From the NCBI RefSeq assembly GCF_002288825.1, contig NZ_NSLI01000003.1, positions 124,001-188,000 on the forward strand: a DNA stretch of 64,000 nt, written 5' to 3'. Position numbers and translations under genes: made by a program. Positions 1 to 64,000 of the stretch are shown piece after piece. The first letter of the stretch is position 1, and each line of letters begins with the position of its first letter. The notes beneath the pieces were generated by a model. It ran no database searches, was not told the DNA's origin, and worked only from the letters and a program-made list of their open reading frames with translations. This DNA is from Sphingomonas lenta. Lineage in GTDB: Bacteria; Pseudomonadota; Alphaproteobacteria; Sphingomonadales; Sphingomonadaceae.

Positions 1-344
1 TCCGCCGGCTCCGCGAAGACGCGGGCGTCGCGGCGTGCGGCGAGCGCGCGATTGAGCTGGCTGCGCGCGAGCGTGCAGGCGGCGATGCAGGCGAGGCGGC
101 GCGCGTGGAAGCGCGGATCGGCGAGCAGCGCGGCGAACTGCGCCACCGCCCCCTGGCTCTGGATCGCCAGCTCGCGCACGTCGACCAGCGTCAGATGCTC
201 GTTGGGGCCGCAGCGCAGCTCGGCATAGGCCCGGCGGAACTCGGGCATGAACGCCCCGAGATCGTCGGGCGAGAAGAAGCCGCCCACGCGGATGCGGACG
301 AGGTCGCGGGCCGGGTCGACCCCGATGTCGAAGCTGGCGTTCAT
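1..344 (-). CDS. Hypothetical protein, STAS/SpoIIAA-like (3' end outside window)
   Basis: The minus-strand frame starts at ATG 344 (or an in-frame ATG at 356) and runs off the left edge, giving 114 residues. It begins MNASFDIGVDPARDLVRI and continues with alternating short strands and helices (VGGFFSPDDLGAF, then HLTLVDVREL). That resembles small STAS-like or SpoIIAA-like proteins, but no motif fixes a function. It lies downstream of rpoN on the same strand, where many alphaproteobacteria carry the ribosome hibernation factor gene; this sequence is not that protein. The reading frame is convincing from codon use, while the family call is only a resemblance. Confidence 0.5.
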   Translation of the reverse strand, partial: MNASFDIGVDPARDLVRIRVGGFFSPDDLGAFMPEFRRAYAELRCGPNEHLTLVDVRELAIQSQGAVAQFAALLADPRFHARRLACIAACTLARSQLNRALAARRDARVFAEPA

Positions 345-410
345 GCGGGCGGGCATAGCCGCGGCGGCGCTACGACTTCGCTAACGGTCTTCTATACTAG
401 ATCAGCCCGC

Positions 411-1895
411 TCACGCGCCGACGAGCGCGCGGGCGCGGCGGCGCTGGACCGAGCTGCCGATGCCCATGGCTTCCCGGTACTTGGCGACGGTGCGGCGGGC
501 GATGTCGAAGCCCTTGGCCTGGAGAAGTTCGACGAGCGTGTCGTCGGACAGGATCTTGTCGCCCTCTTGCCCGATCAGCTGACGGATCGCCTGCTTCACC
601 GCCTCGGCCGAGACCGCCTCGCCGCCGTCCGCCGACGCGATGCCGCTGGTGAAGAAATATTTGAGCTCGAACGTGCCGCGGGCGCAGGAGAGGTACTTGT
701 TCGAGGTGACGCGGCTGACGGTCGATTCGTGCATGCCGATCGCCTCGGCGACGCGGGCGAGGGTGAGCGGGCGCAGATGCTGGACGCCGCGGAGGAAGAA
801 CGCCTCCTGCTGCTTCACGATCTCCGCGGCGACCTTGATGATGGTGCGCTGGCGCTGGTCGAGCGCCTTGACCAGCCAGTTGGCGCCGGCGAGCTGGTCG
901 GTGAGCCACTGCTTGGACGCCTTGGTCTGCGGGCCCGAGCAGAGCTCGGTGTAGTAGCCGCGGTTGACGAGGACGCGGGGCAGCGTGGCGTTGTTGAGCT
1001 CGACCGCCCAGCCGGTCTTCGTGCGGGCGATGAACAGGTCGGGGACAACCGCGGGCGCGGGCTCGCCGCCGTAGCGGCAGCCGGGCTTGGGATCGTAGCC
1101 GCGAAGTTCGCGGATCATGTCCGCCATGTCCTCGTCGTCGACTTGGCAGAGGCGCTTGAGGCGCGTGAGGTCGCCGCGGGCGAGGAGGTCGAGATTGTCG
1201 ATCAGCCGCGCCATGCACGGGTCGTAGCGGTCGGCCTCCTTGGCCTGGAGCGCGAGGCACTCCGCCAGGTCGCGCGCGCCGACGCCCGTGGGGTCGAGCG
1301 ACTGGACGACGCGCAGCACCTCTTGCACGCGCACGATGGGCACGCCCAGCCGGTCGGCGATCTCGCGCGTGGTGACGGTCAAGTAGCCCGTCTCGTCGAT
1401 CTGGTCGATCAGGTGCTGCGCGATGAGGAGGTCGACGCCGGAGACGAGCGGGCCGATCTGGGCCAGCAGGTGGTCGTGGAGGCTGACGCTGGTGTCGGCG
1501 AATGCGTCGAGGTCGGGGCCGTCCTCCGAGCCGCCCGGGCCGGCGCCCGCCATGCCGAGGCCGCCGTCAAGGCCGAAGCCGCCGTCGGCGACCGAGTCCT
1601 GCTGGTGGGACTCGGTGGCGTAGTCGAGGTCGAGCGACGGCTCGGCGGCGGTGTCGCCCGACAGGATCGCGTCGGCGCTAGGCCGCTCCTCGGCGATGAG
1701 CACGGGTTCGGCGTCGGGCGCGTCGGACGGCTCGGCGGTGCCCGTCTCGAGCAGCGGGTTGCGCTCGATCTCCTCGGCGATGAACACCTCGATCTCGAGG
1801 TTGGAGAGCGCCAGCAGCTTGATCGCCTGCTGGAGCTGCGGCGTCATCACCAGCGACTGCGTCTGGCGCAGGTCGAGGCGGGGGGCGAGGGACAC
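411..1895 (-). CDS. rpoN: RNA polymerase sigma-54 factor RpoN
   Basis: Sigma-54 directs RNA polymerase to -24/-12 promoters that need an AAA+ enhancer-binding activator. The 494-residue protein has the expected parts: a glutamine- and leucine-rich N-terminal region I (residues 1-50, LRQTQSLVMTPQLQQAIKLL), an acidic region II (about 50-140), a core-binding region, a helix-turn-helix, and a C-terminal RpoN box ARRTVAKYRE that reads the -24 element. The length is normal. It follows lptB on the same strand, with about 120 bp between them holding an inverted repeat. This lptA-lptB-rpoN order is typical of Proteobacteria. The identification is secure. Confidence 0.97.
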   Translation of the reverse strand: MSLAPRLDLRQTQSLVMTPQLQQAIKLLALSNLEIEVFIAEEIERNPLLETGTAEPSDAPDAEPVLIAEERPSADAILSGDTAAEPSLDLDYATESHQQDSVADGGFGLDGGLGMAGAGPGGSEDGPDLDAFADTSVSLHDHLLAQIGPLVSGVDLLIAQHLIDQIDETGYLTVTTREIADRLGVPIVRVQEVLRVVQSLDPTGVGARDLAECLALQAKEADRYDPCMARLIDNLDLLARGDLTRLKRLCQVDDEDMADMIRELRGYDPKPGCRYGGEPAPAVVPDLFIARTKTGWAVELNNATLPRVLVNRGYYTELCSGPQTKASKQWLTDQLAGANWLVKALDQRQRTIIKVAAEIVKQQEAFFLRGVQHLRPLTLARVAEAIGMHESTVSRVTSNKYLSCARGTFELKYFFTSGIASADGGEAVSAEAVKQAIRQLIGQEGDKILSDDTLVELLQAKGFDIARRTVAKYREAMGIGSSVQRRRARALVGA

Positions 1896-1907
1896 GCTGA
1901 CTTACCT

Positions 1908-1990
1908 CGTCATCCCAGCGAAAGCTGGGATCGTTTGCCGAGAGCGCACCCGGCCCGAACCACGCGACCCCAGCTTTCGCTGGGGTGACG
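1908..1990. repeat. Intergenic inverted repeat between lptB and rpoN (palindrome family 1)
   Basis: Two inverted arms, 1908-1932 and 1967-1990, flank a 34-bp spacer. Each arm is itself a small hairpin: CCCAGC-GAAA-GCTGGG in the left arm and CCCCAGC-TTTC-GCTGGGG in the right. The outer ends read CGTCATC and GGTGACG. This looks like a dispersed REP-type element lying between two co-oriented genes, where it could adjust expression of rpoN relative to lptB. Two related elements occur at 4741-4873 and 28473-28569. Confidence 0.75.
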
Positions 1991-2017
1991 AGCAAAGGGC
2001 GGGAGCACGGAGGGCGC

Positions 2018-2788
2018 TCACAACTCGAAGCTCTCGCCGAGATAGAGGCGGCGGACGTTGGCGTCGGCGACGAGATCCTGCGGGGACCCGGTGAACAGCA
2101 CGCGGCCGTCGTAGATGATGTAGGCGCGGTCGACGATGTCCAGCGTCTCGCGGACGTTGTGGTCGGTGATGAGCACGCCGATGCCGCGCTTCTTGAGCTG
2201 GCAGACGAGGTCGCGGATGTCGGCGATGGAGATAGGGTCGATGCCCGCGAACGGCTCGTCGAGGAGGATGATCGACGGGTCGGCGGCGAGCGCGCGGGCG
2301 ATCTCGGCGCGGCGGCGCTCGCCGCCCGACAGCGCCATGGCGGGGCTGGCGCGCAGGCGCGTGAGCCCGAACTCGTCGAGCAGGCGGTCGAGCCGTTCCT
2401 GGCGCGCGGCGCGGTTCGGCTCGGCCAGTTCGAGGACGGAGAGGATGTTCTTCTCGACGGAGAGGCCGCGGAAGATCGACGTCTCCTGCGGCAGGTAGCC
2501 GAGGCCCAGGACCGCGCGGCGGTACATGGGCAGGCCGGTGATGTCCTGGCCGTTCAGCATGATGCGGCCCGAGTCCGGCTTCACCAGCCCCATGACCGAG
2601 TAGAAGCAGGTCGTCTTGCCCGCCCCGTTGGGGCCGAGCAGGCCGACCACCTCGCCCAGGCCCACCGATACGGACACGTCGGTCAGGACCACGCGCTTGT
2701 CGTAGGACTTGGCGATCGAGACGACCTCGAGCCCGTCCGCGATCTGGGCGGGACGGCCGAGCTGGGCGGTGGAGGTCAGGGCGTCCAT
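2018..2788 (-). CDS. lptB: LPS export ABC transporter ATPase LptB
   Basis: LptB is the cytoplasmic ATPase of LptB2FG, which extracts lipopolysaccharide from the inner membrane and drives it along LptC, LptA and LptDE to the cell surface. The sequence has Walker A (GPNGAGKTT), the ABC signature (LSGGERRR), Walker B with the catalytic Glu (ILLDEPFAGID) and the switch His (LITDHNV). I chose ATG 2788 (256 residues, near the family's length). An in-frame ATG at 2854 would add 22 residues with no family match, and neither start has a strong ribosome binding site. It follows lptA in the same operon; lptF and lptG are not in the window. Confidence 0.95.
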   Translation of the reverse strand: MDALTSTAQLGRPAQIADGLEVVSIAKSYDKRVVLTDVSVSVGLGEVVGLLGPNGAGKTTCFYSVMGLVKPDSGRIMLNGQDITGLPMYRRAVLGLGYLPQETSIFRGLSVEKNILSVLELAEPNRAARQERLDRLLDEFGLTRLRASPAMALSGGERRRAEIARALAADPSIILLDEPFAGIDPISIADIRDLVCQLKKRGIGVLITDHNVRETLDIVDRAYIIYDGRVLFTGSPQDLVADANVRRLYLGESFEL

Positions 2789-2901
2789 AGGCACTCGCTT
2801 TTCGGGAAAGACGGTAAACAGGTCGTTACCGTCGTTCCCCTTGGCACGATTCATGCCTCAAGCGCGCGGCCGGGGAAAGACGATCCGCGACGAGCGGTGC
2901 G

Positions 2902-3432
2902 TTATTGCTGGCGCTTGGGGACCGAGAAGGTGCCCGTGACGCGCCCGCCTTGCTGCCGGACGCCGCCCGCGGCGCTCGATCCGCCCACCGCCGAACCGTC
3001 GATCACCGCGCGGCCCGTGTCGAGGTTGATCGTGAGCCGCCCGCCATTGACGGTGTTCGACCCTTGGGTGAGCGTCACGTCGCCGACCATGGTGATGAGC
3101 CGACGATTGAGGTCGTAGACGGCGTAGTTCCCGCGCGCGGTCTGCTCGGGGCGGCGCACCAGCACGCCGCCGGCCGCGTCGAGGCGCGACACCTGAGGCG
3201 AGCCGTCGAGCACCTGGCCCGTATAGGCGACGGTGAGGCGCTCGGCGGTGAGCGTCATGTCCGCCTGTTGCACGCGCACGTCGCCCGACAGCACGGCGCG
3301 GTTGGCGCGGTCCTGCAGCTCGATCGCGCCCGCGGCGAAGTTGATCGGCGCGTCCGAATTGTGGCGCTGCGCGCCCGCGGCCGAGGCGAGAAGGAGCGGC
3401 ACGAGCAGGACGAGGCGGCGCATGCGGTCCAT
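2902..3432 (-). CDS. lptA: LPS transport periplasmic protein LptA
   Basis: LptA forms the periplasmic beta-jellyroll bridge that carries LPS from LptC to LptD. The 176-residue protein starts with a signal peptide (MRRLVLLVPLLLASAAGA, preceded by MDR), followed by one OstA/LptA domain. Its recognisable start is DAPINFAAGAIELQDRANRAVLSGDV, here cited only by position (about residues 28-55), and its later strands read ARGNYAVYDLNRRLITMVGDV. It lies 8 bp downstream of lptC and upstream of lptB on the same strand, so the three are expected to be cotranscribed. Confidence 0.93.
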   Translation of the reverse strand: MDRMRRLVLLVPLLLASAAGAQRHNSDAPINFAAGAIELQDRANRAVLSGDVRVQQADMTLTAERLTVAYTGQVLDGSPQVSRLDAAGGVLVRRPEQTARGNYAVYDLNRRLITMVGDVTLTQGSNTVNGGRLTINLDTGRAVIDGSAVGGSSAAGGVRQQGGRVTGTFSVPKRQQ

Positions 3433-3440
3433 GTCGTCCT

Positions 3441-4067
3441 TTACGGGTCGATCCGCAAGCGGGCGTTGCCTTGGAGGCGCACGGTGCGGCTCTCCAGGTC
3501 GGCGCGCATCGTATCGGCGGAGAAGGTCCCCTGCGACGTGGCGCCCGTGACGCGGCCGGTGCTCGTCAGTCGGCGGGTGCGCAGGTCCGCGACGGCGTCC
3601 GTCGTGTCGAGGCGGTAGCCGTCGGCGGCGCGGACGCGGACGGGGCCGTCGACGCGGACCTGCTCCGTATCCATGCGGTAGACGCCCTGGTCGGCGGCGA
3701 TGGTGGCGGGTCCCTCCGACAGCTGCAGGCGCGCGGCGAGATCCTCCATGCGCACCACCGGCTCGGCGGACGAGCGCTGCACGGCGGAGCCGGCGTCGAT
3801 GACGAAGGGACGGCCGCGCGCGTCCTGGCCGCGGTAGCGCGCCGCCTGGATGCGCAGCCGCTCGCGCGCGACCTCCACCTCGTTCTTGTCGAGCACGAAC
3901 GACACGTCGCCCGCCGAGGTCAGCGGGGCCATGACGAGAAAGGCGGCGAGCACGCCCACCGCCATGGGCAGGCCGACGCGGAGCAGGCCGATCAGCTTGT
4001 CATGCGCGCTGCCCGGCGCCGCCATGCGCTGGCGCGCGGTGCGGGCGGCGACGGCCTGTTCAGACAT
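3441..4067 (-). CDS. lptC: LPS export system protein LptC
   Basis: LptC is a bitopic inner-membrane protein that takes LPS from LptB2FG and passes it to LptA. The 208-residue sequence has a cytoplasmic N-terminus, one transmembrane helix around residues 29-50 (LLRVGLPMAVGVLAAFLVMAPL) and a periplasmic LptC domain rich in beta strands. The sequence is weakly conserved, as usual for LptC, so the call rests on the helix-plus-jellyroll layout and on the position directly before lptA. Its start overlaps the end of the ribonuclease D gene by 8 bp, which suggests translational coupling. Confidence 0.9.
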   Translation of the reverse strand: MSEQAVAARTARQRMAAPGSAHDKLIGLLRVGLPMAVGVLAAFLVMAPLTSAGDVSFVLDKNEVEVARERLRIQAARYRGQDARGRPFVIDAGSAVQRSSAEPVVRMEDLAARLQLSEGPATIAADQGVYRMDTEQVRVDGPVRVRAADGYRLDTTDAVADLRTRRLTSTGRVTGATSQGTFSADTMRADLESRTVRLQGNARLRIDP

Positions 4068-4680
4068 GGGCGAAAATGTCGACCTCAGGCCAGCCCGCCA
4101 GGTCGAGCTCGGCGCGGTGGGGGAGAAAATCGAAGCAGGCCTGGGCGAGCGCGGTGCGGCCCTCGCGCTCCAGGCGGCGGTCGAGCTCGACCTTGAGGCG
4201 GTGGAGGTAGCGGACGTCGGATGCGGCGTATTCGCGCTGCGCGTCGGAGAGCTCGGGGGCGCCCCAGTCGCTCGACTGCTGCTGCTTGGAGAGCTCGACG
4301 CCCAGGAGCTCGCGCACCAGCTCCTTCAGCCCGTGGCGGTCGGTGTAGGTGCGGACCAGCCTCGACGCGGTCTTGGTGCAGTAGACGGGGCCGGCGACCA
4401 CGCCGAGATAATGGCGGACCGCCGCGAGGTCGAAGCGCGCGAAATGGTAGAGCTTGAGCCGGTCGGGGTCGGCGAGGACGGCGCGGAGATTGGGCGCGGT
4501 GTAGGAGGAGCCAGGCGCGAAGCGGACGAGGTGCTCGTCCTCGCCGCCGTCCGACAGCTGCACCACGCACAGCCGGTCGCGCGGGGTGAGGAGGCCCATC
4601 GTCTCCGTGTCCACCGCAATGGCGGCGCCGGGGGGGAACAGGTCGGCAGGGATGTCTTCTTCGTGCAGGTGGACGGTCAT
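4060..4680 (-). CDS. Ribonuclease D-like 3'-5' exonuclease (short form)
   Basis: This is a DEDDy-type 3'-5' exonuclease of the RNase D family, which trims the 3' ends of structured RNAs such as tRNA precursors. Visible motifs are Exo I VDTETMGL (D24, E26), Exo II around LYHFARFD, and Exo III YAASDVRYLHRL, which holds the tyrosine and aspartate typical of the class. The protein is 206 residues and has only the nuclease domain, without the HRDC domains of E. coli RNase D. I placed the start at ATG 4680 because an extension to 4779 would translate the adjacent inverted repeat. It is the first gene of the lpt operon here. Confidence 0.88.
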   Translation of the reverse strand: MTVHLHEEDIPADLFPPGAAIAVDTETMGLLTPRDRLCVVQLSDGGEDEHLVRFAPGSSYTAPNLRAVLADPDRLKLYHFARFDLAAVRHYLGVVAGPVYCTKTASRLVRTYTDRHGLKELVRELLGVELSKQQQSSDWGAPELSDAQREYAASDVRYLHRLKVELDRRLEREGRTALAQACFDFLPHRAELDLAGWPEVDIFAHV

Positions 4681-4740
4681 CGGGAGGGCAGTAGGGCGGA
4701 TCGAGCGCTGATTAAACCCTCCCTTTTGGATCCCCGCCTC

Positions 4741-4873
4741 CGTCACCCCGGACTTGTTCCGGGGTCCATGGTTCGACACGCGCCACGTCTTGGGAAGTGG
4801 AGCGGCGGCCGGTACACTCGTCGAACGGATCGTCCGTACGATGATGAACCCCGGAACAAGTCCGGGGTGACGG
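4741..4873. repeat. Intergenic inverted repeat (palindrome family 2, copy 1)
   Basis: Two inverted arms, 4741-4770 and 4844-4873, each contain CCCCGGA-ACAAGT-CCGGGG-type hairpins and end in GTCACC/GGTGACG. The spacer holds another imperfect palindrome. It lies between the ribonuclease D gene and the terC stop. A second copy at 28473-28569 shares the CGGACTTGTTCCGG core, which shows that the element is dispersed. Confidence 0.8.
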
Positions 4874-4884
4874 AGGTGGAAGAG

Positions 4885-5700
4885 TTAGGCGCTGGCCGCC
4901 GCCCGCGCTTTCGCCCGCGCGCGCCGGCGGCTCGCGACGATGTTGAGCGTCTCCACCAAGGCGGAGAAGGCCATGGCGGCGTAGATATAGCCCTTGGGCA
5001 CGTGCACCCCGAAGCCGTCGGCGATCAGCACCAGGCCGATCATCAGGAGGAACGACAGCGCCAGCATCACCACCGAGGGGTTCTTGTTGACGAAGTTCGC
5101 CAGCGGATCGGCCGCGACGAGCATCGCGCCCACCGCGATCAGCACGGCCGCGACCATGATCGGCAGGTCGTCCGTCATGCCCACCGCGGTCAGGATCGAG
5201 TCGAGCGAGAAGACCATGTCCAAGAGGATGATCTGGAAGATCGCCGAACCGACGCCGAGCGCGGCCTTGCCCGCGACCCCCGGCACGCCGTTGGGGTCGT
5301 CGCCGTCATGGCTGTCGCCCTCGACATTGTGGTGGATCTCGCGCGTCGCCTTCCACACCAGGAACAGCCCACCCGCGATCAGGATGAGGTCTCGCGCGGA
5401 GAAGGCGGTCTCGAAGGTCGCCCCGCCATGCTCGTTGGGCCCGCCGGTGATGCCGAGATCGAACACGGTCGCGGTCAGCCCGACGAGCCAGGCGATCATG
5501 GACAGGAGCAGGAGCCTCAGGCCCAGCGCCATGAAGATGCCGATGCGGCGCACCCGGCTGCGGTGCTCCTCCGGCAGTTTGTTGGTGAGGATGGAGATGA
5601 ACAGGAGGTTGTCGATGCCGAGCACCACCTCCATGACCACCAGCGTGACCAGCGCCGCCCAAGCGGCGGGGCTCTGGATTAGCTCGAATATCCCTTCCAT
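4885..5700 (-). CDS. TerC-family integral membrane protein
   Basis: The 271-residue polytopic membrane protein belongs to the TerC family, which is associated with tellurite resistance and, in recent work, with metal (manganese) export. It has about seven hydrophobic segments and the conserved acidic motifs of the family: GIDNLLF in the first helix and [13 protein letters not shown] in a later one. A hydrophilic histidine- and aspartate-rich loop ([16 protein letters not shown]) sits in the middle. The start is ATG 5700; the longer upstream frame is only the antisense of the glycine-rich cold-shock gene. The gene is divergent from that gene across a 213-bp gap. Confidence 0.9.
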
Positions 5701-5913
5701 TGATCCTGATTGTGCTCCCTGGGCCACATTTCCGACACGTCCGGTCGGAATCACAACTTGCCGGGCACGATTTTGTTCGCGCGGGCTTGACGAATGGGCT
5801 ATGCATGGGCCGAGTGCGCAAAAGTATCTGCTGAGTGCTCGACCCATGCGTTCGTCGTCCGACGCCGGGGATCGGTCAGGTTTGAGGGCGAGTCGGGAAG
5901 ACGAACAGGGCTT

Positions 5914-6762
<849 letters not shown>

Positions 6763-6782
6763 GCTTCGGCCGATCGACGTTG

Positions 6783-6816
6783 AAAGCCCGGTCTCTTCGT
6801 GGAGGCCGGGCTTTTT
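6783..6816 (+). terminator. Rho-independent terminator after the cold-shock gene
   Basis: The stem AAAGCCCGG ... CCGGGCTTT with a short GC-rich loop is followed by a run of five T's, 20 bp after the cold-shock stop codon. This is a textbook intrinsic terminator. Confidence 0.92.
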
Positions 6817-6844
6817 CGTGTCCGCCCGGATCGAAGAGGACAGA

Positions 6845-7101
6845 GTTCACGCGAAGACGCAAAGGCGCGAGGAGCGCCTCCGCGTAGCGGCTTCATCTCT
6901 GCTCTTCGAGCGGGCGCTGCCCGACGGGTTGGTCCCACCCTCTTAGCGCCTTCGCGTCTTTGCGTGATCATTCTAGTTCGCGCGGAGGCGCGGAAAGGGT
7001 GTGCGGGACGCCGCGGCATCGCCTTCTTCCCAGCGTGGCCGGAAGATATTGCCGCTACGCGGCGGGTGACCTCTCCGCGTCCTTTGCGCCTCCGCGTGAT
7101 C
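6845..7101. repeat. Two tandem intergenic inverted repeats (palindrome family 3)
   Basis: This gene-free stretch holds two related palindromic units. Unit 1 pairs 6845-6868 with 6946-6969 (GTTCACGCGAAGACGC against GCGTCTTTGCGTGATC). Unit 2 pairs 6976-7001 with 7075-7101 (CGCGGAGGCGC against GCGCCTCCGCG). All four arms are variants of one motif, (G)TTCACGCGRAGRCGCRAAGG. I see no coding potential in the interval 6817-7150. Confidence 0.75.
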
Positions 7102-7150
7102 TCAATCAACGGCGGTGGCGCTTGCACGCAGCGACACTTAGATACCCCGC

Positions 7151-8224
7151 GTGACCAGCCACTTATCCACTCTCGGCCGCCCGCTTGGCCAAGCGCTGAA
7201 CGGGCTCGCCGCGCTGATCTGCACCGCGAGCCTGTTCGCGACGGTGGCGGCGAGCAGCGGTGCGGGATGGCCGCGCGTCGGGGAGGCGAACGCGCCTGCG
7301 GCCGAGCCGGAGCCTGAGGCGGCGCTGCTGGCGATGGCGACGGAGCCGGATATGCGAAGCGTCGATCTGCCATCCGCCGGTACGGTTCCACTATCGAGCG
7401 CGATCTCGATTCCGGGCGTGATCGCGGCCGTGCGGGACGGGTTGGGCGGGCGGTCCGCCGTCGGAACGGGTTTCCAGGCGCAGGCCGCCGCGGTCGGCCA
7501 AGCATCGGGCGCGAATGGCGCCGACGTGCCCTTGTTCGACGCCCGCGTCGTCGCGCGCCATCCGCACGATGCACGCGCCTTCACGCAGGGGCTGATCTGG
7601 CGCGACGGCGCGCTCTACGAGAGCCTTGGTCGGCCCGGCGAGTCGGAGGTGCGCCGCGTTCGCCTGGCCGACGGCCGCGTGCTCGCCCGCGCGCCCATCC
7701 CGCCCGACCAGTTCGGCGAGGGGCTCGCGTCCTATAGGAACGAACTGATCAGCCTCACCTGGCAGCACGGGATCGCGCACCGCTGGAACGCGCGCACGCT
7801 GAAGCGCGTAGGCGAGTCGCGTTATCCGGGCGAGGGCTGGGGGCTGGCGGCGGCGGGCGGCGAACTGGCGCTGTCGGACGGTACCCCGACGCTCCGCTTC
7901 TTTGATCCCCGGACCTTCGCCGAGCGGCGTCGCGTCACCGTCACCTTACGCGGCCGGCCGTTGCGCGACCTGAACGAGCTCGAATGGGTCGACGGCGCGC
8001 TCTGGGGCAATGTGTGGCACACGCCCTATCTGGTGCGGATCGACGCGAAGACGGGCGCGGTGACGGCGATTGCCGACCTGTCCGCGATCGTGCGCGAGGT
8101 CGGCCTGGCCGATCCGGAGGCGGTCGCGAACGGCATCGCCTGGGACGGACAAGAGCGGCGACTGTTCGTCACCGGCAAGCTCTGGCCCCGGCTGTTCGAG
8201 ATCAAGTTGGAGCCGCGCCCCTGA
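7151..8224 (+). CDS. Glutaminyl-peptide cyclotransferase (plant-type, secreted or membrane-anchored)
   Basis: The C-terminal 230 residues match the five-bladed propeller glutaminyl cyclase family, which converts N-terminal glutamine of peptides to pyroglutamate. Recognisable blocks are HPHDARAFTQGLIW, YESLGRPGESEVR, FGEGLASYRNELISLTW, YPGEGWGLA, LNELEWVDGALWGNVW and NGIAWDGQERRLFVTGKLWP. Ahead of the domain are a hydrophobic segment (about residues 17-36, LNGLAALICTASLFATVAAS) and a roughly 90-residue Ala/Pro-rich linker. The start is GTG 7151; I saw no better internal start before the linker. A periplasmic location is inferred from the hydrophobic segment. Confidence 0.88.
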   Translation: MTSHLSTLGRPLGQALNGLAALICTASLFATVAASSGAGWPRVGEANAPAAEPEPEAALLAMATEPDMRSVDLPSAGTVPLSSAISIPGVIAAVRDGLGGRSAVGTGFQAQAAAVGQASGANGADVPLFDARVVARHPHDARAFTQGLIWRDGALYESLGRPGESEVRRVRLADGRVLARAPIPPDQFGEGLASYRNELISLTWQHGIAHRWNARTLKRVGESRYPGEGWGLAAAGGELALSDGTPTLRFFDPRTFAERRRVTVTLRGRPLRDLNELEWVDGALWGNVWHTPYLVRIDAKTGAVTAIADLSAIVREVGLADPEAVANGIAWDGQERRLFVTGKLWPRLFEIKLEPRP

Positions 8225-8227
8225 TCC

Positions 8228-8252
8228 GGAACACGGGCGCAACAATTCGGTT
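8228..8252 (+). promoter_or_regulatory. Candidate EcfG (general stress) promoter of the lipoprotein gene
   Basis: GGAAC (8228-8232), 16 bp, then GGTT (8249-8252). It matches the alphaproteobacterial EcfG consensus GGAAC-N16/17-CGTT except for one base in the -10 element. It lies 30 bp before the GTG start of the lipoprotein gene. Confidence 0.6.
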
Positions 8253-8282
8253 TATCGCCCGAACGACAGGGAGTTGGCCCAA

Positions 8283-8585
8283 GTGAAACAGCGCATCACG
8301 ATCTTCACCGCGTGCCTGCTCGGGTTGGCGGCATGCGACGGTCCGCAGGAGGACCGGGGCGAGGTCACCGACAACGCGGCCGGCGTCGTCTCGAGCGAGG
8401 ACGCGATCGAGAGCGGCCCCAACGAGACGCTGGGCGAGGCGCGCGACGACGCGGCGGAGAGCGCCAACGAGGCGCGCGAGGCGCAGGCGGACGCGCTGGA
8501 GGACCAGGCCGACCAAGCGCGCGAGGAAGCCGACCAGCGCGCGGAGGCGCTGGAGGATCAGGCGGAAAAGGCGCGGGGGCGGTAG
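8283..8585 (+). CDS. Small lipoprotein with charged coiled-coil
   Basis: The 100-residue protein begins at GTG 8283, nine bases after AGGGAG. It has a lipoprotein signal (VKQRITIFTACLLGLAAC, lipobox LAAC with Cys18). The mature part is a highly charged Ala/Glu/Asp/Arg helix with repeats such as EAREAQADALEDQADQAREEADQ, ending in KARGR. It resembles small envelope coiled-coil lipoproteins of the Lpp/YtxH-like kind, but I cannot name a family. The candidate EcfG promoter upstream suggests a role in envelope stress. It is convergent with the DUF262 gene, with 6 bp between stop codons. Confidence 0.8.
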   Translation: MKQRITIFTACLLGLAACDGPQEDRGEVTDNAAGVVSSEDAIESGPNETLGEARDDAAESANEAREAQADALEDQADQAREEADQRAEALEDQAEKARGR

Positions 8586-8591
8586 CGCCGC

Positions 8592-10493
8592 TTACCCGCG
8601 CTGGGCGAGTCCTGTCGCGAGCGGGTGCGGCCAGATCGTGACCGCACGCTCGGCCAGTTCGGCGCTGCGCTCCTCGATCGCGGCCTCGTTCCACTCGCCG
8701 CGGCTGGCAAACCACTTGTTGAGCGCGAGCAGGCTCGCGTCGAGCTTGGCGCGTTTTTCCTCGAACATGCCGTTGCCCAGCGAGATGTTCAGCCGGTCGG
8801 TGGTCAGCGTCAGGTTGCCGAGCGTGTGGATCAGGCGTTCGCGCCGCTCGGCTTCGGGCTGCTCCGGCGCGCCCTCCGCGACCGGCAGCGGCCAGTGCGC
8901 TTCCCAGGACTGCGGCATCACATGCTCGATCCACAAGCTCGACGGCCTTGCCAGCGCCTCGGCAAAAGGCCCACGGCTCGCGACCTCCAGCTCCCACAAC
9001 ACGTCTTGGAGGCGCTCGCCCTTGTTGAACCACTTGTATAGCGGGTTGTTGCACATCGCCCAGCGGAGCTCGTCGTCCGACGGGAAGCGCACCGCGGGCC
9101 CCACGGGCTCGGCGAAGCTGTCCACGAGCGACGCGAGCGACGGTCCGCCGTCGCGCAGGAAACGCGCGCCGATCCGCTGGAATACGCCGTTCAGATTTTT
9201 GGCAGTCAGCCCGCAGATCGCGCGGCGGACGACGTAGGAGTAAAGCAGACGGTAGATCGCGCGTGCTTCGTCCTCGCTCAGGCCCGCCTCTGCGACCTGG
9301 AACGCGACCGGGTAGGCGGTGGTGACCTCCCAGCTCGCGAGCTTGCGGCCGAGCCAGTGGAGCGCGGTGCCTTCGCCGTCGGCGCCCTCCAGCGTCAGGT
9401 AGGTGGGCGCGAAGCGGGTCAAGGCGACCAACTCGTCCTCCACGCGCTCGAAACGCTGCTTGCCGCGCGGCCGGGCGAAGTTGCGGTACTCGGCGTAGAG
9501 TTCGCGAAGCGAGGTCGCCTGGCCCGTCAAGGCGGTCAGCACATGGCTGAGGAAATGGTCGAGCCGGGGCCGCGCGGGTCTGGCACCGGGGGCGACCTGT
9601 TCCCAGAACGGTTCCTCGAACGTACCCCATAGCCGGCGGTACAGGTTCTCCGCCGCTTCGCCCTGCGTCTCCGCACGATGGAAGATGTTGTTGCGGACCA
9701 GGTCCATCGCGAGCAGCGGCTTGCCCTTGCTGTTCAGCGTTTCAAAGATGACCTGCGCGTCGTCGCCCTCGCCCAGCGAGATCACCACCAGCTTCATGTG
9801 GCTGAGAAGCGCCTGCAAGAGCGCGTGGAGCCGGCGTGCGGCAAGGCCTAAGTCCTGGTCGCCGTCCGCTTCGTCGCCCACGTCGCGATCGCCTGCCGAT
9901 GCCAGTCCGTAACGGGCATAGTCGTCGATCCACCACATGAAGCGCTGATAGGCGGCGAAGGCGAACGGCACGCCCGTCTGCCGCGGGTTGCCGTTCTGGA
10001 AGTAATATTCCGGGTAGCGTGTGCGGACCTCGTCGGCGGGACGCTCGATAATGGTGTGGATCAGGTCTCGGTCGGCCGGGGTGGGCGACAGCTTGAACCG
10101 GGTGAGCGGGTCGTCGTCGCCGCTCATCGGCTGGTTGAACAGATAGGGCCGGATGCCCTGCACGATGTCTTGGACGCCGCGCCGCTCCGCCACCTCGCGC
10201 AAGGCGGCGAGGAAGAGCTGGAAGGTGGTGAGCCGCTGCTGGCCGTCGACCACCTGGATGCGCGGCGTGACGCCCACATTGTAACCGTCGCCGCCGGGCG
10301 CGAGGATCAGCGCCCCCATGTAATGCTGGAAGCGGAGCTCTCCGGAGAGCGCCTCGTCCGCCTTGGCCACCACGTCGTGCCAGAAAGGCGCCAGTTCCGT
10401 GTCGCTCCACTGATAGCGGCGCTGGTAGATGGGCACCATGAAGCGGCGCGGGTCGCGTAAGACCTCGTTCACGACATAATCTTTGGCGTCCAT
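8592..10493 (-). CDS. DUF262/DUF1524 protein (GmrSD-type restriction nuclease family)
   Basis: The 633-residue single-chain protein joins a ParB-like DUF262 domain (NTP-dependent GmrS-like part) to a DUF1524 HNH-like nuclease domain (GmrD-like part). DUF262 hallmarks are PIYQRRYQW (21-29), VDGQQRLTT (82-90) and FETLNSKGKPL (near 250). DUF1524 hallmarks are IEHVMPQSW and HTLGNLTLTTDRLNISLGN near the C-terminus, including the metal-binding His of HVMPQ. Fused proteins of this type include type IV enzymes that cut glucosylated-hydroxymethylcytosine DNA and related phage-defence nucleases. No methylase or other defence gene adjoins it. The target is unknown, so I give no gene symbol. Confidence 0.88.
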   Translation of the reverse strand: MDAKDYVVNEVLRDPRRFMVPIYQRRYQWSDTELAPFWHDVVAKADEALSGELRFQHYMGALILAPGGDGYNVGVTPRIQVVDGQQRLTTFQLFLAALREVAERRGVQDIVQGIRPYLFNQPMSGDDDPLTRFKLSPTPADRDLIHTIIERPADEVRTRYPEYYFQNGNPRQTGVPFAFAAYQRFMWWIDDYARYGLASAGDRDVGDEADGDQDLGLAARRLHALLQALLSHMKLVVISLGEGDDAQVIFETLNSKGKPLLAMDLVRNNIFHRAETQGEAAENLYRRLWGTFEEPFWEQVAPGARPARPRLDHFLSHVLTALTGQATSLRELYAEYRNFARPRGKQRFERVEDELVALTRFAPTYLTLEGADGEGTALHWLGRKLASWEVTTAYPVAFQVAEAGLSEDEARAIYRLLYSYVVRRAICGLTAKNLNGVFQRIGARFLRDGGPSLASLVDSFAEPVGPAVRFPSDDELRWAMCNNPLYKWFNKGERLQDVLWELEVASRGPFAEALARPSSLWIEHVMPQSWEAHWPLPVAEGAPEQPEAERRERLIHTLGNLTLTTDRLNISLGNGMFEEKRAKLDASLLALNKWFASRGEWNEAAIEERSAELAERAVTIWPHPLATGLAQRG

Positions 10494-10613
10494 GCTTCCC
10501 CCCGTTTCCTCGGCGGGATAGGCAGTACCGCGGATCAGTCGACAGCCGAAGTGTCCATTTCGGAGCCGATCGGCATGTGACGATGCGGGTGGCTTCTAAC
10601 CTCCATCAATCGT

Positions 10614-10638
10614 TGAACTTTGCTCCGAGCCGCCCGTT
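10614..10638 (+). promoter_or_regulatory. Candidate EcfG promoter of the DUF4142 gene
   Basis: TGAAC (10614-10618), 16 bp, then CGTT (10635-10638). It differs from GGAAC-N16-CGTT only in the first base. The start codon follows 35 bp downstream, with a GAGGAG ribosome binding site in between. Confidence 0.65.
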
Positions 10639-10673
10639 GCCCGTTCCGGGCGGGCTGAGAAGAGGAGCGCGAG

Positions 10674-11207
10674 ATGGATCGCAAGACCTTCGGGACGACG
10701 ATGCTCATGGGATCGCTGGGTTTGGCCGCGGCGCCCGCCATGGGCCAGGGCCGGCGCATGGGCCAGATGATGAACATGATGCAGATGGGCCCGCCCGAGC
10801 GCCGCCACATCACCGACACGCTGCAAGTCGGCGCGGTGGCGCTGGAGACGAGCCGCCTGGCGCAGAGCCGAGCGCAGAACCCGATGGTGCGCCAGTTCGC
10901 CAACTTCGAAGTGGAGGAGCAGACGGGGATCGCGACGATCCTGCGCGAGCTGATGCCCATGGTGCCACCTCCACCGCCGCCCGCCGACCGGCAGATGATG
11001 CAGCAGCTGGCGTCGATGAACGGCGCGGAGTTCGACCGGATGTACCTGACGGGCCAGCTCGACGGGCACAACCGGCTGCGCCAGATCCAGGAGACGTATC
11101 TGTCGCAGGGGCGGAACACGCATAACCGGCATATCGCGACGTTGGCGCGGGGGCGGATCCTGGAGCATATTCAGGATGTGCAGACGCTGCAGGGCGCACG
11201 CGGCTAG
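10674..11207 (+). CDS. DUF4142 domain protein (ferritin-like periplasmic stress protein)
   Basis: The 177-residue secreted protein has a signal peptide (MDRKTFGTTMLMGSLGLAAAPAMG), a methionine-rich stretch (MGQMMNMMQMGPPE) and a DUF4142 four-helix domain (about 45-175, TLQVGAVALETSRLAQSRAQNPMVRQFA). DUF4142 proteins are common in Alphaproteobacteria and often belong to general stress regulons; their biochemical role is not established. ATG 10674 follows AGAGGAGCG. The gene is alone on this strand, convergent with the DNA ligase gene. Its last codons and stop form the left arm of a hairpin (11199-11222). Confidence 0.88.
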   Translation: MDRKTFGTTMLMGSLGLAAAPAMGQGRRMGQMMNMMQMGPPERRHITDTLQVGAVALETSRLAQSRAQNPMVRQFANFEVEEQTGIATILRELMPMVPPPPPPADRQMMQQLASMNGAEFDRMYLTGQLDGHNRLRQIQETYLSQGRNTHNRHIATLARGRILEHIQDVQTLQGARG

Positions 11208-11222
11208 CGACAGCTAGCCGCG
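11199..11222. repeat. Hairpin mirroring the 3' end of the DUF4142 gene
   Basis: A perfect 10-bp inverted repeat: 11199-11208 contains the last codons and the TAG stop, 11213-11222 is its exact reverse complement, and the loop is GACA. No T-run follows, so it is not a classical intrinsic terminator. Confidence 0.85.
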
Positions 11223-11389
11223 AGACGCCCAAAGCCGGCCGGCGCGGGCCCGCCCGCGTTCGACGACGCGGCTTCGCCGCGGCGGGGCTAATGTGGTCGA
11301 TCCCGACTCTCGCGCGAGCGGGGCGAGGGCGGCCTCGCCCCGTGACGTCGGACGGGCTGTGGCCCGCCGGCCGGCGTCGGCTGAACCGC
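11223..11389. repeat. GC-rich intergenic palindromic element E1
   Basis: This 167-bp gap between convergent genes holds a chain of short hairpins: CGCGGC-TTC-GCCGCG near 11266-11281, GGGGCGAGG against CCTCGCCCC near 11321-11342, and CGGGC-TGTG-GCCCG near 11351-11364. The module 11259-11284 recurs at 17684-17709 and, inverted, at 15749-15774. The module 11346-11374 recurs at 44830-44858 with three differences by eye. There is no coding potential. Both borders are gene-end mirror hairpins. Confidence 0.75.
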
Positions 11390-11433
11390 CGAAACATTAC
11401 GTCGGCTAGGTGACTAGCCGACGTAATGTTTCG
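11390..11433. repeat. Perfect 20-bp palindrome mirroring the 3' end of the DNA ligase gene
   Basis: The arm 11414-11433 carries the last ligase codons, whose frame ends at the stop 11406-11408. The arm 11390-11409 is the exact reverse complement of it, and the loop is GTGA (11410-11413). The stem therefore contains the end of the coding sequence. Neither side has a T-run. Confidence 0.9.
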
Positions 11434-12995
11434 ATGCGGTCCGCCTCCGCCGCCGGCTTATCCGTCCGAATCCGCGCGATCCGCGGAAACCGCATCGCCA
11501 CGCCCGATTTGTGCCGCGTCGACGCGTGGATCGAGTCGAACGCGATCTCCAGCACCATGGTCTTCTCCACCTCGCGCACGGGGCCGAAGCGGTTGAGCGT
11601 GTGCGTGCGCACGAACTTGTCGAGGAAGCGCAGCTCCTCGTCGGTGATGCCGCTATACGCCTTGCCGACGGGCTGGAGCTCGCCCTCCTCGTTCCAGCAG
11701 CCGAAGGTGTAGTCGCTGTAATAGCTCGACCGCCGCCCGGAGCCGCGCTGCGCATACATCATGACGCAGTCGGCGGTGAGCGGGTCGCGTTTCCACTTGT
11801 ACCATAGGCCCGCGCGGCGGCCGCCGACGTACGGGCTATCGCGCCGCTTGAGCATCACGCCCTCGATCGCCGCGTCGCGCGCGCCCGCGCGGATCGCCTC
11901 CAGCTCGGTGAAGTCCTCGGCCTCGATTACCCCCGACAGGTCGAAGCGGTCGGGGTCTAGCCGGGGCACGAACGCCTCCAGCCGCTCCCGCCGCTCCGTC
12001 CAGGGCAGGTGCCGAATGTCCTCCGTCCCGTCGACGAGCATGTCGTAGAGGCGGACGAAGGCGGGGTAGTCGCTCAGCATCTTCTGCGAGACGACCTTGC
12101 GCCCGAGCCGCTGCTGAAGCGCATTGAAGCTCGCCGCGCCCTCCACCTCGATGCCGGCGCCCTGGTGCTCGCCCTTCACCATCAGCTCGCCGTCGACGAC
12201 GCCCGGCTCGCTGAACGCGCCCGCGACGTCGGGGAAGGAGCCGGTCACGTCGTCGCCCGTGCGGCTGTAGAGGCGTGTCTGGTCGCCGACGCGCACGATC
12301 TGGACGCGGATGCCGTCCCATTTCCACTCGGCCGCATACACGTCGAGCGACACGCGCGCGTCCTCCAGCCCGTGCGCGAGCATGAAGGGGCGGAAGGTGG
12401 GGACGTCGGCGGGGGTGGGCTGCGGGGCGCGGCCCTCCAGCCATTCGAACAGGGCCGTGTAGGGCGGCTCGAGCCCGTGCCACAGCTCCTCGATCAGGTC
12501 GACGTCCTGCCCGTAGGCTTGCGCGAGCGCGGTCTTGGCGAGGCGCGCCGAGAGGCCGATGCGCGTCTCGCCGGTCGCCATCTTGAGCAGCGCGAACCGT
12601 TCCTCCGCGTCCAATCGGTCGAGCATGCGGCCGAGCTCGGCGGGTGCGTCGGAGCGCGACAGGTGGCGCAGGCGCTCCACCGCCTCCGTCACGCTGATAG
12701 GCGCGGGATCGGCCGGCACGATGGGTGCGGGCCAGAGCAGCGACACCGTCTCCGCCGTGTCGCCCACGAAGTCGCGGCTCATGCGGAAGAGCACGGGATC
12801 GACGCGCGTCTCCACCAGCGCACGGATCAGCGCCGGCTTGACCGCGGGGAGGTCGAGGTCCTCGGTCAGCGCCGCCATCGCCCAACCGCGGTCCGGGTCG
12901 GGCGTGGCCTTCAGATAATCCTCGACCAGCTTGAGCTTGGCGTTGCGGCTGCGGGTGTAGATGAGCGAGTCGAGTAGCGCTGCGAAGGCGTGCAT
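11406..12995 (-). CDS. ATP-dependent DNA ligase (cisplatin-response type)
   Basis: The 529-residue protein seals DNA nicks using ATP. It has an N-terminal domain (about 1-190, starting MHAFAALLDSLIYTRSRNAKL), an adenylation domain with the nucleotidyl-transfer lysine in motif EWKWDGIRVQ, motif III-like LYSRTGDDVT, GVMLKRRDSPYV (motif IV/V region) and WYKWKRDPLT (motif V), then an OB fold. This matches the alphaproteobacterial ligase usually grouped with a DEXH helicase, an exonuclease and the endonuclease PdeM; none of these is seen here. I preferred ATG 12995 over 13016. The gene end is repeated in a perfect palindrome. Confidence 0.93.
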   Translation of the reverse strand: MHAFAALLDSLIYTRSRNAKLKLVEDYLKATPDPDRGWAMAALTEDLDLPAVKPALIRALVETRVDPVLFRMSRDFVGDTAETVSLLWPAPIVPADPAPISVTEAVERLRHLSRSDAPAELGRMLDRLDAEERFALLKMATGETRIGLSARLAKTALAQAYGQDVDLIEELWHGLEPPYTALFEWLEGRAPQPTPADVPTFRPFMLAHGLEDARVSLDVYAAEWKWDGIRVQIVRVGDQTRLYSRTGDDVTGSFPDVAGAFSEPGVVDGELMVKGEHQGAGIEVEGAASFNALQQRLGRKVVSQKMLSDYPAFVRLYDMLVDGTEDIRHLPWTERRERLEAFVPRLDPDRFDLSGVIEAEDFTELEAIRAGARDAAIEGVMLKRRDSPYVGGRRAGLWYKWKRDPLTADCVMMYAQRGSGRRSSYYSDYTFGCWNEEGELQPVGKAYSGITDEELRFLDKFVRTHTLNRFGPVREVEKTMVLEIAFDSIHASTRHKSGVAMRFPRIARIRTDKPAAEADRIETLRRLVT

Positions 12996-13044
12996 GGGGT
13001 GCGAACGCATAGGCAAGCCCGCGCGCTCCCGCTAATCGTTACGG

Positions 13045-13857
13045 GTGCGTCGCTTTCTCCGTCCGCTGCTGATCCTATTCCTGATCGGGGCCGCGTCGCT
13101 CGCCTGGATGCACGCGCAGGCGCGGCGCGATCCCGTGGTCCGGCGCGCCGCCGTGTCGCTGCCGAACTGGCCCGTCGGCGAGCGGACGGTACGCTTGCTG
13201 TTGTGGAGCGACCTCCACCTCGGAGACCGGGCGACCGACCGCGCGCGACTGGAACGGCTGGTGGCGCAGGCCAACGCGCTCCGGCCCGATCTGGTGGTGC
13301 TGGCGGGCGACTACATCGCCGGACACGAACCGCGCGACGCGCTGGTCGCGCCGGGGCTGTCCGCGCTGAGCGGGTTGCGCGCGCCGCTGGGCACGGTCGC
13401 GGTGCTCGGTAACCACGAGTACTGGACGGACGCGCCCCGCGTGCGCCGCGCGTTGGAAGGGGCGGGCGTGACGGTGCTCGCCAACCGAGCGGTGCGCCGC
13501 GGCCCGCTCGCGGTCGGCGGGATCGACGACATGGTCAACCGCCGTGAGGACGTGGTCGCCACCGCTGCGGCGATGCGGGAGGTGGGCGGCGCGCCGCTTG
13601 CGGTCTCCCACTCGCCCGACGTTGCGCCGAGGCTTCCGGCCGGGCTGCCGCTGCTGCTGGCCGGGCACACGCATTGCGGCCAGATCGTGCTGCCGGGGTG
13701 GGGGCCGCCCGTCGAGGTATCCGCGCCGCGCTACCGTTGCGGGCTGGTGCGCGAGGGCGGGCGGCTGACGGTGGTCACGGCGGGGACGGGGACGAGCGTC
13801 CTGCCGCTCCGCTTCGGCGCGCCGCCGGATTGGTGGCTGCTGACGCTGGGCGGGTAA
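13045..13857 (+). CDS. Membrane-anchored metallophosphoesterase (YkuE/YaeI-like)
   Basis: The 270-residue protein has an N-terminal transmembrane helix (residues 5-22, LRPLLILFLIGAASLAWM) and a calcineurin-like phosphoesterase domain. The metal-binding motifs are complete: DLHLG (D56, H58), GDYIAG, GNHEY and GHTHCGQ. Relatives such as YaeI and YkuE act on phospholipid-like substrates at the membrane; the substrate here is unknown. The gene begins divergently, about 50 bp from the ligase start. It resembles in context the ligase-associated endonuclease PdeM, but the membrane anchor argues against that identity. Confidence 0.85.
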   Translation: MRRFLRPLLILFLIGAASLAWMHAQARRDPVVRRAAVSLPNWPVGERTVRLLLWSDLHLGDRATDRARLERLVAQANALRPDLVVLAGDYIAGHEPRDALVAPGLSALSGLRAPLGTVAVLGNHEYWTDAPRVRRALEGAGVTVLANRAVRRGPLAVGGIDDMVNRREDVVATAAAMREVGGAPLAVSHSPDVAPRLPAGLPLLLAGHTHCGQIVLPGWGPPVEVSAPRYRCGLVREGGRLTVVTAGTGTSVLPLRFGAPPDWWLLTLGG

Positions 13858-13904
13858 TCGGGCCGGGGCTGGCGCGTTCGATGGGCGCTGATAGGCTGCG
13901 CCGC

Positions 13905-15173
13905 ATGACGCGCCTCCTCGCCACCCTCCTCCTGGTCCTCGCCGCCGGTTCGACCGCGGCGCAACAGGCTCCGCAGCCCGCCGCGCGGGCGCCGGCGCTG
14001 CACCTGCGGGGTGGGCAATGGTTCGACGGCGAGCGGTTCGGCCCAAGCGAATGGTACGCGGTCGGCGGGCGGTTCACGCGAACCCGGCCCGCGCGCGTCG
14101 ACGCGGTCGTGGACCTGACGGGCCGCTGGGTGATCCCGCCGCTCGCCGAGGCGCACGCGCACGACCTGCAGAACAGCTGGAACGCCGCGAGCAACGCCGC
14201 CGCCTACCTCAGGCGCGGCGTGCTCTACACGGTGCAGATGTGCGCGACGCCGGGCGACGTGGCGCCGTACCGCGGGTTCCTGGACGGGCCCGCGGCACCC
14301 GACGTGCTGTGGGCGGACGGCTGCATCTCGTCGTCCGACGGGCATCCGCTCGGCATGGCGCTGGCGGGCGCCAAGGCGGCCGGCATGGAGGTCAAGCCCG
14401 AGGACGTCCGCGACAAGAGCTATTGGTCGGTCGACACGCCCGCCGACCTCGCCACGCGCTGGGACCGGATCGCGGCATCCAAACCCAAGCTGATCAAGGT
14501 GATCCTGATCGACGCGGCGAACTACGCGGCCAACCGCGCGAACCCGGCGCTGTTCGGGCATAACGGCCTCGACCCCGCGCTCGTGCCCGAAATCGTACGG
14601 CGCGCGCATGGCGTAGGCGCGAAGGTGGCGGCGCATATCGACACCGCCGACGATTTCGCGCGCGCGGCGGGGGCGGGCGTCGACATGGTGGCGCACCTGC
14701 CCGGCTACCGCTTCGCGCGCGGCAAGACGGCGGCGGATTACCGTCTGTCGGACGCGGCGATCGCGGAGGCGAAGCGGCGAGGAACGGTCGTGATCACCAC
14801 GGTGGCGGCGGCGCGCTACTTCCTCCAGGCCAGGCCCGGCGAGCGCGCGGCGCTCATGGCCAACCACGCCGACAACCTCCGGCGGCTGCGCGCGGCGGGG
14901 GTGCGGCTGGCGCTGGGCTCGGACGTCTATGGCGGGTCGGTGGTCGACGAGGTGCGGGCGGTCGACGGCCTTCAGGTGATGACGCGGCCCGAGCTGCTGC
15001 GCGTCGCCGTCGCCGACACGCCACGGCTCCTGTTCCCCGACCGACGGGTGGGCGCGTTCGCGGAAGGCGCGGAGGCGAGCCTGGTGGCGCTGGAAGCGGA
15101 CCCGCTGGCGGACCTGGGCGCGCTCGAACGCGTGGCGCTGGTGATCAAGCGCGGGGCGGTGCACGCGCCTTGA
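13905..15173 (+). CDS. Secreted amidohydrolase-family protein
   Basis: The 422-residue protein starts MTRLLATLLLVLAAGSTAAQQ, a signal peptide, so it acts in the periplasm. The amidohydrolase fold is shown by VDLTGRWVIPPLAEAHAHDL, which holds the metal-binding HxH (HAH). Later come KVAAHIDTADDF, VDMVAHLPGY (a metal His) and LALGSDVYGG (the catalytic Asp). It is close to the imidazolonepropionase-like/amidohydrolase group with unknown substrate. I chose ATG 13905 because the signal peptide starts there. It follows the phosphoesterase by 47 bp on the same strand. Confidence 0.85.
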   Translation: MTRLLATLLLVLAAGSTAAQQAPQPAARAPALHLRGGQWFDGERFGPSEWYAVGGRFTRTRPARVDAVVDLTGRWVIPPLAEAHAHDLQNSWNAASNAAAYLRRGVLYTVQMCATPGDVAPYRGFLDGPAAPDVLWADGCISSSDGHPLGMALAGAKAAGMEVKPEDVRDKSYWSVDTPADLATRWDRIAASKPKLIKVILIDAANYAANRANPALFGHNGLDPALVPEIVRRAHGVGAKVAAHIDTADDFARAAGAGVDMVAHLPGYRFARGKTAADYRLSDAAIAEAKRRGTVVITTVAAARYFLQARPGERAALMANHADNLRRLRAAGVRLALGSDVYGGSVVDEVRAVDGLQVMTRPELLRVAVADTPRLLFPDRRVGAFAEGAEASLVALEADPLADLGALERVALVIKRGAVHAP

Positions 15174-15180
15174 GCCGCGG

Positions 15181-15687
15181 TCAGCGCCTCACCCGACGAT
15201 AGCGGAAGCTGACCTCCTTGGGGCCGCCCTCGCCGCCGATGCGCACCGTTGCGGTCATCGCGTCGGGTCCGGTGCGCTTGAGCGTCAGGCCGTCGAAATA
15301 GGCGGCGTCCCCATCAATCGCGACCAGCGGGAACTCGACCGCTTTTTTCGGCTTGGCGTCCTCCCAGCCGGTCAGGTCGGCGTTGAAGTGGCGCAAGCGG
15401 TAGACGAGCGAACGCCCACGCGGCGCGATCTGGAGGAGCTCGTAGAACATGACGCCGCCCTTGGGGTCGGTCTGGACGAAGTGGCCGGCGATCTGCCCGG
15501 CTTGGGGCGCGGAGTAGACCTCGGTTGCGGGCGCGCCCAGGCCGTCGCCGGTCCAGGCGCCTTCTAGCCAGGCGAGCTGGTCGATCGTGGCGGGGGGTGA
15601 AGGCGCGCCGGGGGCGAGGGAGCGGGTTTCCTGGGCGGCAACGGGCGCGGCGGCGAGTAGGAAGGCGAGGGTGGTGGGTTTTAGCAT
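15181..15687 (-). CDS. DUF6265 family secreted protein
   Basis: The 168-residue protein starts at ATG 15687, with GGAGGACT seven bases upstream. A signal peptide (MLKPTTLAFLLAAAPVAAQ) precedes one lipocalin-like DUF6265 domain with the hallmark block LAWLEGAWTGDG and later MFYELLQIAPRG. The family's function is unknown; small-molecule binding is only suggested by its barrel-like pattern. It is convergent with the amidohydrolase, with 7 bp between stops. Confidence 0.82.
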   Translation of the reverse strand: MLKPTTLAFLLAAAPVAAQETRSLAPGAPSPPATIDQLAWLEGAWTGDGLGAPATEVYSAPQAGQIAGHFVQTDPKGGVMFYELLQIAPRGRSLVYRLRHFNADLTGWEDAKPKKAVEFPLVAIDGDAAYFDGLTLKRTGPDAMTATVRIGGEGGPKEVSFRYRRVRR

Positions 15688-15748
15688 CGGCGAGTCCTCC
15701 CGGGCGGGAGGGTAGCGGATGTGGGGTGAAAGGCGAATCGCTGGGGAG

Positions 15749-15774
15749 CGCCGCGGCGAAGCCACGTCGTCGAT
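15749..15774 (-). repeat. Inverted copy of the E1 module (element E2)
   Basis: The reverse complement of this 26-bp segment (ATCGACGACGTGGCTTCGCCGCGGCG) matches 11259-11284 with about two differences. The surrounding gap 15688-15835 also holds GGCCGAC-CC-GTCGGCC near 15788-15804. There is no coding potential. Confidence 0.65.
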
Positions 15775-15816
15775 CGGGTTCGGCTGGGCCGACCCGTCGG
15801 CCGCTCGGCGAGCTTT

Positions 15817-15847
15817 TCGGAGAGCTAAGCTTGGCTTAGCTCCTCCG
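15817..15847. repeat. Hairpin mirroring the 3' end of dps
   Basis: GAGCTAAGC (15822-15830) and GCTTAGCTC (15834-15842) form a perfect 9-bp stem with a TTG loop. The match continues outward as CGG against CCG after a one-base slip. The right arm is the end of the dps coding strand with its TAA stop (15836-15838). Confidence 0.75.
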
Positions 15848-16336
15848 GCTCGCCTCGAACAGGAACCAAGCCCTCTCTTCCGCCTGGTCGATCCACTCGT
15901 CCGCCAGGCTCGACGTCGCCGTATCCCGAGCCTCCTCCGCCCGCTCGCGCGCGTCGCGGAAGACCTCGACGAGGTGAAGGTTGTCCTCGCGCAGCGTCGC
16001 CAGCATGTCGTGCGGCGGCACGAAATCGCGGTCGTCGTCGCGGATCGTCTGGCGGCACGCGATATCGCCGATCGAGCGGAGCGTCGTGTTGCCCGTCTTG
16101 CGCACGCGCTCGGCGATCACGTCGGTAACGGCCAGGATCTGCGCCGCCTGCTCGTCGAGCATCAGGTGGTAGTCGCGGAAGTGCGGGCCCGAGACGTGCC
16201 AGTGGTAGTTCTTGGTCTTGAGATAGAGCGCATAGGCGTCGGCGAGCGCGACATTGAGCGCGTCGGCCACCGTGCGCGTGTCGTTGCGGTTGAGGTCCGT
16301 GGGCGTGTCGAGGGGCACGGGGGCGGCGTCGGCCAT
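15836..16336 (-). CDS. dps: DNA-protecting ferritin-like protein Dps
   Basis: Dps assembles into a dodecamer that oxidises and stores iron and shields DNA during starvation or oxidative stress. The 166-residue sequence shows the family's ferroxidase-site block KNYHWHVSGPHFRDYHLMLDEQA (about 57-79), cited here for its His, Asp and Glu residues, and the following helix AVTDVIAERVRKTGNTT. Length and layout are normal, and there is no long charged N-terminal tail. It is preceded by a candidate EcfG promoter and ends in a mirrored hairpin. Confidence 0.94.
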   Translation of the reverse strand: MADAAPVPLDTPTDLNRNDTRTVADALNVALADAYALYLKTKNYHWHVSGPHFRDYHLMLDEQAAQILAVTDVIAERVRKTGNTTLRSIGDIACRQTIRDDDRDFVPPHDMLATLREDNLHLVEVFRDARERAEEARDTATSSLADEWIDQAEERAWFLFEASRRS

Positions 16337-16365
16337 GGCGGTGCTCCGATGCTAGTCGGAGGCGG

Positions 16366-16390
16366 AACGACGCGACCGCCGATTGGCTCC
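16366..16390 (-). promoter_or_regulatory. Candidate EcfG promoter of dps
   Basis: On the minus strand GGAGC (16390-16386), 16 bp, then CGTT (16369-16366). One base differs from GGAAC-N16-CGTT. The dps ATG is 30 bp downstream, with GGAG as ribosome binding site. Confidence 0.62.
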
Positions 16391-16398
16391 CGCCTCGC

Positions 16399-16965
16399 TC
16401 AGACGAGGCGCAGAGCCGACAGCCCGTTCCAAAGGCCTGCGATGAGGAACAGCGCGGACGCGATGCGGCGCAGGAGCGATTGGGGCAGGGCGGTCCAGCC
16501 GCGCTCGCCAGTGAACGCCGCGGGCGCGACGACGGCGAGCGCGCCCAGCGTGGCGCCGACCCCGGCCGCCCAGGGCAGCTCGGACCGGGCGGCGAGGGCG
16601 AGCACGATGAACTGCAGCCCGTCGCCGAAGAAGAGGATGAACAGCCCGGCCGCGCTCGTGCCGAATGCGCCCAAACGCCAGCGCTCAAGCCGGTCGGGCG
16701 CTCTTACCCGGAGCAGGCCGCCCGCGCCCTGAAAAACCAGCGCTAGCGCCAGGAACAGCCGGCCCGCCTCGGGCGTCAGCTTGCCCGCGACCAGCGCCGC
16801 GCCCGCGCAGGCGAGGAGGCTCGCGGCGAGCAGCGCGATTGCGGCTGCTGCGGTGACGATGGGGGGGTTGCGGTAGCGGTCCGCCAGGACGGCGGCGAGC
16901 CAGGCGGGCCGGTCGCCGACCTGCGCGAGCGCGCCGGCGACCAGCGCCGCCATGAGCGCGTCCAC
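16399..16965 (-). CDS. TMEM165/GDT1 (UPF0016)-like membrane protein with degenerate motifs
   Basis: The 188-residue protein has six hydrophobic segments arranged as two homologous halves, as in the Gdt1/MntP-type Mn2+/Ca2+ transporters. The first half has AQVGDRPAWLAAVLADRYRNP where the family normally has E-x-G-D-K-T. The second has FFGDGLQFIVLALAARS at the equivalent place. The key glutamates are thus replaced (Q15 region and F), although both G-D pairs remain. The topology and repeated G-D motif make the family likely, but transport by the usual mechanism is doubtful. It follows the 102-residue hypothetical gene by 6 bp. Confidence 0.72.
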   Translation of the reverse strand: MDALMAALVAGALAQVGDRPAWLAAVLADRYRNPPIVTAAAAIALLAASLLACAGAALVAGKLTPEAGRLFLALALVFQGAGGLLRVRAPDRLERWRLGAFGTSAAGLFILFFGDGLQFIVLALAARSELPWAAGVGATLGALAVVAPAAFTGERGWTALPQSLLRRIASALFLIAGLWNGLSALRLV

Positions 16966-16971
16966 TTGAGG

Positions 16972-17280
16972 TCAGCCGTTGAACCTGACCGCGCAGGCGG
17001 CGGCGAAGGTGTCGCAGGCGGCCGCGTCGTGCCGGGCGCTCGCCACCGCGTCGTTCAGCACCGACAGCCAGCCATGCACCAGCGGCCCGTGCTCGCCGCG
17101 CGACAGCGCGTCGTCGAGCAGGTGCGCGACGGTGACGGCGGGGTGCATGCCGGCGCGGTGCGCGATGGCGCGGATGGCGTCGATCTCCTGCGCCAACTCC
17201 ACGCGCGACGCCGTGCGCGCGCCGATCGCGGCGATGCGCCCGTGCAACTCCGTCCTGACCCCCTCCAGCCCTGCGTGCAT
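16972..17280 (-). CDS. Conserved-looking hypothetical protein
   Basis: The 102-residue soluble, mostly helical protein starts at ATG 17280 after GGAGGACGCGCC, a strong ribosome binding site. It has four predicted helices (for example [26 protein letters not shown], cited at about 11-36) and two cysteines near the end ([14 protein letters not shown]). I do not recognise a family. It is probably cotranscribed with the Gdt1-like gene 6 bp downstream. Confidence 0.7.
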
Positions 17281-17443
17281 GGCGCGTCCTCCTTCGGGCG
17301 ATCATGCTGCGCCGGAAGGCGTGAAGGTCACGTTAAGGTGCGTGACGGTTGACTTGAGCAGCCGCTTCCGTCATGAGCCGCCGCCTGTCGAGCGGTGGGC
17401 CCGTGCCCGCCGCTTTTTCACGTTTCGTCCGAGGATTAGGCCC

Positions 17444-17611
17444 GTGGCCAAGCCGACCACCGTCAAGATCAAGCTCGTGAGCTCCGCCGACACCGGCTTC
17501 TTCTACGTCACCAAGAAGAACCCGCGGACCAAGACCGAGAAGCTCTCCTTCCGCAAGTACGACCCCGTCGCGCGCAAGCACGTCGAGTTCAAGGAAGCGA
17601 AGATTAAGTGA
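17444..17611 (+). CDS. rpmG: 50S ribosomal protein L33
   Basis: The 55-residue protein from GTG 17444 ([20 protein letters not shown], then [16 protein letters not shown] and [18 protein letters not shown]) is a complete L33 of the large ribosomal subunit. It lacks the paired zinc-binding CxxC motifs, so it is the zinc-free form usual in Alphaproteobacteria. It stands alone and is followed by a terminator. Confidence 0.96.
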
Positions 17612-17683
17612 GCGCCGGGCGGCTTGCGCCAGCGAAGCTGACGCAAGACTCGCCCAAGCTCGGCCGGCCTAGCTTCAGCTAGG

Positions 17684-17709
17684 TTCGACGACGCGGCTTT
17701 GCCGCGGCG
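17684..17709 (+). repeat. Copy of the E1 module downstream of rpmG
   Basis: TTCGACGACGCGGCTTTGCC... matches 11259-11284 with one difference. Just upstream are two more hairpins, CTTGCG ... CGCAAG (near 17623-17645) and CCTAGC-TTCA-GCTAGG (near 17668-17683). It lies between the L33 stop and its terminator. Confidence 0.7.
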
Positions 17710-17732
17710 TACTTCTTCTAGTTCAGCCAAAG

Positions 17733-17763
17733 AGCCGCGGCCGCCCTCGTCCGCGGCTTTTTC
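17733..17763 (+). terminator. Rho-independent terminator after rpmG
   Basis: AGCCGCGG (17733-17740) pairs with CCGCGGCT (17751-17758), followed by a T-run. It separates rpmG from the convergent response-regulator gene. Confidence 0.88.
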
Positions 17764-17768
17764 GCGCC

Positions 17769-18128
17769 TCACGCCAGCGCCTTCACTTCGCTCATGAACC
17801 GATGCAGGCTGATCGGCTTCGACACGTACGCCTTGGCACCCGCACCACGTAAGCGATCCTCGTCGTCGCGGCCCGCGTACGCGGTCACCGCCATCACCGG
17901 TATCGTCCGCAGCTCGGGATCGGCCTTCAGCTCCAGCAGGATATCGTAGCCCGTGACGTGGGGCATCTGCACGTCCATGACGATGAGGTCGGGGCGGAAG
18001 TCGCGCGCGCGCGCCACCGCGTCGCGCCCGTCGCGCACCGGCTCGGCGGAGTAGCCGTGCGCGCGCAACAGGTCGCAGAACAGTTTCAGGTTGAGTTCGT
18101 TGTCCTCGACAACGAGCACCTTGGGCAC
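17769..18128 (-). CDS. Single-domain response regulator (DivK-like)
   Basis: This is a stand-alone receiver of 119 residues from GTG 18128. That start has GGGGGA five bases upstream; an in-frame ATG at 18149 is less well placed. The receiver has the acidic pair (VVEDNELN), the phosphoacceptor Asp (LIVMDVQMPHVTGYD), Thr (AVTAYAG) and Lys (YVSKPIS), all intact. The ELNLKLF and PHVTGYDIL blocks are like DivK, the cell-cycle/polarity regulator of Alphaproteobacteria. Its partner PleD is not adjacent, so I do not assign the symbol. Confidence 0.85.
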   Translation of the reverse strand: MPKVLVVEDNELNLKLFCDLLRAHGYSAEPVRDGRDAVARARDFRPDLIVMDVQMPHVTGYDILLELKADPELRTIPVMAVTAYAGRDDEDRLRGAGAKAYVSKPISLHRFMSEVKALA

Positions 18129-18176
18129 CAGATTCCCCCTTCCCTCCACCGCCCCTCGCTTACCGGATGTAACCCA

Positions 18177-18455
18177 TTGCGCGACAGAGACACAATTCCC
18201 GATGCGACGGCGCTCGGCCTGAAAGCCCTGGTCTGGACCTTATCCGAGCCCGATCGCGCCCAGCGGCTGCTCGACGTGACCGGCCTCGACCCCGCCGACC
18301 TGCGCGCCCGCGCGGGCGAGCCCGCCGTGCTGTCGGCGGTGCTGGGCTTCCTGGAGGCGCACCAGCCCGACCTCCTGGCGTGCGCCGAGGAGTTGGAGGT
18401 GAAACCGGAAGCGCTGGTCCGGGCGCATGAGGAGCTGGAGGGCCCGAGATGGTGA
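18177..18455 (+). CDS. DUF3572 family protein
   Basis: A 92-residue helical protein, probably starting at TTG 18177, since the frame has no ATG before the conserved block ALGLKALVWTLSEPDRAQRLL. The pattern LGFLxxHEPDLLACAxxL (here LGFLEAHQPDLLACAEEL) marks the alphaproteobacterial family DUF3572, whose function is unknown. Its end overlaps the HAD gene start by 7 bp, so the two are translationally coupled. It is divergent from the response regulator, matching the common DUF3572-DivK neighbourhood. Confidence 0.75.
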   Translation: MRDRDTIPDATALGLKALVWTLSEPDRAQRLLDVTGLDPADLRARAGEPAVLSAVLGFLEAHQPDLLACAEELEVKPEALVRAHEELEGPRW

Positions 18456-19096
18456 GGCCGCTGCTCATCTGCGACTGCGACGAGGTGCTGCTGCACATGG
18501 TACGCCACTTCGGCGACTGGGTGGGCGAGCGGCACGACATGGACTTCACGGTCGGCAGCCCGGAGATCTTCTCCTCGCTCCGCCACCGCGCGACGGGCGA
18601 GGCGCCCGGCCGCGAAAAGGTGTGGGAGCTGCTCGACGGCTTTTTTCCGCATGAGATGGGGCGGCAGACGCTCGTGCCGCACGCGGCCGAGTCGCTGGCG
18701 GTGATCGCGGAGCTTGCCGATGTGGTGATCCTCACCAATTTGGGCGACCAGTGCCGCGAGCCGCGCATCGAGCAGCTGGCGCGTTTCGGCATCGAGCACC
18801 GCGTCGAGTGCAACCGGGGCGGCAAGGGCGACCCCGTGGCGACGCTCGTCGCGGAGCACGGCCACCCGGTGACGGTGTTCGTCGACGATCTGCCCGTCCA
18901 CCACGAGTCGGTCGCGGCGCACGCGCCCGAGGTCCACCGGCTACACATGGTGTCCGAGCCCGAGCTCGCGCCGCACATCCCGCTCTCGCCCCACGCGCAC
19001 GCGCGCATCGACGACTGGCGGGATGCGACGCGCTGGATCATCGGCCGCTTCACCGCCAGCCTGCCCGCCACGGACTTGACCCGCGCGGAAGCTTGA
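18449..19096 (+). CDS. HAD-superfamily phosphatase-like hydrolase
   Basis: The 215-residue protein has the HAD motifs: I at CDCDEVLL (nucleophile Asp and acid/base Asp), II at ILTNLGD, III Lys in NRGGKGDPV, and IV at VFVDDLPVHH. A cap insertion lies between motifs I and II. The substrate cannot be read from sequence. It overlaps DUF3572 by 7 bp and is followed 14 bp later by the RidA-like gene. Confidence 0.8.
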   Translation: MVRPLLICDCDEVLLHMVRHFGDWVGERHDMDFTVGSPEIFSSLRHRATGEAPGREKVWELLDGFFPHEMGRQTLVPHAAESLAVIAELADVVILTNLGDQCREPRIEQLARFGIEHRVECNRGGKGDPVATLVAEHGHPVTVFVDDLPVHHESVAAHAPEVHRLHMVSEPELAPHIPLSPHAHARIDDWRDATRWIIGRFTASLPATDLTRAEA

Positions 19097-19110
19097 GACA
19101 GCGGGCGGGC

Positions 19111-19572
19111 ATGGACGCACAGATCGACGCGAAGCTGGCCGAGCTCGGCCTCACCCTCCCCCAGGCCGCGGCTCCCGTCGCGGCCTATGTGCCCGCCGTC
19201 GAGGCCGGTGGCATGCTGCACCTGTCCGGCCAGCTGCCCTTCCGCGACGGCCAGGTCGTGACCGGCCGCCTAGGCGACGGGCTGACGCTGGAGGAGGGCC
19301 AGGAGGCCGCCAAGCTCTGCGGCCTGATGGTGGCGGCGCAGATCAAGGCGGCGCTGGGCGGCTTCGGGCGCGTGAAGCGGATCGTGAAGCTCGGCGTGTT
19401 CGTCAACTCCGCGCCGTCCTTCACCGACCAGCCCAAAGTCGCGAACGGCGCGTCGGAGCTGATGGTGGCGCTGTTCGGCGACGCCGGCCGCCACGCGCGC
19501 TCAGCGGTTGGCGTGGCCGTGCTGCCGCTGGGCGCCGCGGTCGAGGTGGACGCGGTGGTCGAGCTCGGCTGA
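19111..19572 (+). CDS. RidA-family protein
   Basis: The 153-residue protein from ATG 19111 has the RidA/YjgF/YER057c fold, shown by GGMLHLSGQLPFRDGQV, GRVKRIVKLGVFVNSAPSF, and HARSAVGVAVLPLGAAVEVDAV. RidA proteins hydrolyse reactive enamine/imine intermediates made by PLP enzymes. The arginine usually required for deaminase activity (in RxxxGV, near the C-terminus) appears as HARSAVGV, which supports activity. It forms a short operon with DUF3572 and HAD genes. Confidence 0.88.
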   Translation: MDAQIDAKLAELGLTLPQAAAPVAAYVPAVEAGGMLHLSGQLPFRDGQVVTGRLGDGLTLEEGQEAAKLCGLMVAAQIKAALGGFGRVKRIVKLGVFVNSAPSFTDQPKVANGASELMVALFGDAGRHARSAVGVAVLPLGAAVEVDAVVELG

Positions 19573-19615
19573 CCGGGTTGGAGCGCCAGGCTGGCGCTCC
19601 TATGTTGCGGCGCGC

Positions 19616-20755
19616 ATGACCGACGCCGTCACCGCCCGCCTCGCCGACGGCGTCCGCCAGATCGCGCGTGAGGAGTGGGACGCGTGCGCGGGGACGGGCA
19701 ATCCGTTCGTCTCCCACGATTTCCTGTCGATCCTGGAGGAGTCCGGCTCGGTCGGCGGCCGGTCGGGCTGGCAGGCGGTGCCGATCGTGGTGGACGGTGA
19801 GGACGGTGCGCCGATCGCGGTCGCGCCCGCCTACGCCAAGAGCCACAGCCAGGGCGAGTATGTCTTCGACCACGCCTGGGCCGACGCTTATGAGCGCGCG
19901 GGCGGGCGCTACTACCCCAAGCTCCAGCTCGCATCGCCCTTCAGCCCCGTGCCGGGCCCGCGCCTGCTGCTGCGCGACGACGCGGCTGCGTCCGCGCTGC
20001 TCGCGGCGGTGGAGGCGGTGGTCGACCAGCACGGGCTGTCGTCGGCGCACGCGACCTTCGTCAGCCCTGGGCAAGTGCCGCTGTTCGAGCGGCAGGGTTG
20101 GCTGATCCGCGAGGGCGTGCAGTTCCACTGGGCCAATGACGGCTACGCGACGTTCGACGACTTCCTGGCCGCGCTCGCCAGCCGCAAGCGCAAGTCGATC
20201 CGCAAGGAGCGCGAGGCGGCGGTGGAGGGGCTCACCATTCGTCACCTCACCGGCGCGGAGCTGACCGAGGCGCATTGGGACGCGTTCTGGCGCTTCTACC
20301 AGGACACCGGCAGCCGGAAGTGGGGTCGCCCCTATCTGACCCGTCGCTTCTTCTCGCTCCTGGGCGAGCGCATGGCGGACCGGACGCTGCTGATCCTTGC
20401 CGAGCGGGACGGCCGGCCGATCGCGGGCGCGCTCAACCTCCTCGGCGCGGACACGCTCTACGGACGCTATTGGGGCTGCGTGGAGGAGGTGCCGTTCCTC
20501 CATTTCGAGCTCTGCTATTACCAGGCGATCGACGCCGCGATCGCGCGCGGCCTCCAATACGTCGAGGCGGGCGCGCAGGGCGAGCACAAGCTCGCGCGCG
20601 GCTACGCGCCCGTCGCCACCTGGTCGGCGCATTATCTGCCGGACCCCAATTTCCGCACCGCCGTCGCCGATTTCCTTCGCCGCGAGCGGGCGGGGGTAGC
20701 TGCGGAGCGCGATTACCTGGAGGCGTTCACGCCGTTCAAGCGCTGCGCCGGCTGA
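19616..20755 (+). CDS. FemAB/GNAT-like acyltransferase (peptidogalycan-type)
   Basis: The 379-residue protein belongs to the FemAB-like, GNAT-fold family sometimes labelled peptidogalycan biosynthesis/recognition. Typical blocks are NPFVSHDFLSILEESGS, QLASPFSPVPGPRLL, RKRKSIRKEREA (about 190-205), WRFYQDTGSRKWGRPYLTR and EAGAQGEHKLARGY near the C-terminus. Members transfer aminoacyl or acyl groups; the substrate is not known here. The start is ATG 19616. Its last 43 bp overlap the end of the convergent membrane protein gene. Confidence 0.83.
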   Translation: MTDAVTARLADGVRQIAREEWDACAGTGNPFVSHDFLSILEESGSVGGRSGWQAVPIVVDGEDGAPIAVAPAYAKSHSQGEYVFDHAWADAYERAGGRYYPKLQLASPFSPVPGPRLLLRDDAAASALLAAVEAVVDQHGLSSAHATFVSPGQVPLFERQGWLIREGVQFHWANDGYATFDDFLAALASRKRKSIRKEREAAVEGLTIRHLTGAELTEAHWDAFWRFYQDTGSRKWGRPYLTRRFFSLLGERMADRTLLILAERDGRPIAGALNLLGADTLYGRYWGCVEEVPFLHFELCYYQAIDAAIARGLQYVEAGAQGEHKLARGYAPVATWSAHYLPDPNFRTAVADFLRRERAGVAAERDYLEAFTPFKRCAG

Positions 20756-22323
20756 GTGCGCCCAATCCGTTCTTTGGCGTCGACGCGGAGGAGCAGGTGC
20801 TCACCGTCGCGCCACACGGGCGTGAGGCCGCTCAGTAGCCGGGGATCGTAGGGCGGCGGCTGCAGGATCCAGACATAGTCGAACGCCTGTCGCGGAAACC
20901 CGGCTAGCGCCTTCTCGATCGGCCGCCACAGTTCGTAGCGGCACTGGCGGTCGGTGACCATCTGGCTGGGATCGTGCGCGTATCCGCGCGCGGGGAAGTA
21001 GCGCGTCGTCAGCAGCTGCGCGCCCGCCATCGACCATTGGTCGTTCGAGTAGGCGAGGCGCCGCACCAGCAGCATCGCCGGGATATGCTCCAGCCGCGAG
21101 TAGGCCCAGTCGTCGCGGCAGCGCCGGCCGACGAAGGTGACGACGCGCGCGCCCACGGGCACGTGCGGCAGCGCAGCGAGCGCGCGGTCGTAGCTCCGGT
21201 CGTAGAGCGCGTAGCTCCAGGTCGTGCCGCTCAGGCGCGCGAGGAAGAAGGCGAGCCCCAGCGCTGCGATCGTCGCGGCCCCCTTCAGCGACAGCCCGCG
21301 CTTGGGCCGGATCGCGATCAGCGCCACCGCCACGACGAAGGGGATGAGGCGCATGTCGGCATAGGCCGAGCCGAACACGATGCGCGGCAAGAGGAAGAAG
21401 ACGAGGAGCAGGAAGAGCGCGGAGATGGCGAGGTTGCGCGAATACTCGATCCGTTCGTCGCGCACGCCCTTGAACAGGATCAGGTAGAGCACCGTCACCG
21501 ACGCCACGTCCCACCAGATCCAGCGGTCGCGCAGGATCATCAGGATCCAGGCGAACTTCGCGCGGAAATTGAACCAGTCCCCCGTCTGGCCCGTGACATG
21601 GTCGCCCGACCGCCATGCGAGCATGAGCAGCATGGGCAAAGCCAGCGGCAGGCAGCCCAGGCCCGCCCTGATCGATGGGATGAGCCACCGCTTGGCGAAG
21701 CCCCGCTCGCCGCCGGCCAGGTCATGCTGGCGGATCAGCTCGGCCGAGAAGGCCAACACGCCCAGCACGCCCCAGCCGAAGGTGTGGCAGAGCCAGAGAA
21801 GGCACGAGAGCGGCACGAACAGCACCGCGCGCGGGCGCAGGCGGCCATAGCGCGCGAGCCGGAGCCACAACGCGAACCCGTTGAGCGCCAGCGCCATCGA
21901 CAGCGCGAAGTTCACGAAGCCGAACTGGAACGGGTAGCCGTACGCCAGCGGCAGCGCGAACAAGGCGGTGGCGGGCACGCGCCCGTGCACCTCGCGCGCG
22001 ATCCACAGCAGCCCCGCGACGGTAAGCGCGGGAATGGCCATGACGATCAGCTTGACGCCGAGCTCCAGCCCGAAGATCCGCGACAAGGGCTCGATCAGAA
22101 GATCGACGCCGAGGTTGCCGATCAGCTGCCATTGGAAGTCGTACCATTGCGCGAGGCGGGGCGCGTCGCCGATGTCCAGCTGGACGCGGTAACGACCCAT
22201 ATGGCCGGGCAGGTCGACGAGCGGCGGGACCTCGGGCCACCATAGCGGCACGGTCGCCAGCACCGCGGCCAGCGCCGCGAACCAACGGGTCTGCCACCAA
22301 TGAAGCTGCTCAGGGGGAAGCAC
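20713..22323 (-). CDS. Polytopic membrane protein, probable envelope-glycan function
   Basis: The 536-residue protein has about ten transmembrane helices. Between the first and second lies a long loop (PEVPPLVDLPGHMGRYRVQLD), followed by further helices (for example LFALPLAYGYPFQFGFVNF and LLLVFFLLPRIVFGSAYADMR), and there is a soluble C-terminal portion of about 130 residues. The acidic first loop and helix pattern resemble GT-C glycosyltransferases, but no decisive catalytic motif is visible. It is third in an operon after the FAD oxidoreductase and the DPDD membrane protein (39-bp gap), which points to glycan assembly. Confidence 0.65.
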   Translation of the reverse strand: MLPPEQLHWWQTRWFAALAAVLATVPLWWPEVPPLVDLPGHMGRYRVQLDIGDAPRLAQWYDFQWQLIGNLGVDLLIEPLSRIFGLELGVKLIVMAIPALTVAGLLWIAREVHGRVPATALFALPLAYGYPFQFGFVNFALSMALALNGFALWLRLARYGRLRPRAVLFVPLSCLLWLCHTFGWGVLGVLAFSAELIRQHDLAGGERGFAKRWLIPSIRAGLGCLPLALPMLLMLAWRSGDHVTGQTGDWFNFRAKFAWILMILRDRWIWWDVASVTVLYLILFKGVRDERIEYSRNLAISALFLLLVFFLLPRIVFGSAYADMRLIPFVVAVALIAIRPKRGLSLKGAATIAALGLAFFLARLSGTTWSYALYDRSYDRALAALPHVPVGARVVTFVGRRCRDDWAYSRLEHIPAMLLVRRLAYSNDQWSMAGAQLLTTRYFPARGYAHDPSQMVTDRQCRYELWRPIEKALAGFPRQAFDYVWILQPPPYDPRLLSGLTPVWRDGEHLLLRVDAKERIGRTQPAQRLNGVNASR

Positions 22324-22362
22324 CGCCGCATCTAGCGGCGGGGCTCACCAGGGGGCAAGCGG

Positions 22363-24114
22363 TCAGCGCCGGATGACGCGCCAGACCCTGACGGGCGATC
22401 CCGGCAAGCGCACCGGCCGCAGCCAGTCGGGCGCGTCGCCGCGCTCGAGCCGCGCCCATAAGCCGTTCGGCGCGACGTACTTGTACAGCTCCGTCTCGTT
22501 CAGGCCCGGGCAGCCCGCGACATAGGCCGCGCCCGTGCCCTCCACCATCTCGCGCGCGCTCTCGGGCGGCGCGGTGAAGGTTCGGAACACGAAGTGGATG
22601 GCGTCGGCGTTGCGGTGATAGCCGCCCGATATGCCGCGATGCGCGCTCGTCGCGAGCATGTCGGGCGTGACGTCGATGGGTGCGAAGACGACGGAGGGGG
22701 GCAGGGCGCGGACGGCGCGGATGTCGGCGAACTCGGTGCACGGCTCGGGCCCGTCCGCGGGCGCGGCCTCCTCCGCCGCGCCGCCGAGCGACGCCAGCGC
22801 GGCGAAGGCCACGCCCGGCGAGGCGAGCAACAGCGCGCCGGCCGTGGCGACCACGCGCGGGACGAGGCTGCCGATCGCGCGCGCCCGGCGCAGCAGCCGG
22901 AGCAGCAGCACCGCCGCGCCCGGCGTCGCGACGGCGTTGGCGACGCCGCCCGCGCGGATCACGGTGGCGGCGACGATCGTGGCGGCGACCAGGACCGCCA
23001 GCGTGATCGCCCAGGCCGGGCGGCGCTCGGCGGCCGCGTCGCGCCAGGCGAGCCAGGTGCCGACGATCCCGAACAGCGGCAGCCCCAAGGTCGCGGCCGC
23101 CACCACGGGCAGCTGGCGCCACACGGGGAGCCCCTCGCGCACGCTGTCGTACCAGAGGTCGCGCACGAGCGGGGGCAGGGTGGCGAACGGCCCGCTCGCG
23201 CAGCGGGGCTCGATCAGGAGCAGCACGGCGGCCGAGGCCAGGGCGGCGGGAACGAGCGCGCCCACCCGCCAGCGCATGTCGGGCGCGGGCAGGCGCGTGG
23301 CGACGGCGACGCCCGCGGCGGCCGCGGCGAGCGCGGCGAGCCACACGGGCGAGACCGCGTCGCAGGCGGACAGCATGAAGCCCGGCCCGCGCGTCGCGCC
23401 GTGCATCAGGGCGGCCGCGCCCGCTAGCGTCCAGAGCTGCGCGAGCAGAAAGGCGCGCCGCGCGGGCTCGAACGCCCAGGCCAGCGCGGCCACGCCCGCC
23501 GCCGCGACGGTGAACGGCAGGCCTTCCAAGGATATGGTGAGCAGGGTGGCGAGCGCGAGCCCGGACAGCGCTCCGTTGCGGGCGTCGGCGCGACCCGCGA
23601 GCGGGATCAGGGCGGCGACCGCGCAGGCGATCTGCCAGGCATGATGGTCGAGCCGCATCGGCTGGACCTGGATCAGGATCGGGATGGCGAGCGGCACGAC
23701 CAGGACGGCGAGCCGGGCCGCCTCCGGCCCCGCCAGGCGCCGCGTCAGCGCGGCGCACAGGGCGAGGATGACGAGCAGCGTGGCGGCGGGCACGATCGCG
23801 CCGGCGACGCGGTCGGCGAGCGCGGGGCCGACCAGCGGATCGAAGACGAGGAGCGTCGCGGCGATGGGCAGGTCGACGAGCCGCGACCAGTGCATCGGGA
23901 AGTCACCGCCGTTCAGCCGATGCTGCGCCACGTCCCACCAGCTCTGCCCCGCCAGCCAGTCGCGCACCTGCATCAGGCGCATAGCGTCGTCGGGATCCGG
24001 AAAGAGCAGATGGGGGATGCGCTTGCCCCAGCTATACGCGGACAGCGCGAGCGCGAGCAGCCAGGCGCCGACCACCGCCGGCCAGAGCCGGTCCTGGAGG
24101 GACCGGCCCAGCAT
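22363..24114 (-). CDS. GT-C/STT3-like polytopic membrane protein
   Basis: The 583-residue protein starts at ATG 24114, overlapping the preceding stop by one base. It has about a dozen hydrophobic helices and a first periplasmic loop with FPDPDDAMRLMQVRDWLAG, an acidic DxD-type motif like that of oligosaccharyltransferase STT3/AglB-type GT-C enzymes. A conserved HWSRLVDLP and MRLDHHAWQ follow. The C-terminal 100 residues are soluble and contain SAHRGISGGYHRN. Transfer of a lipid-linked sugar is plausible but unproven. Confidence 0.65.
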   Translation of the reverse strand: MLGRSLQDRLWPAVVGAWLLALALSAYSWGKRIPHLLFPDPDDAMRLMQVRDWLAGQSWWDVAQHRLNGGDFPMHWSRLVDLPIAATLLVFDPLVGPALADRVAGAIVPAATLLVILALCAALTRRLAGPEAARLAVLVVPLAIPILIQVQPMRLDHHAWQIACAVAALIPLAGRADARNGALSGLALATLLTISLEGLPFTVAAAGVAALAWAFEPARRAFLLAQLWTLAGAAALMHGATRGPGFMLSACDAVSPVWLAALAAAAAGVAVATRLPAPDMRWRVGALVPAALASAAVLLLIEPRCASGPFATLPPLVRDLWYDSVREGLPVWRQLPVVAAATLGLPLFGIVGTWLAWRDAAAERRPAWAITLAVLVAATIVAATVIRAGGVANAVATPGAAVLLLRLLRRARAIGSLVPRVVATAGALLLASPGVAFAALASLGGAAEEAAPADGPEPCTEFADIRAVRALPPSVVFAPIDVTPDMLATSAHRGISGGYHRNADAIHFVFRTFTAPPESAREMVEGTGAAYVAGCPGLNETELYKYVAPNGLWARLERGDAPDWLRPVRLPGSPVRVWRVIRR

Positions 24115-25613
24115 CAGGCGGCGATCCGGGTCGGCACCGCACGCACGCTGTTCAGCGCCGCCTGCTCGCCTTCGCGGCCGGCCTCGTGGTACTCGGCGTC
24201 CTCGTTGACGCTCCAAATGTCGTACACCCGCTCGCCGGCCTGGATGTTGCGGACGGTCAGCATCGCCGTCATCATCGCATGGTCCTGGTTGTTGTAGCGG
24301 TGCATGCCGTTGCGGCCCACGCAGTGGAGCGTCGGGTGGCGCGCCTCCAGCTCCTCGCGCATCGCGTCGACATTGTCGCGGTAATCGTCGTCGTAGACGG
24401 GATAGGCCTTCTCCTGGCGCACCACCACGCCGCCTTCGACCTGGGAGGGTTCGAGCAGGCCCAAGGTCGCCATCTCGCGCGTCGCGAGCGCCACCAAGTC
24501 GTCGTCGGACGAAGACCAGAGCCCGTCGCCCTCGAAGCAGAAATATTCGAGGCCGACGCAGGCGATCTCGGGGTCGGGCACCATCTCGGGCGACCAGGAG
24601 CGGAAGTTCTGGACGCGGCCGACCTTCACCTTCGAATCGTGGATGTAGATCCAGTTGTCGGGGAACAGGTCGGGCGAGCGCACCATCAGCGCCACCGTCA
24701 GGAAGTCGCGGTAGCGTAAGGCGGACGCCTGCGGCAGCGTCTGCGGCAGCGGATGGAGGCGACCCGCCAGCTCGCGCATGGGTGCCGAACAGATGACGTG
24801 GCCGGCGTTGATCGTGACCTTCTCGCCCGCCTGATCGGTCGCCTGCACGACCCAACGTCCGGTCGCGTCGTCGTGACGAAGCTGCTTGAGCGCGTGGCCC
24901 ATCAGCACGCGGTTGCCGTGCTCGACCACCCGGTCGCGCGCGGCGTCCCACATCATGCCGGGCCCGAGCCGCGGATAGCGGAAGGATTCGAGCAGCGTCT
25001 TGGTCTGCATGCCGTCGTTCGGGCGCTTGTTGAGGCCGAGCGAGCGCTTGAGGCCGTCCAGCACCGCCGCGCCGAGCGACAGGCCCTTGATGCGCTGCGC
25101 CGCCCAATCGGCCGACATCCGGTCGCAGGGCATGCCCCAGACCTTCTCGGTGTAGGTCTTGAAGAAGATGGAGTAGAGCTTCCAGCCGAACTGGTTGACC
25201 ACCCAGTCCTCGAACGAGCGGACGTTGGGGTTGGGCCGCAGCTTCGCTTTAAGATAGCTCGCCATGCACAAGCTCGAGCGCCAAAGCCCAAGGTTCGCCA
25301 GCGCCTCGAAGGCGCGCAGCGGGTAGCTGTAGAACTTACCCTCGTAATAGATGCGGCTCATCCGCGGCCGCTCGATGAAATCGTCGGGCAGCAGCTCGTT
25401 CCAGAGGTCGACGACCTCCTTCGACTTGGAGAAGAAGCGGTGGCCGCCGATGTCGAATCGGAAGCCCTGATGCTCGACCGTGCGGCTGATGCCGCCGACA
25501 TAGGTCGGGTCGCGCTCGATCACGGTGACGGAATAACCGGCTTTCCCCAACAGGTAAGCGGCGGTCAACCCCGCCGGCCCCGCGCCGATCACCGCAACGT
25601 CGACTGCACCCAT
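24114..25613 (-). CDS. FAD-dependent oxidoreductase (UDP-galactopyranose mutase/PPOX-like)
   Basis: The 499-residue protein begins with a dinucleotide-binding motif (VIGAGPAGLTAAYLL, then IERD, residues 7-38) and GGISRTVEHQGFRFDIGGHRFF, which contacts FAD in the UDP-galactopyranose mutase and protoporphyrinogen oxidase superfamily. Other blocks are KTYTEKVWGMPCDRMSADWAAQRIKGLSL, here indicated by its position (about 165-195), and VGRNGMHRYNNQDHAMMTAM near the C-terminus. Such proteins recur in polysaccharide clusters. As first gene of the operon with two membrane proteins, it may modify a sugar nucleotide or lipid-linked sugar. Confidence 0.82.
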   Translation of the reverse strand: MGAVDVAVIGAGPAGLTAAYLLGKAGYSVTVIERDPTYVGGISRTVEHQGFRFDIGGHRFFSKSKEVVDLWNELLPDDFIERPRMSRIYYEGKFYSYPLRAFEALANLGLWRSSLCMASYLKAKLRPNPNVRSFEDWVVNQFGWKLYSIFFKTYTEKVWGMPCDRMSADWAAQRIKGLSLGAAVLDGLKRSLGLNKRPNDGMQTKTLLESFRYPRLGPGMMWDAARDRVVEHGNRVLMGHALKQLRHDDATGRWVVQATDQAGEKVTINAGHVICSAPMRELAGRLHPLPQTLPQASALRYRDFLTVALMVRSPDLFPDNWIYIHDSKVKVGRVQNFRSWSPEMVPDPEIACVGLEYFCFEGDGLWSSSDDDLVALATREMATLGLLEPSQVEGGVVVRQEKAYPVYDDDYRDNVDAMREELEARHPTLHCVGRNGMHRYNNQDHAMMTAMLTVRNIQAGERVYDIWSVNEDAEYHEAGREGEQAALNSVRAVPTRIAA

Positions 25614-25689
25614 GTCCCACGTCCCCCTTTGTGTACGGGGGAGGGATGAACGAGGATGGTTGAAGGGCGGTTAATGGGCGGGCCGTCCT

Positions 25690-25836
25690 AAATTCCTCCC
25701 CCGCCCACGGCGGGGGAGGGGGACCAGCCGTAGGCTGGTGGAGGGGGAGCAACGGGATGCGGCAGCGCCCTGCACCCCCTCCACCACGCCGCAAGCGGCG
25801 CGGTCCCCCTCCCACGCTTACAGCGGGGGAGGAATT
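25690..25836. repeat. Large intergenic inverted repeat (CCCCTCC type)
   Basis: Two arms, 25690-25749 and 25774-25836, are rich in CCCCCTCC/GGAGGGGG and begin and end with AATTCCTCCCCC/GGGGGAGGAATT. Inside each arm are smaller hairpins (ACCAGCC-GTA-GGCTGGT, CGCCGC-AAG-CGGCG). This pattern is typical of intergenic repeats in sphingomonads. It fills most of the gap between argG and the FAD oxidoreductase start. Confidence 0.8.
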
Positions 25837-25841
25837 CGGCT

Positions 25842-27059
25842 CTACCTGTCCCGCCGCCCGAGCAGCCTCAGTCGCAACGCGTTGAGCTTGATGAACCCCG
25901 CCGCGTCGCGCTGGTCGTACGCGCCCTGGTCGTCCTCGAAGGTGACGACCTTCTCCGAGTAGAGCGAATGGGGCGAGCGCCGCCCGGTGACGTGCACGCC
26001 GCCCTTGTAGAGCTTGAGGCGGACGGTGCCCGTGACCTTGTCCTGGCTCGCGTCGATGGCGGCCTGGAGCATCTCGCGCTCGGGCGAGAACCAGAAGCCG
26101 TTATACACCAGCTCGGCGTAGCGGGGCGCGAGCTCGTCCTTCAGGTGCGCCGCGCCGCGATCGAGCGTCAGCTGCTCGATCGCGCGGTGCGCGGCGTGGA
26201 GGATGGTGCCGCCGGGCGTCTCGTACATGCCGCGCGACTTCATCCCGACGAAGCGGTTCTCGACGAGGTCCAGGCGGCCGATGCCGTGCGTGCGACCGAG
26301 GTCGTTCAACCGCGCCAGCAAGGACGCGGGGCTCAGGCCCTCGCCGTTGACCGCGACCGCGTCGCCGCGTTCGAAGTCGATGGTGATCACCTCCGGCGTG
26401 TCGGGCGCGTCTTCCGGGTTCACCGTGCGCGAGAAGACGTAATCGGGCACTTCGTCCCACGGATCCTCCAGCACCTTGCCCTCCGACGAGGTGTGCAGCA
26501 GGTTCGCGTCGGTCGAGAAGGGCGCCTCGCCGCGCTTGTCGCGCGGGATCGGGATCTGGCGCGACTCGGCGTACTCGATCAGCTTGGTGCGGCTCGTCAG
26601 GTCCCACTCGCGCCAGGGCGCGATCACCTTGATGTCGGGATTGAGCGCGTAATAGCCGAGCTCGAAGCGGACCTGGTCGTTTCCCTTGCCCGTGGCGCCG
26701 TGCGCGACCGCGTCTGCGTTCACCTGGGCGGCGATCTCGATCTGCCGCTTGGCGATTAGCGGCCGCGCGATGGAGGTGCCCAGCAGGTATAGCCCTTCAT
26801 AGAGCGCGTTGGCGCGCATCATCGGATAGACGTAATCGCGCACGAACTCCTCGCGAAGGTCGTCGATGAACACGTGCTCGGGCTTGATGCCCATGAGCAG
26901 CGCCTTCTCGCGCGCGGGCTCCAGCTCCTCGCCTTGGCCCAGGTCGGCGGTGAAGGTGACGACCTCGCAAGCATAGGTGTCCTGCAGCCACCGCAGGATC
27001 ACGCTGGTGTCCAGACCGCCCGAATAGGCGAGCACGACGCGATTGATCTGGTCGGTCAC
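25842..27059 (-). CDS. argG: Argininosuccinate synthase
   Basis: The enzyme joins citrulline and aspartate with ATP in arginine synthesis. The 405-residue protein has the PP-loop [10 protein letters not shown] (residues 10-19), [10 protein letters not shown], the substrate-binding block [13 protein letters not shown] (about 119-131) and [18 protein letters not shown]. Length and motifs are canonical. It is a single-gene unit flanked by a large intergenic repeat and divergent from the EF-hand genes. Confidence 0.97.
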
Positions 27060-27169
27060 GGGCGGATCCTTCTGGCGGTGGCGGTAAATCGGGTGCGCCC
27101 CTATCTGCCGTTCAGATTCCGTACAAGCCTGCCCGCTATCGTCGCAGGCACCGCATTTTGGGAGCCTCC

Positions 27170-27580
27170 ATGTCCGTGCGTTACTTCATCGTTCCGCTCG
27201 CCCTGCTCGCCGCGCCTGCGCTCGCCCAGGAGACGCAGGCCAGCGCCGCCGCCAAGTTCTCGCGCGAGTTCGCGCAGCTGGACCAGAACAAGGACGGCGT
27301 GCTCACCAAGGACGAGGTCACGCAGCGCATGGGCCGCGTGCGCGCCCAGACCAAGACGGGCGTGCAGAAGATCGACCCCACGCACACCAAACGCCTGGCC
27401 GACCTGTGGTTCGCCCGGGCCGACCTCAACAAGAACGGCAAGGTGACGGAGGCGGAGGCGCAGACCCTCTTCGCCGCGATCTTCAAGCGCTACGACCGCA
27501 ACGGCGACGGCGTGCTGGGCGGCGAGCGTACGGCGGCGGGTCCCACCGCGCCTAAGGCCAAAGCGCCGGAAGGGCGCTGA
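27170..27580 (+). CDS. Secreted EF-hand protein (paralogue 1)
   Basis: The 136-residue protein starts at ATG 27170 after GGGAG. A signal peptide ([20 protein letters not shown]) is followed by three EF-hand loops: [24 protein letters not shown] and [12 protein letters not shown]. The residues at loop positions 1, 3, 5 and 12 fit calcium binding in the first two; the third ends in ER. It is a periplasmic calcium-binding protein of unknown role. A tandem paralogue follows 57 bp downstream. Confidence 0.85.
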
Positions 27581-27637
27581 CGGATACAAGCGGGCGCGCG
27601 CCCGTTGGGCGGGGGCACCAGCGTTTCAGGAGTTCCC

Positions 27638-28024
27638 ATGCGTTTCCTCCCCGTCCTGATCCTCATGGGCCTGGCCGCGCCCGCCATCGCCCAGTCGCCG
27701 CCGCCGAACCGCCAGGAGTCGCGCGCTTGGGTGCGCGCCCAGTTCGCGCGCTCCGATCTCAACCGTGACGGCGTGCTCTCGCGCGGCGAGGTGACGCAGG
27801 CCGTCAACCGCCATTACGGCCGCCTGTCGACGGGCCGGAGCCGCATCATGACCAACATGTGGTTCAACCGCCTGGACGGGAACCGGTCGAACTCGATCAG
27901 CCGGAGCGAGGCGCTGGGCGCGGCCGACGAGTTCTGGGGCCGGTTCGACCGCAACCGCGACGGCCGCATCGGCCCGCGCGAGCGGCCCGCGGCCGAGGCG
28001 TTCCTCCGCAACCCGGCGCGCTAG
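27638..28024 (+). CDS. Secreted EF-hand protein (paralogue 2)
   Basis: The 128-residue protein starts at ATG 27638 after CAGGAG. A signal peptide (MRFLPVLILMGLAAPAIAQ) precedes EF-hand loops DLNRDGVLSRGE, a degenerate DGNRSNSISRSE, and DRNRDGRIGPRE. Its order and spacing match the gene upstream, so the pair arose by tandem duplication. The middle loop has lost the glycine, which may weaken calcium binding. Confidence 0.83.
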   Translation: MRFLPVLILMGLAAPAIAQSPPPNRQESRAWVRAQFARSDLNRDGVLSRGEVTQAVNRHYGRLSTGRSRIMTNMWFNRLDGNRSNSISRSEALGAADEFWGRFDRNRDGRIGPRERPAAEAFLRNPAR

Positions 28025-28070
28025 ACTCTACTGTCCGCCCGCGCGACACTCCCGACGAGGGAGGACGCGC

Positions 28071-28463
28071 ATGGCCGAGGATGTCGAGTCGTTGTTGGCG
28101 GGCGTCACGCCACCCGAACGTCAGACGGACGCCCGCGCGGTCGCGGCGCTCATGGGCCGCGTATCGGGCGAGCCAGCTGCACCCTGGGGCTCGATGATCG
28201 GCTTCGGCCGCTATCGCTACCGTTACGAGTCGGGCCGCGAGGGCGAGGCGTTCCGGATCGGCTTCGCGCCCCGCAAGAGCGAACTGGTGCTGTACCTGCT
28301 GGACGATTTCGCCCGCCGCGACGAGATGCTGGCCAGGTTGGGCAAGCATCGCACCGGCAAGTCGTGCCTGTACGTGAAGCGGCTGGCGGACGTGGACGCG
28401 GGCGTGCTGGAGCAGCTGGTCGCAGCATCCTGGCGACACATGGCGGAGAAGTACCCCACTTAA
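28071..28463 (+). CDS. DUF1801 domain protein
   Basis: The 130-residue protein matches the YdhG-like DUF1801 fold: VAALMGRVSGEPAAPWGSMIGFGRYRYRYESG (about 25-56) and KHRTGKSCLYVKRLADVDAGVLEQLV near the C-terminus. The family is small, cytosolic and of unknown function, distantly related to frataxin-like folds. It has its own start with GGGAGG upstream. Confidence 0.85.
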   Translation: MAEDVESLLAGVTPPERQTDARAVAALMGRVSGEPAAPWGSMIGFGRYRYRYESGREGEAFRIGFAPRKSELVLYLLDDFARRDEMLARLGKHRTGKSCLYVKRLADVDAGVLEQLVAASWRHMAEKYPT

Positions 28464-28472
28464 GCGCTCTTT

Positions 28473-28569
28473 CGTCATCCCGGACTTGTTCCGGGGCCCA
28501 TCGTGGTGTGGACGATCCGCCCGGAGCGCGCGTACGACGATGGATGCCGGAACAAGTCCGGCATGACGG
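28473..28569. repeat. Intergenic inverted repeat (palindrome family 2, copy 2)
   Basis: Arms 28473-28502 and 28540-28569 carry CGTCATCCCGGACTTGTTCC and its inverse, closely matching the copy at 4741-4873. The element lies between convergent stops, where it could act as a bidirectional terminator or mRNA stabiliser. Confidence 0.82.
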
Positions 28570-28587
28570 AGGAGGGTCGAAGGCGGT

Positions 28588-29808
28588 TCAGCGCAACCGC
28601 AGCTCCGCCTCTCCCACATAGTCCCGCACCACCGGCACCACCCGCCGCCCGCGCGCGAGCTGCAGTTGGTAGTTGCACAAGCCCCCGAACTCGAACGCCG
28701 CCGCCGCGCCCGCGAGGTAGAAGATCCACATGCGCCAGAAGCGCTCGTCGTACATCGCGACGATCCGATCGCGCGCGGCGACCGCGCGGGCGTACCAGTG
28801 GCGGATCGTCCAGGCGTAGTGGAGCCGGAGCACCTCCACGTCGGTCGGGAACAGGCGCAGGCCCTCATACGCGCGCACGATCTCCGACAAGGCCGGGTTG
28901 TAGCCGCCGGGGAAGATGTACTTGGCGGTCCAGGCGTCCGTCACGCCGGGCTTGCCCATCCGCCCGATCGTGTGGAGCAGCATCGCGCCGTCGTCCGTGA
29001 GCAGGTCGCGGCACTTGGCGAAGAACCGCCGGTAGTGCGGCGGGCCGACATGTTCGAACATGCCGACCGACACGATGCGGTCGAACCTGTCGGACACGTC
29101 GCGATAATCGCGGAGCTCGAAGCGCACCTTGTCGGCGACGCCCGCCGCCTCGGCGCGCGAGCGGGCGACGGCGAGCTGCTCGGTCGACAGCGTCACGCCC
29201 AGCACTTCCGCGCCCGTCTTCCGGTGGAGGTACAAGGCCAGCCCGCCCCAGCCGCAGCCGATGTCGAGCACGCGCATGCCGGGTTCGAGCAGCAGCTTGG
29301 CGGCGATATGCGCCTTCTTGTCGGCCTGCGCCTGCTCCAGGCTCACGCCCGGGTCGGTGAAGTAGGCGCAGCTATATTGCAGGTCCTCGTCGAGGAAGAG
29401 CCGGTAGAAGTCGGCCGAGAGGTCGTAATGGTGCGCGACGTTGCGCCGCGACCGCCTGCGCCAGTTGAACCGGTCGACGCGGTAGCGCGCTCGCGCGAGC
29501 GCGCGGCCCGCGCCCGACTTCAGCGCGCCGCCGCCCGCCTCCCAGGCGTTGGAGGCCTTGAGCATGCGGACGAGGTCCCACACCTCGCCCTCATCGACAG
29601 CCAAACGACCGTGGGTGAACATCTCGCCCGCGCCCAGCGCCGGATTTGAAAGGATCGCGCGCTCCGCGCCGCGGTCGGCGAAGCGGATGGTGACGTCGGG
29701 GAAGTCGGGGTCGCTGCTCCCGAACGTCGCGCGCGATCCGTCGGGGTGGACGACCGTCAGCCGGCCGCGCTTGACCGCTCCGCCTAAGAACCGGTCGATC
29801 AGCGGCAC
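28588..29808 (-). CDS. cfa: Cyclopropane-fatty-acyl-phospholipid synthase family methyltransferase
   Basis: The 406-residue protein transfers a methylene from S-adenosylmethionine to unsaturated acyl chains of membrane lipids. It has an N-terminal lipid-binding region, then AHHYDLSADFYRLFLDEDLQYSCAYF, positions about 125-150, SAM motif I LDIGCGWGGLALYL, TLSTEQLAVA and the FEHVGPPHYRRFF block. It is the last gene of a four-gene run (TauE, cytochrome b, molybdopterin oxidoreductase, Cfa) with 12 bp from its upstream neighbour. Confidence 0.9.
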   Translation of the reverse strand: MPLIDRFLGGAVKRGRLTVVHPDGSRATFGSSDPDFPDVTIRFADRGAERAILSNPALGAGEMFTHGRLAVDEGEVWDLVRMLKASNAWEAGGGALKSGAGRALARARYRVDRFNWRRRSRRNVAHHYDLSADFYRLFLDEDLQYSCAYFTDPGVSLEQAQADKKAHIAAKLLLEPGMRVLDIGCGWGGLALYLHRKTGAEVLGVTLSTEQLAVARSRAEAAGVADKVRFELRDYRDVSDRFDRIVSVGMFEHVGPPHYRRFFAKCRDLLTDDGAMLLHTIGRMGKPGVTDAWTAKYIFPGGYNPALSEIVRAYEGLRLFPTDVEVLRLHYAWTIRHWYARAVAARDRIVAMYDERFWRMWIFYLAGAAAAFEFGGLCNYQLQLARGRRVVPVVRDYVGEAELRLR

Positions 29809-29820
29809 CGGGTCACCCGG

Positions 29821-30567
29821 CTAGATCCCGGCGTACCAGTCATAGTCGTAATGGTCCTCCCAGAACCCGCCGCGGCCCAGCCCGATGCCGTCCAGGCTCG
29901 CCACCGCGTCTATGCCCATCAGGTACTTGGCGTGCTTGTAGCCGAGCTGCCGCTCGACGCGGAGCCGTGCGGGGGCGCCGTGGCCGATGTCGAGCAACCG
30001 GCCGTTGAGGCCGAGCGCGACGATCGTCTGGGGATGCCAGGCGTCGACCATGTCGATCGACTCGTAATAATTTCGCCCGTTCGGGTAGCGGTCGGCGCAG
30101 CGGAACACGACGTAGTTCGCGCTCCGCCGCACGCTCGCGGCGTGAAGGATCGTGCCGAGCATCGGCCCCGTCCAGCGCCCGATCGCGCTCCACCCCTCCA
30201 CGCAGTCGTGCCGCGTGATCTGCTCGCGCAACGGCATGGAGCGGAGCTGGGCGAGGCTGAGCGCCAGCGGCCGGTCGACGAGCCCGCCTACCTGCAGCCG
30301 CCAGTCGACGAAGCCGTTCGCGGCGAGCGCCTGGTACTCCGGCGTGCCCGGGTTGTTGTTCCCGTTGACGCGGAACACGGGCGACAGGTCCTCGGCCGCG
30401 TACTCGCGCGCCAGCGCCGAGCGGTCGGTGATCGCGCGGTGCAGCCCGCGATGAAAGTTCTCGCCGGAGAAGAGCAGGCGCTTGGCCGCGGGCACCTCCA
30501 GCACGCGGTCGCAACCGCCGAGCATCAGCGCGCCGCCGCCGACGACGAGATCGCGACGGCGGATCAT
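29821..30567 (-). CDS. Molybdopterin-dependent oxidoreductase (SUOX/MsrP fold)
   Basis: The 248-residue protein has the sulfite-oxidase-type molybdopterin fold with the Mo-ligand cysteine in ITRHDCVEGWSAIGRWTG (C122). The N-terminus (MIRRRDLVVGGGALMLGGC) is an exported twin-arginine-like signal ending in a possible lipobox (LGGC). It begins at ATG 30567, overlapping the cytochrome b stop by 4 bp. With the cytochrome as electron partner and a TauE exporter next to it, sulfite or a sulfoxide is the most plausible substrate class. The exact substrate is unknown. Confidence 0.83.
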   Translation of the reverse strand: MIRRRDLVVGGGALMLGGCDRVLEVPAAKRLLFSGENFHRGLHRAITDRSALAREYAAEDLSPVFRVNGNNNPGTPEYQALAANGFVDWRLQVGGLVDRPLALSLAQLRSMPLREQITRHDCVEGWSAIGRWTGPMLGTILHAASVRRSANYVVFRCADRYPNGRNYYESIDMVDAWHPQTIVALGLNGRLLDIGHGAPARLRVERQLGYKHAKYLMGIDAVASLDGIGLGRGGFWEDHYDYDWYAGI

Positions 30568-31268
30568 TCGGGGACCTTCCACCTGCCGGTCACCATGGAA
30601 CGCAGCTCGTTCCACGTCCCCGCCAGGATCACCAGCGTCAGGTGCACCACCGTGAACAGCGCGATGAGGCCGGACGCGATGAAGTGGATCGAGCGGGCCG
30701 ACTGCCGCCCGCCCAGCAGGTCGAGGATCCAGGGAAAGGTCGCGTTGAGCCAAGGCGACAGCGCCATGCCCGTCAGGATCGCGAGCGGGAGGAGGACGAA
30801 CAGCACGAGCGCGTAGGAGAGCTTCTGGAACAGGTTGTACTGGTCTGGCGCCTCGGGATCGTGGAAGCGGAAGTCGAGGTGCGCGCGGAAGTCGGCCCAG
30901 ATATGCCGCCGGCTGAGTTCACCGCGCCTGATCGCGAGCTTGCGCTGGAAATGCCGGTTCAGCAAGCTCACGACCATGTAGGCGAGCAGCCCGAAGCCCA
31001 GCACCACCGCGAAGAACAGGTGCCAGCGCCTGGACAGCGCGAGGCTGTAATAGCCGGGGATCGTCACCCAGTCGGGAAAGCGCGGCACCTCCGCCCAAGC
31101 CGCGTCGAAGTTCGCGCCATACTCGCCCCAGTAGAGCCGCCGGTGCGCGTTCGAGATGCCGAGCCCCGAGCCCAAGAGCACGATCACCGCGACCGCGTTG
31201 ACCCAGTGCCACACGCGCGTCGCGAGGCGATGCCGTTTGACGATCGTGCCGGGCGGGACCTCGCTCAC
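30564..31268 (-). CDS. Membrane cytochrome b partner of the molybdoenzyme
   Basis: The 234-residue protein is a cytochrome b561-type subunit with four or five helices: WVNAVAVIVLLGSGLGI, WHLFFAVVLGFGLLAYMV, LSYALVLFVLLPLAILTGMAL and IHFIASGLIALFTVVHL. Its histidines at RLATRVWHW, RRWHLFF, SIHFI and VVHL fit di-haem ligation. It should pass quinol electrons to or from the oxidoreductase, to which it is translationally coupled. Confidence 0.83.
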   Translation of the reverse strand: MSEVPPGTIVKRHRLATRVWHWVNAVAVIVLLGSGLGISNAHRRLYWGEYGANFDAAWAEVPRFPDWVTIPGYYSLALSRRWHLFFAVVLGFGLLAYMVVSLLNRHFQRKLAIRRGELSRRHIWADFRAHLDFRFHDPEAPDQYNLFQKLSYALVLFVLLPLAILTGMALSPWLNATFPWILDLLGGRQSARSIHFIASGLIALFTVVHLTLVILAGTWNELRSMVTGRWKVPE

Positions 31269-31278
31269 GCCCGCAGAT

Positions 31279-32037
31279 CTAGGCGTAGGCGCGCCAGAAG
31301 AAAACCAGCGTGGTCGCCAAGGTGACGAGCAGCGTCCACGCCCTGACCAGCGGCGGCGACAGGCGCTTGCCGAGATGCGCGCCCGCCCAGCCCCCTAAGC
31401 TCGCGCCCGCCAGCATCGGCAGGCAGGCGCGCCACTCGACCATGCCGACGGCGACGAACACCAGCGCCGCCGCGAAGTTCGCGACCGCCAGCATCAGCGT
31501 CCGCGGCGCGAACAGCGCGCGGGGGCCGATGCCCGCGAGCAGCCCGTAGACCGCGGTCGTGATCAGCCCCACGCCGCCCCCGAAATAGCCGCCGTACACG
31601 CCCAGCAGCGTCTGCGCCGCGACCAGCGTCCGCGCGCCGATCGTGACCCGCGCGTGCAGCCACTCGGCGGCGCGCTTGCCGAACGCGATGACGAGGAAGG
31701 CGAACAGCAGCAGCCAGGGGATGATCACGTCGAACGTCGCGCTCGGCGTCACCACGAGCAGCCAGCTCCCCACCAACCCGCCCGCGAAGGTGATCGCCGC
31801 CAGCATGCGCACGCCCACCCCGCCCAGGGGTGCAAGCTCGTCGCGGAACGCCCAGGCGCTCGCCCCCGCGCCGGGCAGCAGCGCAACGTTGCTGGTCGCG
31901 TTGGCGACGTTCGCGGGCAGCCCCAGCGCGATCAGCGACGGCAACGTCGCGAACGTACCGCCACCCGCCAGCGCGTTCATCGCGCCGCCCACCGTTCCGG
32001 CGGCGAAGGGCAGGGCGAGGGAGGCCGGGTCGGGCAT
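31279..32037 (-). CDS. Sulfite exporter TauE/SafE family protein
   Basis: The 252-residue protein has eight hydrophobic helices in two repeats, each with the family's glycine-rich signature (GGTFATLPSLIALGLP and VYGGYFGGGVGLITTAVYG). TauE/SafE proteins export sulfite, sulfoacetate or other small organic anions. It is first in the operon with the cytochrome b and molybdenum genes (10-bp gap), which supports a link to sulfur oxyanions. Confidence 0.85.
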   Translation of the reverse strand: MPDPASLALPFAAGTVGGAMNALAGGGTFATLPSLIALGLPANVANATSNVALLPGAGASAWAFRDELAPLGGVGVRMLAAITFAGGLVGSWLLVVTPSATFDVIIPWLLLFAFLVIAFGKRAAEWLHARVTIGARTLVAAQTLLGVYGGYFGGGVGLITTAVYGLLAGIGPRALFAPRTLMLAVANFAAALVFVAVGMVEWRACLPMLAGASLGGWAGAHLGKRLSPPLVRAWTLLVTLATTLVFFWRAYA

Positions 32038-32138
32038 GCGCGCCTATCGCCCGCCGCCGCGCGCTTGTCGACGGCCCATGGGCGCGGGGCGCTGCGCCGG
32101 AAGCGGATAATTAACCGAACCGGCGCTAGGCCGCGGAC

Positions 32139-32753
32139 ATGAGGAGCGGCGGCATGCGCAAGGCCTGGATCATCGACTTCGCCGAGCGCGCCTTCGTGGT
32201 CGCGCTCGCCGTGCCTTTCATGGCCGCGTTCCTGTCCTACTCGACCGCCCATCCGTACGTGCTGCTGCTCGCCTGCATGGAGCTGGCGACCGCGGTCATG
32301 ATCCTGATCCGCCGGCCCGGCGAGGCCGCCACCGCGCCCTGGCCCGTCTTCCTCGCCTTTGCGGGTACGGGGTTCCCGCTCTTCGTGCGGCCCGGCGGCA
32401 CGGGCCTGATCGATCCCGCGGCCGCCCTCTCGATCATGGGCGTGGGCGCGACGGTGAGCTTCCTCGCCAAGCTGTTCCTGAACAGGAGCTTCGGCATCAT
32501 CGCCGCGAACCGCGGCACCAAGACGGGCGGGCCGTACCGCTTCGTCCGCCACCCGATGTACGCGGGCTATTTCGTCACGCATGTCGGCTTCGTGCTCGCC
32601 AACGCGTCCGCCTGGAACGTCGGCGTGTACCTGATCGCCTGGACGCTGCTCGTCCTGCGCATCCGCGAGGAGGAGGCGATGCTGCTCCGCGACCCCGCCT
32701 ACCGGCGGTTCGCCGAGCGGGTCCGCTGGCGCGTCGTCCCCGGCCTCTACTGA
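32139..32753 (+). CDS. ICMT/PEMT-like membrane methyltransferase
   Basis: The 204-residue integral membrane protein has the SAM-binding signature of the isoprenylcysteine carboxyl methyltransferase/PEMT family: TGGPYRFVRHPMYAGYF (about 128-144) and REEEAMLLRDPAYRRFAERV near the C-terminus. Bacterial members methylate lipids or unknown small molecules. ATG 32139 or the internal ATG 32154 (MRKAW) could be the start; GGAGCGGC precedes the second. It is convergent with rlmN. Confidence 0.82.
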   Translation: MRSGGMRKAWIIDFAERAFVVALAVPFMAAFLSYSTAHPYVLLLACMELATAVMILIRRPGEAATAPWPVFLAFAGTGFPLFVRPGGTGLIDPAAALSIMGVGATVSFLAKLFLNRSFGIIAANRGTKTGGPYRFVRHPMYAGYFVTHVGFVLANASAWNVGVYLIAWTLLVLRIREEEAMLLRDPAYRRFAERVRWRVVPGLY

Positions 32754-32757
32754 CGCC

Positions 32758-33972
32758 TCACGCCAGCGCGGCGAGCTTTTCCTCCGCCTGCCGGTCCAAC
32801 TCGGCGCGTGATTTCCGCTCCGCCGCCGTCTTCAGCTGGCCGCACGCCGCGTCGATGTCGCGGCCGCGCGGCGTCCTGACCGGCGCGGAGATGCCTGCCT
32901 CGAAGATGATCTCCGAGAAGCGCCGCACGCGCTCCGGCGTCGAGCACTCGTAAGGCGCGCCCGGCCAGGGGTTGAACGGGATCAGGTTCACCTTGGCGGG
33001 CAGCTTGTACTGGCGGATCAGCCGGACGAGCTCGCGCGCGTCCTCGTCCGAATCGTTCTTGTCGCGCAGCATCACATACTCGAAGGTGATGCGCCGGGCG
33101 TTGTTCGCGCCGGGATAGTCGGCGCAGGCCTGGAGCAGCTCCTCGATACCGTACTTACGGTTCAAGGGCACGATCTCGTCGCGGATCTCCTTGGTCACCG
33201 CGTGCAAGGACACGGCGAGGTTGACGCCGATCTCCTCACCCGCGCGCGCCATCATTGGCACGACGCCACTTGTCGACAGCGTGATGCGGCGCTTGGACAG
33301 CGCGAGGCCGTCGCCGTCCATCACGACGTGGAGCGCGTCGCGAACCTGCTCGAAATTATAGAGCGGCTCGCCCATGCCCATCATGACGATGTTGGTGAGC
33401 ATGCGGCCCTCGGGCTGGCTCGGCCACTCGCCCAGCGAGTCGCGCGCGAGCATCACCTGGCCGACGATCTCGGACGCGGACAGGTTGCGCACGAGGCGCA
33501 TCGTGCCCGTGTGGCAGAAGCGGCAGTTGAGCGTGCACCCCACCTGGCTCGACACGCAGAGCGTGCCGCGGTCGGCGTCGGGGATGAACACCATCTCGTA
33601 GTCCTGCGCGTCCGCCGAACGGAGCAGCCACTTGCGCGTGCCGTCCGATGACACCTGCGCCTCGACCACCTCCGGCCGGCCGACGACGAAGCGCTCGGCC
33701 AACCAGCCGTGCTGCGCCTTGGCGATGTCGGTCATCGCCGAGAACTCGACAGCACCCCGGTTGTAGATCCAGTGCCAGATCTGCTTAGCGCGCAGCTTGG
33801 CCTGCTTCGGCTCCATGCCCGCGTCGAGCAGCGCGGCGCGCAGCTGCTCCTTACTTAAGCCCACGAGATCGACGCGCCCGTCCGGCCGCGCGGCGGCGTC
33901 CGGCTTGCGGGGCACGGGCACGGGATCGATGTGCCCGGGGATGGGCATGAGTGCGGCCGAAACTGTCTGCAT
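32758..33972 (-). CDS. rlmN: 23S rRNA/tRNA adenine-C2 methyltransferase RlmN
   Basis: This radical-SAM enzyme methylates C2 of A2503 in 23S rRNA and A37 in some tRNAs, helping translational accuracy. The 404-residue sequence shows the [4Fe-4S] motif [45 protein letters not shown] and a C-terminal block containing the methyl-carrying cysteine (DIDAACGQL). The first 20 residues are variable, so the start could be a few codons later. Confidence 0.95.
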
Positions 33973-34009
33973 GCGCGCGCATATAGGCGAAAAGCCCCGC
34001 GCTTTCCAC

Positions 34010-34876
34010 TCACGCCGCCGCGCCCCGCAGCCACGCCCGGAAGGCCACCATCGCCGCGCTCTCGGGCCGCGAATGGAGGCGCGTCAGCCAATAGCGCCCC
34101 GTCTCGATCTCCACCGCGAAAGGCCGCACCAATCGTTCCGCCGCCAGCTCGCGCGCGAACATGGCCGCGGGCGCGAGCGCCACGCCCAGACCCGCCGCGG
34201 CCGCCGCGACCATCGGCACCGAGCTGTCGAACACCGTCGCGCGCACGGGCGGAGAGGGGACGCCCGCCGCCGCGAACCAGCGCGGCCATTCGTCGGCGCG
34301 GTAGGAACGGAACAGCGCCTCGCGCGCGACGTCGCCGGGCGCGTGAAGCCGTTCGGCCAGCGCCGGCGCGCAGAGCGGCGTCAGCGGCGCCCCCATGATC
34401 GGCTCGGCATGCGTCGCGTGCCACGCGCCGTCGCCGAAGCGGATCGCGAGGTCGAGCCCCTCGGCGGCGAGATCGGTGCGGTTGTTGTTGGTCATGATGC
34501 GCAAATCGACCTCAGGGTGCGCCCGCGCGAAGTCCGGCAGCCGCTCCAGCAGCCAGCCGCTCGCGAAGGTGCCGACCACGCCCAGGTTGAGCACCTCGCG
34601 ATACCGTCCGCCCGAGAACCGGTCGAGCGTGGCGCCCACCCGGTCGAACGCGTCCGCCACCACCGGCACGAGCGCCAGCCCCTCGTCGGTCAAGGCCAGC
34701 CCGCGCGGCAATCGCCGGAACAGCGGCACGCCCAGCCGTCGTTCCAGCGCCGCGACCTGATGGCTCACCGCGCCCTGGCTGACGCACAACTCGATCGCGG
34801 CGCGCGTGAAGTTGAGGTGGCGCGCGGCGGCCTCGAAGGCGCGGAGCGCGTTTAGCGGTAGTTGGGCGCGGTCCAT
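34010..34876 (-). CDS. ampR: LysR-type regulator AmpR-like (divergent from beta-lactamase)
   Basis: The 288-residue protein starts at ATG 34876 ([20 protein letters not shown]), a near-perfect AmpR N-terminus. The helix-turn-helix reads [32 protein letters not shown], about residues 21-52, followed by [12 protein letters not shown]. In other bacteria AmpR senses peptidoglycan fragments and controls a divergent beta-lactamase. Here it is divergent from a class A enzyme gene across 102 bp, the same arrangement. The effector-domain residues were not checked against a reference. Confidence 0.85.
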
Positions 34877-34896
34877 CGCCGATCCATTACTCCAGC

Positions 34897-34918
34897 TCAT
34901 GGCTCCGTCGAGCAATGA
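34897..34918. promoter_or_regulatory. Candidate AmpR operator between ampR and the beta-lactamase gene
   Basis: TCATGGCTC-CGTC-GAGCAATGA is a dyad with nine-base arms, one mismatch and a 4-bp spacer, lying in the divergent intergenic region. LysR-type regulators bind such dyads, but I found no clean T-N11-A core here, so the assignment is tentative. Confidence 0.4.
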
Positions 34919-34978
34919 TGCTTTGTCCGCCCGTCCGCTGCGCGGCACTCAGGTCGCATAGCTTAAGAAGGGACGGCG

Positions 34979-35848
34979 ATGCTGAGGCGAACTTTCCTAA
35001 TCGGTGCGGGATGCGTGGCCGCGAGTGCCTGGGCGCAGCGCGGGCCCGCGACGTTCGGCGGCGACGCGTTCCGGCGCGGCGTGCTCCTGCTGGAGCGGGA
35101 GGCGCAGGGGCGGCTTGGGCTGGCGATCCTCGACACCGGCACCGGCGCGCGCTTCTCGCACCGCGCCGACGAGCGCTTCCCAATGTGCAGCACGTTCAAG
35201 CTCCCGCTCGCCGCCGCCGTGCTGGCGGAGGTCGACCGCGGCCGCGAACGGCTCGACCGGCGGATCGCGATCGCCGCGTCCGACATCGTCGCGCACTCGC
35301 CCTTCGCCAAGCCGCGGGTGGGTGGCGCCACTACCGTCGCCGAGCTGTGCGAGGCGACCACGACCGAGAGCGACAACGCCGCCGCCAACCTGCTGCTGCC
35401 GGCCGTGGGCGGGCCGGCGGGGCTGACGCGGTTCATGCGCGCTCTCGACGGCGGCGTCAGCCGGCTCGACCGGCTGGAGCCTGTGATCAACGAGAGCCTG
35501 CCCGGCGACCCGCGCGACACGACCAGCCCTGCGGCGATGCTGGCGATGGTGCGGCGTTTCGCGCTCGGCGACGCGCTGTCGGCCGCCTCGCGCGAGCGGC
35601 TGGTCGGCTGGATGATCGCCAACAAGACGGGCGGGCGTCGCTTGCGTGCAGGTCTTCCCGCCGACTGGCGTGTCGGCGACAAGACGGGTGCGGGCGAGCG
35701 CGGCAGCGACAACGACGTCGCGATCCTCTGGCCGCCGAACCGCCGGCCGATCCTGGTCGCGTCCTACCTGACGCAGACGCCGCTGCCGTTCGAGCGGACC
35801 AACGCCGTCCACGCCCGGCTCGCGCGGCTCATCGCCGCGTCGGCCTGA
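34979..35848 (+). CDS. Class A beta-lactamase
   Basis: A serine beta-lactamase of 289 residues with a signal peptide (MLRRTFLIGAGCVAASAWA). The active site is complete: S71-T-F-K74, S131-D-N133, omega-loop E167 to N171 (EPVIN) and K235-T-G237. A cysteine (C70) precedes the nucleophile, but the partner cysteine after KTG found in class A carbapenemases is absent (KTGAG). It should hydrolyse penicillins or cephalosporins in the periplasm; the spectrum cannot be read from sequence. ATG 34979 follows AAGAAGGGA. Expression probably depends on the divergent AmpR-like regulator. Confidence 0.93.
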   Translation: MLRRTFLIGAGCVAASAWAQRGPATFGGDAFRRGVLLLEREAQGRLGLAILDTGTGARFSHRADERFPMCSTFKLPLAAAVLAEVDRGRERLDRRIAIAASDIVAHSPFAKPRVGGATTVAELCEATTTESDNAAANLLLPAVGGPAGLTRFMRALDGGVSRLDRLEPVINESLPGDPRDTTSPAAMLAMVRRFALGDALSAASRERLVGWMIANKTGGRRLRAGLPADWRVGDKTGAGERGSDNDVAILWPPNRRPILVASYLTQTPLPFERTNAVHARLARLIAASA

Positions 35849-36497
35849 GCCGCCGCGCCGCCGCCTCCGCCTCGACGCGCGCGAGCAGCCGCTCCAAGTC
35901 CTCGCGCGCGATGTCGAACGTCTCGTGCTCGGCCTCGAGCGCGCGGTCGAGGTCCTCGGGCAGGAAAGCGGGCTGCGGCTGCGCGGGGGCTACGCGGTGC
36001 GGGTAGCTGTGGCCGGAGAAGCGGTGGAAGCCCCAAGCCGCGGCTACCAGCAGCGCCGAGTTGAGGCCTACGGGCACGAACGGGAACAGCCAGCCGGCGT
36101 CCACCACCGCCGGCCCGCCGATCACCGCTACCAGCGCCGCCGCCCCGCCCGGCGGGTGGAGGCAGCGCGCGAGCGACATGACGAGGATCGCCGCGCCCAC
36201 CGCCAGCCCCGCCGCGAGCGGACCGGTCCCCAGCGCTTGCGCGAACGCGACGCCCACCAGCGCACCCACCACGTTTCCGCCCAGCACCGGCCAGGGCTGC
36301 GCGAGCGGGCTCGCGGGCACCGCGAACACCAGCACCGCGCTCGCTCCGATGGGCGCCACCATCTCCGGCATCCCGAGCGGCAGCCTACCTAGACAGGCGA
36401 GCGCGACGAAGCCGATGCCCAGCGTCGCGCCCAGGCACGCGACGAGCCGGTCGGAGAAGGTCGCGCCCGCCAATATGGGCCGGAACAGCCGGAGCAT
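35829..36497 (-). CDS. HPP family membrane protein
   Basis: The 222-residue protein has four or five transmembrane helices and the signature CLHPPGGAAALVAVIGGP that names the HPP family, some members of which transport nitrite in plastids. The C-terminal 60 residues are hydrophilic and helical. The start ATG 36497 overlaps the previous stop by one base. Its end overlaps the beta-lactamase stop by 20 bp in convergent orientation. Confidence 0.85.
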   Translation of the reverse strand: MLRLFRPILAGATFSDRLVACLGATLGIGFVALACLGRLPLGMPEMVAPIGASAVLVFAVPASPLAQPWPVLGGNVVGALVGVAFAQALGTGPLAAGLAVGAAILVMSLARCLHPPGGAAALVAVIGGPAVVDAGWLFPFVPVGLNSALLVAAAWGFHRFSGHSYPHRVAPAQPQPAFLPEDLDRALEAEHETFDIAREDLERLLARVEAEAAARRLRPTRR

Positions 36498-36958
36498 CAG
36501 CGCCGCCCCAGGCACGCCAGCGCCGCCGCGTCGATCGCGGTCGCGGCGCCGTCGAGGCGGTAGGTGTCGGCGAAGGGCCGCCCGCCGACGGCGACCGCCT
36601 CGACGCTCATCGACCGCCCCGACCGCATCGCCCCCACGATCGCCCGCTCGGTCGCCGCATCGGGCGCCCAGGCGTCCGTGCCGGTGGCGGCGAGCGCGAA
36701 GCGGCGCTCGCCCACCGACAAGGTCACGCGCCCCGACCGGTCGCGCGCGCGCGACAGGCGGACATGGAGCGCGTTGCGCTGGCCCCGCTTCGGAAAGGTG
36801 CCGACGCTCGCGAAGGGCCGCCACCGCGCCCGGCCGCCGGAAATCTCCGGCCGCGCGATCGCGTAGCAGCGGTCGGCGTCGCGGAACGCGCCCCAGGCGC
36901 CGTGTACGCCGAGGAGGTCGCGCGCCGAGGCGAGCGCGAGGGCGAGGAACACGCTCAC
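36497..36958 (-). CDS. Invasion-associated locus B-like secreted protein
   Basis: The 153-residue protein starts at GTG 36958, overlapping the upstream stop by 4 bp (GTGA). A short signal-like segment (VSVFLALALASA) is followed by an IalB-like domain: AFRDADRCYAIARPE, RGQRNALHVRLSRARD, GRVTLSVGERRFALAA, and VGGRPFADTYRLDGAATAIDAA. The family is secreted with unknown function; the name comes from Bartonella and does not imply virulence here. Confidence 0.7.
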   Translation of the reverse strand: MSVFLALALASARDLLGVHGAWGAFRDADRCYAIARPEISGGRARWRPFASVGTFPKRGQRNALHVRLSRARDRSGRVTLSVGERRFALAATGTDAWAPDAATERAIVGAMRSGRSMSVEAVAVGGRPFADTYRLDGAATAIDAAALACLGRR

Positions 36959-37617
36959 GCCGGCGCGTGCCCGCCGCCTAAGTGCACGACCCGCTCGCGC
37001 CCGCGCTCGATCATCACCACCGACCCCTGCGGCAGCCCGGGCGCGAGCGGCGCGCCGAGTTCGGGCAGGACCGGCAGCCCGCACATCACGCCCCGCATCA
37101 CGCGGCTGGAGATGCCGTGCATCACGACCAGCCGGTCGCCCCCGTCGTCCGCCGTCTCGGCGAGCCACCCGCCCACGCGCTCGGCGATCCCGCCGTAGCG
37201 CTCGCCGTCGGGCGCGCAGCGCAGCGCGCCGGTGGCGGGGTCGACCACCGGCCCGACCTCCGCGACCACGTCGGCGTAGTAGCGCCCGCCCCACGACCCC
37301 ATGCCGATCTCGACGAGCCGCCCATCCGTGCGCGCGCCGTGCCAGTCCAGCTCCAGCCGTTCGGCGATCACCGCCAGCGTCTGCAGCGCGCGGCCCGTCG
37401 GCGACGCCCACAGGGTCAGCGCCGGTTTCGCCCCCAGCAGCTCCCGCAACGCCCGCCCTATCTCGTCCGCTTGCGCGAAGCCCGCGCGCGTCAGCGGGGT
37501 GTGCGCGTGGTCGCCCTGCAACCGTCCGGCGGCGTTGAACACCGTCTCGCCGTGCCGCGCGACGAAGTCCCGCCCTTTCCTCTCTGCGCCACTGTGGCCG
37601 ATCTGCAACGCTTCCAC
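36955..37617 (-). CDS. Histidine phosphatase family protein (phosphoglycerate mutase-like)
   Basis: The 220-residue protein has the catalytic RHGETVFNAAGRLQGD block (FVARHGET, with the phosphorylated His), the second Glu region DGRLVEIGMGSWGG and the distal His in VVMHGISSRV. These place it in the histidine phosphatase superfamily. The substrate is unknown; cobalamin phosphatase or a sugar phosphatase are both possible. It is the first gene of a tightly overlapped three-gene operon with the IalB-like and HPP genes. Confidence 0.85.
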   Translation of the reverse strand: MEALQIGHSGAERKGRDFVARHGETVFNAAGRLQGDHAHTPLTRAGFAQADEIGRALRELLGAKPALTLWASPTGRALQTLAVIAERLELDWHGARTDGRLVEIGMGSWGGRYYADVVAEVGPVVDPATGALRCAPDGERYGGIAERVGGWLAETADDGGDRLVVMHGISSRVMRGVMCGLPVLPELGAPLAPGLPQGSVVMIERGRERVVHLGGGHAPA

Positions 37618-37709
37618 CTGTTTATCTGAGGTTCATGCAACAGTTCGCGGCCGCGCTCATTGAGCCGCCACCCCCGGACGGTCCGGGCTTGTACAAGGAG
37701 TATCGGTTC

Positions 37710-38312
37710 ATGCGTAAGCTTCTTCTCACCCCCATGGCTCTTGGCGCAGCACTCGCCGCCGTCCCCGCAGCCGCGCAGGCGCAGACCGCCGAGTCGGTGC
37801 CGCACTCGGGCCTCCGCGCCGAGGCGCTGGTCGGCTACGACGCGCTGACGTCGGGCGAGGATTCGGACGGCGTCGCCTATGGCGGCGCGGTCGGCTACGA
37901 CGCCGCGGTCGGCGGCATCACGCTGGGCGCCGAGGGCGAGTACACTCAGTCGAGCATCAAGGGCGAGGAGGGCAACCTGCTCGTGTCCGGCGACAGCGCC
38001 CGAGTGACGCTGGGCCGCGACCTCTATGTCGGCGGCCGCGTCGGCCTTCCCGTGTCGCCCGCGACGCTCGTCTACGGCAAGGCCGGCTACACCAACGCGC
38101 GCATCAACACGCGCTACACCGCCGGCGCTACCACCGTGCGCGACAAGGCCAACGCCGACGGCCTGCGCCTGGGCGCCGGCGTCGAGCAGAAGATCGGCTC
38201 GCAGTCCTACGTGAAGGCGGAGTACCGCTACTCCAACTACAAGGAGATCGAGGACTTCGACATCGACGCCGACCGCCATCAGCTCATGGCGGGCGTGGGG
38301 ATCCGGTTCTGA
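37710..38312 (+). CDS. Outer-membrane beta-barrel protein (OmpA-like porin fold)
   Basis: The 200-residue protein starts at ATG 37710 after AAGGAG. A signal peptide (MRKLLLTPMALGAALAAVPAAAQA) is followed by an eight-stranded barrel pattern with alternating hydrophobic residues and a terminal VGIRF ending in Phe, the usual C-terminal signature for outer-membrane insertion. It resembles porin family proteins of the OmpA-type transmembrane domain. It is followed by a terminator. Confidence 0.85.
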   Translation: MRKLLLTPMALGAALAAVPAAAQAQTAESVPHSGLRAEALVGYDALTSGEDSDGVAYGGAVGYDAAVGGITLGAEGEYTQSSIKGEEGNLLVSGDSARVTLGRDLYVGGRVGLPVSPATLVYGKAGYTNARINTRYTAGATTVRDKANADGLRLGAGVEQKIGSQSYVKAEYRYSNYKEIEDFDIDADRHQLMAGVGIRF

Positions 38313-38342
38313 GCCTAACCGCTCGTTAACCAGAGTCGCGGG

Positions 38343-38375
38343 AAGGGGTCGGGGCGCTTGCTCCGGCCCCTTTTT
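38343..38375 (+). terminator. Rho-independent terminator after the beta-barrel gene
   Basis: AAGGGGTCGG pairs with CCGGCCCCTT (one G-T wobble), followed by TTTTT at 38371-38375. Confidence 0.85.
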
Positions 38376-38437
38376 CTTGGGTAGGACCGGCGACCAACGT
38401 TTCGCTCCCTGAGTCTTAGGGGGCCGGGGGAGTTTCC

Positions 38438-39553
38438 ATGAAGGCGACCATCGAACGCGCGACCCTCCTCAAGGGGCTGAGCCACGTCCAGTCCGTGGTG
38501 GAGCGCAGGAACACCATCCCCATCCTCTCCAACGTCCTGCTCGAGGCGCGCGAGAACGGGTCGCTTCGCATGATGGCGACCGACCTCGACCTCCAGATCA
38601 ACGAGTCGGTGCCCGCCGCGGTCGACCAGCCGGGCTCGACGACGGTGTCCGCGCACACCTTGTTCGACATCGCGCGCAAGCTGCCCGAGGGCGCGCAGGT
38701 CCAGCTCCACGCCGCGGAAGGGCGCATGTCGATCGTCGCGGGGCGCGCGCGCTTCTCGCTCGGCACGCTGCCGCGCGACGACTTCCCCGTCATCGCCGAG
38801 GGCGAGCTGCCCGCCCAGTTCGAGCTGCCCGCCGAGACGCTGAAGCAGGTCATCGACAAGACGCGCTTCGCCATCTCGACCGAAGAGACGCGCTACTACC
38901 TCAACGGCATCTTCCTCCACGTGTCGGAGGACAAGGGGAGCCCCGTGCTCAAGGCCGCCGCCACCGACGGCCACCGCCTAGCGCGCATCACCATGCCGCG
39001 GCCGGAGGGCGCGGACGGCATGCCCGACGTGATCGTGCCGCGTAAATGCGTGGCCGAGCTGCGCAAGCTGCTCGACGAGGTCGACGGCTCGGTCGGCGTC
39101 AGCCTGTCGGCGACCAAGATCCGCTTCGACCTCGGGCAAGCGGTGCTGACCAGCAAGCTGATCGACGGCACCTTCCCCGACTACAGCCGCGTCATCCCGA
39201 CAGGCAACGACAAGATCCTGAAGCTCGACCCCGCCGGGCTCAAGGAGGGCGTCGACCGCGTCGCCACCATCGCCACCGAGAAGACGCGCGCCGTCAAGAT
39301 GGCGCTCGACCGCGACAAGGTGACGCTGTCGGTCACCAGCCCGGAGAACGGCACCGCGGCCGAGGAAGTGCCCGGCGACTATACGTCCCAGCCGTTCGAG
39401 ATCGGCTTCAACAGCCGCTACCTGCTCGACATCCTGGGGCAGATCGATGGCGACACGGTGGAGGTCCACCTGGCGGACGCCGCCGCGCCGACGCTGATCC
39501 GCGAGAACGACAAGGCTCCTGCGCTCTATGTGCTGATGCCGATGCGGGTGTGA
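38438..39553 (+). CDS. dnaN: DNA polymerase III beta subunit (sliding clamp)
   Basis: The 371-residue clamp has three homologous domains and encircles DNA to hold the polymerase. Visible landmarks are ERRNTIPILSNVLLEA, the domain II block EETRYYLNGIFLH, DGHRLARITM, TFPDYSRVIP and the C-terminal YVLMPMRV, typical of DnaN. A strong GGGGGAG site precedes ATG 38438. No dnaA is nearby; in many alphaproteobacteria dnaN is separate from dnaA. Confidence 0.98.
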   Translation: MKATIERATLLKGLSHVQSVVERRNTIPILSNVLLEARENGSLRMMATDLDLQINESVPAAVDQPGSTTVSAHTLFDIARKLPEGAQVQLHAAEGRMSIVAGRARFSLGTLPRDDFPVIAEGELPAQFELPAETLKQVIDKTRFAISTEETRYYLNGIFLHVSEDKGSPVLKAAATDGHRLARITMPRPEGADGMPDVIVPRKCVAELRKLLDEVDGSVGVSLSATKIRFDLGQAVLTSKLIDGTFPDYSRVIPTGNDKILKLDPAGLKEGVDRVATIATEKTRAVKMALDRDKVTLSVTSPENGTAAEEVPGDYTSQPFEIGFNSRYLLDILGQIDGDTVEVHLADAAAPTLIRENDKAPALYVLMPMRV

Positions 39554-39555
39554 CG

Positions 39556-40215
39556 GTGCGGCAAGTTCTTCTGGCGGTGTCGCTCGCCGCCTCCGCCGCC
39601 GCGCCGGTGGGCGCACACAAAGCTGAGTCGCTCCGGCTAAGTCCGGCGGATCGCGATGGGGCGGTGTTGATTGACAGCGCGCGCCTGCCCGACAGCTACC
39701 ACGTATACATCGCCAGGATCGAGCCGGACGGCTCGCTGGCCGGCTTTTGGCAGGTCTACGTGGCTGGTTCGGTACGCATAACACCCAACGGAGTCGTGCC
39801 CAGTACGGAGAAGAAGCTGTCCGCGGTGCGGATGCGCCCCGGTCGCTACGTCTTCACGCGCGTGCTCCAGAACCTTCATTGGCAGGCGTGCATGTGGGCC
39901 GGGACACTCACGTTCGAGGTCAGGCCGGGCGTGGCGAGCTATATAGGCGAGGTCGATCCTAGACCGGTGCTGGACGGCATGGTCGCGCATGCGACGGCCG
40001 AGGGCTTGACCAGATCGCCCTACTCCGGCGGAGTGCATCAGTTCAGAGAGCGTTTCCCGCCGCTCCGCGCCATCGGCCCGACAGCCGAGCGTGTGTCGGA
40101 ACTGGACCGCGACCGCGCACGCCTATTCAGGGCATTGTCGGCTCCGGTCGTCGCGCAAACGGCGGCCCCGCTCGAGTTCGCGTCCTACCAAGCATCGGGT
40201 CGCCTCTGTAGGTGA
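39556..40215 (+). CDS. Secreted protein of unknown function
   Basis: The frame opens at GTG 39550 or 39556, overlapping or just after the dnaN stop. A signal peptide (VRQVLLAVSLAASAAAPVGA) leads a mature domain of about 195 residues without recognisable motif, containing WQVYVAGSVRITPNGVVP and RPGRYVFTRVLQNLHWQACMWAGTLTF. The beta-rich pattern suggests a small periplasmic domain. Base composition appears slightly lower in GC than that of dnaN. It is followed by a gene overlapping by 4 bp. Confidence 0.65.
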   Translation: MRQVLLAVSLAASAAAPVGAHKAESLRLSPADRDGAVLIDSARLPDSYHVYIARIEPDGSLAGFWQVYVAGSVRITPNGVVPSTEKKLSAVRMRPGRYVFTRVLQNLHWQACMWAGTLTFEVRPGVASYIGEVDPRPVLDGMVAHATAEGLTRSPYSGGVHQFRERFPPLRAIGPTAERVSELDRDRARLFRALSAPVVAQTAAPLEFASYQASGRLCR

Positions 40216-40439
40216 ACGTAACGCTCGCCGACATCGCTGTCGTGATGCAATCGGACGGCGCGTATATGCGCCAAGAGCTCGCAAGGATAGTTCGACGGAT
40301 TCGATCAGGTCGGATGAAGGCCGATGAAGCTCGACGAGCCGGCCTGTTCCGCCGACTCGCGCCTCTGCTCGAAAAAACGGGCTTATCGCTGGCGGCCATC
40401 TACGTCGCGGGTGCGCGGGCACGGCGAGGCCGTATCTAG
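40212..40439 (+). CDS. Small hypothetical protein
   Basis: A 75-residue basic helical protein from GTG 40212 (GTGA overlap with the preceding stop). It contains YMRQELARIVRRIRSGRMKADEARR and ends in AGARARRGRI. I do not recognise a family. The tight overlaps on both sides argue that it is translated as part of a small operon. Confidence 0.5.
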   Translation: MNVTLADIAVVMQSDGAYMRQELARIVRRIRSGRMKADEARRAGLFRRLAPLLEKTGLSLAAIYVAGARARRGRI

Positions 40440-40819
40440 TGCGGCGGAGCTGGTCGAGCTTCGGCCGTTCCTACGCGCTCGAACTCGCCGGCGACTCGGT
40501 CACGCTCCTGATCGACCGCGCGCCCGCGGTGACGCTGAGTTTGGCGGAATGGAACGCCGTCCGCGCCGGCTTGAACGACCTCGCGCGCGAGCGCGCCGCG
40601 GCGAGCGGCCCGACCGACATGGTCGATCGACCGCTCGTGCCCAACAACGGCAAGCCCTGGACGGAGGAACTGGATCGGGAGCTATGCCGCCGCTGGTACG
40701 CGGGCGAGGGCCTGGCCTCGCTCGCCGTCGTGCTCGGCCGCACCGAGGGCGGGGTCGCGTCGCGCCTCGTCCGCCTCGACTGCGTGGCCGACCGCGACGA
40801 GGCCCGCGCGCGGCGCTGA
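40439..40819 (+). CDS. Hypothetical protein with C-terminal Myb/GcrA-like helix-turn-helix
   Basis: The 126-residue protein starts at GTG 40439, overlapping the previous TAG by one base. The N-terminal half is beta-rich (SYALELAGDSVTLLIDRAPAVTLSLAEWNAV). The C-terminal half, residues about 82-116, carries KPWTEELDRELCRRWYAGEG and SLAVVLGRTEGGVASRLVRL, a pattern like GcrA or Myb/SANT DNA-binding helices (W-T-E-E, then a recognition helix). DNA binding is inferred only. Confidence 0.55.
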   Translation: MRRSWSSFGRSYALELAGDSVTLLIDRAPAVTLSLAEWNAVRAGLNDLARERAAASGPTDMVDRPLVPNNGKPWTEELDRELCRRWYAGEGLASLAVVLGRTEGGVASRLVRLDCVADRDEARARR

Positions 40820-40866
40820 CGGCGGTGGGGCGGGATGCTATATGCCCCCGGCGAGGAGATGACGTG
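40820..40866 (+). promoter_or_regulatory. Short intergenic region with possible operator of the VapBC pair
   Basis: GGGGC (40827-40831) and GCCCC (40844-40848) flank a TA-rich centre (GCTATATG). This sits just before the antitoxin start, where autoregulatory operators lie in toxin-antitoxin operons. The arms are short, so this is tentative. GAGGAG (40853-40858) is the ribosome binding site. Confidence 0.3.
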
Positions 40867-41136
40867 ATGAACGCGGTGAGGTTGGGCGACAGTCACTGGG
40901 ATCTCGACGAGGTGGTCGGGCGCGCGGAGGCGGGCGAGACGGTCGAGATCATGCGCGGGGAGCGGGTGGTGGCGAAGGTCGTGCCGGTCGAGACCGGCGC
41001 GGTGATCGCTCCCAAGAAGCTTATGACGCCGGACGAGTGGAAGGCGTTCCTGCGCGAGATCGAGGAGTTCGCGTCGACGCTGAAATATGACCCGACCAAC
41101 TCGGTCGAGGAGATGCGGAAACAAGCGCGCTACTGA
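40867..41136 (+). CDS. VapB/Phd-type antitoxin
   Basis: The 89-residue protein starts at ATG 40867. Its N-terminal half resembles the Phd/YefM DNA-binding fold (HWDLDEVVGRAEAGETVEIMRGERVVAKVVPV), the C-terminal part being a toxin-neutralising segment (DEWKAFLREIEEFASTLKYD). The stop overlaps the start of the PIN toxin gene by one base (TGATG). Together they form a type II toxin-antitoxin module that represses its own transcription. Confidence 0.82.
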   Translation: MNAVRLGDSHWDLDEVVGRAEAGETVEIMRGERVVAKVVPVETGAVIAPKKLMTPDEWKAFLREIEEFASTLKYDPTNSVEEMRKQARY

Positions 41137-41564
41137 TGATCTACGCCGATGCGTCGTTCGTCGTGGCCGTGCTGGCGCAGGAGACCTATTCCGCGCTGGC
41201 CCGTGCCTTCCTGGCCGACCATGGCCCGACGGAGCTGGTCGTCAGCGCCTGGGCGATCACCGAGGTGGCTAGCGCGCTGGCCATGAAGGAGCGACGCCGC
41301 GACATCGATCGGCGCGAGCGCGAGCGGCTCGCTGCCGAATGGGACCGCCTCCGATCCATGATGACGCCGGCATCGATCGGCGAGGAGGATTTCGTATCGG
41401 CCGCCTCCCTCGTCGACGCCGACCCGCGCGGCTTGCGCGCCGGCGACGCGCTCCACCTCGCGATCGTGCGGCGCGCCGGGCACGCGCTCGCCACGCTCGA
41501 CCGCGACCTCGCCGACGCGGCGGAGGCGATTGGCGTCGAGGTGATGCTGCGGCCACCGGCCTAG
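41136..41564 (+). CDS. PIN-domain toxin (VapC-type ribonuclease)
   Basis: The 142-residue PIN domain has the four acidic metal ligands in order: D5 (YADASF), E (ITEVASAL), D (RAGDALHLAI) and D (LATLDRDLADAA). VapC toxins cleave specific RNAs, often initiator tRNA or rRNA loops, when the antitoxin is lost. All catalytic acids are present, so the toxin is probably active. It is coupled to the antitoxin gene. Confidence 0.88.
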   Translation: MIYADASFVVAVLAQETYSALARAFLADHGPTELVVSAWAITEVASALAMKERRRDIDRRERERLAAEWDRLRSMMTPASIGEEDFVSAASLVDADPRGLRAGDALHLAIVRRAGHALATLDRDLADAAEAIGVEVMLRPPA

Positions 41565-41624
41565 GAACCGCGCCGCGAAAAAAGGTACTGTCCTACAGGT
41601 TCCGCTTATGTTCCAACCTGGTCC

Positions 41625-42497
41625 ATGAGCGATTCGACACTCCCGCCCGCCAGCGCTCCGGCGCTCCTTCCCACCGAGACGACCGACGTCGTGCCCGACG
41701 CGCACGGCTTCGATCCGGAGGCCTATGACTGGTACCCGGTCCTCCGCCGGCCGCGCGCCGACGGCTGGACGCACGCCAAGCAGCGCCTGTTCATCGAGGT
41801 GCTCGCCGACACCGCCAGCCCCAGACAGGCCGCCGCCGCGGTCGATATGTCGCTGGGCAGCGCCTACAAGCTGCGCCGCTCGCCGGGCGCGGAGGGCTTC
41901 GCCGCCGCCTGGGACGCCGCGATCCAGCAGGCGTCGAAGCGCCTGGTCGACATCGCCTTCGAGCGCGCGGTGGACGGCGTCGAGGAGCCGGTCTGGGACG
42001 CCGACGGGCGCGTCGTCGGCCACAAGACGCGCTACAACGACCGCCTGCTCATGTTCCTGCTGCGCGCGCACCAGCCCGAACGCTACCGGCACGCCGCGCG
42101 CGAGGTGCGGCAGTCCGATGAAGCACCCCCGCCCGCCTTGCCGCCCGTCGCCGAAGCGGTGACCCGGCTCGATCCCGTCAAGCCCGCGGAACCGCACGCG
42201 CGGCTCGAAGAGGACGTGCTCGAATGCCGGTTGCAGGTCGCGGACCTGAGCGGGGGCGAGCTGCCCCGCTGGCACCATCCCGACCCGTGGAACCACTCCT
42301 ACAACGTTCGCGAGCGCGAACGGCAGGCCGAGGCGGATCGCAAGATCGACGCGCTGCTCGACGAGGCGCGCCGCTTGAACAATCCCCATCATGATCCGGA
42401 GGCGATCCGCCGCGAAGCCGAGGAGAGGGACGCGGAGGAGCTGCACGAGCGCCGGTCCCGCCGCGCCAAGCGCCGCGCGCGCGGTCGCGGGTGGTGA
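41625..42497 (+). CDS. Hypothetical protein with helix-turn-helix-like segment
   Basis: The 290-residue protein has a central 120-residue helical region (GWTHAKQRLFIEVLADTAS, PRQAAAAVDMSLGSAYKLRR), resembling the HTH of terminase small subunits or repressors. A long charged C-terminal tail (RREAEERDAEELHERRSRRA) follows. Similar proteins recur in sphingomonads, but I cannot name a function. It lies between VapBC and the Coq4-like gene with 60 and 113 bp gaps. Confidence 0.6.
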   Translation: MSDSTLPPASAPALLPTETTDVVPDAHGFDPEAYDWYPVLRRPRADGWTHAKQRLFIEVLADTASPRQAAAAVDMSLGSAYKLRRSPGAEGFAAAWDAAIQQASKRLVDIAFERAVDGVEEPVWDADGRVVGHKTRYNDRLLMFLLRAHQPERYRHAAREVRQSDEAPPPALPPVAEAVTRLDPVKPAEPHARLEEDVLECRLQVADLSGGELPRWHHPDPWNHSYNVRERERQAEADRKIDALLDEARRLNNPHHDPEAIRREAEERDAEELHERRSRRAKRRARGRGW

Positions 42498-42610
42498 CGC
42501 GTGGCGGGCATACGTTCTTGCGGTGTACTTTAGTGTACTTCCGCCGTGGCGCGCTTGACGGATCGGCCGATCGGGCCTACTGACAATAGTGTTAGTAAGG
42601 GATCAACCCC

Positions 42611-43378
42611 ATGTACCAGACCGAAGCCCGCGAGACGTACAAGCGCGACTGGCGCACCGCGCTGTCGGCGCTGCGCAAGCTGCTCAAGAACGGCGACGAC
42701 ACCAGCCAAGTGTTCATCATCATGCGCGCGCTGAACGGCGCGGCGACGCCCAAGAACTACGGGCGGCTGCTGCGGACGGAGGCGGGCGCGCGCCTGGCCT
42801 ATGAGCGCGTCGAGCTCGCCGCCGAGCGTTTCTCCGACCCCGCGCTGGTCGCGAGCTACGCGCCCGGCACGGTGGGCGCGGCCTATCGCGACTGGCTCGC
42901 CGAGACGGGCTATTCGGCGGAAGGACTGGCCGAGGTGTCGAACCTCGACAAGCGCGAGACGCCGATCCCGCACCCCTATGCCTGGTTCGGCCGCCGCACG
43001 CGCGACGTGCACGACGTCTGGCACGTGATCACCGGCTACAAGGCGGACGAGACGATGGGCGAGGCGGCGCTGGTCGCCTTCTCCTACGCGCAGACCAAGG
43101 GCATGGGTTGGGCGCTGATCGCCGTCGGCGCGGCGCTGAAGAGCATCCGCGAGACGGGCGGGACGCTGTTCGCGAAAGCGGTGCTGGAGGGCTACCGGCT
43201 CGGCAAGCGCGCGAACTGGCTGCTCGGCGAAGACTATGAAGCGCTGATGCACGAGCCGCTCGACGCCGCGCGCCGCCGGCTGAACATCGGCGAGCCCGTC
43301 GCCTACAAGCGCGCGCAACGCGAGCTGGGCGCGGAGCTCGCCTCTTACGCGAGCAGACAGAAGGCCGCGCTCGCCTAA
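42611..43378 (+). CDS. Coq4-like ubiquinone biosynthesis protein
   Basis: The 255-residue protein matches the Coq4 family. The metal-binding motif [14 protein letters not shown] carries HDxxH, and acidic residues follow (DETMGE). Other blocks are [14 protein letters not shown] and [22 protein letters not shown]. Coq4 is a scaffold and C1-hydroxylation/decarboxylation factor in ubiquinone synthesis; in alphaproteobacteria the homologue is thought to act similarly. The start ATG 42611 is supported by GGGATC at a fair distance. Confidence 0.82.
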
Positions 43379-43407
43379 TAAGGACGCGGCGGCTAGGACC
43401 GGGCGCG

Positions 43408-44454
43408 ATGCTGTCGCGCCTGGTGCTCACCGACTTCCGCAACCACGCGCAGCTCGCGCTCGAGCCCGGCCCCGGCTTCGTCGTCCTCACCGGCGAGAAC
43501 GGGTCGGGCAAGACCAACATCCTCGAAGCCGTCTCCCTGCTCGCGCCCGGCAAGGGCTTGCGCCGCGCCGCCCTGTCCGACATGGCGCGCCAGGGCGGGC
43601 CGGGCGGCTTCGGCGTCGCCGCCACCGTGGGCTGGGACGTGGAGGTCGCCACCGGCGCGCTCGCCGCCGCGCCCGAGCGCCGCGTCACGCGGATCAACGG
43701 CGCGCCCGCGACCGCCGCGACCCTGCCCGAGTGGCTGACGGTGCTGTGGCTTACCCCCGCCACCGACCGCCTGTTCGTCGAGCCCGCGGGCGAGAGGCGG
43801 CGCTTCCTTGACCGCCTCACGCTGGCGCTCGCCCCCGCGCACGCCACCCACGCCGCGCGCTACGAGGCGGCGATGCGCGCGCGCAACCGCCTCCTGTCGG
43901 AAGACCGCCCGCCCGACCCCGACTGGCTCGCCGCCCTGGAGGCGCAGATGGCCGAGCACGGCGCCGCGCTCGACGCCGCCCGGCGCGAGGCGGTCGCGCT
44001 CCTCGCCGAGCGCCTCGCGACCCAACCGCCCGGCCCCTTCGCGCGCGCCGGCCTGGCGCTGGAGGGCTGGACCGGCGACGCTCCCCGCCTGCTCCGCGAG
44101 CTACGCGAAGGCCGCGCGCGCGACGCCGCCGCCGGCCGCGCGCTCAGCGGCCCGCACCGCGCCGACCTCGCCGTCACCCACCTCGACAAGGGCCAGGCGG
44201 CCGCGCTCGCCTCCACCGGCGAGCAGAAGGCGTTACTCCTGGGGCTGGTGCTCGCGCACGCCGAACTCGTCGCCGACCGCACCGGCCGTCCGCCTGTGCT
44301 CCTGCTCGACGAGGTCGCCGCCCACCTCGACCCGCAGCGCCGCGCCGCGCTGTTCGAACGGCTGGCCGGGCGCGGCCAGGTCTGGATGACGGGCACGGAG
44401 CCCGCCTTGTTCGAGGGCGTGGACGGCGCCGCGGTTCGTTACGCGCTCGGCTGA
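43408..44454 (+). CDS. recF: DNA replication and repair protein RecF
   Basis: RecF is an SMC-like ATPase that helps load RecA at gapped DNA. The 348-residue protein has Walker A ([15 protein letters not shown], residues 29-43), a signature-type region ([19 protein letters not shown]) and Walker B ([14 protein letters not shown]). It stands between the Coq4-like gene and a small-peptide region and belongs to the replication-gene neighbourhood with dnaN and gyrB. Confidence 0.96.
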
Positions 44455-44542
44455 ACCCCCGCTGTCACCTAAGCTCACGCGCCGTTCAAGCCCGCGCGCC
44501 TAATCCGCCGCCCGAGCGTGGGGACGTTCGGAGTGTAGCTTT

Positions 44543-44617
44543 ATGCGTATCCTCGCCACTCTCGGCCTCGTCGCCGCCACCCTGTTCCCCATCGCGTCGG
44601 GCGTGGCGGGGCGGTGA
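44543..44617 (+). CDS. Putative 24-residue hydrophobic peptide
   Basis: MRILATLGLVAATLFPIASG plus VAGR is encoded from ATG 44543, nine bases after GGAG. It looks like a single membrane-spanning or signal-like segment, with a hydrophobic core of about 18 residues. No known family fits; it could be a leader peptide or a small membrane protein. The short length leaves coding uncertain. Confidence 0.3.
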   Translation: MRILATLGLVAATLFPIASGVAGR

Positions 44618-44857
44618 TCGGAGACGGGCCGGACATGCGCCGCTCCCGCCCCCGTGGCGGGGGCGGTCGCTATCCCCGATCGCCCCGCCGCGGACCGGTG
44701 CGCCACCCGCGGCCTGCCATGTCATCAGGGCCGCTTCAGGCGACGCTCAGGCTGTTACGCGCGCTGCTCACGCAGCTGCGGCGCTGAAGTCGGGTGACGT
44801 ACGGGCCGACGCGGGAGCAAGTCCCGCGTCGTCGGACGGGCTGGAGCCCGCCGACCG
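44618..44857. repeat. Intergenic palindromic element E3
   Basis: No convincing gene is seen between the small peptide and the DUF2945 stop. The right half holds hairpins GACGCGGGA ... TCCCGCGTC (about 44808-44831) and CGGGCT-GG-AGCCCG (about 44838-44851). The module 44830-44858 matches 11346-11374 of element E1 in about 26 of 29 bases by eye. It ends at the gene-end mirror palindrome 44858-44904. Confidence 0.7.
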
Positions 44858-44904
44858 GCCCGAGGAGCTGAAGAAGGGCTCAGCCCTTCTTCAGCTCCTC
44901 GGGC
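44858..44904. repeat. Perfect 23-bp palindrome mirroring the 3' end of the DUF2945 gene
   Basis: The arm 44882-44904 is the end of the DUF2945 coding strand (its last codons EELKKG and part of the stop). The arm 44858-44880 is its exact reverse complement; only one base (44881) lies between. No T-run follows. Confidence 0.92.
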
Positions 44905-45089
44905 TTGTGCACCGCCTCCTTGCCCGATTTGTCGCTCTTCACCCGATATTGCGGCTCGCCCTTGGTCGCCTTGGCGGTGTGCCCGCCGGCCTTGGTGGTG
45001 CCCGTCTCCTTCTTGACCACCGTGCCCGACGTCTGCCCCTGCGGCGTGTCCCACTTTACATGGTCGCCGGCCTTGAAGCTCTTGGTCAT
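44880..45089 (-). CDS. DUF2945/TUDOR-like hypervirulence-associated protein
   Basis: The 69-residue protein starts at ATG 45089 (GAGGAGAC upstream). It is a single SH3-like TUDOR domain: FKAGDHVKWDTPQGQTSGTV and TKGEPQYRVKSDKSGKEAVH. The family is small, basic and cytosolic, found in plant-associated and soil bacteria, often stress-induced. A candidate EcfG promoter lies upstream. Its 3' end is mirrored by a 23-bp palindrome. Confidence 0.85.
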   Translation of the reverse strand: MTKSFKAGDHVKWDTPQGQTSGTVVKKETGTTKAGGHTAKATKGEPQYRVKSDKSGKEAVHKPEELKKG

Positions 45090-45118
45090 GTCCGTCTCCT
45101 CGCGTCTTCCATGACGTG

Positions 45119-45143
45119 AACAGGGCGGCGATGGAGGGGTTCC
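45119..45143 (-). promoter_or_regulatory. Candidate EcfG promoter of the DUF2945 gene
   Basis: On the minus strand GGAAC (45143-45139), 16 bp, then TGTT (45122-45119). The -35 is perfect and the -10 has one mismatch to CGTT. The DUF2945 ATG lies 30 bp downstream. Confidence 0.62.
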
Positions 45144-45205
45144 GACCGAACATGGAACCAAGAAGTCCCAGCGGCACTGACGCCCATCGGATCGGGAGCG
45201 GCGTC

Positions 45206-48611
<3,406 letters not shown>

Positions 48612-48612
<1 letters not shown>

Positions 48613-49862
48613 TGGACCCTCATCGTTCGACGGCGGCGACCGAGGGCGTCGCGGTCCGCATCACCCGCCTACGGTTCGACGACGAGCCGCTGGGAGACGT
48701 GGCGCTGCCGAACGGCGCGATGCGGCTCACCCGCGGCCTCGGTTCCGGCCTCGCCGTCCGGCCGGGCGACCCGCCGGGCCGGCTATGGGCCGTCGGCGAC
48801 CGCGGGCCGAACTTCAAAGCGGACCTGGCCCGAGCGCACGGCCTCGACCTGCCGCCCACGCCGCGCGGGGCGAAGATCATGCCGCGCCTCGACATCGGTC
48901 CCGCGCTGGTCGAGCTGGAGCTCGACGGCGACGCGGTCCGCGTCCGGCGCGTGCTGCCGATCACGGACGGGGAGGGGCGGCCGATCGGCGGGCTGCCCGT
49001 GCCCGCGGGCTCGCACGCGCGCGCCGAGCCCGCGCTGGGACTCGACGGCCGTCCGCTCGGGACCGACCCGTCGGGCGCGGATACCGAAGGCCTGATTGCG
49101 CTCCGCGACGGCGGTTTCTGGGTGGGCGACGAGTACGGCCCCTCGCTGCTGCGCCTCGACGGGACGGCCCGAGTTCTCGTCCGCTGGGTGCCGGAGGGTT
49201 GCGAGGCGCACTACGCCGGCGCGCGCTATCCGGTCGAGGGCCGGCTGCCGGCGCTCGCCGCGTCGCGCCACATCAACCGCGGGTTCGAGGCGCTGGCGTC
49301 GTCGCCCGACGAGCGGCTGCTCCATCTCGCGTTCCAGAGCCCGCTCGCGCACCCGGACGCCGCCGCGCACGAGGCGGCCCAGCATCTGCGCCTCTGGACG
49401 CTCGACGCGGGGACGGGCCGGCCGCTCGCGCAGCACCTCTACCCGCTCGACCCGCCCGAGCGCTTCCGGCGCGACGTGGCGGAGGGGTCGTTCGAGCGGT
49501 CCGACATCAAGGTCAGCGAGCTCGCCGCGTTCGCGGACGGTCGGCTCGTCTGCCTGGAGCGCGGCTCCGCCTCGACCAAGCTCTATCTGGTGTCGCCGGA
49601 CGGCGCGCCGGCGCTGCCGCCCGAGCACCTCGATCCGGACACCCGGCCGACGGTCGAGGAGCTGAGCGCCCGCGACCCGGACATGGCCGGGCTGCCGGTG
49701 CTCGCCAAAACGCTGCTGCTCGACACCGACGACCACCCGGAGATCGGGCGCGACCTGGAGGGCATCGCGCTCATCGGCCCGAACGAGCTGGTGCTCGTCA
49801 GCGACAACGACTTCGGCGTCGAGGGCGCCGAGACGGGGTTCTGGCGCGTTGAGTGGGCGTGA
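48612..49862 (+). CDS. Esterase-like activity of phytase family protein
   Basis: The 416-residue protein matches the phytase-like esterase family: RLWAVGDRGPNFKADLARAH, DTEGLIALRDGGFWVGDEYGPSLLRLD, RGFEALASSPDERLLHLAFQ and ERGSASTKLYLVSPDG. Members are beta-propeller proteins, some with phytase or esterase activity. There is no clear signal peptide here. The ATG lies within the gyrB stop (TGATG), so translation is coupled. Confidence 0.85.
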
Positions 49863-49870
49863 CGCGCGAT

Positions 49871-49896
49871 CCGGGCCGGCGCGTGGTCCGGCCCGG
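49871..49896. terminator. Bidirectional hairpin between convergent genes
   Basis: CCGGGCCGG (49871-49879) pairs perfectly with CCGGCCCGG (49888-49896) around an 8-bp loop. It lies 8 bp past one stop and 9 bp past the other. It lacks a T-run, so termination is likely but not certain. Confidence 0.6.
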
Positions 49897-49904
49897 ACGG
49901 TTGC

Positions 49905-52900
49905 TCAGCCCGCGGTGACCGCGACGAGGTTGTCGTCGCTGTTGCGGTCGACATACTTATTATACGGGTCCACCCCCGCGAAGGCCGGCTTGGACGCGGT
50001 GACGATCCGGACGCGCTGGCGGCCCGAGCCGATCGGGCGGCGTTCGAGCAGCAGCACGTCGGCGCGCGCGAACTCGCCCGCGCCCGGCCGCTTCGCGAAG
50101 GCGCCCACCTCGATCTCGTCGGCGAGCCGCGCGCGCGTCTCCGCGCCCTTGCCGTCGGCATAGGCCTTGCCCGCCTCCACGTCGACCGCCGTCTCCCAGC
50201 GGCCGTCGGGCAGCCGGCGCGTCGTGGCCCCGCTCGCCTTCAGGTCGTAGATCGTGATGCGGCGGAGCAGGTCGATCACCAGCTCGCGTTCGGCGGGCGT
50301 GCGGGCGAGCGACAGAAAGCCGTCCACCAGCTCGGTCGATCGCGGATAGGGCGCACCGCGGAAGCGGTGGCGGGCGATGAGCCCCGCGAGCATGCGGTTC
50401 ACGCGCGCCTCGCCCAGCCGGTCCTGGAGCAGGTACATGACCACCGATCCCTTGCGGTAGTGGATGTAGCCCTGGTTCTCCATGCGCTCCATGGGCAGCT
50501 CCTCCAGCGCCTCGCCGCCGCGCGAGCGGAGATAGTTGTCGAGCTCGTATTTCAGGAAGCGCCGGATCTTGTCGTCGCCGTAGAGCTGCTTCATCACCAT
50601 CAGCGCCGAATATTGCGCCAGCGTCTCGACCCAGATCGTGCCGCCCTGCTGGTCGGCGCCGACGACCTGATGGCCCCAATATTGGTGCCCGATCTCGTGC
50701 GCGGTGACGTAGCTGACATAGTCGATCTTCTCGGGGTCGCTGGCGTCCGCCAGAAAGCCGATGCGCTCCGAGTAGGGGACCGTCCCCGCAAACGCCTGCG
50801 CGAAGCTGGCGTAGCCGGGGAACTCCATCACGCGCGCATAGGGGAATTGGTAGGGCCCGAAATTCTCGCGGTAGTAGCGGAGCGACCGCGCCATTGCGTC
50901 CAGCATGCGGTCGACATTGTACGGGTGCCGGCGATCGTAGAAGACCGACAGCTGGACGCCGTCCGCGACGGCGTCCTTGCGGGCGTAATCCGCCGACTGG
51001 ATCGAGAAGAAGGCGAGAATGGGCGCGCTCGACACGTAGCGCGCGGTGCGCCGACCGTCCGCGGTCACGTCGGACACGAGCCGGCCGGGCGCGATCGGCG
51101 TCTGGCCCGCGTCGGTCGACACCGTGATGTCCGAGCGGACCCAGTCGGCGTCGGCGATGTAGTTGCGGCGCACGCCCTTCGGGTCCTCCAACCTGGCGGG
51201 GCGCAGCTCGGCGGGCAGGCCGTGGGAGCGCCGCTTGACGCGGTCGGAGAGCAGGCCCTGCCGGCTCATGCCGATCTGCGGCAGGATCTCGAAATTGTTG
51301 AGGAAGGTGCCGTTGGCGACGAGCTGCGGGTCCTCGGCGTTCGCCACCATGCCGCGGCGCTCGCGCGTGGTGCGGAAGCCTATGGCGCCGCCGGCGCCCG
51401 CGGGCAGCGGACGGTCGAAACGGTAGATGCGGTGCTTGAACGCGCGGTCGTCGGAGACGAGGCGCGCGCCGGGGACCGTGATCGCCGCGATCTCCGTCCA
51501 GCGGTCGGGCAGGCGGACATGGATGTCGGACAGCGGCGCGCCCGTATCGTTCACGAAGCGGTACTCGCCGGTGGCGACCATGCGGCGCTCGGCCGGCCGG
51601 AGGTCGACGTTCATGCGCACGTCGGTCAGCGACGGCTGGGGCAGGTTCTCGTACCGGAGATACTTCTTCTCATAGGCGGCGAGCCGCGCCTCGTCGTCGT
51701 CGCGGGTGCGGTACTCGTTCACCACGTTCATGTCGCGGTAGAGGTGCGCGCCCGTGCCGGCCGCGACCAGCAGCGCGGCCGCGAGCGCCGCGCCCGCGGG
51801 CGAGGCCAGGCGCGCGGGCAGCTGGCCCACGCGCCGCCGGAGACGCGCCTCCGTGCCGCGTCGCCAGAGCAGGTGCGCCAGCACCGCCAGCGCGATCGCC
51901 CAGGCCCCCCAATAGAGGCGCAGCCACCAGGCCCGCGCCGCGCCCAGCCGGTCGCCGTTCATGTCGGACAGCTGCACCTGGCCGGTCGCGCCATAGTCGT
52001 AGAGCGGGTGCTCCCAGCCGATGTTGGTGAGCGTGATGCTGGCGACGAGGTAGCCGACCATGATCGCCCAGCCGACATATTTGTTGGGGCTGAGCGCCTG
52101 GACGAACACCGCCAGCACGGCGAGGATCACGAAGCTCACCGTCATCGGCAGGACGTACCAGCCGAAATACTGGCCTAGCGCCAGATCGTCGCCGCCGCGC
52201 GCGACCTGCACCGCCAGCGCGACCAGCACCGACACCAGCAAGGTCGCGAACAGCACGCCCGCGACCGCCAGCGTCTTGGGGAACATATAGGCCCAGTTCG
52301 GAAGCGAGGTCGCGTCCACGATCTCGTGCATGCGCCGCTCGCGGTCGCGCCAGACCAGCTCGCCCGCATAATAAATGGCGATAATGATCGGGATCAGGCT
52401 GAAGCTGCCCAGCAATATGTCGATGAGCCAGAAGGTGCGCGGGCGGATGGGCGTGCCGAACATCTCGCCGCCGAAGAGGAGGCCGCCCACGGCGTTGAAC
52501 GCGCCCACCAGCAGCAGGACCAGGAACGCCGGGCTGCGGAACACGAGCCGCATCTCGAAGCGCACGCGCGCCCAGAAGCGCGCCCATGCGGCGGCGCGCG
52601 GGCGGACCGGGGGCAGCCGGTCGACGACGCGCGGCTGGGTCGCTGCGAGCTTCTCCTCGCGGCGTTCGGCGCGGCGGAGCGCCCGCTTGGAGGCGCCGCG
52701 CTCGGCGAAGCTGAATCGCCAATAGGCGACGCCCAAGCCGAGCAGGCCCAGGCCGATCGCGAGCAGGCGGTTCCACAGCAGCGCGCCCTCGAAGGGCGGC
52801 ATGCCCGCGTTCGACTCCGACGCGGTCCAGTATCGCGTCACCTCGCCGAACGCGGCGATGCCGAACGGCTCGAAAAGGGCAGCCGTTTGGCGCAGCTCCG

Positions 52901-53495
52901 GATTGGAGCCGACCACGCCGTTGATGACGAAGTAGAGCACCAGAAAGACGACCACGCCCATGTAGCTGTAGGTCATCGACCGCGTCATCGTCGCGACCGC
53001 GAAGAAGATGGCGGCGGTCAGGAATAGGTCGGGCAGCGCGAGCAGGAAATAGGCGTAGGCGTAGTCGGCGAGGCGGTTCGGCCCCAGCGTCTCCCCGTCG
53101 ATCCACGGCATGAGCGAGCCGAGGAAGATCGCCAGCGGCACCGCCGCGAAGGCGATCGCCGCCGCGCCGAACGCGCCCAGGAAGCGCGCGAGGAGGTAAT
53201 CGAACTTCTTGACGCGCGTGGAGCGGACCATCGGCCCGAACCCGCTCTCGTCGTCGCGCACGATCACGTTGGCGACGAAGGCGGTCGTCACGAACATGAA
53301 GAACAGGGACATGATCAGCGTGGTCTGCGCGATCGCGACCGGCGCGTTCTTGTGGATGTTCCCGCCGGAGCCGATCTGGATCTGCTCCACCGTGACCGAC
53401 CCGAAGGTCAGCAGGAAGAACAGGATGGAGACGACCCAGAAGACGGGATTGCGGAGCTGATAGCCGAGCTCGAAGCGGGCGATGGCGCCGAACAT
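49905..53495 (-). CDS. ABC-2 permease fused to M1-family aminopeptidase
   Basis: The 1196-residue protein joins two ABC-2 permease modules (about residues 1-580, twelve or so helices) to a C-terminal zinc-peptidase domain of the M1 family (about 620-1196). The peptidase has HEIGHQYW with zinc ligands H933 and H937, and a third ligand candidate E957 in WVETLAQYSALM; the spacing is one residue longer than the classical HExxH-x18-E. The peptidase lies after the last helix, probably outside the cytoplasm. Its ATPase partner is the next gene, 3 bp away. It may handle peptides at the membrane during export. Confidence 0.88.
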   Translation of the reverse strand: MFGAIARFELGYQLRNPVFWVVSILFFLLTFGSVTVEQIQIGSGGNIHKNAPVAIAQTTLIMSLFFMFVTTAFVANVIVRDDESGFGPMVRSTRVKKFDYLLARFLGAFGAAAIAFAAVPLAIFLGSLMPWIDGETLGPNRLADYAYAYFLLALPDLFLTAAIFFAVATMTRSMTYSYMGVVVFLVLYFVINGVVGSNPELRQTAALFEPFGIAAFGEVTRYWTASESNAGMPPFEGALLWNRLLAIGLGLLGLGVAYWRFSFAERGASKRALRRAERREEKLAATQPRVVDRLPPVRPRAAAWARFWARVRFEMRLVFRSPAFLVLLLVGAFNAVGGLLFGGEMFGTPIRPRTFWLIDILLGSFSLIPIIIAIYYAGELVWRDRERRMHEIVDATSLPNWAYMFPKTLAVAGVLFATLLVSVLVALAVQVARGGDDLALGQYFGWYVLPMTVSFVILAVLAVFVQALSPNKYVGWAIMVGYLVASITLTNIGWEHPLYDYGATGQVQLSDMNGDRLGAARAWWLRLYWGAWAIALAVLAHLLWRRGTEARLRRRVGQLPARLASPAGAALAAALLVAAGTGAHLYRDMNVVNEYRTRDDDEARLAAYEKKYLRYENLPQPSLTDVRMNVDLRPAERRMVATGEYRFVNDTGAPLSDIHVRLPDRWTEIAAITVPGARLVSDDRAFKHRIYRFDRPLPAGAGGAIGFRTTRERRGMVANAEDPQLVANGTFLNNFEILPQIGMSRQGLLSDRVKRRSHGLPAELRPARLEDPKGVRRNYIADADWVRSDITVSTDAGQTPIAPGRLVSDVTADGRRTARYVSSAPILAFFSIQSADYARKDAVADGVQLSVFYDRRHPYNVDRMLDAMARSLRYYRENFGPYQFPYARVMEFPGYASFAQAFAGTVPYSERIGFLADASDPEKIDYVSYVTAHEIGHQYWGHQVVGADQQGGTIWVETLAQYSALMVMKQLYGDDKIRRFLKYELDNYLRSRGGEALEELPMERMENQGYIHYRKGSVVMYLLQDRLGEARVNRMLAGLIARHRFRGAPYPRSTELVDGFLSLARTPAERELVIDLLRRITIYDLKASGATTRRLPDGRWETAVDVEAGKAYADGKGAETRARLADEIEVGAFAKRPGAGEFARADVLLLERRPIGSGRQRVRIVTASKPAFAGVDPYNKYVDRNSDDNLVAVTAG

Positions 53496-53498
53496 GGC

Positions 53499-54401
53499 TC
53501 AGGCCGCCTTGGGAAGGGCGGCGGCGGGGCTGCGGCGCGAGCGCGTGAGCGTCGAGAAATAAACGTCCTCCAGGCCGCCCACCGTGAGCTCGAACCCGTC
53601 GCCGGGATGCGTGTCGGACAGCACGTGGATGATCGTGCGCCCGGCGAACAGGCGCGTGGAGATGATCTCGTGGCCCTCGCGGTGCCGCTCCAGTTCGTCG
53701 CGGCCGATCGTCTTGGCCCAGACGCGGCCGCGCGTCGCCTCAATCAGCTGGAGCGGCGCGCCTTCGAGCTGGATGCGCCCCGCCGCCAGCACCGCCATGC
53801 GCGGGCAGAGGTCGGCGACGTCCTCGACGATGTGCGTCGACAGGATCACCACCACGTTCTCGCCGATCTCGGCGAGGAGGTTGAGGAAGCGGTTGCGTTC
53901 CTCCGGGTCCAGCCCCGCGGTGGGCTCGTCGACGATGATGAGCCGGGGGTTGCCGATCAGCGCCTGGGCGATGCCGAAACGCTGCCGCATGCCGCCGGAG
54001 AAGCCCGCGATCGCCTTTTTGCGGACGTTCCACAGGTTGGTCTGGTTGAGCAGCGTCTCGACGGTGTCGCGGCGCTCGGACGCGGAGGCTATGCCCTTCA
54101 GCACCGCCATGTGGTCCAGCATGTCGTACGCCGACACGCGCGGGTAGACGCCGAAATCCTGCGGCAGATAGCCCAACGTCTCGCGCAACCGCTCCGGCTC
54201 CGCGACCACGTCAATGTCGCCGAAAGTGATCCGGCCCGAGGTCGGGGTCTGAAGTGTGGCGACAGTCCGCATCAGCGTCGATTTGCCCGCGCCGTTGGGT
54301 CCCAGAAGGCCGAACATGCCCGTCGGAACTACTAAGCTCACATCGTCCAGGGCGCGCGTGCCGTTGGCGTAGACGTGGGTGACGCCGGTCAGTTCGAGCA
54401 T
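53499..54401 (-). CDS. ABC transporter ATP-binding protein
   Basis: The 300-residue ATPase has Walker A (GPNGAGKSTLMRT), the Q-loop (LPQDFGVYP), signature (FSGGMRQRFGIAQAL), Walker B (RLIIVDEPTAGLDPEER) and switch His (STHIVEDV). It is of the ABC-2 exporter type and lies 3 bp upstream of the permease-peptidase gene on the same strand, so the two proteins form one transporter. The start ATG 54401 follows GGGGGAA. Confidence 0.92.
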   Translation of the reverse strand: MLELTGVTHVYANGTRALDDVSLVVPTGMFGLLGPNGAGKSTLMRTVATLQTPTSGRITFGDIDVVAEPERLRETLGYLPQDFGVYPRVSAYDMLDHMAVLKGIASASERRDTVETLLNQTNLWNVRKKAIAGFSGGMRQRFGIAQALIGNPRLIIVDEPTAGLDPEERNRFLNLLAEIGENVVVILSTHIVEDVADLCPRMAVLAAGRIQLEGAPLQLIEATRGRVWAKTIGRDELERHREGHEIISTRLFAGRTIIHVLSDTHPGDGFELTVGGLEDVYFSTLTRSRRSPAAALPKAA

Positions 54402-54616
54402 GTGGTTCCCCCTTGTACCCGATCCACTCTAGCATACGTGTATTAGTTGCATAGGGCGGTACGCGGCTTTTCGGCCGCTACGTGCGGCCGAACTCGAAGC
54501 TCAAGGACCTGAGCCATCCGCCCCAGCGATCTATCGGCCGGGACGGCATGAACATCCCTGGCATGTGCGGGAGCGCTTCGTCGCAAGCCCGCCCACAATC
54601 GTTTGCTATCGGTTTC

Positions 54617-54646
54617 GGATCGGATTAACCTGCATCGTACCGATCC
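54617..54646. promoter_or_regulatory. Candidate operator upstream of the TonB-dependent receptor
   Basis: GGATCGG (54617-54623) and CCGATCC (54640-54646) form a perfect 7-bp inverted repeat with a 16-bp spacer, 39 bp before the receptor start. The 284-bp divergent gap 54402-54685 contains no gene. GGGTATAAG, 16 bp before the start, may be a -10-like element. Confidence 0.4.
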
Positions 54647-54685
54647 ACGGCCGCGATCGGAGGGGTATAAGATTTCGGAGGGGAC

Positions 54686-57283
54686 ATGATGAGCCAGACC
54701 AAGCTGAGCGCGCGCACGGCCCTGCTGCTGAGCGCGTCGCTACTGCCGATCGCGCCGGCGCTGGCGCAGGAAGCGCCGCCCGTGGCGCAGGCGGGCACCC
54801 AGGGTCAGACGACCGGCCAAGGTCCCGGCACGCCCGAATCGCCCCAGCCCGTGAGCGAGCAGCCCGTCGACGAGTTCGACCCGCTGACCGAAGTGGTCGT
54901 CACAGGACAGACGACGCGCGACCGCCCGCTGATCACCTCGTCGGCCGACATCACCTTCGCCGACCGCGGCGACATCGACCGCCGAGCACCGCGCTCCACC
55001 GCCGACCTGCTCGAGCTGGTGCCCGGCATCTTCGTCGAGGGCACGGCGGGCGAGCTGTCCAACAACTACTCGGTGCGCGGCCTACAAGGGGGCGGTCAAC
55101 GCTTCATCCAGCTGGAGGAGGACGGCTTCCCGATCATCTACCAGGGGGGCGGGGCGGACTTCTTCTTCCAGCAGGATCTGACGATCGACCGGCTGGAAGC
55201 GGTCAAGGGCGGCTCGTCGGGCGTGCTCACGGTGAACGGCGCGGGCGCGACCATCAACTTCATCTCGCGCCGCCCGAACTTCACGGAGGAGCAGGGCATC
55301 CTGCGTGTGCAGGCGGCCGACTTCGGCCTGAAGCGCGCGGAGTTCTACTATTCGACGCCGCTCGTCGCCGACCAGCTCGCGTTCAACATCGGCGGCTTCG
55401 TCCAGAGCAACCCCGGCTTTCGCGAGAACCCGTTCGACTATGACGGCTACCGCCTGAAGGCGATGCTGGAATACCGGTTCGGCGAGGGCGGCTTCTTGAG
55501 GTTCACCGGCAAGATCGGCGACATCAAAGCCGCATATTATGCCACACAGCCCTATGCGTTCAATGACGGCGAGCCGGGCGGCATCCCGGGCCTCGATACG
55601 CAAAGCGGCAACATCGGCGGCGACGCGTTCACGCGCATCTCGGTGCCCGTGTCGACCTTTGTCGAGGCGGACGGCTTCCGCGATTTCCGTTACTCGGAAG
55701 GCGTACGCGTCAAGACCAAGCAGGGCCGCATCGACTTCGAGGCGCCGCTGACCGACTCGATCGACCTGTTCGCGCGCGGCCGCTACCTTGACCTCTCCTA
55801 CGACTTCAACGGCCTGTTCCCGGGATCGGGCACGGGCAACGCAGGTCTCGCCAGCGCGGTGACGTACCTGACGCCGGGCGCGGCTTCGCCGATCAACGAC
55901 CTGCTCACCGCGGGCCGCGCGGCATTTCCGACCGCGGCGCGCTTCGGCGTCCGCAACCTGCGCACGGGCGTGGTGCTCGGCTCCAACCAAGCTGCCGAAC
56001 TCAATGCGCTGAACGGCAACGGCTTCCTGCAGCAGACGACGCTCAACCATGACTTCCAGGAAGGCCACGATTTCGGCGTCAACGCCGGCGCGCGCTGGGA
56101 AGCCGATTTCGGCGGCGTCCAGAACTCGCTCACCCTCGGCGTGATCTATTTCGACGTAGCGCGATCGCAGAACCAGTCGGCCACCGCCGCCGTCGTCAAC
56201 GACGTGCGCACCAACAGCGACATCTACGACATCGTCGCCTTGAACGCCGGCAATCAGGTGATCGGCACGTTGTCGGACAACGGCCTCATCTCCTACGGCA
56301 ATTGGGGCGCGGGCATACGGCGGCGCGAGGACGAGTCTTTCTCGATCTACGCGAACGACGAGATCGCGATCGGCGACCTGCGCGTGGATGCGGGCATCCG
56401 TTGGGAGCAGCTCGACAGCCGCTACGACGAGGGCAACGCCGCCGCGGTGAACCAGCCCGTGCCCGCCGGCGTAGGCGGCGTGGTGCGCACGGTGGGCTTG
56501 ACGTTCAACGGCACCTTCACGACCGTGGAGCGCGAGCAGGACAAGGTCGCCTGGACGGTGGGCGCGAACTACCTGATCACGCCCAACCTGTCGGTTTACG
56601 CCCGTTACGCCGACGGCTTCCAGACCAACAACACGGACCCGATTACGCAGATCGAGCTCTACGAGGCGGGCGTTCGCTTCCAATACGGGCGGGTAATTAG
56701 CGCGAGCGCGACTTATTTCGAGACCTACTTTAACGACCAGTTCTACAACTTCATCGACCCGAGCGACCCCACGCGGCAGACGGCGTTCCTCGCGGACCTG
56801 CGCACCAAAGGCTTCGAGTTCGACGTCCAGTTCCGGCCCGTCGATTGGTTCCAGATCGACGCGTTCGGTGTGTTCCAGGACCCGACGTTGAACAACCTCA
56901 GCCTGAACGGCGTTCCCGACGATACGTTCAACGGCAACCGGCCGGAGCGCACGCCCAAGGAGCTGGTCACCATCTCGCCCATCGTGCGCATTCCGCGCGG
57001 GCTGGGCGATATCTTCGCGCGCTTCAAATATGTGGGCGACATCTTCGCCGACTCCGGCAACGGCGTCGCGCTGCCCGACTATTGGGTGACCAGCGCCGGC
57101 TTCAACCTGAACCTGACCGAGCGGCTGGAGGTGAACTTCGTGGCGGAGAACATCTTCGACGAGATCGGCCTGACGGAAGGCAACCCGCGCCAAGGCCAGC
57201 GGCAGAACATCTCCGACGGATTCTTCTACGCGCGCGGCATCCCTGGGCCCACCTATACGGGCTCCGTGACGTTCAGGTTCTGA
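54686..57283 (+). CDS. TonB-dependent outer-membrane receptor
   Basis: The 865-residue receptor has a signal peptide (MMSQTKLSARTALLLSASLL ... ALAQ), a TonB box-like EVVVTGQ (about 70-76), a plug domain (TADLLELVPGIFVEGTAGELSNNYSVRGL, VKGGSSGVLTVNGAGATINF) and a 22-stranded barrel ending in TGSVTFRF. It takes up a substrate too large for porins. The adjacent glycosidase-like, trehalase and halogenase genes suggest a glycan or oligosaccharide ligand, not iron. It begins a two-gene unit with the glycosidase-like protein. Confidence 0.92.
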   Translation: MMSQTKLSARTALLLSASLLPIAPALAQEAPPVAQAGTQGQTTGQGPGTPESPQPVSEQPVDEFDPLTEVVVTGQTTRDRPLITSSADITFADRGDIDRRAPRSTADLLELVPGIFVEGTAGELSNNYSVRGLQGGGQRFIQLEEDGFPIIYQGGGADFFFQQDLTIDRLEAVKGGSSGVLTVNGAGATINFISRRPNFTEEQGILRVQAADFGLKRAEFYYSTPLVADQLAFNIGGFVQSNPGFRENPFDYDGYRLKAMLEYRFGEGGFLRFTGKIGDIKAAYYATQPYAFNDGEPGGIPGLDTQSGNIGGDAFTRISVPVSTFVEADGFRDFRYSEGVRVKTKQGRIDFEAPLTDSIDLFARGRYLDLSYDFNGLFPGSGTGNAGLASAVTYLTPGAASPINDLLTAGRAAFPTAARFGVRNLRTGVVLGSNQAAELNALNGNGFLQQTTLNHDFQEGHDFGVNAGARWEADFGGVQNSLTLGVIYFDVARSQNQSATAAVVNDVRTNSDIYDIVALNAGNQVIGTLSDNGLISYGNWGAGIRRREDESFSIYANDEIAIGDLRVDAGIRWEQLDSRYDEGNAAAVNQPVPAGVGGVVRTVGLTFNGTFTTVEREQDKVAWTVGANYLITPNLSVYARYADGFQTNNTDPITQIELYEAGVRFQYGRVISASATYFETYFNDQFYNFIDPSDPTRQTAFLADLRTKGFEFDVQFRPVDWFQIDAFGVFQDPTLNNLSLNGVPDDTFNGNRPERTPKELVTISPIVRIPRGLGDIFARFKYVGDIFADSGNGVALPDYWVTSAGFNLNLTERLEVNFVAENIFDEIGLTEGNPRQGQRQNISDGFFYARGIPGPTYTGSVTFRF

Positions 57284-57284
57284 G

Positions 57285-59354
57285 GTGACGACCATGCGGA
57301 CGGCGGCGCGTCGGCTGCTGGTGGGCGCGCTGCTGCTCGGGTCCGGGGCGGCCGCGCAGGAGGCGGGTCGGCGGCCGGAGTTGGCCTATCAGCTCACCGA
57401 AGGGCAGAACATCAACGTCTTCGTGCGCAAAGGCCCGTCCGCCGCGCACATGCTGCTCCGCAACGGCTCGGACCCGCGCATCCTGGTCGCGTTCCCGGCA
57501 GGCAATAGCGGGGTGGGGCTGTGGTTCCAGCCCGTGGCCGCGCCCGCCACCTGGACGCTGGACGCGCCGCCGCAGCCGCTGACGCTCGAGGACGGCAAGG
57601 GCCGCCCGCTCCACGGCGTGCGTGCGGTCGCGACGGTCGCCGCGCCGAGGCTCCAGGTGAAGGAGGCGGTGCTCTCCAACGTTCGCTACCTGCGCGATTA
57701 CCAGGCGATCGCGAAATACCCGCCGGAGGTCGCCGCCAAGGCGGTCGCGAGCGCGGACGGCCTGACCTGGGCGCGCGACCGGCTGGACGGTGCGCCCGGC
57801 TATCTGCTCCGCTTGCGCGTGCTGGAAGGGCGTGTCGAGGACGGCGCGATCGTCGCGCCCACGAACGGCCGCATCCGGCTGGAGATCATAGCGGCCACGG
57901 GCGATCCGCCACTGACCGGCCTGGCCGAGGGCGAACTGCTGAACGAGCGCGCGGCTCCAAACCCCGCCGCGCGCAATGCGCTCCGTTTCCTCAGCTACCG
58001 CGAGAAGTTCCTGGCGGGGTCCTGGCGCTTCAACACCTATTTCGGTCGCGACACGCTGATGTCGGTGCGCCTGCTCATGCCCGCGCTCCGGCCCGCGGCG
58101 ATCGAGGCGGGGCTGAACTCGGTGCTCGCGCGCTTGAACGCCGCGGGCGAGGTCGCGCACGAGGAGGGGATCGGCGAGTTCGCCATCATGGAGCGCCGCC
58201 GCGCGAGCGAACGGGGCAACGCGCCCGACCTCGATTACTTCATGGTCGACGACGACTATATGCTCGCGCCCGTGGCGGCGAGCTACCTGCTCGATCGCTC
58301 CCCACGCGAGCAGGCGCGGGCGTATCTGGCGCGCTCTATCCCAAGCGAAACGGGTCAGGGCGGCACGGTGCGTGTTGGCGAGGCGATGGTGCGCAATCTC
58401 CGCTTCGTGGTGGCCCAAGCGCAGCCTTTCGCCGACCGGCCCGAATGGAGCCGGCTGATCGCGTTCAAGCCGGGCCGCCCCGCGGGCCAGTGGCGCGACA
58501 GCCACGAAGGGGTGGGCGGCGGACGCTACGCCTATGACGTCAACGCGGTGTTCGTCCCCGCCGCGCTCGACGCCGCGCGGCGGATGCTCGCGGCGGGGCT
58601 GCTCGACCCGTATCTGACGGACGCCGACCGTGCGGCGCTCGGCCAGGCGGCAAGCGCGGCGCAGGTCTGGCGCACCCGTGCGCCCGCGCTGTTCCGCGTG
58701 TCGCATCCGGCCGCGGCGGCCACGCCGGCGATCCGCGGCTACGCCCGCACCCTGGGCGTCCCGGCCGAGCCGGGGCTGCAGGCGCTCGGCCGCGGGCCGC
58801 TGACGTTCCACGCCATCGCGCTCGACGAGCGGGGGCGGCCGGTGCCGATCATCCACTCGGACGAGAGCTTCGACCTCCTGTTCGGCGAGCCGAGCGCGGC
58901 CGATCTCGACACCTATGTCGGCGCGATGATGCGGCCGTTCCCGGCGGGATTGATGACGCCGATCGGCCTACTCGTCGCCAATCCCGCGCTCGCGGGCGAT
59001 GCGTTGCAGGCGCAGTTCACGCCTGCGCAATATCACGGTGCGGTCGTCTGGTCGTGGCAGCAGGCGCTGCTCGCGGCGGGGCTGGAGCGGCAGCTTGAAC
59101 GGCGCGACCTGCCGGCCGCGACACGCGCGCGCCTCGAACGGGCGCAGGCGGAGCTGTGGCGCGCGATCGAATCCGCGCGCGCGGTGGCGAACTCGGAGCT
59201 CTGGTCCTGGGCGTACGCGCAAGGCCGCTACCAGGTCGTGCCGTTCGGCGCCGGGCGGAAGGACGTGGACGAGTCCAACGCGGCGCAGTTGTGGAGCACG
59301 GTGTACCTGGCGGTGCAGCCGCCGGGCGCTACGACGCTTCCAGAAAAGCGGTGA
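57285..59354 (+). CDS. Secreted (alpha/alpha)6-barrel glycosidase-like protein
   Basis: The 689-residue protein from GTG 57285 (or ATG 57294) has a signal peptide (MRTAARRLLVGALLLGSGAAAQ). A beta-rich N-terminal domain (about 25-230) is followed by a helical domain with GSWRFNTYFGRDTLMSVRLLMPAL, EVAHEEGIGEFAI, LDYFMVDDDYMLAPVAASYLL and WRDSHEGVGGGRYAYDVNAV. This order resembles glycogen-debranching-like or GH63/GH15-type six-hairpin glycosidases. The acids in GRDT, HEEG and DSHEG are possible catalytic residues. It starts 1 bp after the receptor stop, so the pair act on the same substrate. Confidence 0.7.
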   Translation: MTTMRTAARRLLVGALLLGSGAAAQEAGRRPELAYQLTEGQNINVFVRKGPSAAHMLLRNGSDPRILVAFPAGNSGVGLWFQPVAAPATWTLDAPPQPLTLEDGKGRPLHGVRAVATVAAPRLQVKEAVLSNVRYLRDYQAIAKYPPEVAAKAVASADGLTWARDRLDGAPGYLLRLRVLEGRVEDGAIVAPTNGRIRLEIIAATGDPPLTGLAEGELLNERAAPNPAARNALRFLSYREKFLAGSWRFNTYFGRDTLMSVRLLMPALRPAAIEAGLNSVLARLNAAGEVAHEEGIGEFAIMERRRASERGNAPDLDYFMVDDDYMLAPVAASYLLDRSPREQARAYLARSIPSETGQGGTVRVGEAMVRNLRFVVAQAQPFADRPEWSRLIAFKPGRPAGQWRDSHEGVGGGRYAYDVNAVFVPAALDAARRMLAAGLLDPYLTDADRAALGQAASAAQVWRTRAPALFRVSHPAAAATPAIRGYARTLGVPAEPGLQALGRGPLTFHAIALDERGRPVPIIHSDESFDLLFGEPSAADLDTYVGAMMRPFPAGLMTPIGLLVANPALAGDALQAQFTPAQYHGAVVWSWQQALLAAGLERQLERRDLPAATRARLERAQAELWRAIESARAVANSELWSWAYAQGRYQVVPFGAGRKDVDESNAAQLWSTVYLAVQPPGATTLPEKR

Positions 59355-60003
59355 TCGTCAATCGCCCGACCGTCGGGTCGGGCGACAGCGCCGAGCCTTC
59401 GCTGATCGCGCCGCTGTGGAGCAGCGAGCTCCTGTAGATCAGAGCGCGGTTGTAGCGCGCCTCGGCGTGCGCGAACCGCTCGAACAGCGGCGTGTCGCCC
59501 GCGACATAGGCCGGGGGAGGGGGCGAGCGGCGCAGCTCGGCTGCGAGGCGGCCGAAATAGGTCGGCGCGCGCGCCTCGTCGATCGTCTCGAACCCCGTCG
59601 AGCGGTGCCGGAAAAAAGCGGTGCCGTCGCCTCCCTCCGGCGACAGATAGTGGACCAGCGCGATCCGGCCCGGTGCGACGGCGTCGACGTGCGGCAGACG
59701 CTGCTGCATGGCGAGCTTGTCAGGCGCGGCGGTGACGATCGAGTAGCTCGCGTCGAGCAGGCGCATGCTCCGGGCGCAGCCGAACACCTCGCGCAGCACG
59801 GTCGCGATGACGGGCGCCTGAGCGGGCAGGTAGTCGGGTGGGAGCGATGCACGGATGCCGGGATAGTGCCGACCTGCGGGGCCGAAGGACGCGGCAACGG
59901 CGGCGGCGCGGAGCGCGTCCGGGTCGGGCGCGAAGCCGTCGACGACGACGAGCGGCTGGAGTTCGCGCCCGATCAGCCGCGCCTTGATGTCGGGTCCGCT
60001 CAC
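59329..60003 (-). CDS. DUF6445 family protein (2-oxoglutarate/Fe(II) oxygenase-like)
   Basis: The 224-residue protein starts at GTG 60003, overlapping the halogenase stop by 4 bp. It is a DUF6445 protein: VVVDGFAPDPDALRAAA, HYPGIRASLPPDYL, HVDAVAPGRIALVHYLSPEGGDGTAFFRHRSTGFE and RALIYRSSLLHSGAI. The HVD ... H pattern with a later RSSxxHSG fits a jelly-roll Fe(II) oxygenase. It accompanies flavin halogenases in many sphingomonads. Its 3' end overlaps the convergent glycosidase-like gene by 26 bp. Confidence 0.83.
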   Translation of the reverse strand: MSGPDIKARLIGRELQPLVVVDGFAPDPDALRAAAVAASFGPAGRHYPGIRASLPPDYLPAQAPVIATVLREVFGCARSMRLLDASYSIVTAAPDKLAMQQRLPHVDAVAPGRIALVHYLSPEGGDGTAFFRHRSTGFETIDEARAPTYFGRLAAELRRSPPPPAYVAGDTPLFERFAHAEARYNRALIYRSSLLHSGAISEGSALSPDPTVGRLTITAFLEAS

Positions 60004-61529
60004 CGCGCCGTGGCGCGCGCGGGCGTCCCGGCGCCGCCGCCGATGATCTGCGCCACCACCTCGTCGTGCTTGGGCAACGTCGGCGCGGCGCGCGCGACCA
60101 CAGCCGCGATCTGCTCGAGCTGCGCGCGGTTCGTCGCCGGATCGAGCGTGTCGGCGAGCGGGTTGTAATCCTCCGCCTCGACGCCCTGGCCGTTCAGCAC
60201 CGCGAGCCAGCTCGCGTCGCGAAACAGGTCGTCGGTGCCGATCATCAGCCGTCCCGACCGCCGATACTGCGCCATCTTCTCGGCCAGCGTGTCGGGGATC
60301 GCCATGTGCCGGCAATGCGTCCACAGCGCGTCCGACTTGCCGCTGGTGGCGTGGTAATGGAGGATCAGGAAATCCTTGATGTCGTCCATGTCCGCGCCGA
60401 ACACCCTGTCGAACCGCCGGGCGAGGCCGGGATCCATGTCGCGGTCGGGGAACAGCGTCAGCAGCTTGGCGATGCCCGACTGGATCAGGTGGATGCTGGT
60501 CGACTCGAGCGGCTCCAGGAAGCCGGACGACAGGCCGATCGCGACGACGTTCCCGATCCAGCCGCGCTTGCGCCGCCCCGCGGTGAAGCGGAGGAAGCGC
60601 GGCTCCGCCAGCGCCTCGCCGTCCAGCTCGGCGAGAAGCGCCGCCGCCGCTTCATCGTCGGAGATGAACGGGCTCGCGTAGACGTAACCATTGCCCGTGC
60701 GATGCTGTAGCGGGATGCGCCATTGCCACCCGGCGGCGCGCGCCGTCGAGCGCGTGTAGGGCGTCGTCTCGGCGACGCGCGCGCAGGGCATCGCGACCGC
60801 GCGGTCGCAGGGCAGCCAGTGCGACCATTCGTCATAGCCCGCGCTCATGACTCCCTCGATCAGCAGCGCGCGGAAGCCGGAGCAGTCGATGAACAGGTCG
60901 CCCTCCAACCGCTCGCCGCGCTCCGTCGTGAGGGCGGCGATGTGGCCCGTTTCCGGATGGCGCTCGACATCGCGCAGCTTGCCCTCGACGCGCCGTACGC
61001 CGTCCGCCTCCGCGAGCGTGCGCAGGTGGCGCGCGTAGAGCCCTGCGTCGAAGTGGTAAGCGTACCCCAGCGTCGACAGGATCGAGCGCGCGTCGCCCTG
61101 CGGCTTGGCGAAGCGGTTCTCGTCCGCGAGACGGGTCGCGAGCGAGAAGGCGGAGAGCGGCAGGTCCAGGCCATCGGCGCGCGCCTTCAGCCAGCGATGG
61201 TGGAACGAGACCCCCGGCAGCTGCACGCCATAGTGTCCGAAAGGGTGAAAATAACGGTGGCCCGGTCGCGCCCAGTCGACGAACTCGATGCCGAGCTTGA
61301 AGCTCGCCTTGGTCGCGCGGAAGAACTCGGCCTCGTCCAACCCGATCAGCTCGTTGAACCAGTGGATCGTCGGTATCGTCGCTTCACCGACGCCCACCGT
61401 GCCGATCTCGTCCGACTCGAGCAACGTCACCCGGAGCCGCCGGCCGAAGCTCTTGGCGAGCGCCGTCGTCGTCATCCAACCGGCGGTGCCGCCGCCCAAG
61501 ATGACCACGCGCTCGATCCGGTCCGTCAT
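60000..61529 (-). CDS. Flavin-dependent tryptophan halogenase-family protein
   Basis: The 509-residue enzyme has the FAD motif GGGTAGW (12-18), the halogenase motif WQWRIP (268-273), the lysine aligned with PrnA K79 (K78 in SFKLGIEF) and the glutamate aligned with E346 (E342 in FLEPLEST). All are intact. Such enzymes use reduced flavin, oxygen and halide to make HOX, which is guided to a substrate by the lysine. In sugar-uptake loci with TonB receptors the substrate is unknown and halogenation has not been shown. No flavin reductase is adjacent. It is coupled to trehalase by a 4-bp overlap. Confidence 0.9.
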   Translation of the reverse strand: MTDRIERVVILGGGTAGWMTTTALAKSFGRRLRVTLLESDEIGTVGVGEATIPTIHWFNELIGLDEAEFFRATKASFKLGIEFVDWARPGHRYFHPFGHYGVQLPGVSFHHRWLKARADGLDLPLSAFSLATRLADENRFAKPQGDARSILSTLGYAYHFDAGLYARHLRTLAEADGVRRVEGKLRDVERHPETGHIAALTTERGERLEGDLFIDCSGFRALLIEGVMSAGYDEWSHWLPCDRAVAMPCARVAETTPYTRSTARAAGWQWRIPLQHRTGNGYVYASPFISDDEAAAALLAELDGEALAEPRFLRFTAGRRKRGWIGNVVAIGLSSGFLEPLESTSIHLIQSGIAKLLTLFPDRDMDPGLARRFDRVFGADMDDIKDFLILHYHATSGKSDALWTHCRHMAIPDTLAEKMAQYRRSGRLMIGTDDLFRDASWLAVLNGQGVEAEDYNPLADTLDPATNRAQLEQIAAVVARAAPTLPKHDEVVAQIIGGGAGTPARATAR

Positions 61530-63097
61530 CGCGCTACCTCCGCGCGCACCGCCGGGTCGAGGTCGGGATAGCGTTCCAGGAGCGCGCTGGTCACGCCGTT
61601 GGTCCAGCCGAACCCGTCCTGCGTCGGATACTCGCCGCCGCCGCCGGGCTTGATCTCCTCCACGTCGTACTTCTCCAGCATGCGGCCCGTTTCGCGATAC
61701 ACCCGACCGACGGTCGCGAGCCAGCGCACGGCCACCTCGCGGGCGAGCGGCTCGTGGCCTGTCCGCGCCAGTCCCTCGACGGCGATCCATTGCAGGGGCG
61801 CCCAACCGTTGGGGCGGTCCCATTGCTGGCCGGTGACGACGAGCGTGGTACGCAGGCCGCCGGGCGCCAGCAGGCGCTCGCGCGTCGTCGCGGCGACCGC
61901 GCGGGCCTGATCAGCCGAGGCGAGCCCGACGAACAAGGGGTAGAGCGTCGCGGCCGAGAGCACCGTCGTCGGCCCGCGCGCGCTCAGGCTCCAATCGGCG
62001 TAGCGGCGCTCGCCCGGCAGCCACAAATAGCGGTCAATCGCCGCGCGCCGCCGGTCGGCGCGGCGGCCGAACTGGGCGGCGCACGCGGCGTCCGCGACCG
62101 CGCGGCACCTTTCGGCGATGCGGCGCTCGGCGGCGTAGAGCAGGCTGTTCAGGTCTATGGGCACGATGTCGGTGGTGCGCACGCTCGCCAGCGTGCGCCC
62201 GTCGCGGAGCCAGCGCGACGAATAGTCCCACCCGCTCTCCGCGCCCGCGCGCAGGTCGCGGTAGGTCTGCGCCGCCGGCCTGGGCGCCGCCTCGCGCGCG
62301 GTCGCGACGTCCTCGGCGTAGGACTCGTCGCGCGGTACGTCGCGATCGTCGCCGTAGCGGTTGAGCAGGCTGCCGTCCGGCATCCGTACCACGCGCGCGC
62401 CCTCCATCCAGAAGCCATGCTCGCGCCGCAGCGCCCGGAGCCGCCGCGCCGCCGTCGCCGGCTCCGCGTCGGCACCCAGGTCGAGCATGAGCGCGAAGAA
62501 GGGCGGCTGCGAGCGGCTGAGATAGTAGGTTCGCGTGCCGTTCGGGATGCGGCCGTAGCGCTCGACCAGGCTGGTGAAGCCGTCGAGCATGGACTCAACC
62601 AGCGTTCCCTGGCCATCGACACGCAGGCCCAGCATGGTGAAGTAGCTGTCCCAATAGTAGATTTCGCGGAAACGCCCGCCGGGCACGACGTAGGGCGCGG
62701 GCAGCGCGATCGCGGACCCGCCCGGCTCGGCGGTCTTCGCCGGCCGCGCGAGCGTGGGCCAGAGCCGACGAATGTGCTCGCGCAGAGGCAGGGCGCCAAC
62801 GTCGTTGACGCCTGGCACGACGAAGTTGGCGAGCACGAAGCGCCGCAGCGCGTCGCCCGCGGGCCGATCGCGCCGGTAATCGGCCATGATCGCCGCGGGC
62901 GGGCGCTTAGGGACGACGTCGACGAATGTCTTGCCGTCGGGGAACACGCGCCCGAGCTGCACCGCCCGGAACAGCTCGCCATAGAGGTCGGCGGGCGTGC
63001 GCGCCTGCTCGGTCGGCGCGGGCGAGGTCTGGGCCGGCGCGCCAACGGCGGCGCAGGCGATCAGGAGGACGACGGCGTAGGGTATGAAGCGGATCAC
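61526..63097 (-). CDS. treA: Periplasmic trehalase (GH37)
   Basis: Trehalase splits alpha,alpha-trehalose to two glucose units. The protein has both family signatures: PGGRFREIYYWDSYF and QQWDRPNGWAPLQW. The acidic catalytic pair lies in the conserved blocks, for example AGAESGWDYSSRW. I chose GTG 63097 (523 residues), which gives a signal peptide VIRFIPYAVVLLIACAAVGAPAQ (cited by its ends, residues 1-23) and follows GAGG; an ATG at 63166 would add 23 residues. It is first of the trehalase-halogenase-DUF6445 operon. Confidence 0.93.
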   Translation of the reverse strand: MIRFIPYAVVLLIACAAVGAPAQTSPAPTEQARTPADLYGELFRAVQLGRVFPDGKTFVDVVPKRPPAAIMADYRRDRPAGDALRRFVLANFVVPGVNDVGALPLREHIRRLWPTLARPAKTAEPGGSAIALPAPYVVPGGRFREIYYWDSYFTMLGLRVDGQGTLVESMLDGFTSLVERYGRIPNGTRTYYLSRSQPPFFALMLDLGADAEPATAARRLRALRREHGFWMEGARVVRMPDGSLLNRYGDDRDVPRDESYAEDVATAREAAPRPAAQTYRDLRAGAESGWDYSSRWLRDGRTLASVRTTDIVPIDLNSLLYAAERRIAERCRAVADAACAAQFGRRADRRRAAIDRYLWLPGERRYADWSLSARGPTTVLSAATLYPLFVGLASADQARAVAATTRERLLAPGGLRTTLVVTGQQWDRPNGWAPLQWIAVEGLARTGHEPLAREVAVRWLATVGRVYRETGRMLEKYDVEEIKPGGGGEYPTQDGFGWTNGVTSALLERYPDLDPAVRAEVAR

Positions 63098-63297
63098 CGA
63101 AACCTCGAGAACGAACGCGCCCGACTCTATCGGCAAGCCGGCGCAAGGGGGAGTGCTTTCCGGCATGGAGCCTACAGGTCGAACGCTCCGCAGCCGCGAC
63201 GATCGGTGCTATGCTTTCCGCGCGAGGCGAAGATGTTCGCCGTCGTCCCGAGCGGCGCGTCCGCGCCGTCCTGGGCAGGTCCGGAGCCGGCGCTGCG
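63098..63297. other. Non-coding upstream region of the trehalase operon
   Basis: Between the trehalase start and the dehydrogenase remnant I see no gene and no strong promoter or operator motif. The trehalase operon promoter must lie here or in the decayed region beyond. Confidence 0.4.
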
Positions 63298-63545
63298 TTA
63301 GGCGGTGAGCCCGCCGTCTACGGATAGCGTCGCGCCCGTGATGAACGCGGCCTCCGTAGGACAGGAATGGCGCGATCGGGCCGGGAAAACCCGCGTTGTC
63401 GAACAGCAGCGACGAGCCGCGGCCGAGCCGCTCCGCCCCACCGACGCAACGCCCCAGTCCGCCGCGACCGTCACGTCGCCGCGAACCACCGTCGAGCGCC
63501 GCGCGCGGCGTTCGACGGCGCGGCCGAGGAAATTGACGGTGGACT
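63298..63545 (-). pseudogene. Short-chain dehydrogenase (SDR) remnant
   Basis: Reading the minus strand, the fragment shows LLFDNAGFPGPIAPF, which holds the NNAG-like motif of the SDR fold. After a frame change comes EAAFITGATLSVDGGLTA and a stop, the usual SDR C-terminus. The catalytic YxxxK region between them (about 100 residues in intact SDRs) is missing. The gene is therefore a deletion remnant. Upstream sequence (RGDVTVAADW) may be more of the same gene. Confidence 0.7.
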
Positions 63546-63589
63546 CGCGGCCCAGTGCCTCCTCGGACCGGATCGCCTGCGCGACAGGC

Positions 63590-64000
63590 CGAGTATGAGG
63601 TTAGGGACGGTTAGGTGGTCAGACTGACGGACGGCATGCGGCTTATAATTGAGCGCGAAGCGCAGCCCACCCCGCGTACGCAGGCGTAGATCGGCTGACA
63701 GGTCGAGCGTTTCGAACCCCACCTCCTCTGCCGCCTTGCGCATGACGCGGGCGAGCAGGGCGGGCGTGGGCCATCCGGCAACGCGGCCATAGAGCACCCT
63801 GCGCGAACAAGAGGGCAAGGCCGTGCTCCAGCTTGACGCGCGGCGTCAGCTCGCGTTTGACATGCTCCAGCCCAGCGCTCGACCGTCGCGACGCGGATCG
63901 AGAGCGCTTTGCCGGACGCGTCGAGCGGCAGGCCGAGTGAAATCTGTAAGTCGCGCGTGCGGCTCAGAGTGCGCCGTTCCAGCAGAACGACCGCGCCGCT
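63590..64000 (-). pseudogene. GH42 beta-galactosidase C-terminal remnant (runs off window)
   Basis: On the minus strand, VAGWPTPALLARVMRKAAEEVGFETLDL and GGLRFALNYKPHAV (given by position, about 63640-63790) match the C-terminal part of GH42 beta-galactosidases. Further upstream, in another frame, LSRTRDLQISLGLP and LSIRVATVERW fit the preceding region, so the gene is frameshifted. It continues beyond the right edge. Whether an intact N-terminal part exists outside is unknown. Confidence 0.6.

Follow-up and report, generated by a model that had tools for sequence, protein, structure and literature searches.

Halogenases, enzymes that put bromine or chlorine on aromatic molecules, are encoded by genes that recurrently adjoin those of TonB-dependent receptors (TBDRs) in Sphingomonas, Caulobacter, and Xanthomonas, and several of the loci examined here show this arrangement. 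Where such TBDR loci hold glycosidases along with the halogenase, we take them to be CUT or PUL-like loci. The closest characterized halogenases, BrvH and Xcc4156, are described in the accessible portions of two reports as taking indole and its derivatives, not free tryptophan, and their natural substrates are called unknown (PMC5945002, PMC7336383). Both enzymes are without the substrate-binding loops that close over free tryptophan; their active sites are open, and peptide substrates have been suggested (PMC7336383, accessible portion). In the literature covered, a scope that left out most subscription journals, we found nothing joining a tryptophan halogenase, a TBDR, and a trehalase, no paper on halogenases in TBDR-sugar loci, and none mentioning DUF6445; the accessible portions of PMC8269204, PMC11340318, PMC4391529, and PMC11337851 held nothing bearing on the locus.

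The locus in the window (the whole 64,000-nucleotide stretch of Sphingomonas lenta DNA that was analyzed) is a new form of these TBDR-halogenase loci. Genes for a TBDR (54686 to 57283, 865 amino acids) and a glycosidase-like protein, GH (57285 to 59354, 689 amino acids, with a further ATG at 57294), lie on the forward strand. On the reverse strand are a DUF6445 gene (59329 to 60003, GTG start, 224 amino acids), a flavin-dependent halogenase gene, HAL (60000 to 61529, ATG start, 509 amino acids), and a trehalase gene (61526 to 63097 from a GTG start or to 63166 from an ATG start). The trehalase stop (TGA) overlaps the HAL start by 4 bp in ATGA (61526 to 61529, reverse strand), the HAL stop overlaps the DUF6445 start by 4 bp in GTGA (60000 to 60003, reverse strand), and GH and DUF6445, which converge, overlap at their 3' ends by 26 bp (59329 to 59354). 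All five open reading frames were found in the window with their coordinates intact, and the gene identities, the coupling, and the 3' overlap reported in the earlier note all held when reread in the sequence. Relatives in other genomes match each gene over most of its extent, so these are not chance reading frames.

Judged by its sequence, HAL is a predicted flavin-dependent halogenase of the BrvH/Xcc4156 type. It spans positions 1 to 457 of the 458 in PF04820 (E value, 1.2e-183), its best PDB matches are 6frl (BrvH), 9luq, and 6y1w (Xcc4156), and it scores 473 to 487 bits against BrvH and Xcc4156 versus 257 to 281 bits against PrnA and RebH. It has a GGGTAG motif and, as had been noticed earlier, keeps WxWxIP (WQWRIP, residues 268 to 273) and the catalytic lysine and glutamate: Lys78 and Glu342 align with Lys83 and Glu349 of BrvH, for which a role as catalytic residues is given in the accessible part of PMC5945002. 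A QhpG-type peptidyl-tryptophan hydroxylase, an enzyme found in the accessible part of PMC7876137, was considered and set aside, the NCBIfam match being 31.7 bits against a cutoff of 240 bits.

The DUF6445 protein (PF20043; E value, 9.4e-72) is predicted from its structural model to be a 2-oxoglutarate/Fe(II) dioxygenase with a double-stranded beta-helix fold. The model (pLDDT, 95.1) is closest to OGFOD1 (Z, 13.8; root mean square deviation [rmsd], 2.8; 172 residues aligned) and lies near PHD2 (Z, 12.2) and lysyl hydroxylases, with a Foldseek TM-score of about 0.5. His105-x-Asp107, His196, and Arg214 are invariant in all 21 alignment rows; we take the first three to be the iron triad and Arg214 to bind 2-oxoglutarate. 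A search of the DUF6445 profile against PDB sequences gave no solved relative, only three matches with E values of 0.5 to 0.9 that were taken as chance.

GH matched no Pfam or NCBIfam family and no close characterized relative by sequence; a Pfam scan of 29 members at an E value of 1 gave scattered matches only (best E value, 0.029). Its AlphaFold2 model (pLDDT, 81.4) has an (alpha/alpha)6-type barrel behind an N-terminal beta domain, and a signal peptide is present by eye. The nearest solved fold is the amylo-alpha-1,6-glucosidase 7vma (VIA Z, 28.3; 486 residues aligned; rmsd, 5.0), to which the GH profile also has a weak match (E value, 2e-4 over 116 positions); a GH133-like amylo-alpha-1,6-glucosidase is a candidate identity for GH. 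Foldseek TM-scores by query are low (0.31 to 0.41), so the predicted (alpha/alpha)6 glycosidase-like fold rests on the VIA Z score and secondary structure.

The trehalase (PF01204; E value, 1.8e-142) is the only match to its family in the genome and is probably a periplasmic alpha,alpha-trehalase (GH37). It scores 503 bits against the E. coli periplasmic trehalase 2jf4 (residues 57 to 532) and keeps the AESGWDYSSRW and GGGGEYP regions in that alignment, with the presumed catalytic Asp and Glu. A signal peptide is seen by eye from the GTG at 63097, the likely start.

The TBDR has plug and barrel domains (PF07715, 44.0 bits; PF00593, 82.8 bits; both above cutoff) and, by eye, a TonB-box-like EVVVTG; a search of PDB sequences gave no match. 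By profile it scores as siderophore-like rather than as Xanthomonas-Caulobacter type: it reaches 108.8 bits against TIGR01783 (siderophore receptor), under the 223.5-bit cutoff for membership, and is listed at an E value of neither 1e-3 nor 1e-20 for TIGR01782 (Xanthomonas-Caulobacter type; cutoff, 310 bits), whereas the receptors of three other halogenase loci in the same genome score 511 to 659 bits against the latter. A search for an STN domain, a sigma factor, and FecR gave no match; of 39 related loci, 15 have all three, for example in the order sigma-FecR-TBDR-GH-HAL-treA on a Novosphingobium capsulatum plasmid. The TIGR01783 similarity and the FecI/FecR/STN surface signaling of relatives would suit an iron or siderophore locus, in which the TBDR imports a glycosylated chelator that GH and trehalase deglycosylate and whose aromatic part HAL and the dioxygenase degrade or inactivate. 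We consider this improbable, since the TIGR01783 score falls short of its cutoff, signaling of this type serves sugar receptors too, and the five genes include no reductase or siderophore esterase family.

A TBDR lies within 2 kb in 38 of 39 tabulated GH loci, which shows that receptor and glycosidase are conserved together; by gene content this is the mark of a carbohydrate utilization locus, and induction by sugar is putative. In the same table, loci with a TBDR identity of at least 46% all carry HAL (30/30), and the HAL-less loci that have a receptor all show an identity of at most 37% (8/8). (These 39 rows omit L159, the same record as L160; L178, with GH in pieces; L179, whose GH frame was missed by the list of open reading frames; and G758, a short fragment; a second L204 copy was entered as HAL positive from coordinates.) A HAL orthologue occurs in 39 of the 151 genomes of the genus sample, within 3.3 kb of GH every time. 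The glycosidase-receptor context proposed earlier for the halogenase is borne out. Conversely, HAL lies within 4 kb of 55 of the 60 GH genes in the sample. DUF6445 accompanies the HAL orthologue in 27 of the 30 loci read. In these relatives, the core is the receptor plus GH, with HAL as a frequent companion.

Trehalase behaves differently. The earlier note had proposed to check how far the operon order is conserved: the constant partners of HAL are GH and DUF6445, not trehalase. With partial trehalase matches and those under about 112 bits left out, a full-length trehalase is present in 28 of the 39 genomes that have a HAL orthologue, yet it is linked to HAL in only 1 of the 39, the window. 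The 4-bp ATGA coupling is real, but the idea of trehalase as a conserved coupled partner of HAL fails at the genus level, and linkage was likewise absent from all 7 cases in a second genus and all 16 family-sample loci read. The pair could therefore be fortuitous, a widespread trehalase gene having inserted ahead of the HAL-DUF6445 operon with no functional tie: full-length trehalases occur in 86 of the 151 genomes, and some other TBDR-like match is present on the stretch in 13 of the best-scoring 20 trehalase neighborhoods read.

We nevertheless regard an accident as rather unlikely. The linked trehalase is the sole one of its genome, and trehalase lies within 8 kb of GH in five loci: the window, Caulobacter OR37 (L025), the N. 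capsulatum plasmid (L158), and two further loci, L181 (genome G053) and L200 (genome G037). Its position differs among the five, and three have 4-bp couplings. In Caulobacter OR37, a 73%-identical halogenase overlaps trehalase by 4 bp in the order opposite to that of the window, and N. capsulatum has the same overlap, also in the opposite order; such halogenases do not, then, always occur without trehalase, and the attention that the earlier note had asked for is justified. In L181 and L200, trehalase stands in front of sigma/FecR/TBDR/GH, and no halogenase was found in L200, so that trehalase tracks the receptor/GH pair and not HAL. L181 entered the set through its trehalase and L200 through the closeness of its coordinates, so the genus sample gives the less biased figure: GH and trehalase lie within 10 kb in 3 of the 42 genomes with both, versus 0.23 expected under random placement in independent 4.2-Mb genomes (Poisson P = 0.002). 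Trehalase is also commoner in genomes with GH (42 of 59) than in those without it (44 of 92; odds ratio, 2.7; P = 0.007, kinship ignored).

On the trehalase tree (52 rows, including genes fetched twice; L025 and L158 on long branches; the L200 trehalase outside it), the four linked trehalases form no single clade and require four changes (bootstrap 5 to 95%, 4 to 4), at least two of which are forced by well-supported branches. A single ancient receptor-GH-HAL-trehalase cassette with later losses found no support, as one-change trees made up 0% of the bootstrap. Trehalase appears to have joined the core more than once, and on gene order its tie to HAL is recurrent and facultative.

In the reading that we prefer, and hold to be about evenly balanced between right and wrong, the locus serves uptake and breakdown of trehalose, a trehalose-containing compound, or a related alpha-glucoside, with an aromatic or peptide target, rather than the sugar, as the substrate of HAL and the dioxygenase. 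Gene content, motifs, predicted folds, and the repeated appearance of trehalase across lineages are what the data show; for substrate, compartments, regulation, and the role of halogenation, we infer the following. The TBDR would bring the glycoside through the outer membrane; cleavage to glucose would fall to the exported GH and the periplasmic trehalase, and glucose would pass onward via transporters encoded elsewhere. The FecI-type sigma factor, FecR, and STN receptor ahead of the core in many relatives would provide ligand-driven surface signaling, presumably lost in the lineage of the window. HAL often accompanies one receptor clade as an accessory. HAL and DUF6445, probably cytosolic because neither has an export signal by eye, may perform oxidative tailoring; their substrate, a small molecule or peptide with an aromatic (indole or tryptophan) group, would accompany or signal the carbon source, and the sugar itself would be left untouched. 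Halogenating chemistry directly on trehalose, one implication of the earlier note, is unlikely; the flavin halogenase mechanism requires an electron-rich arene, and the closest characterized enzymes, as far as the accessible accounts go, act on indoles. Counted against the uptake reading are the three trehalase linkage figures (1/39, 0/7, and 0/16) and the siderophore-like receptor score.

HAL and DUF6445 might instead modify a polypeptide of the locus, the receptor or GH, before export, with a tryptophan halogenated or oxidized and a residue hydroxylated. The open active sites of BrvH and Xcc4156 and the peptide substrates suggested for them (PMC7336383, accessible portion) would fit, as would the modeled proximity of DUF6445 to OGFOD1, PHD2, and lysyl hydroxylases, the confinement of HAL to one receptor clade, and a receptor tryptophan, Trp540, present in 30/30 HAL-positive and 0/8 HAL-negative loci. 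When modification of the receptor was tested by mirrored distances and clade-specific residues, however, a single branch separated the HAL-positive loci from the rest in each tree, which amounts to one event, and 55 columns, Trp540 among them, showed this kind of pattern. Over 29 loci, HAL distances correlate with those of both the receptor (partial r, 0.50) and GH (partial r, 0.42), but inside the two HAL-positive clades they follow GH (0.70 and 0.72) and not the receptor (-0.02 and -0.02). No DUF6445 match was found near the loci of the second HAL-positive clade. We therefore think this modification quite unlikely. A related proposal, that HAL and DUF6445 are a tailoring pair dedicated to a trehalose-type receptor and place bromo- or hydroxytryptophan and a hydroxylated residue on an exported protein or peptide signal, is a long shot; if true, it would give halogenases beside TBDRs their first function.

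Returning to the uptake reading, the locus narrows the question of the halogenase substrate to one GH and one receptor clade (HAL in 30/30; sister receptors, 0/8), with trehalase hinting at a sugar, and it supplies a glycosidase that has no Pfam family and, for DUF6445, a predicted class of function. BrvH (6frl, 487 bits) and Xcc4156 (6y1w, 473 bits) match HAL over nearly the whole length with the catalytic residues aligned; HAL differs in its genomic setting, a receptor-GH locus that also encodes a trehalase and a predicted 2-oxoglutarate dioxygenase. The window trehalase shares both conserved regions with the E. coli GH37 enzyme 2jf4 and differs in operon context only. GH resembles the Thermococcus enzyme 7vma in whole-length fold, but the two are 18% identical, and GH lacks a Pfam match (E value of 1, P0004) and has a signal peptide by eye. 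As in known TBDR-halogenase loci, receptor and halogenase lie a few kilobases apart with glycosidases nearby. Of three other halogenase-receptor loci in the genome, one has a GH9 enzyme, one has two GH13 enzymes, and the third has LacI and an MFS gene; compared with TIGR01782-GH9/GH13-Cupin_8 loci, that of the window has a siderophore-like TBDR, sigma/FecR in relatives, a GH of no family, trehalase, and DUF6445. The N. capsulatum operon in NZ_CP140001 (sigma-FecR-TBDR-hypothetical protein-tryptophan halogenase-treA) holds the functions of the window locus minus DUF6445, and its HAL and treA share 4 bp; there, all genes are on one strand, treA stands behind HAL, and the regulator genes are retained.

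The locus comprises five genes spanning positions 54686 to 63166 of the window, in a genome of 3.76 Mb. A TonB-dependent receptor (PF07715/PF00593) and a secreted (α/α)6 glycosidase-like protein (GH) are encoded on the forward strand, and a trehalase (PF01204), a BrvH-type flavin-dependent halogenase (PF04820), and a DUF6445 protein (PF20043) on the reverse strand. The two arms are convergent and overlap by 26 bp where they meet; ATGA is common to trehalase and halogenase, and GTGA to halogenase and DUF6445. The reading frames, these couplings, and the overlap confirm the convergent five-gene arrangement described in an earlier note. Nine matches to PF04820 were found in the genome and one each to DUF6445 and trehalase, and profile searches of Pfam and NCBIfam found no family for the GH. 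Window positions 49905 to 54401 encode an ABC ATPase followed by a 1,196-amino-acid protein with ABC-2 membrane domains and an M1 peptidase domain.

The solved structures closest to the halogenase are BrvH (6frl), 9luq, and Xcc4156 (6y1w). Its catalytic Lys and Glu had been said to be conserved, and Lys78 and Glu342 indeed align with BrvH Lys83 and Glu349, which PMC5945002 names as the counterparts of other halogenases' catalytic residues. The trehalase matches the periplasmic trehalase of Escherichia coli across 476 residues. DUF6445 seems to be a family of 2OG-Fe(II) dioxygenases: nearly all of the top VIA matches of its structure model (pLDDT, 95) are named 2OG-Fe(II) oxygenases, with OGFOD1 first (Z, 13.8) and lysyl and prolyl hydroxylases also among them, Foldseek is in agreement (TM, about 0.5), and HxD, H, and R show no variation across the 21 aligned sequences. 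The family was named in no paper found by our literature search, and it is present in several halogenase loci (window positions 59329 to 60003, L056, L059, L065, L074, L088, and L191), all but L191 having been chosen by their halogenase. The GH model (pLDDT, 81, with some weak stretches) matched glycoside hydrolases and phosphorylases in both Foldseek and VIA; the best VIA match was an amylo-α-1,6-glucosidase (7vma; Z, 28.3), and Foldseek TM-scores were low (0.31 to 0.41). This family without a Pfam entry (window positions 57285 to 59354 and relatives) occurs in 59 of 151 genomes sampled from the genus.

A scan of genome contigs confirmed at least 593 relatives; among the best 80, 13 with 72 to 80% identity (loci L017 to L028 and L035) keep both GH and receptor beside the halogenase. 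DUF6445 directly follows the halogenase in 11 of these 13, L035 being one exception, and in Caulobacter OR37 (L025) trehalase occupies its place. In the genus sample, 39/151 genomes carry a halogenase orthologue (identity of 70% or more; next matches down at 60%), and conversely 55 of 60 GH genes have a halogenase within 4 kb. The GH lies within 3.3 kb of the orthologue in 39/39 genomes and DUF6445 was present in 27 of the 30 loci read, but trehalase was within the 1.5-kb flank in only 1/30, the window itself. Full-length trehalase is encoded in 28 of the 39 genomes, the nearest on the same contig, window aside, being 74 kb from the GH.

Trehalase nonetheless recurs at the receptor-GH core. 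The gene order sigma-FecR-receptor-GH-halogenase-trehalase is found on a Novosphingobium capsulatum plasmid, with 4-bp overlaps, and in Caulobacter OR37, where halogenase and trehalase overlap by 4 bp. In G053 (L181) and G037 (L200), two genomes of the genus, trehalase lies 106 bp and 69 bp, respectively, ahead of the sigma frame of a sigma-FecR-receptor-GH locus; a halogenase is present in the former and was looked for and not found at the latter. GH and full-length trehalase co-occur in 42 genus genomes (odds ratio, 2.7; P = 0.007) and lie within 10 kb of each other in three of them, the window, G053, and G037, against 0.23 expected (Poisson P = 0.002), both values being without correction for kinship. 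Linkage was found in 0/7 genomes of a second genus having both genes and in 0/16 loci of a family sample (L164 to L179, including three from the window's genus, with two incomplete and one broken). In the trehalase tree, the four linked trehalases require four changes, of which supported branches force at least two. From this recurrence, the genus statistics, the null samples, and the tree, the trehalase tie therefore looks real but facultative, and directed to receptor plus GH. The proposed partnership of trehalase with the halogenase thus stands insofar as the coupling recurs in OR37 and N. capsulatum, but the tie follows the receptor and GH. A distinct kind of trehalase-DUF6445-halogenase neighborhood occurs in genome G098 (L191), where about 14 kb hold trehalase, GH39, a short-chain dehydrogenase, DUF6445, and a TIGR01782 receptor with a halogenase directly behind it.

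The halogenase is present in 30 of 39 tabulated loci, and a single branch with support separates these from the loci lacking it in both the GH tree (97/91) and the receptor tree (99/98), each midpoint rooted for drawing only; the branch is short in the former (0.11) and long in the latter (1.12). Sigma, FecR, and STN were all found in 15 of the 39 loci searched, and in the window's clade (15 rows) Caulobacter alone has them. We infer that the window layout is derived, with regulators lost, the halogenase facing the GH, DUF6445 gained, and trehalase placed in front. Locus L204 (G016:C16:22000-41900) carries sigma-FecR-receptor-GH-halogenase in two nearly identical inverted copies, with sigma genes head to head and receptor genes 4.3 kb apart.

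In the simplest reading, the locus would serve uptake of trehalose or a trehalose-containing α-glucoside. A sugar is an unlikely direct halogenation target for this enzyme class. The suggestion that halogenating chemistry is linked to sugar uptake is supported in part: the glycosidase-receptor setting holds, but direct halogenation of the sugar is improbable. That the halogenase modifies the receptor is a weak alternative: receptor Trp540 is present in 30/30 receptors with a neighboring halogenase versus 0/8 without, but 55 receptor columns follow such a pattern. Moreover, across 29 loci the halogenase distances correlate to a similar degree with those of the receptor (partial r, 0.50) and of the GH (0.42), and inside the two halogenase-bearing clades they track the GH (0.70 and 0.72) but not the receptor (-0.02 and -0.02).

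Elsewhere in the same genome, further halogenases lie in loci L009, L010, L011, and L012. A TIGR01782 receptor is present in each of the first three: L009 is a four-halogenase array that also holds two Cupin_8 genes and GH9, L010 pairs one halogenase with two GH13 enzymes, and in L011 two halogenases occur with LacI and MFS genes. In L012, a single halogenase adjoins a COX15/CtaA gene. The second member of the L009 array, which is of a recurring type (L009 11436-13070, G000:C6), lacks the catalytic Lys, with RLG replacing KLG in 6/6 sequences covering the site (this copy and L029, L031, L033, L034, and L050, the comparison being with those more than 45% identical to it). This conserved halogenase-like protein should be without halogenase chemistry and is possibly a partner subunit. 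The siderophore-like receptor sets the window locus apart from these other loci. The window locus offers a tractable handle on the role of receptor-linked halogenases, and it is a new version of an already known kind of locus.
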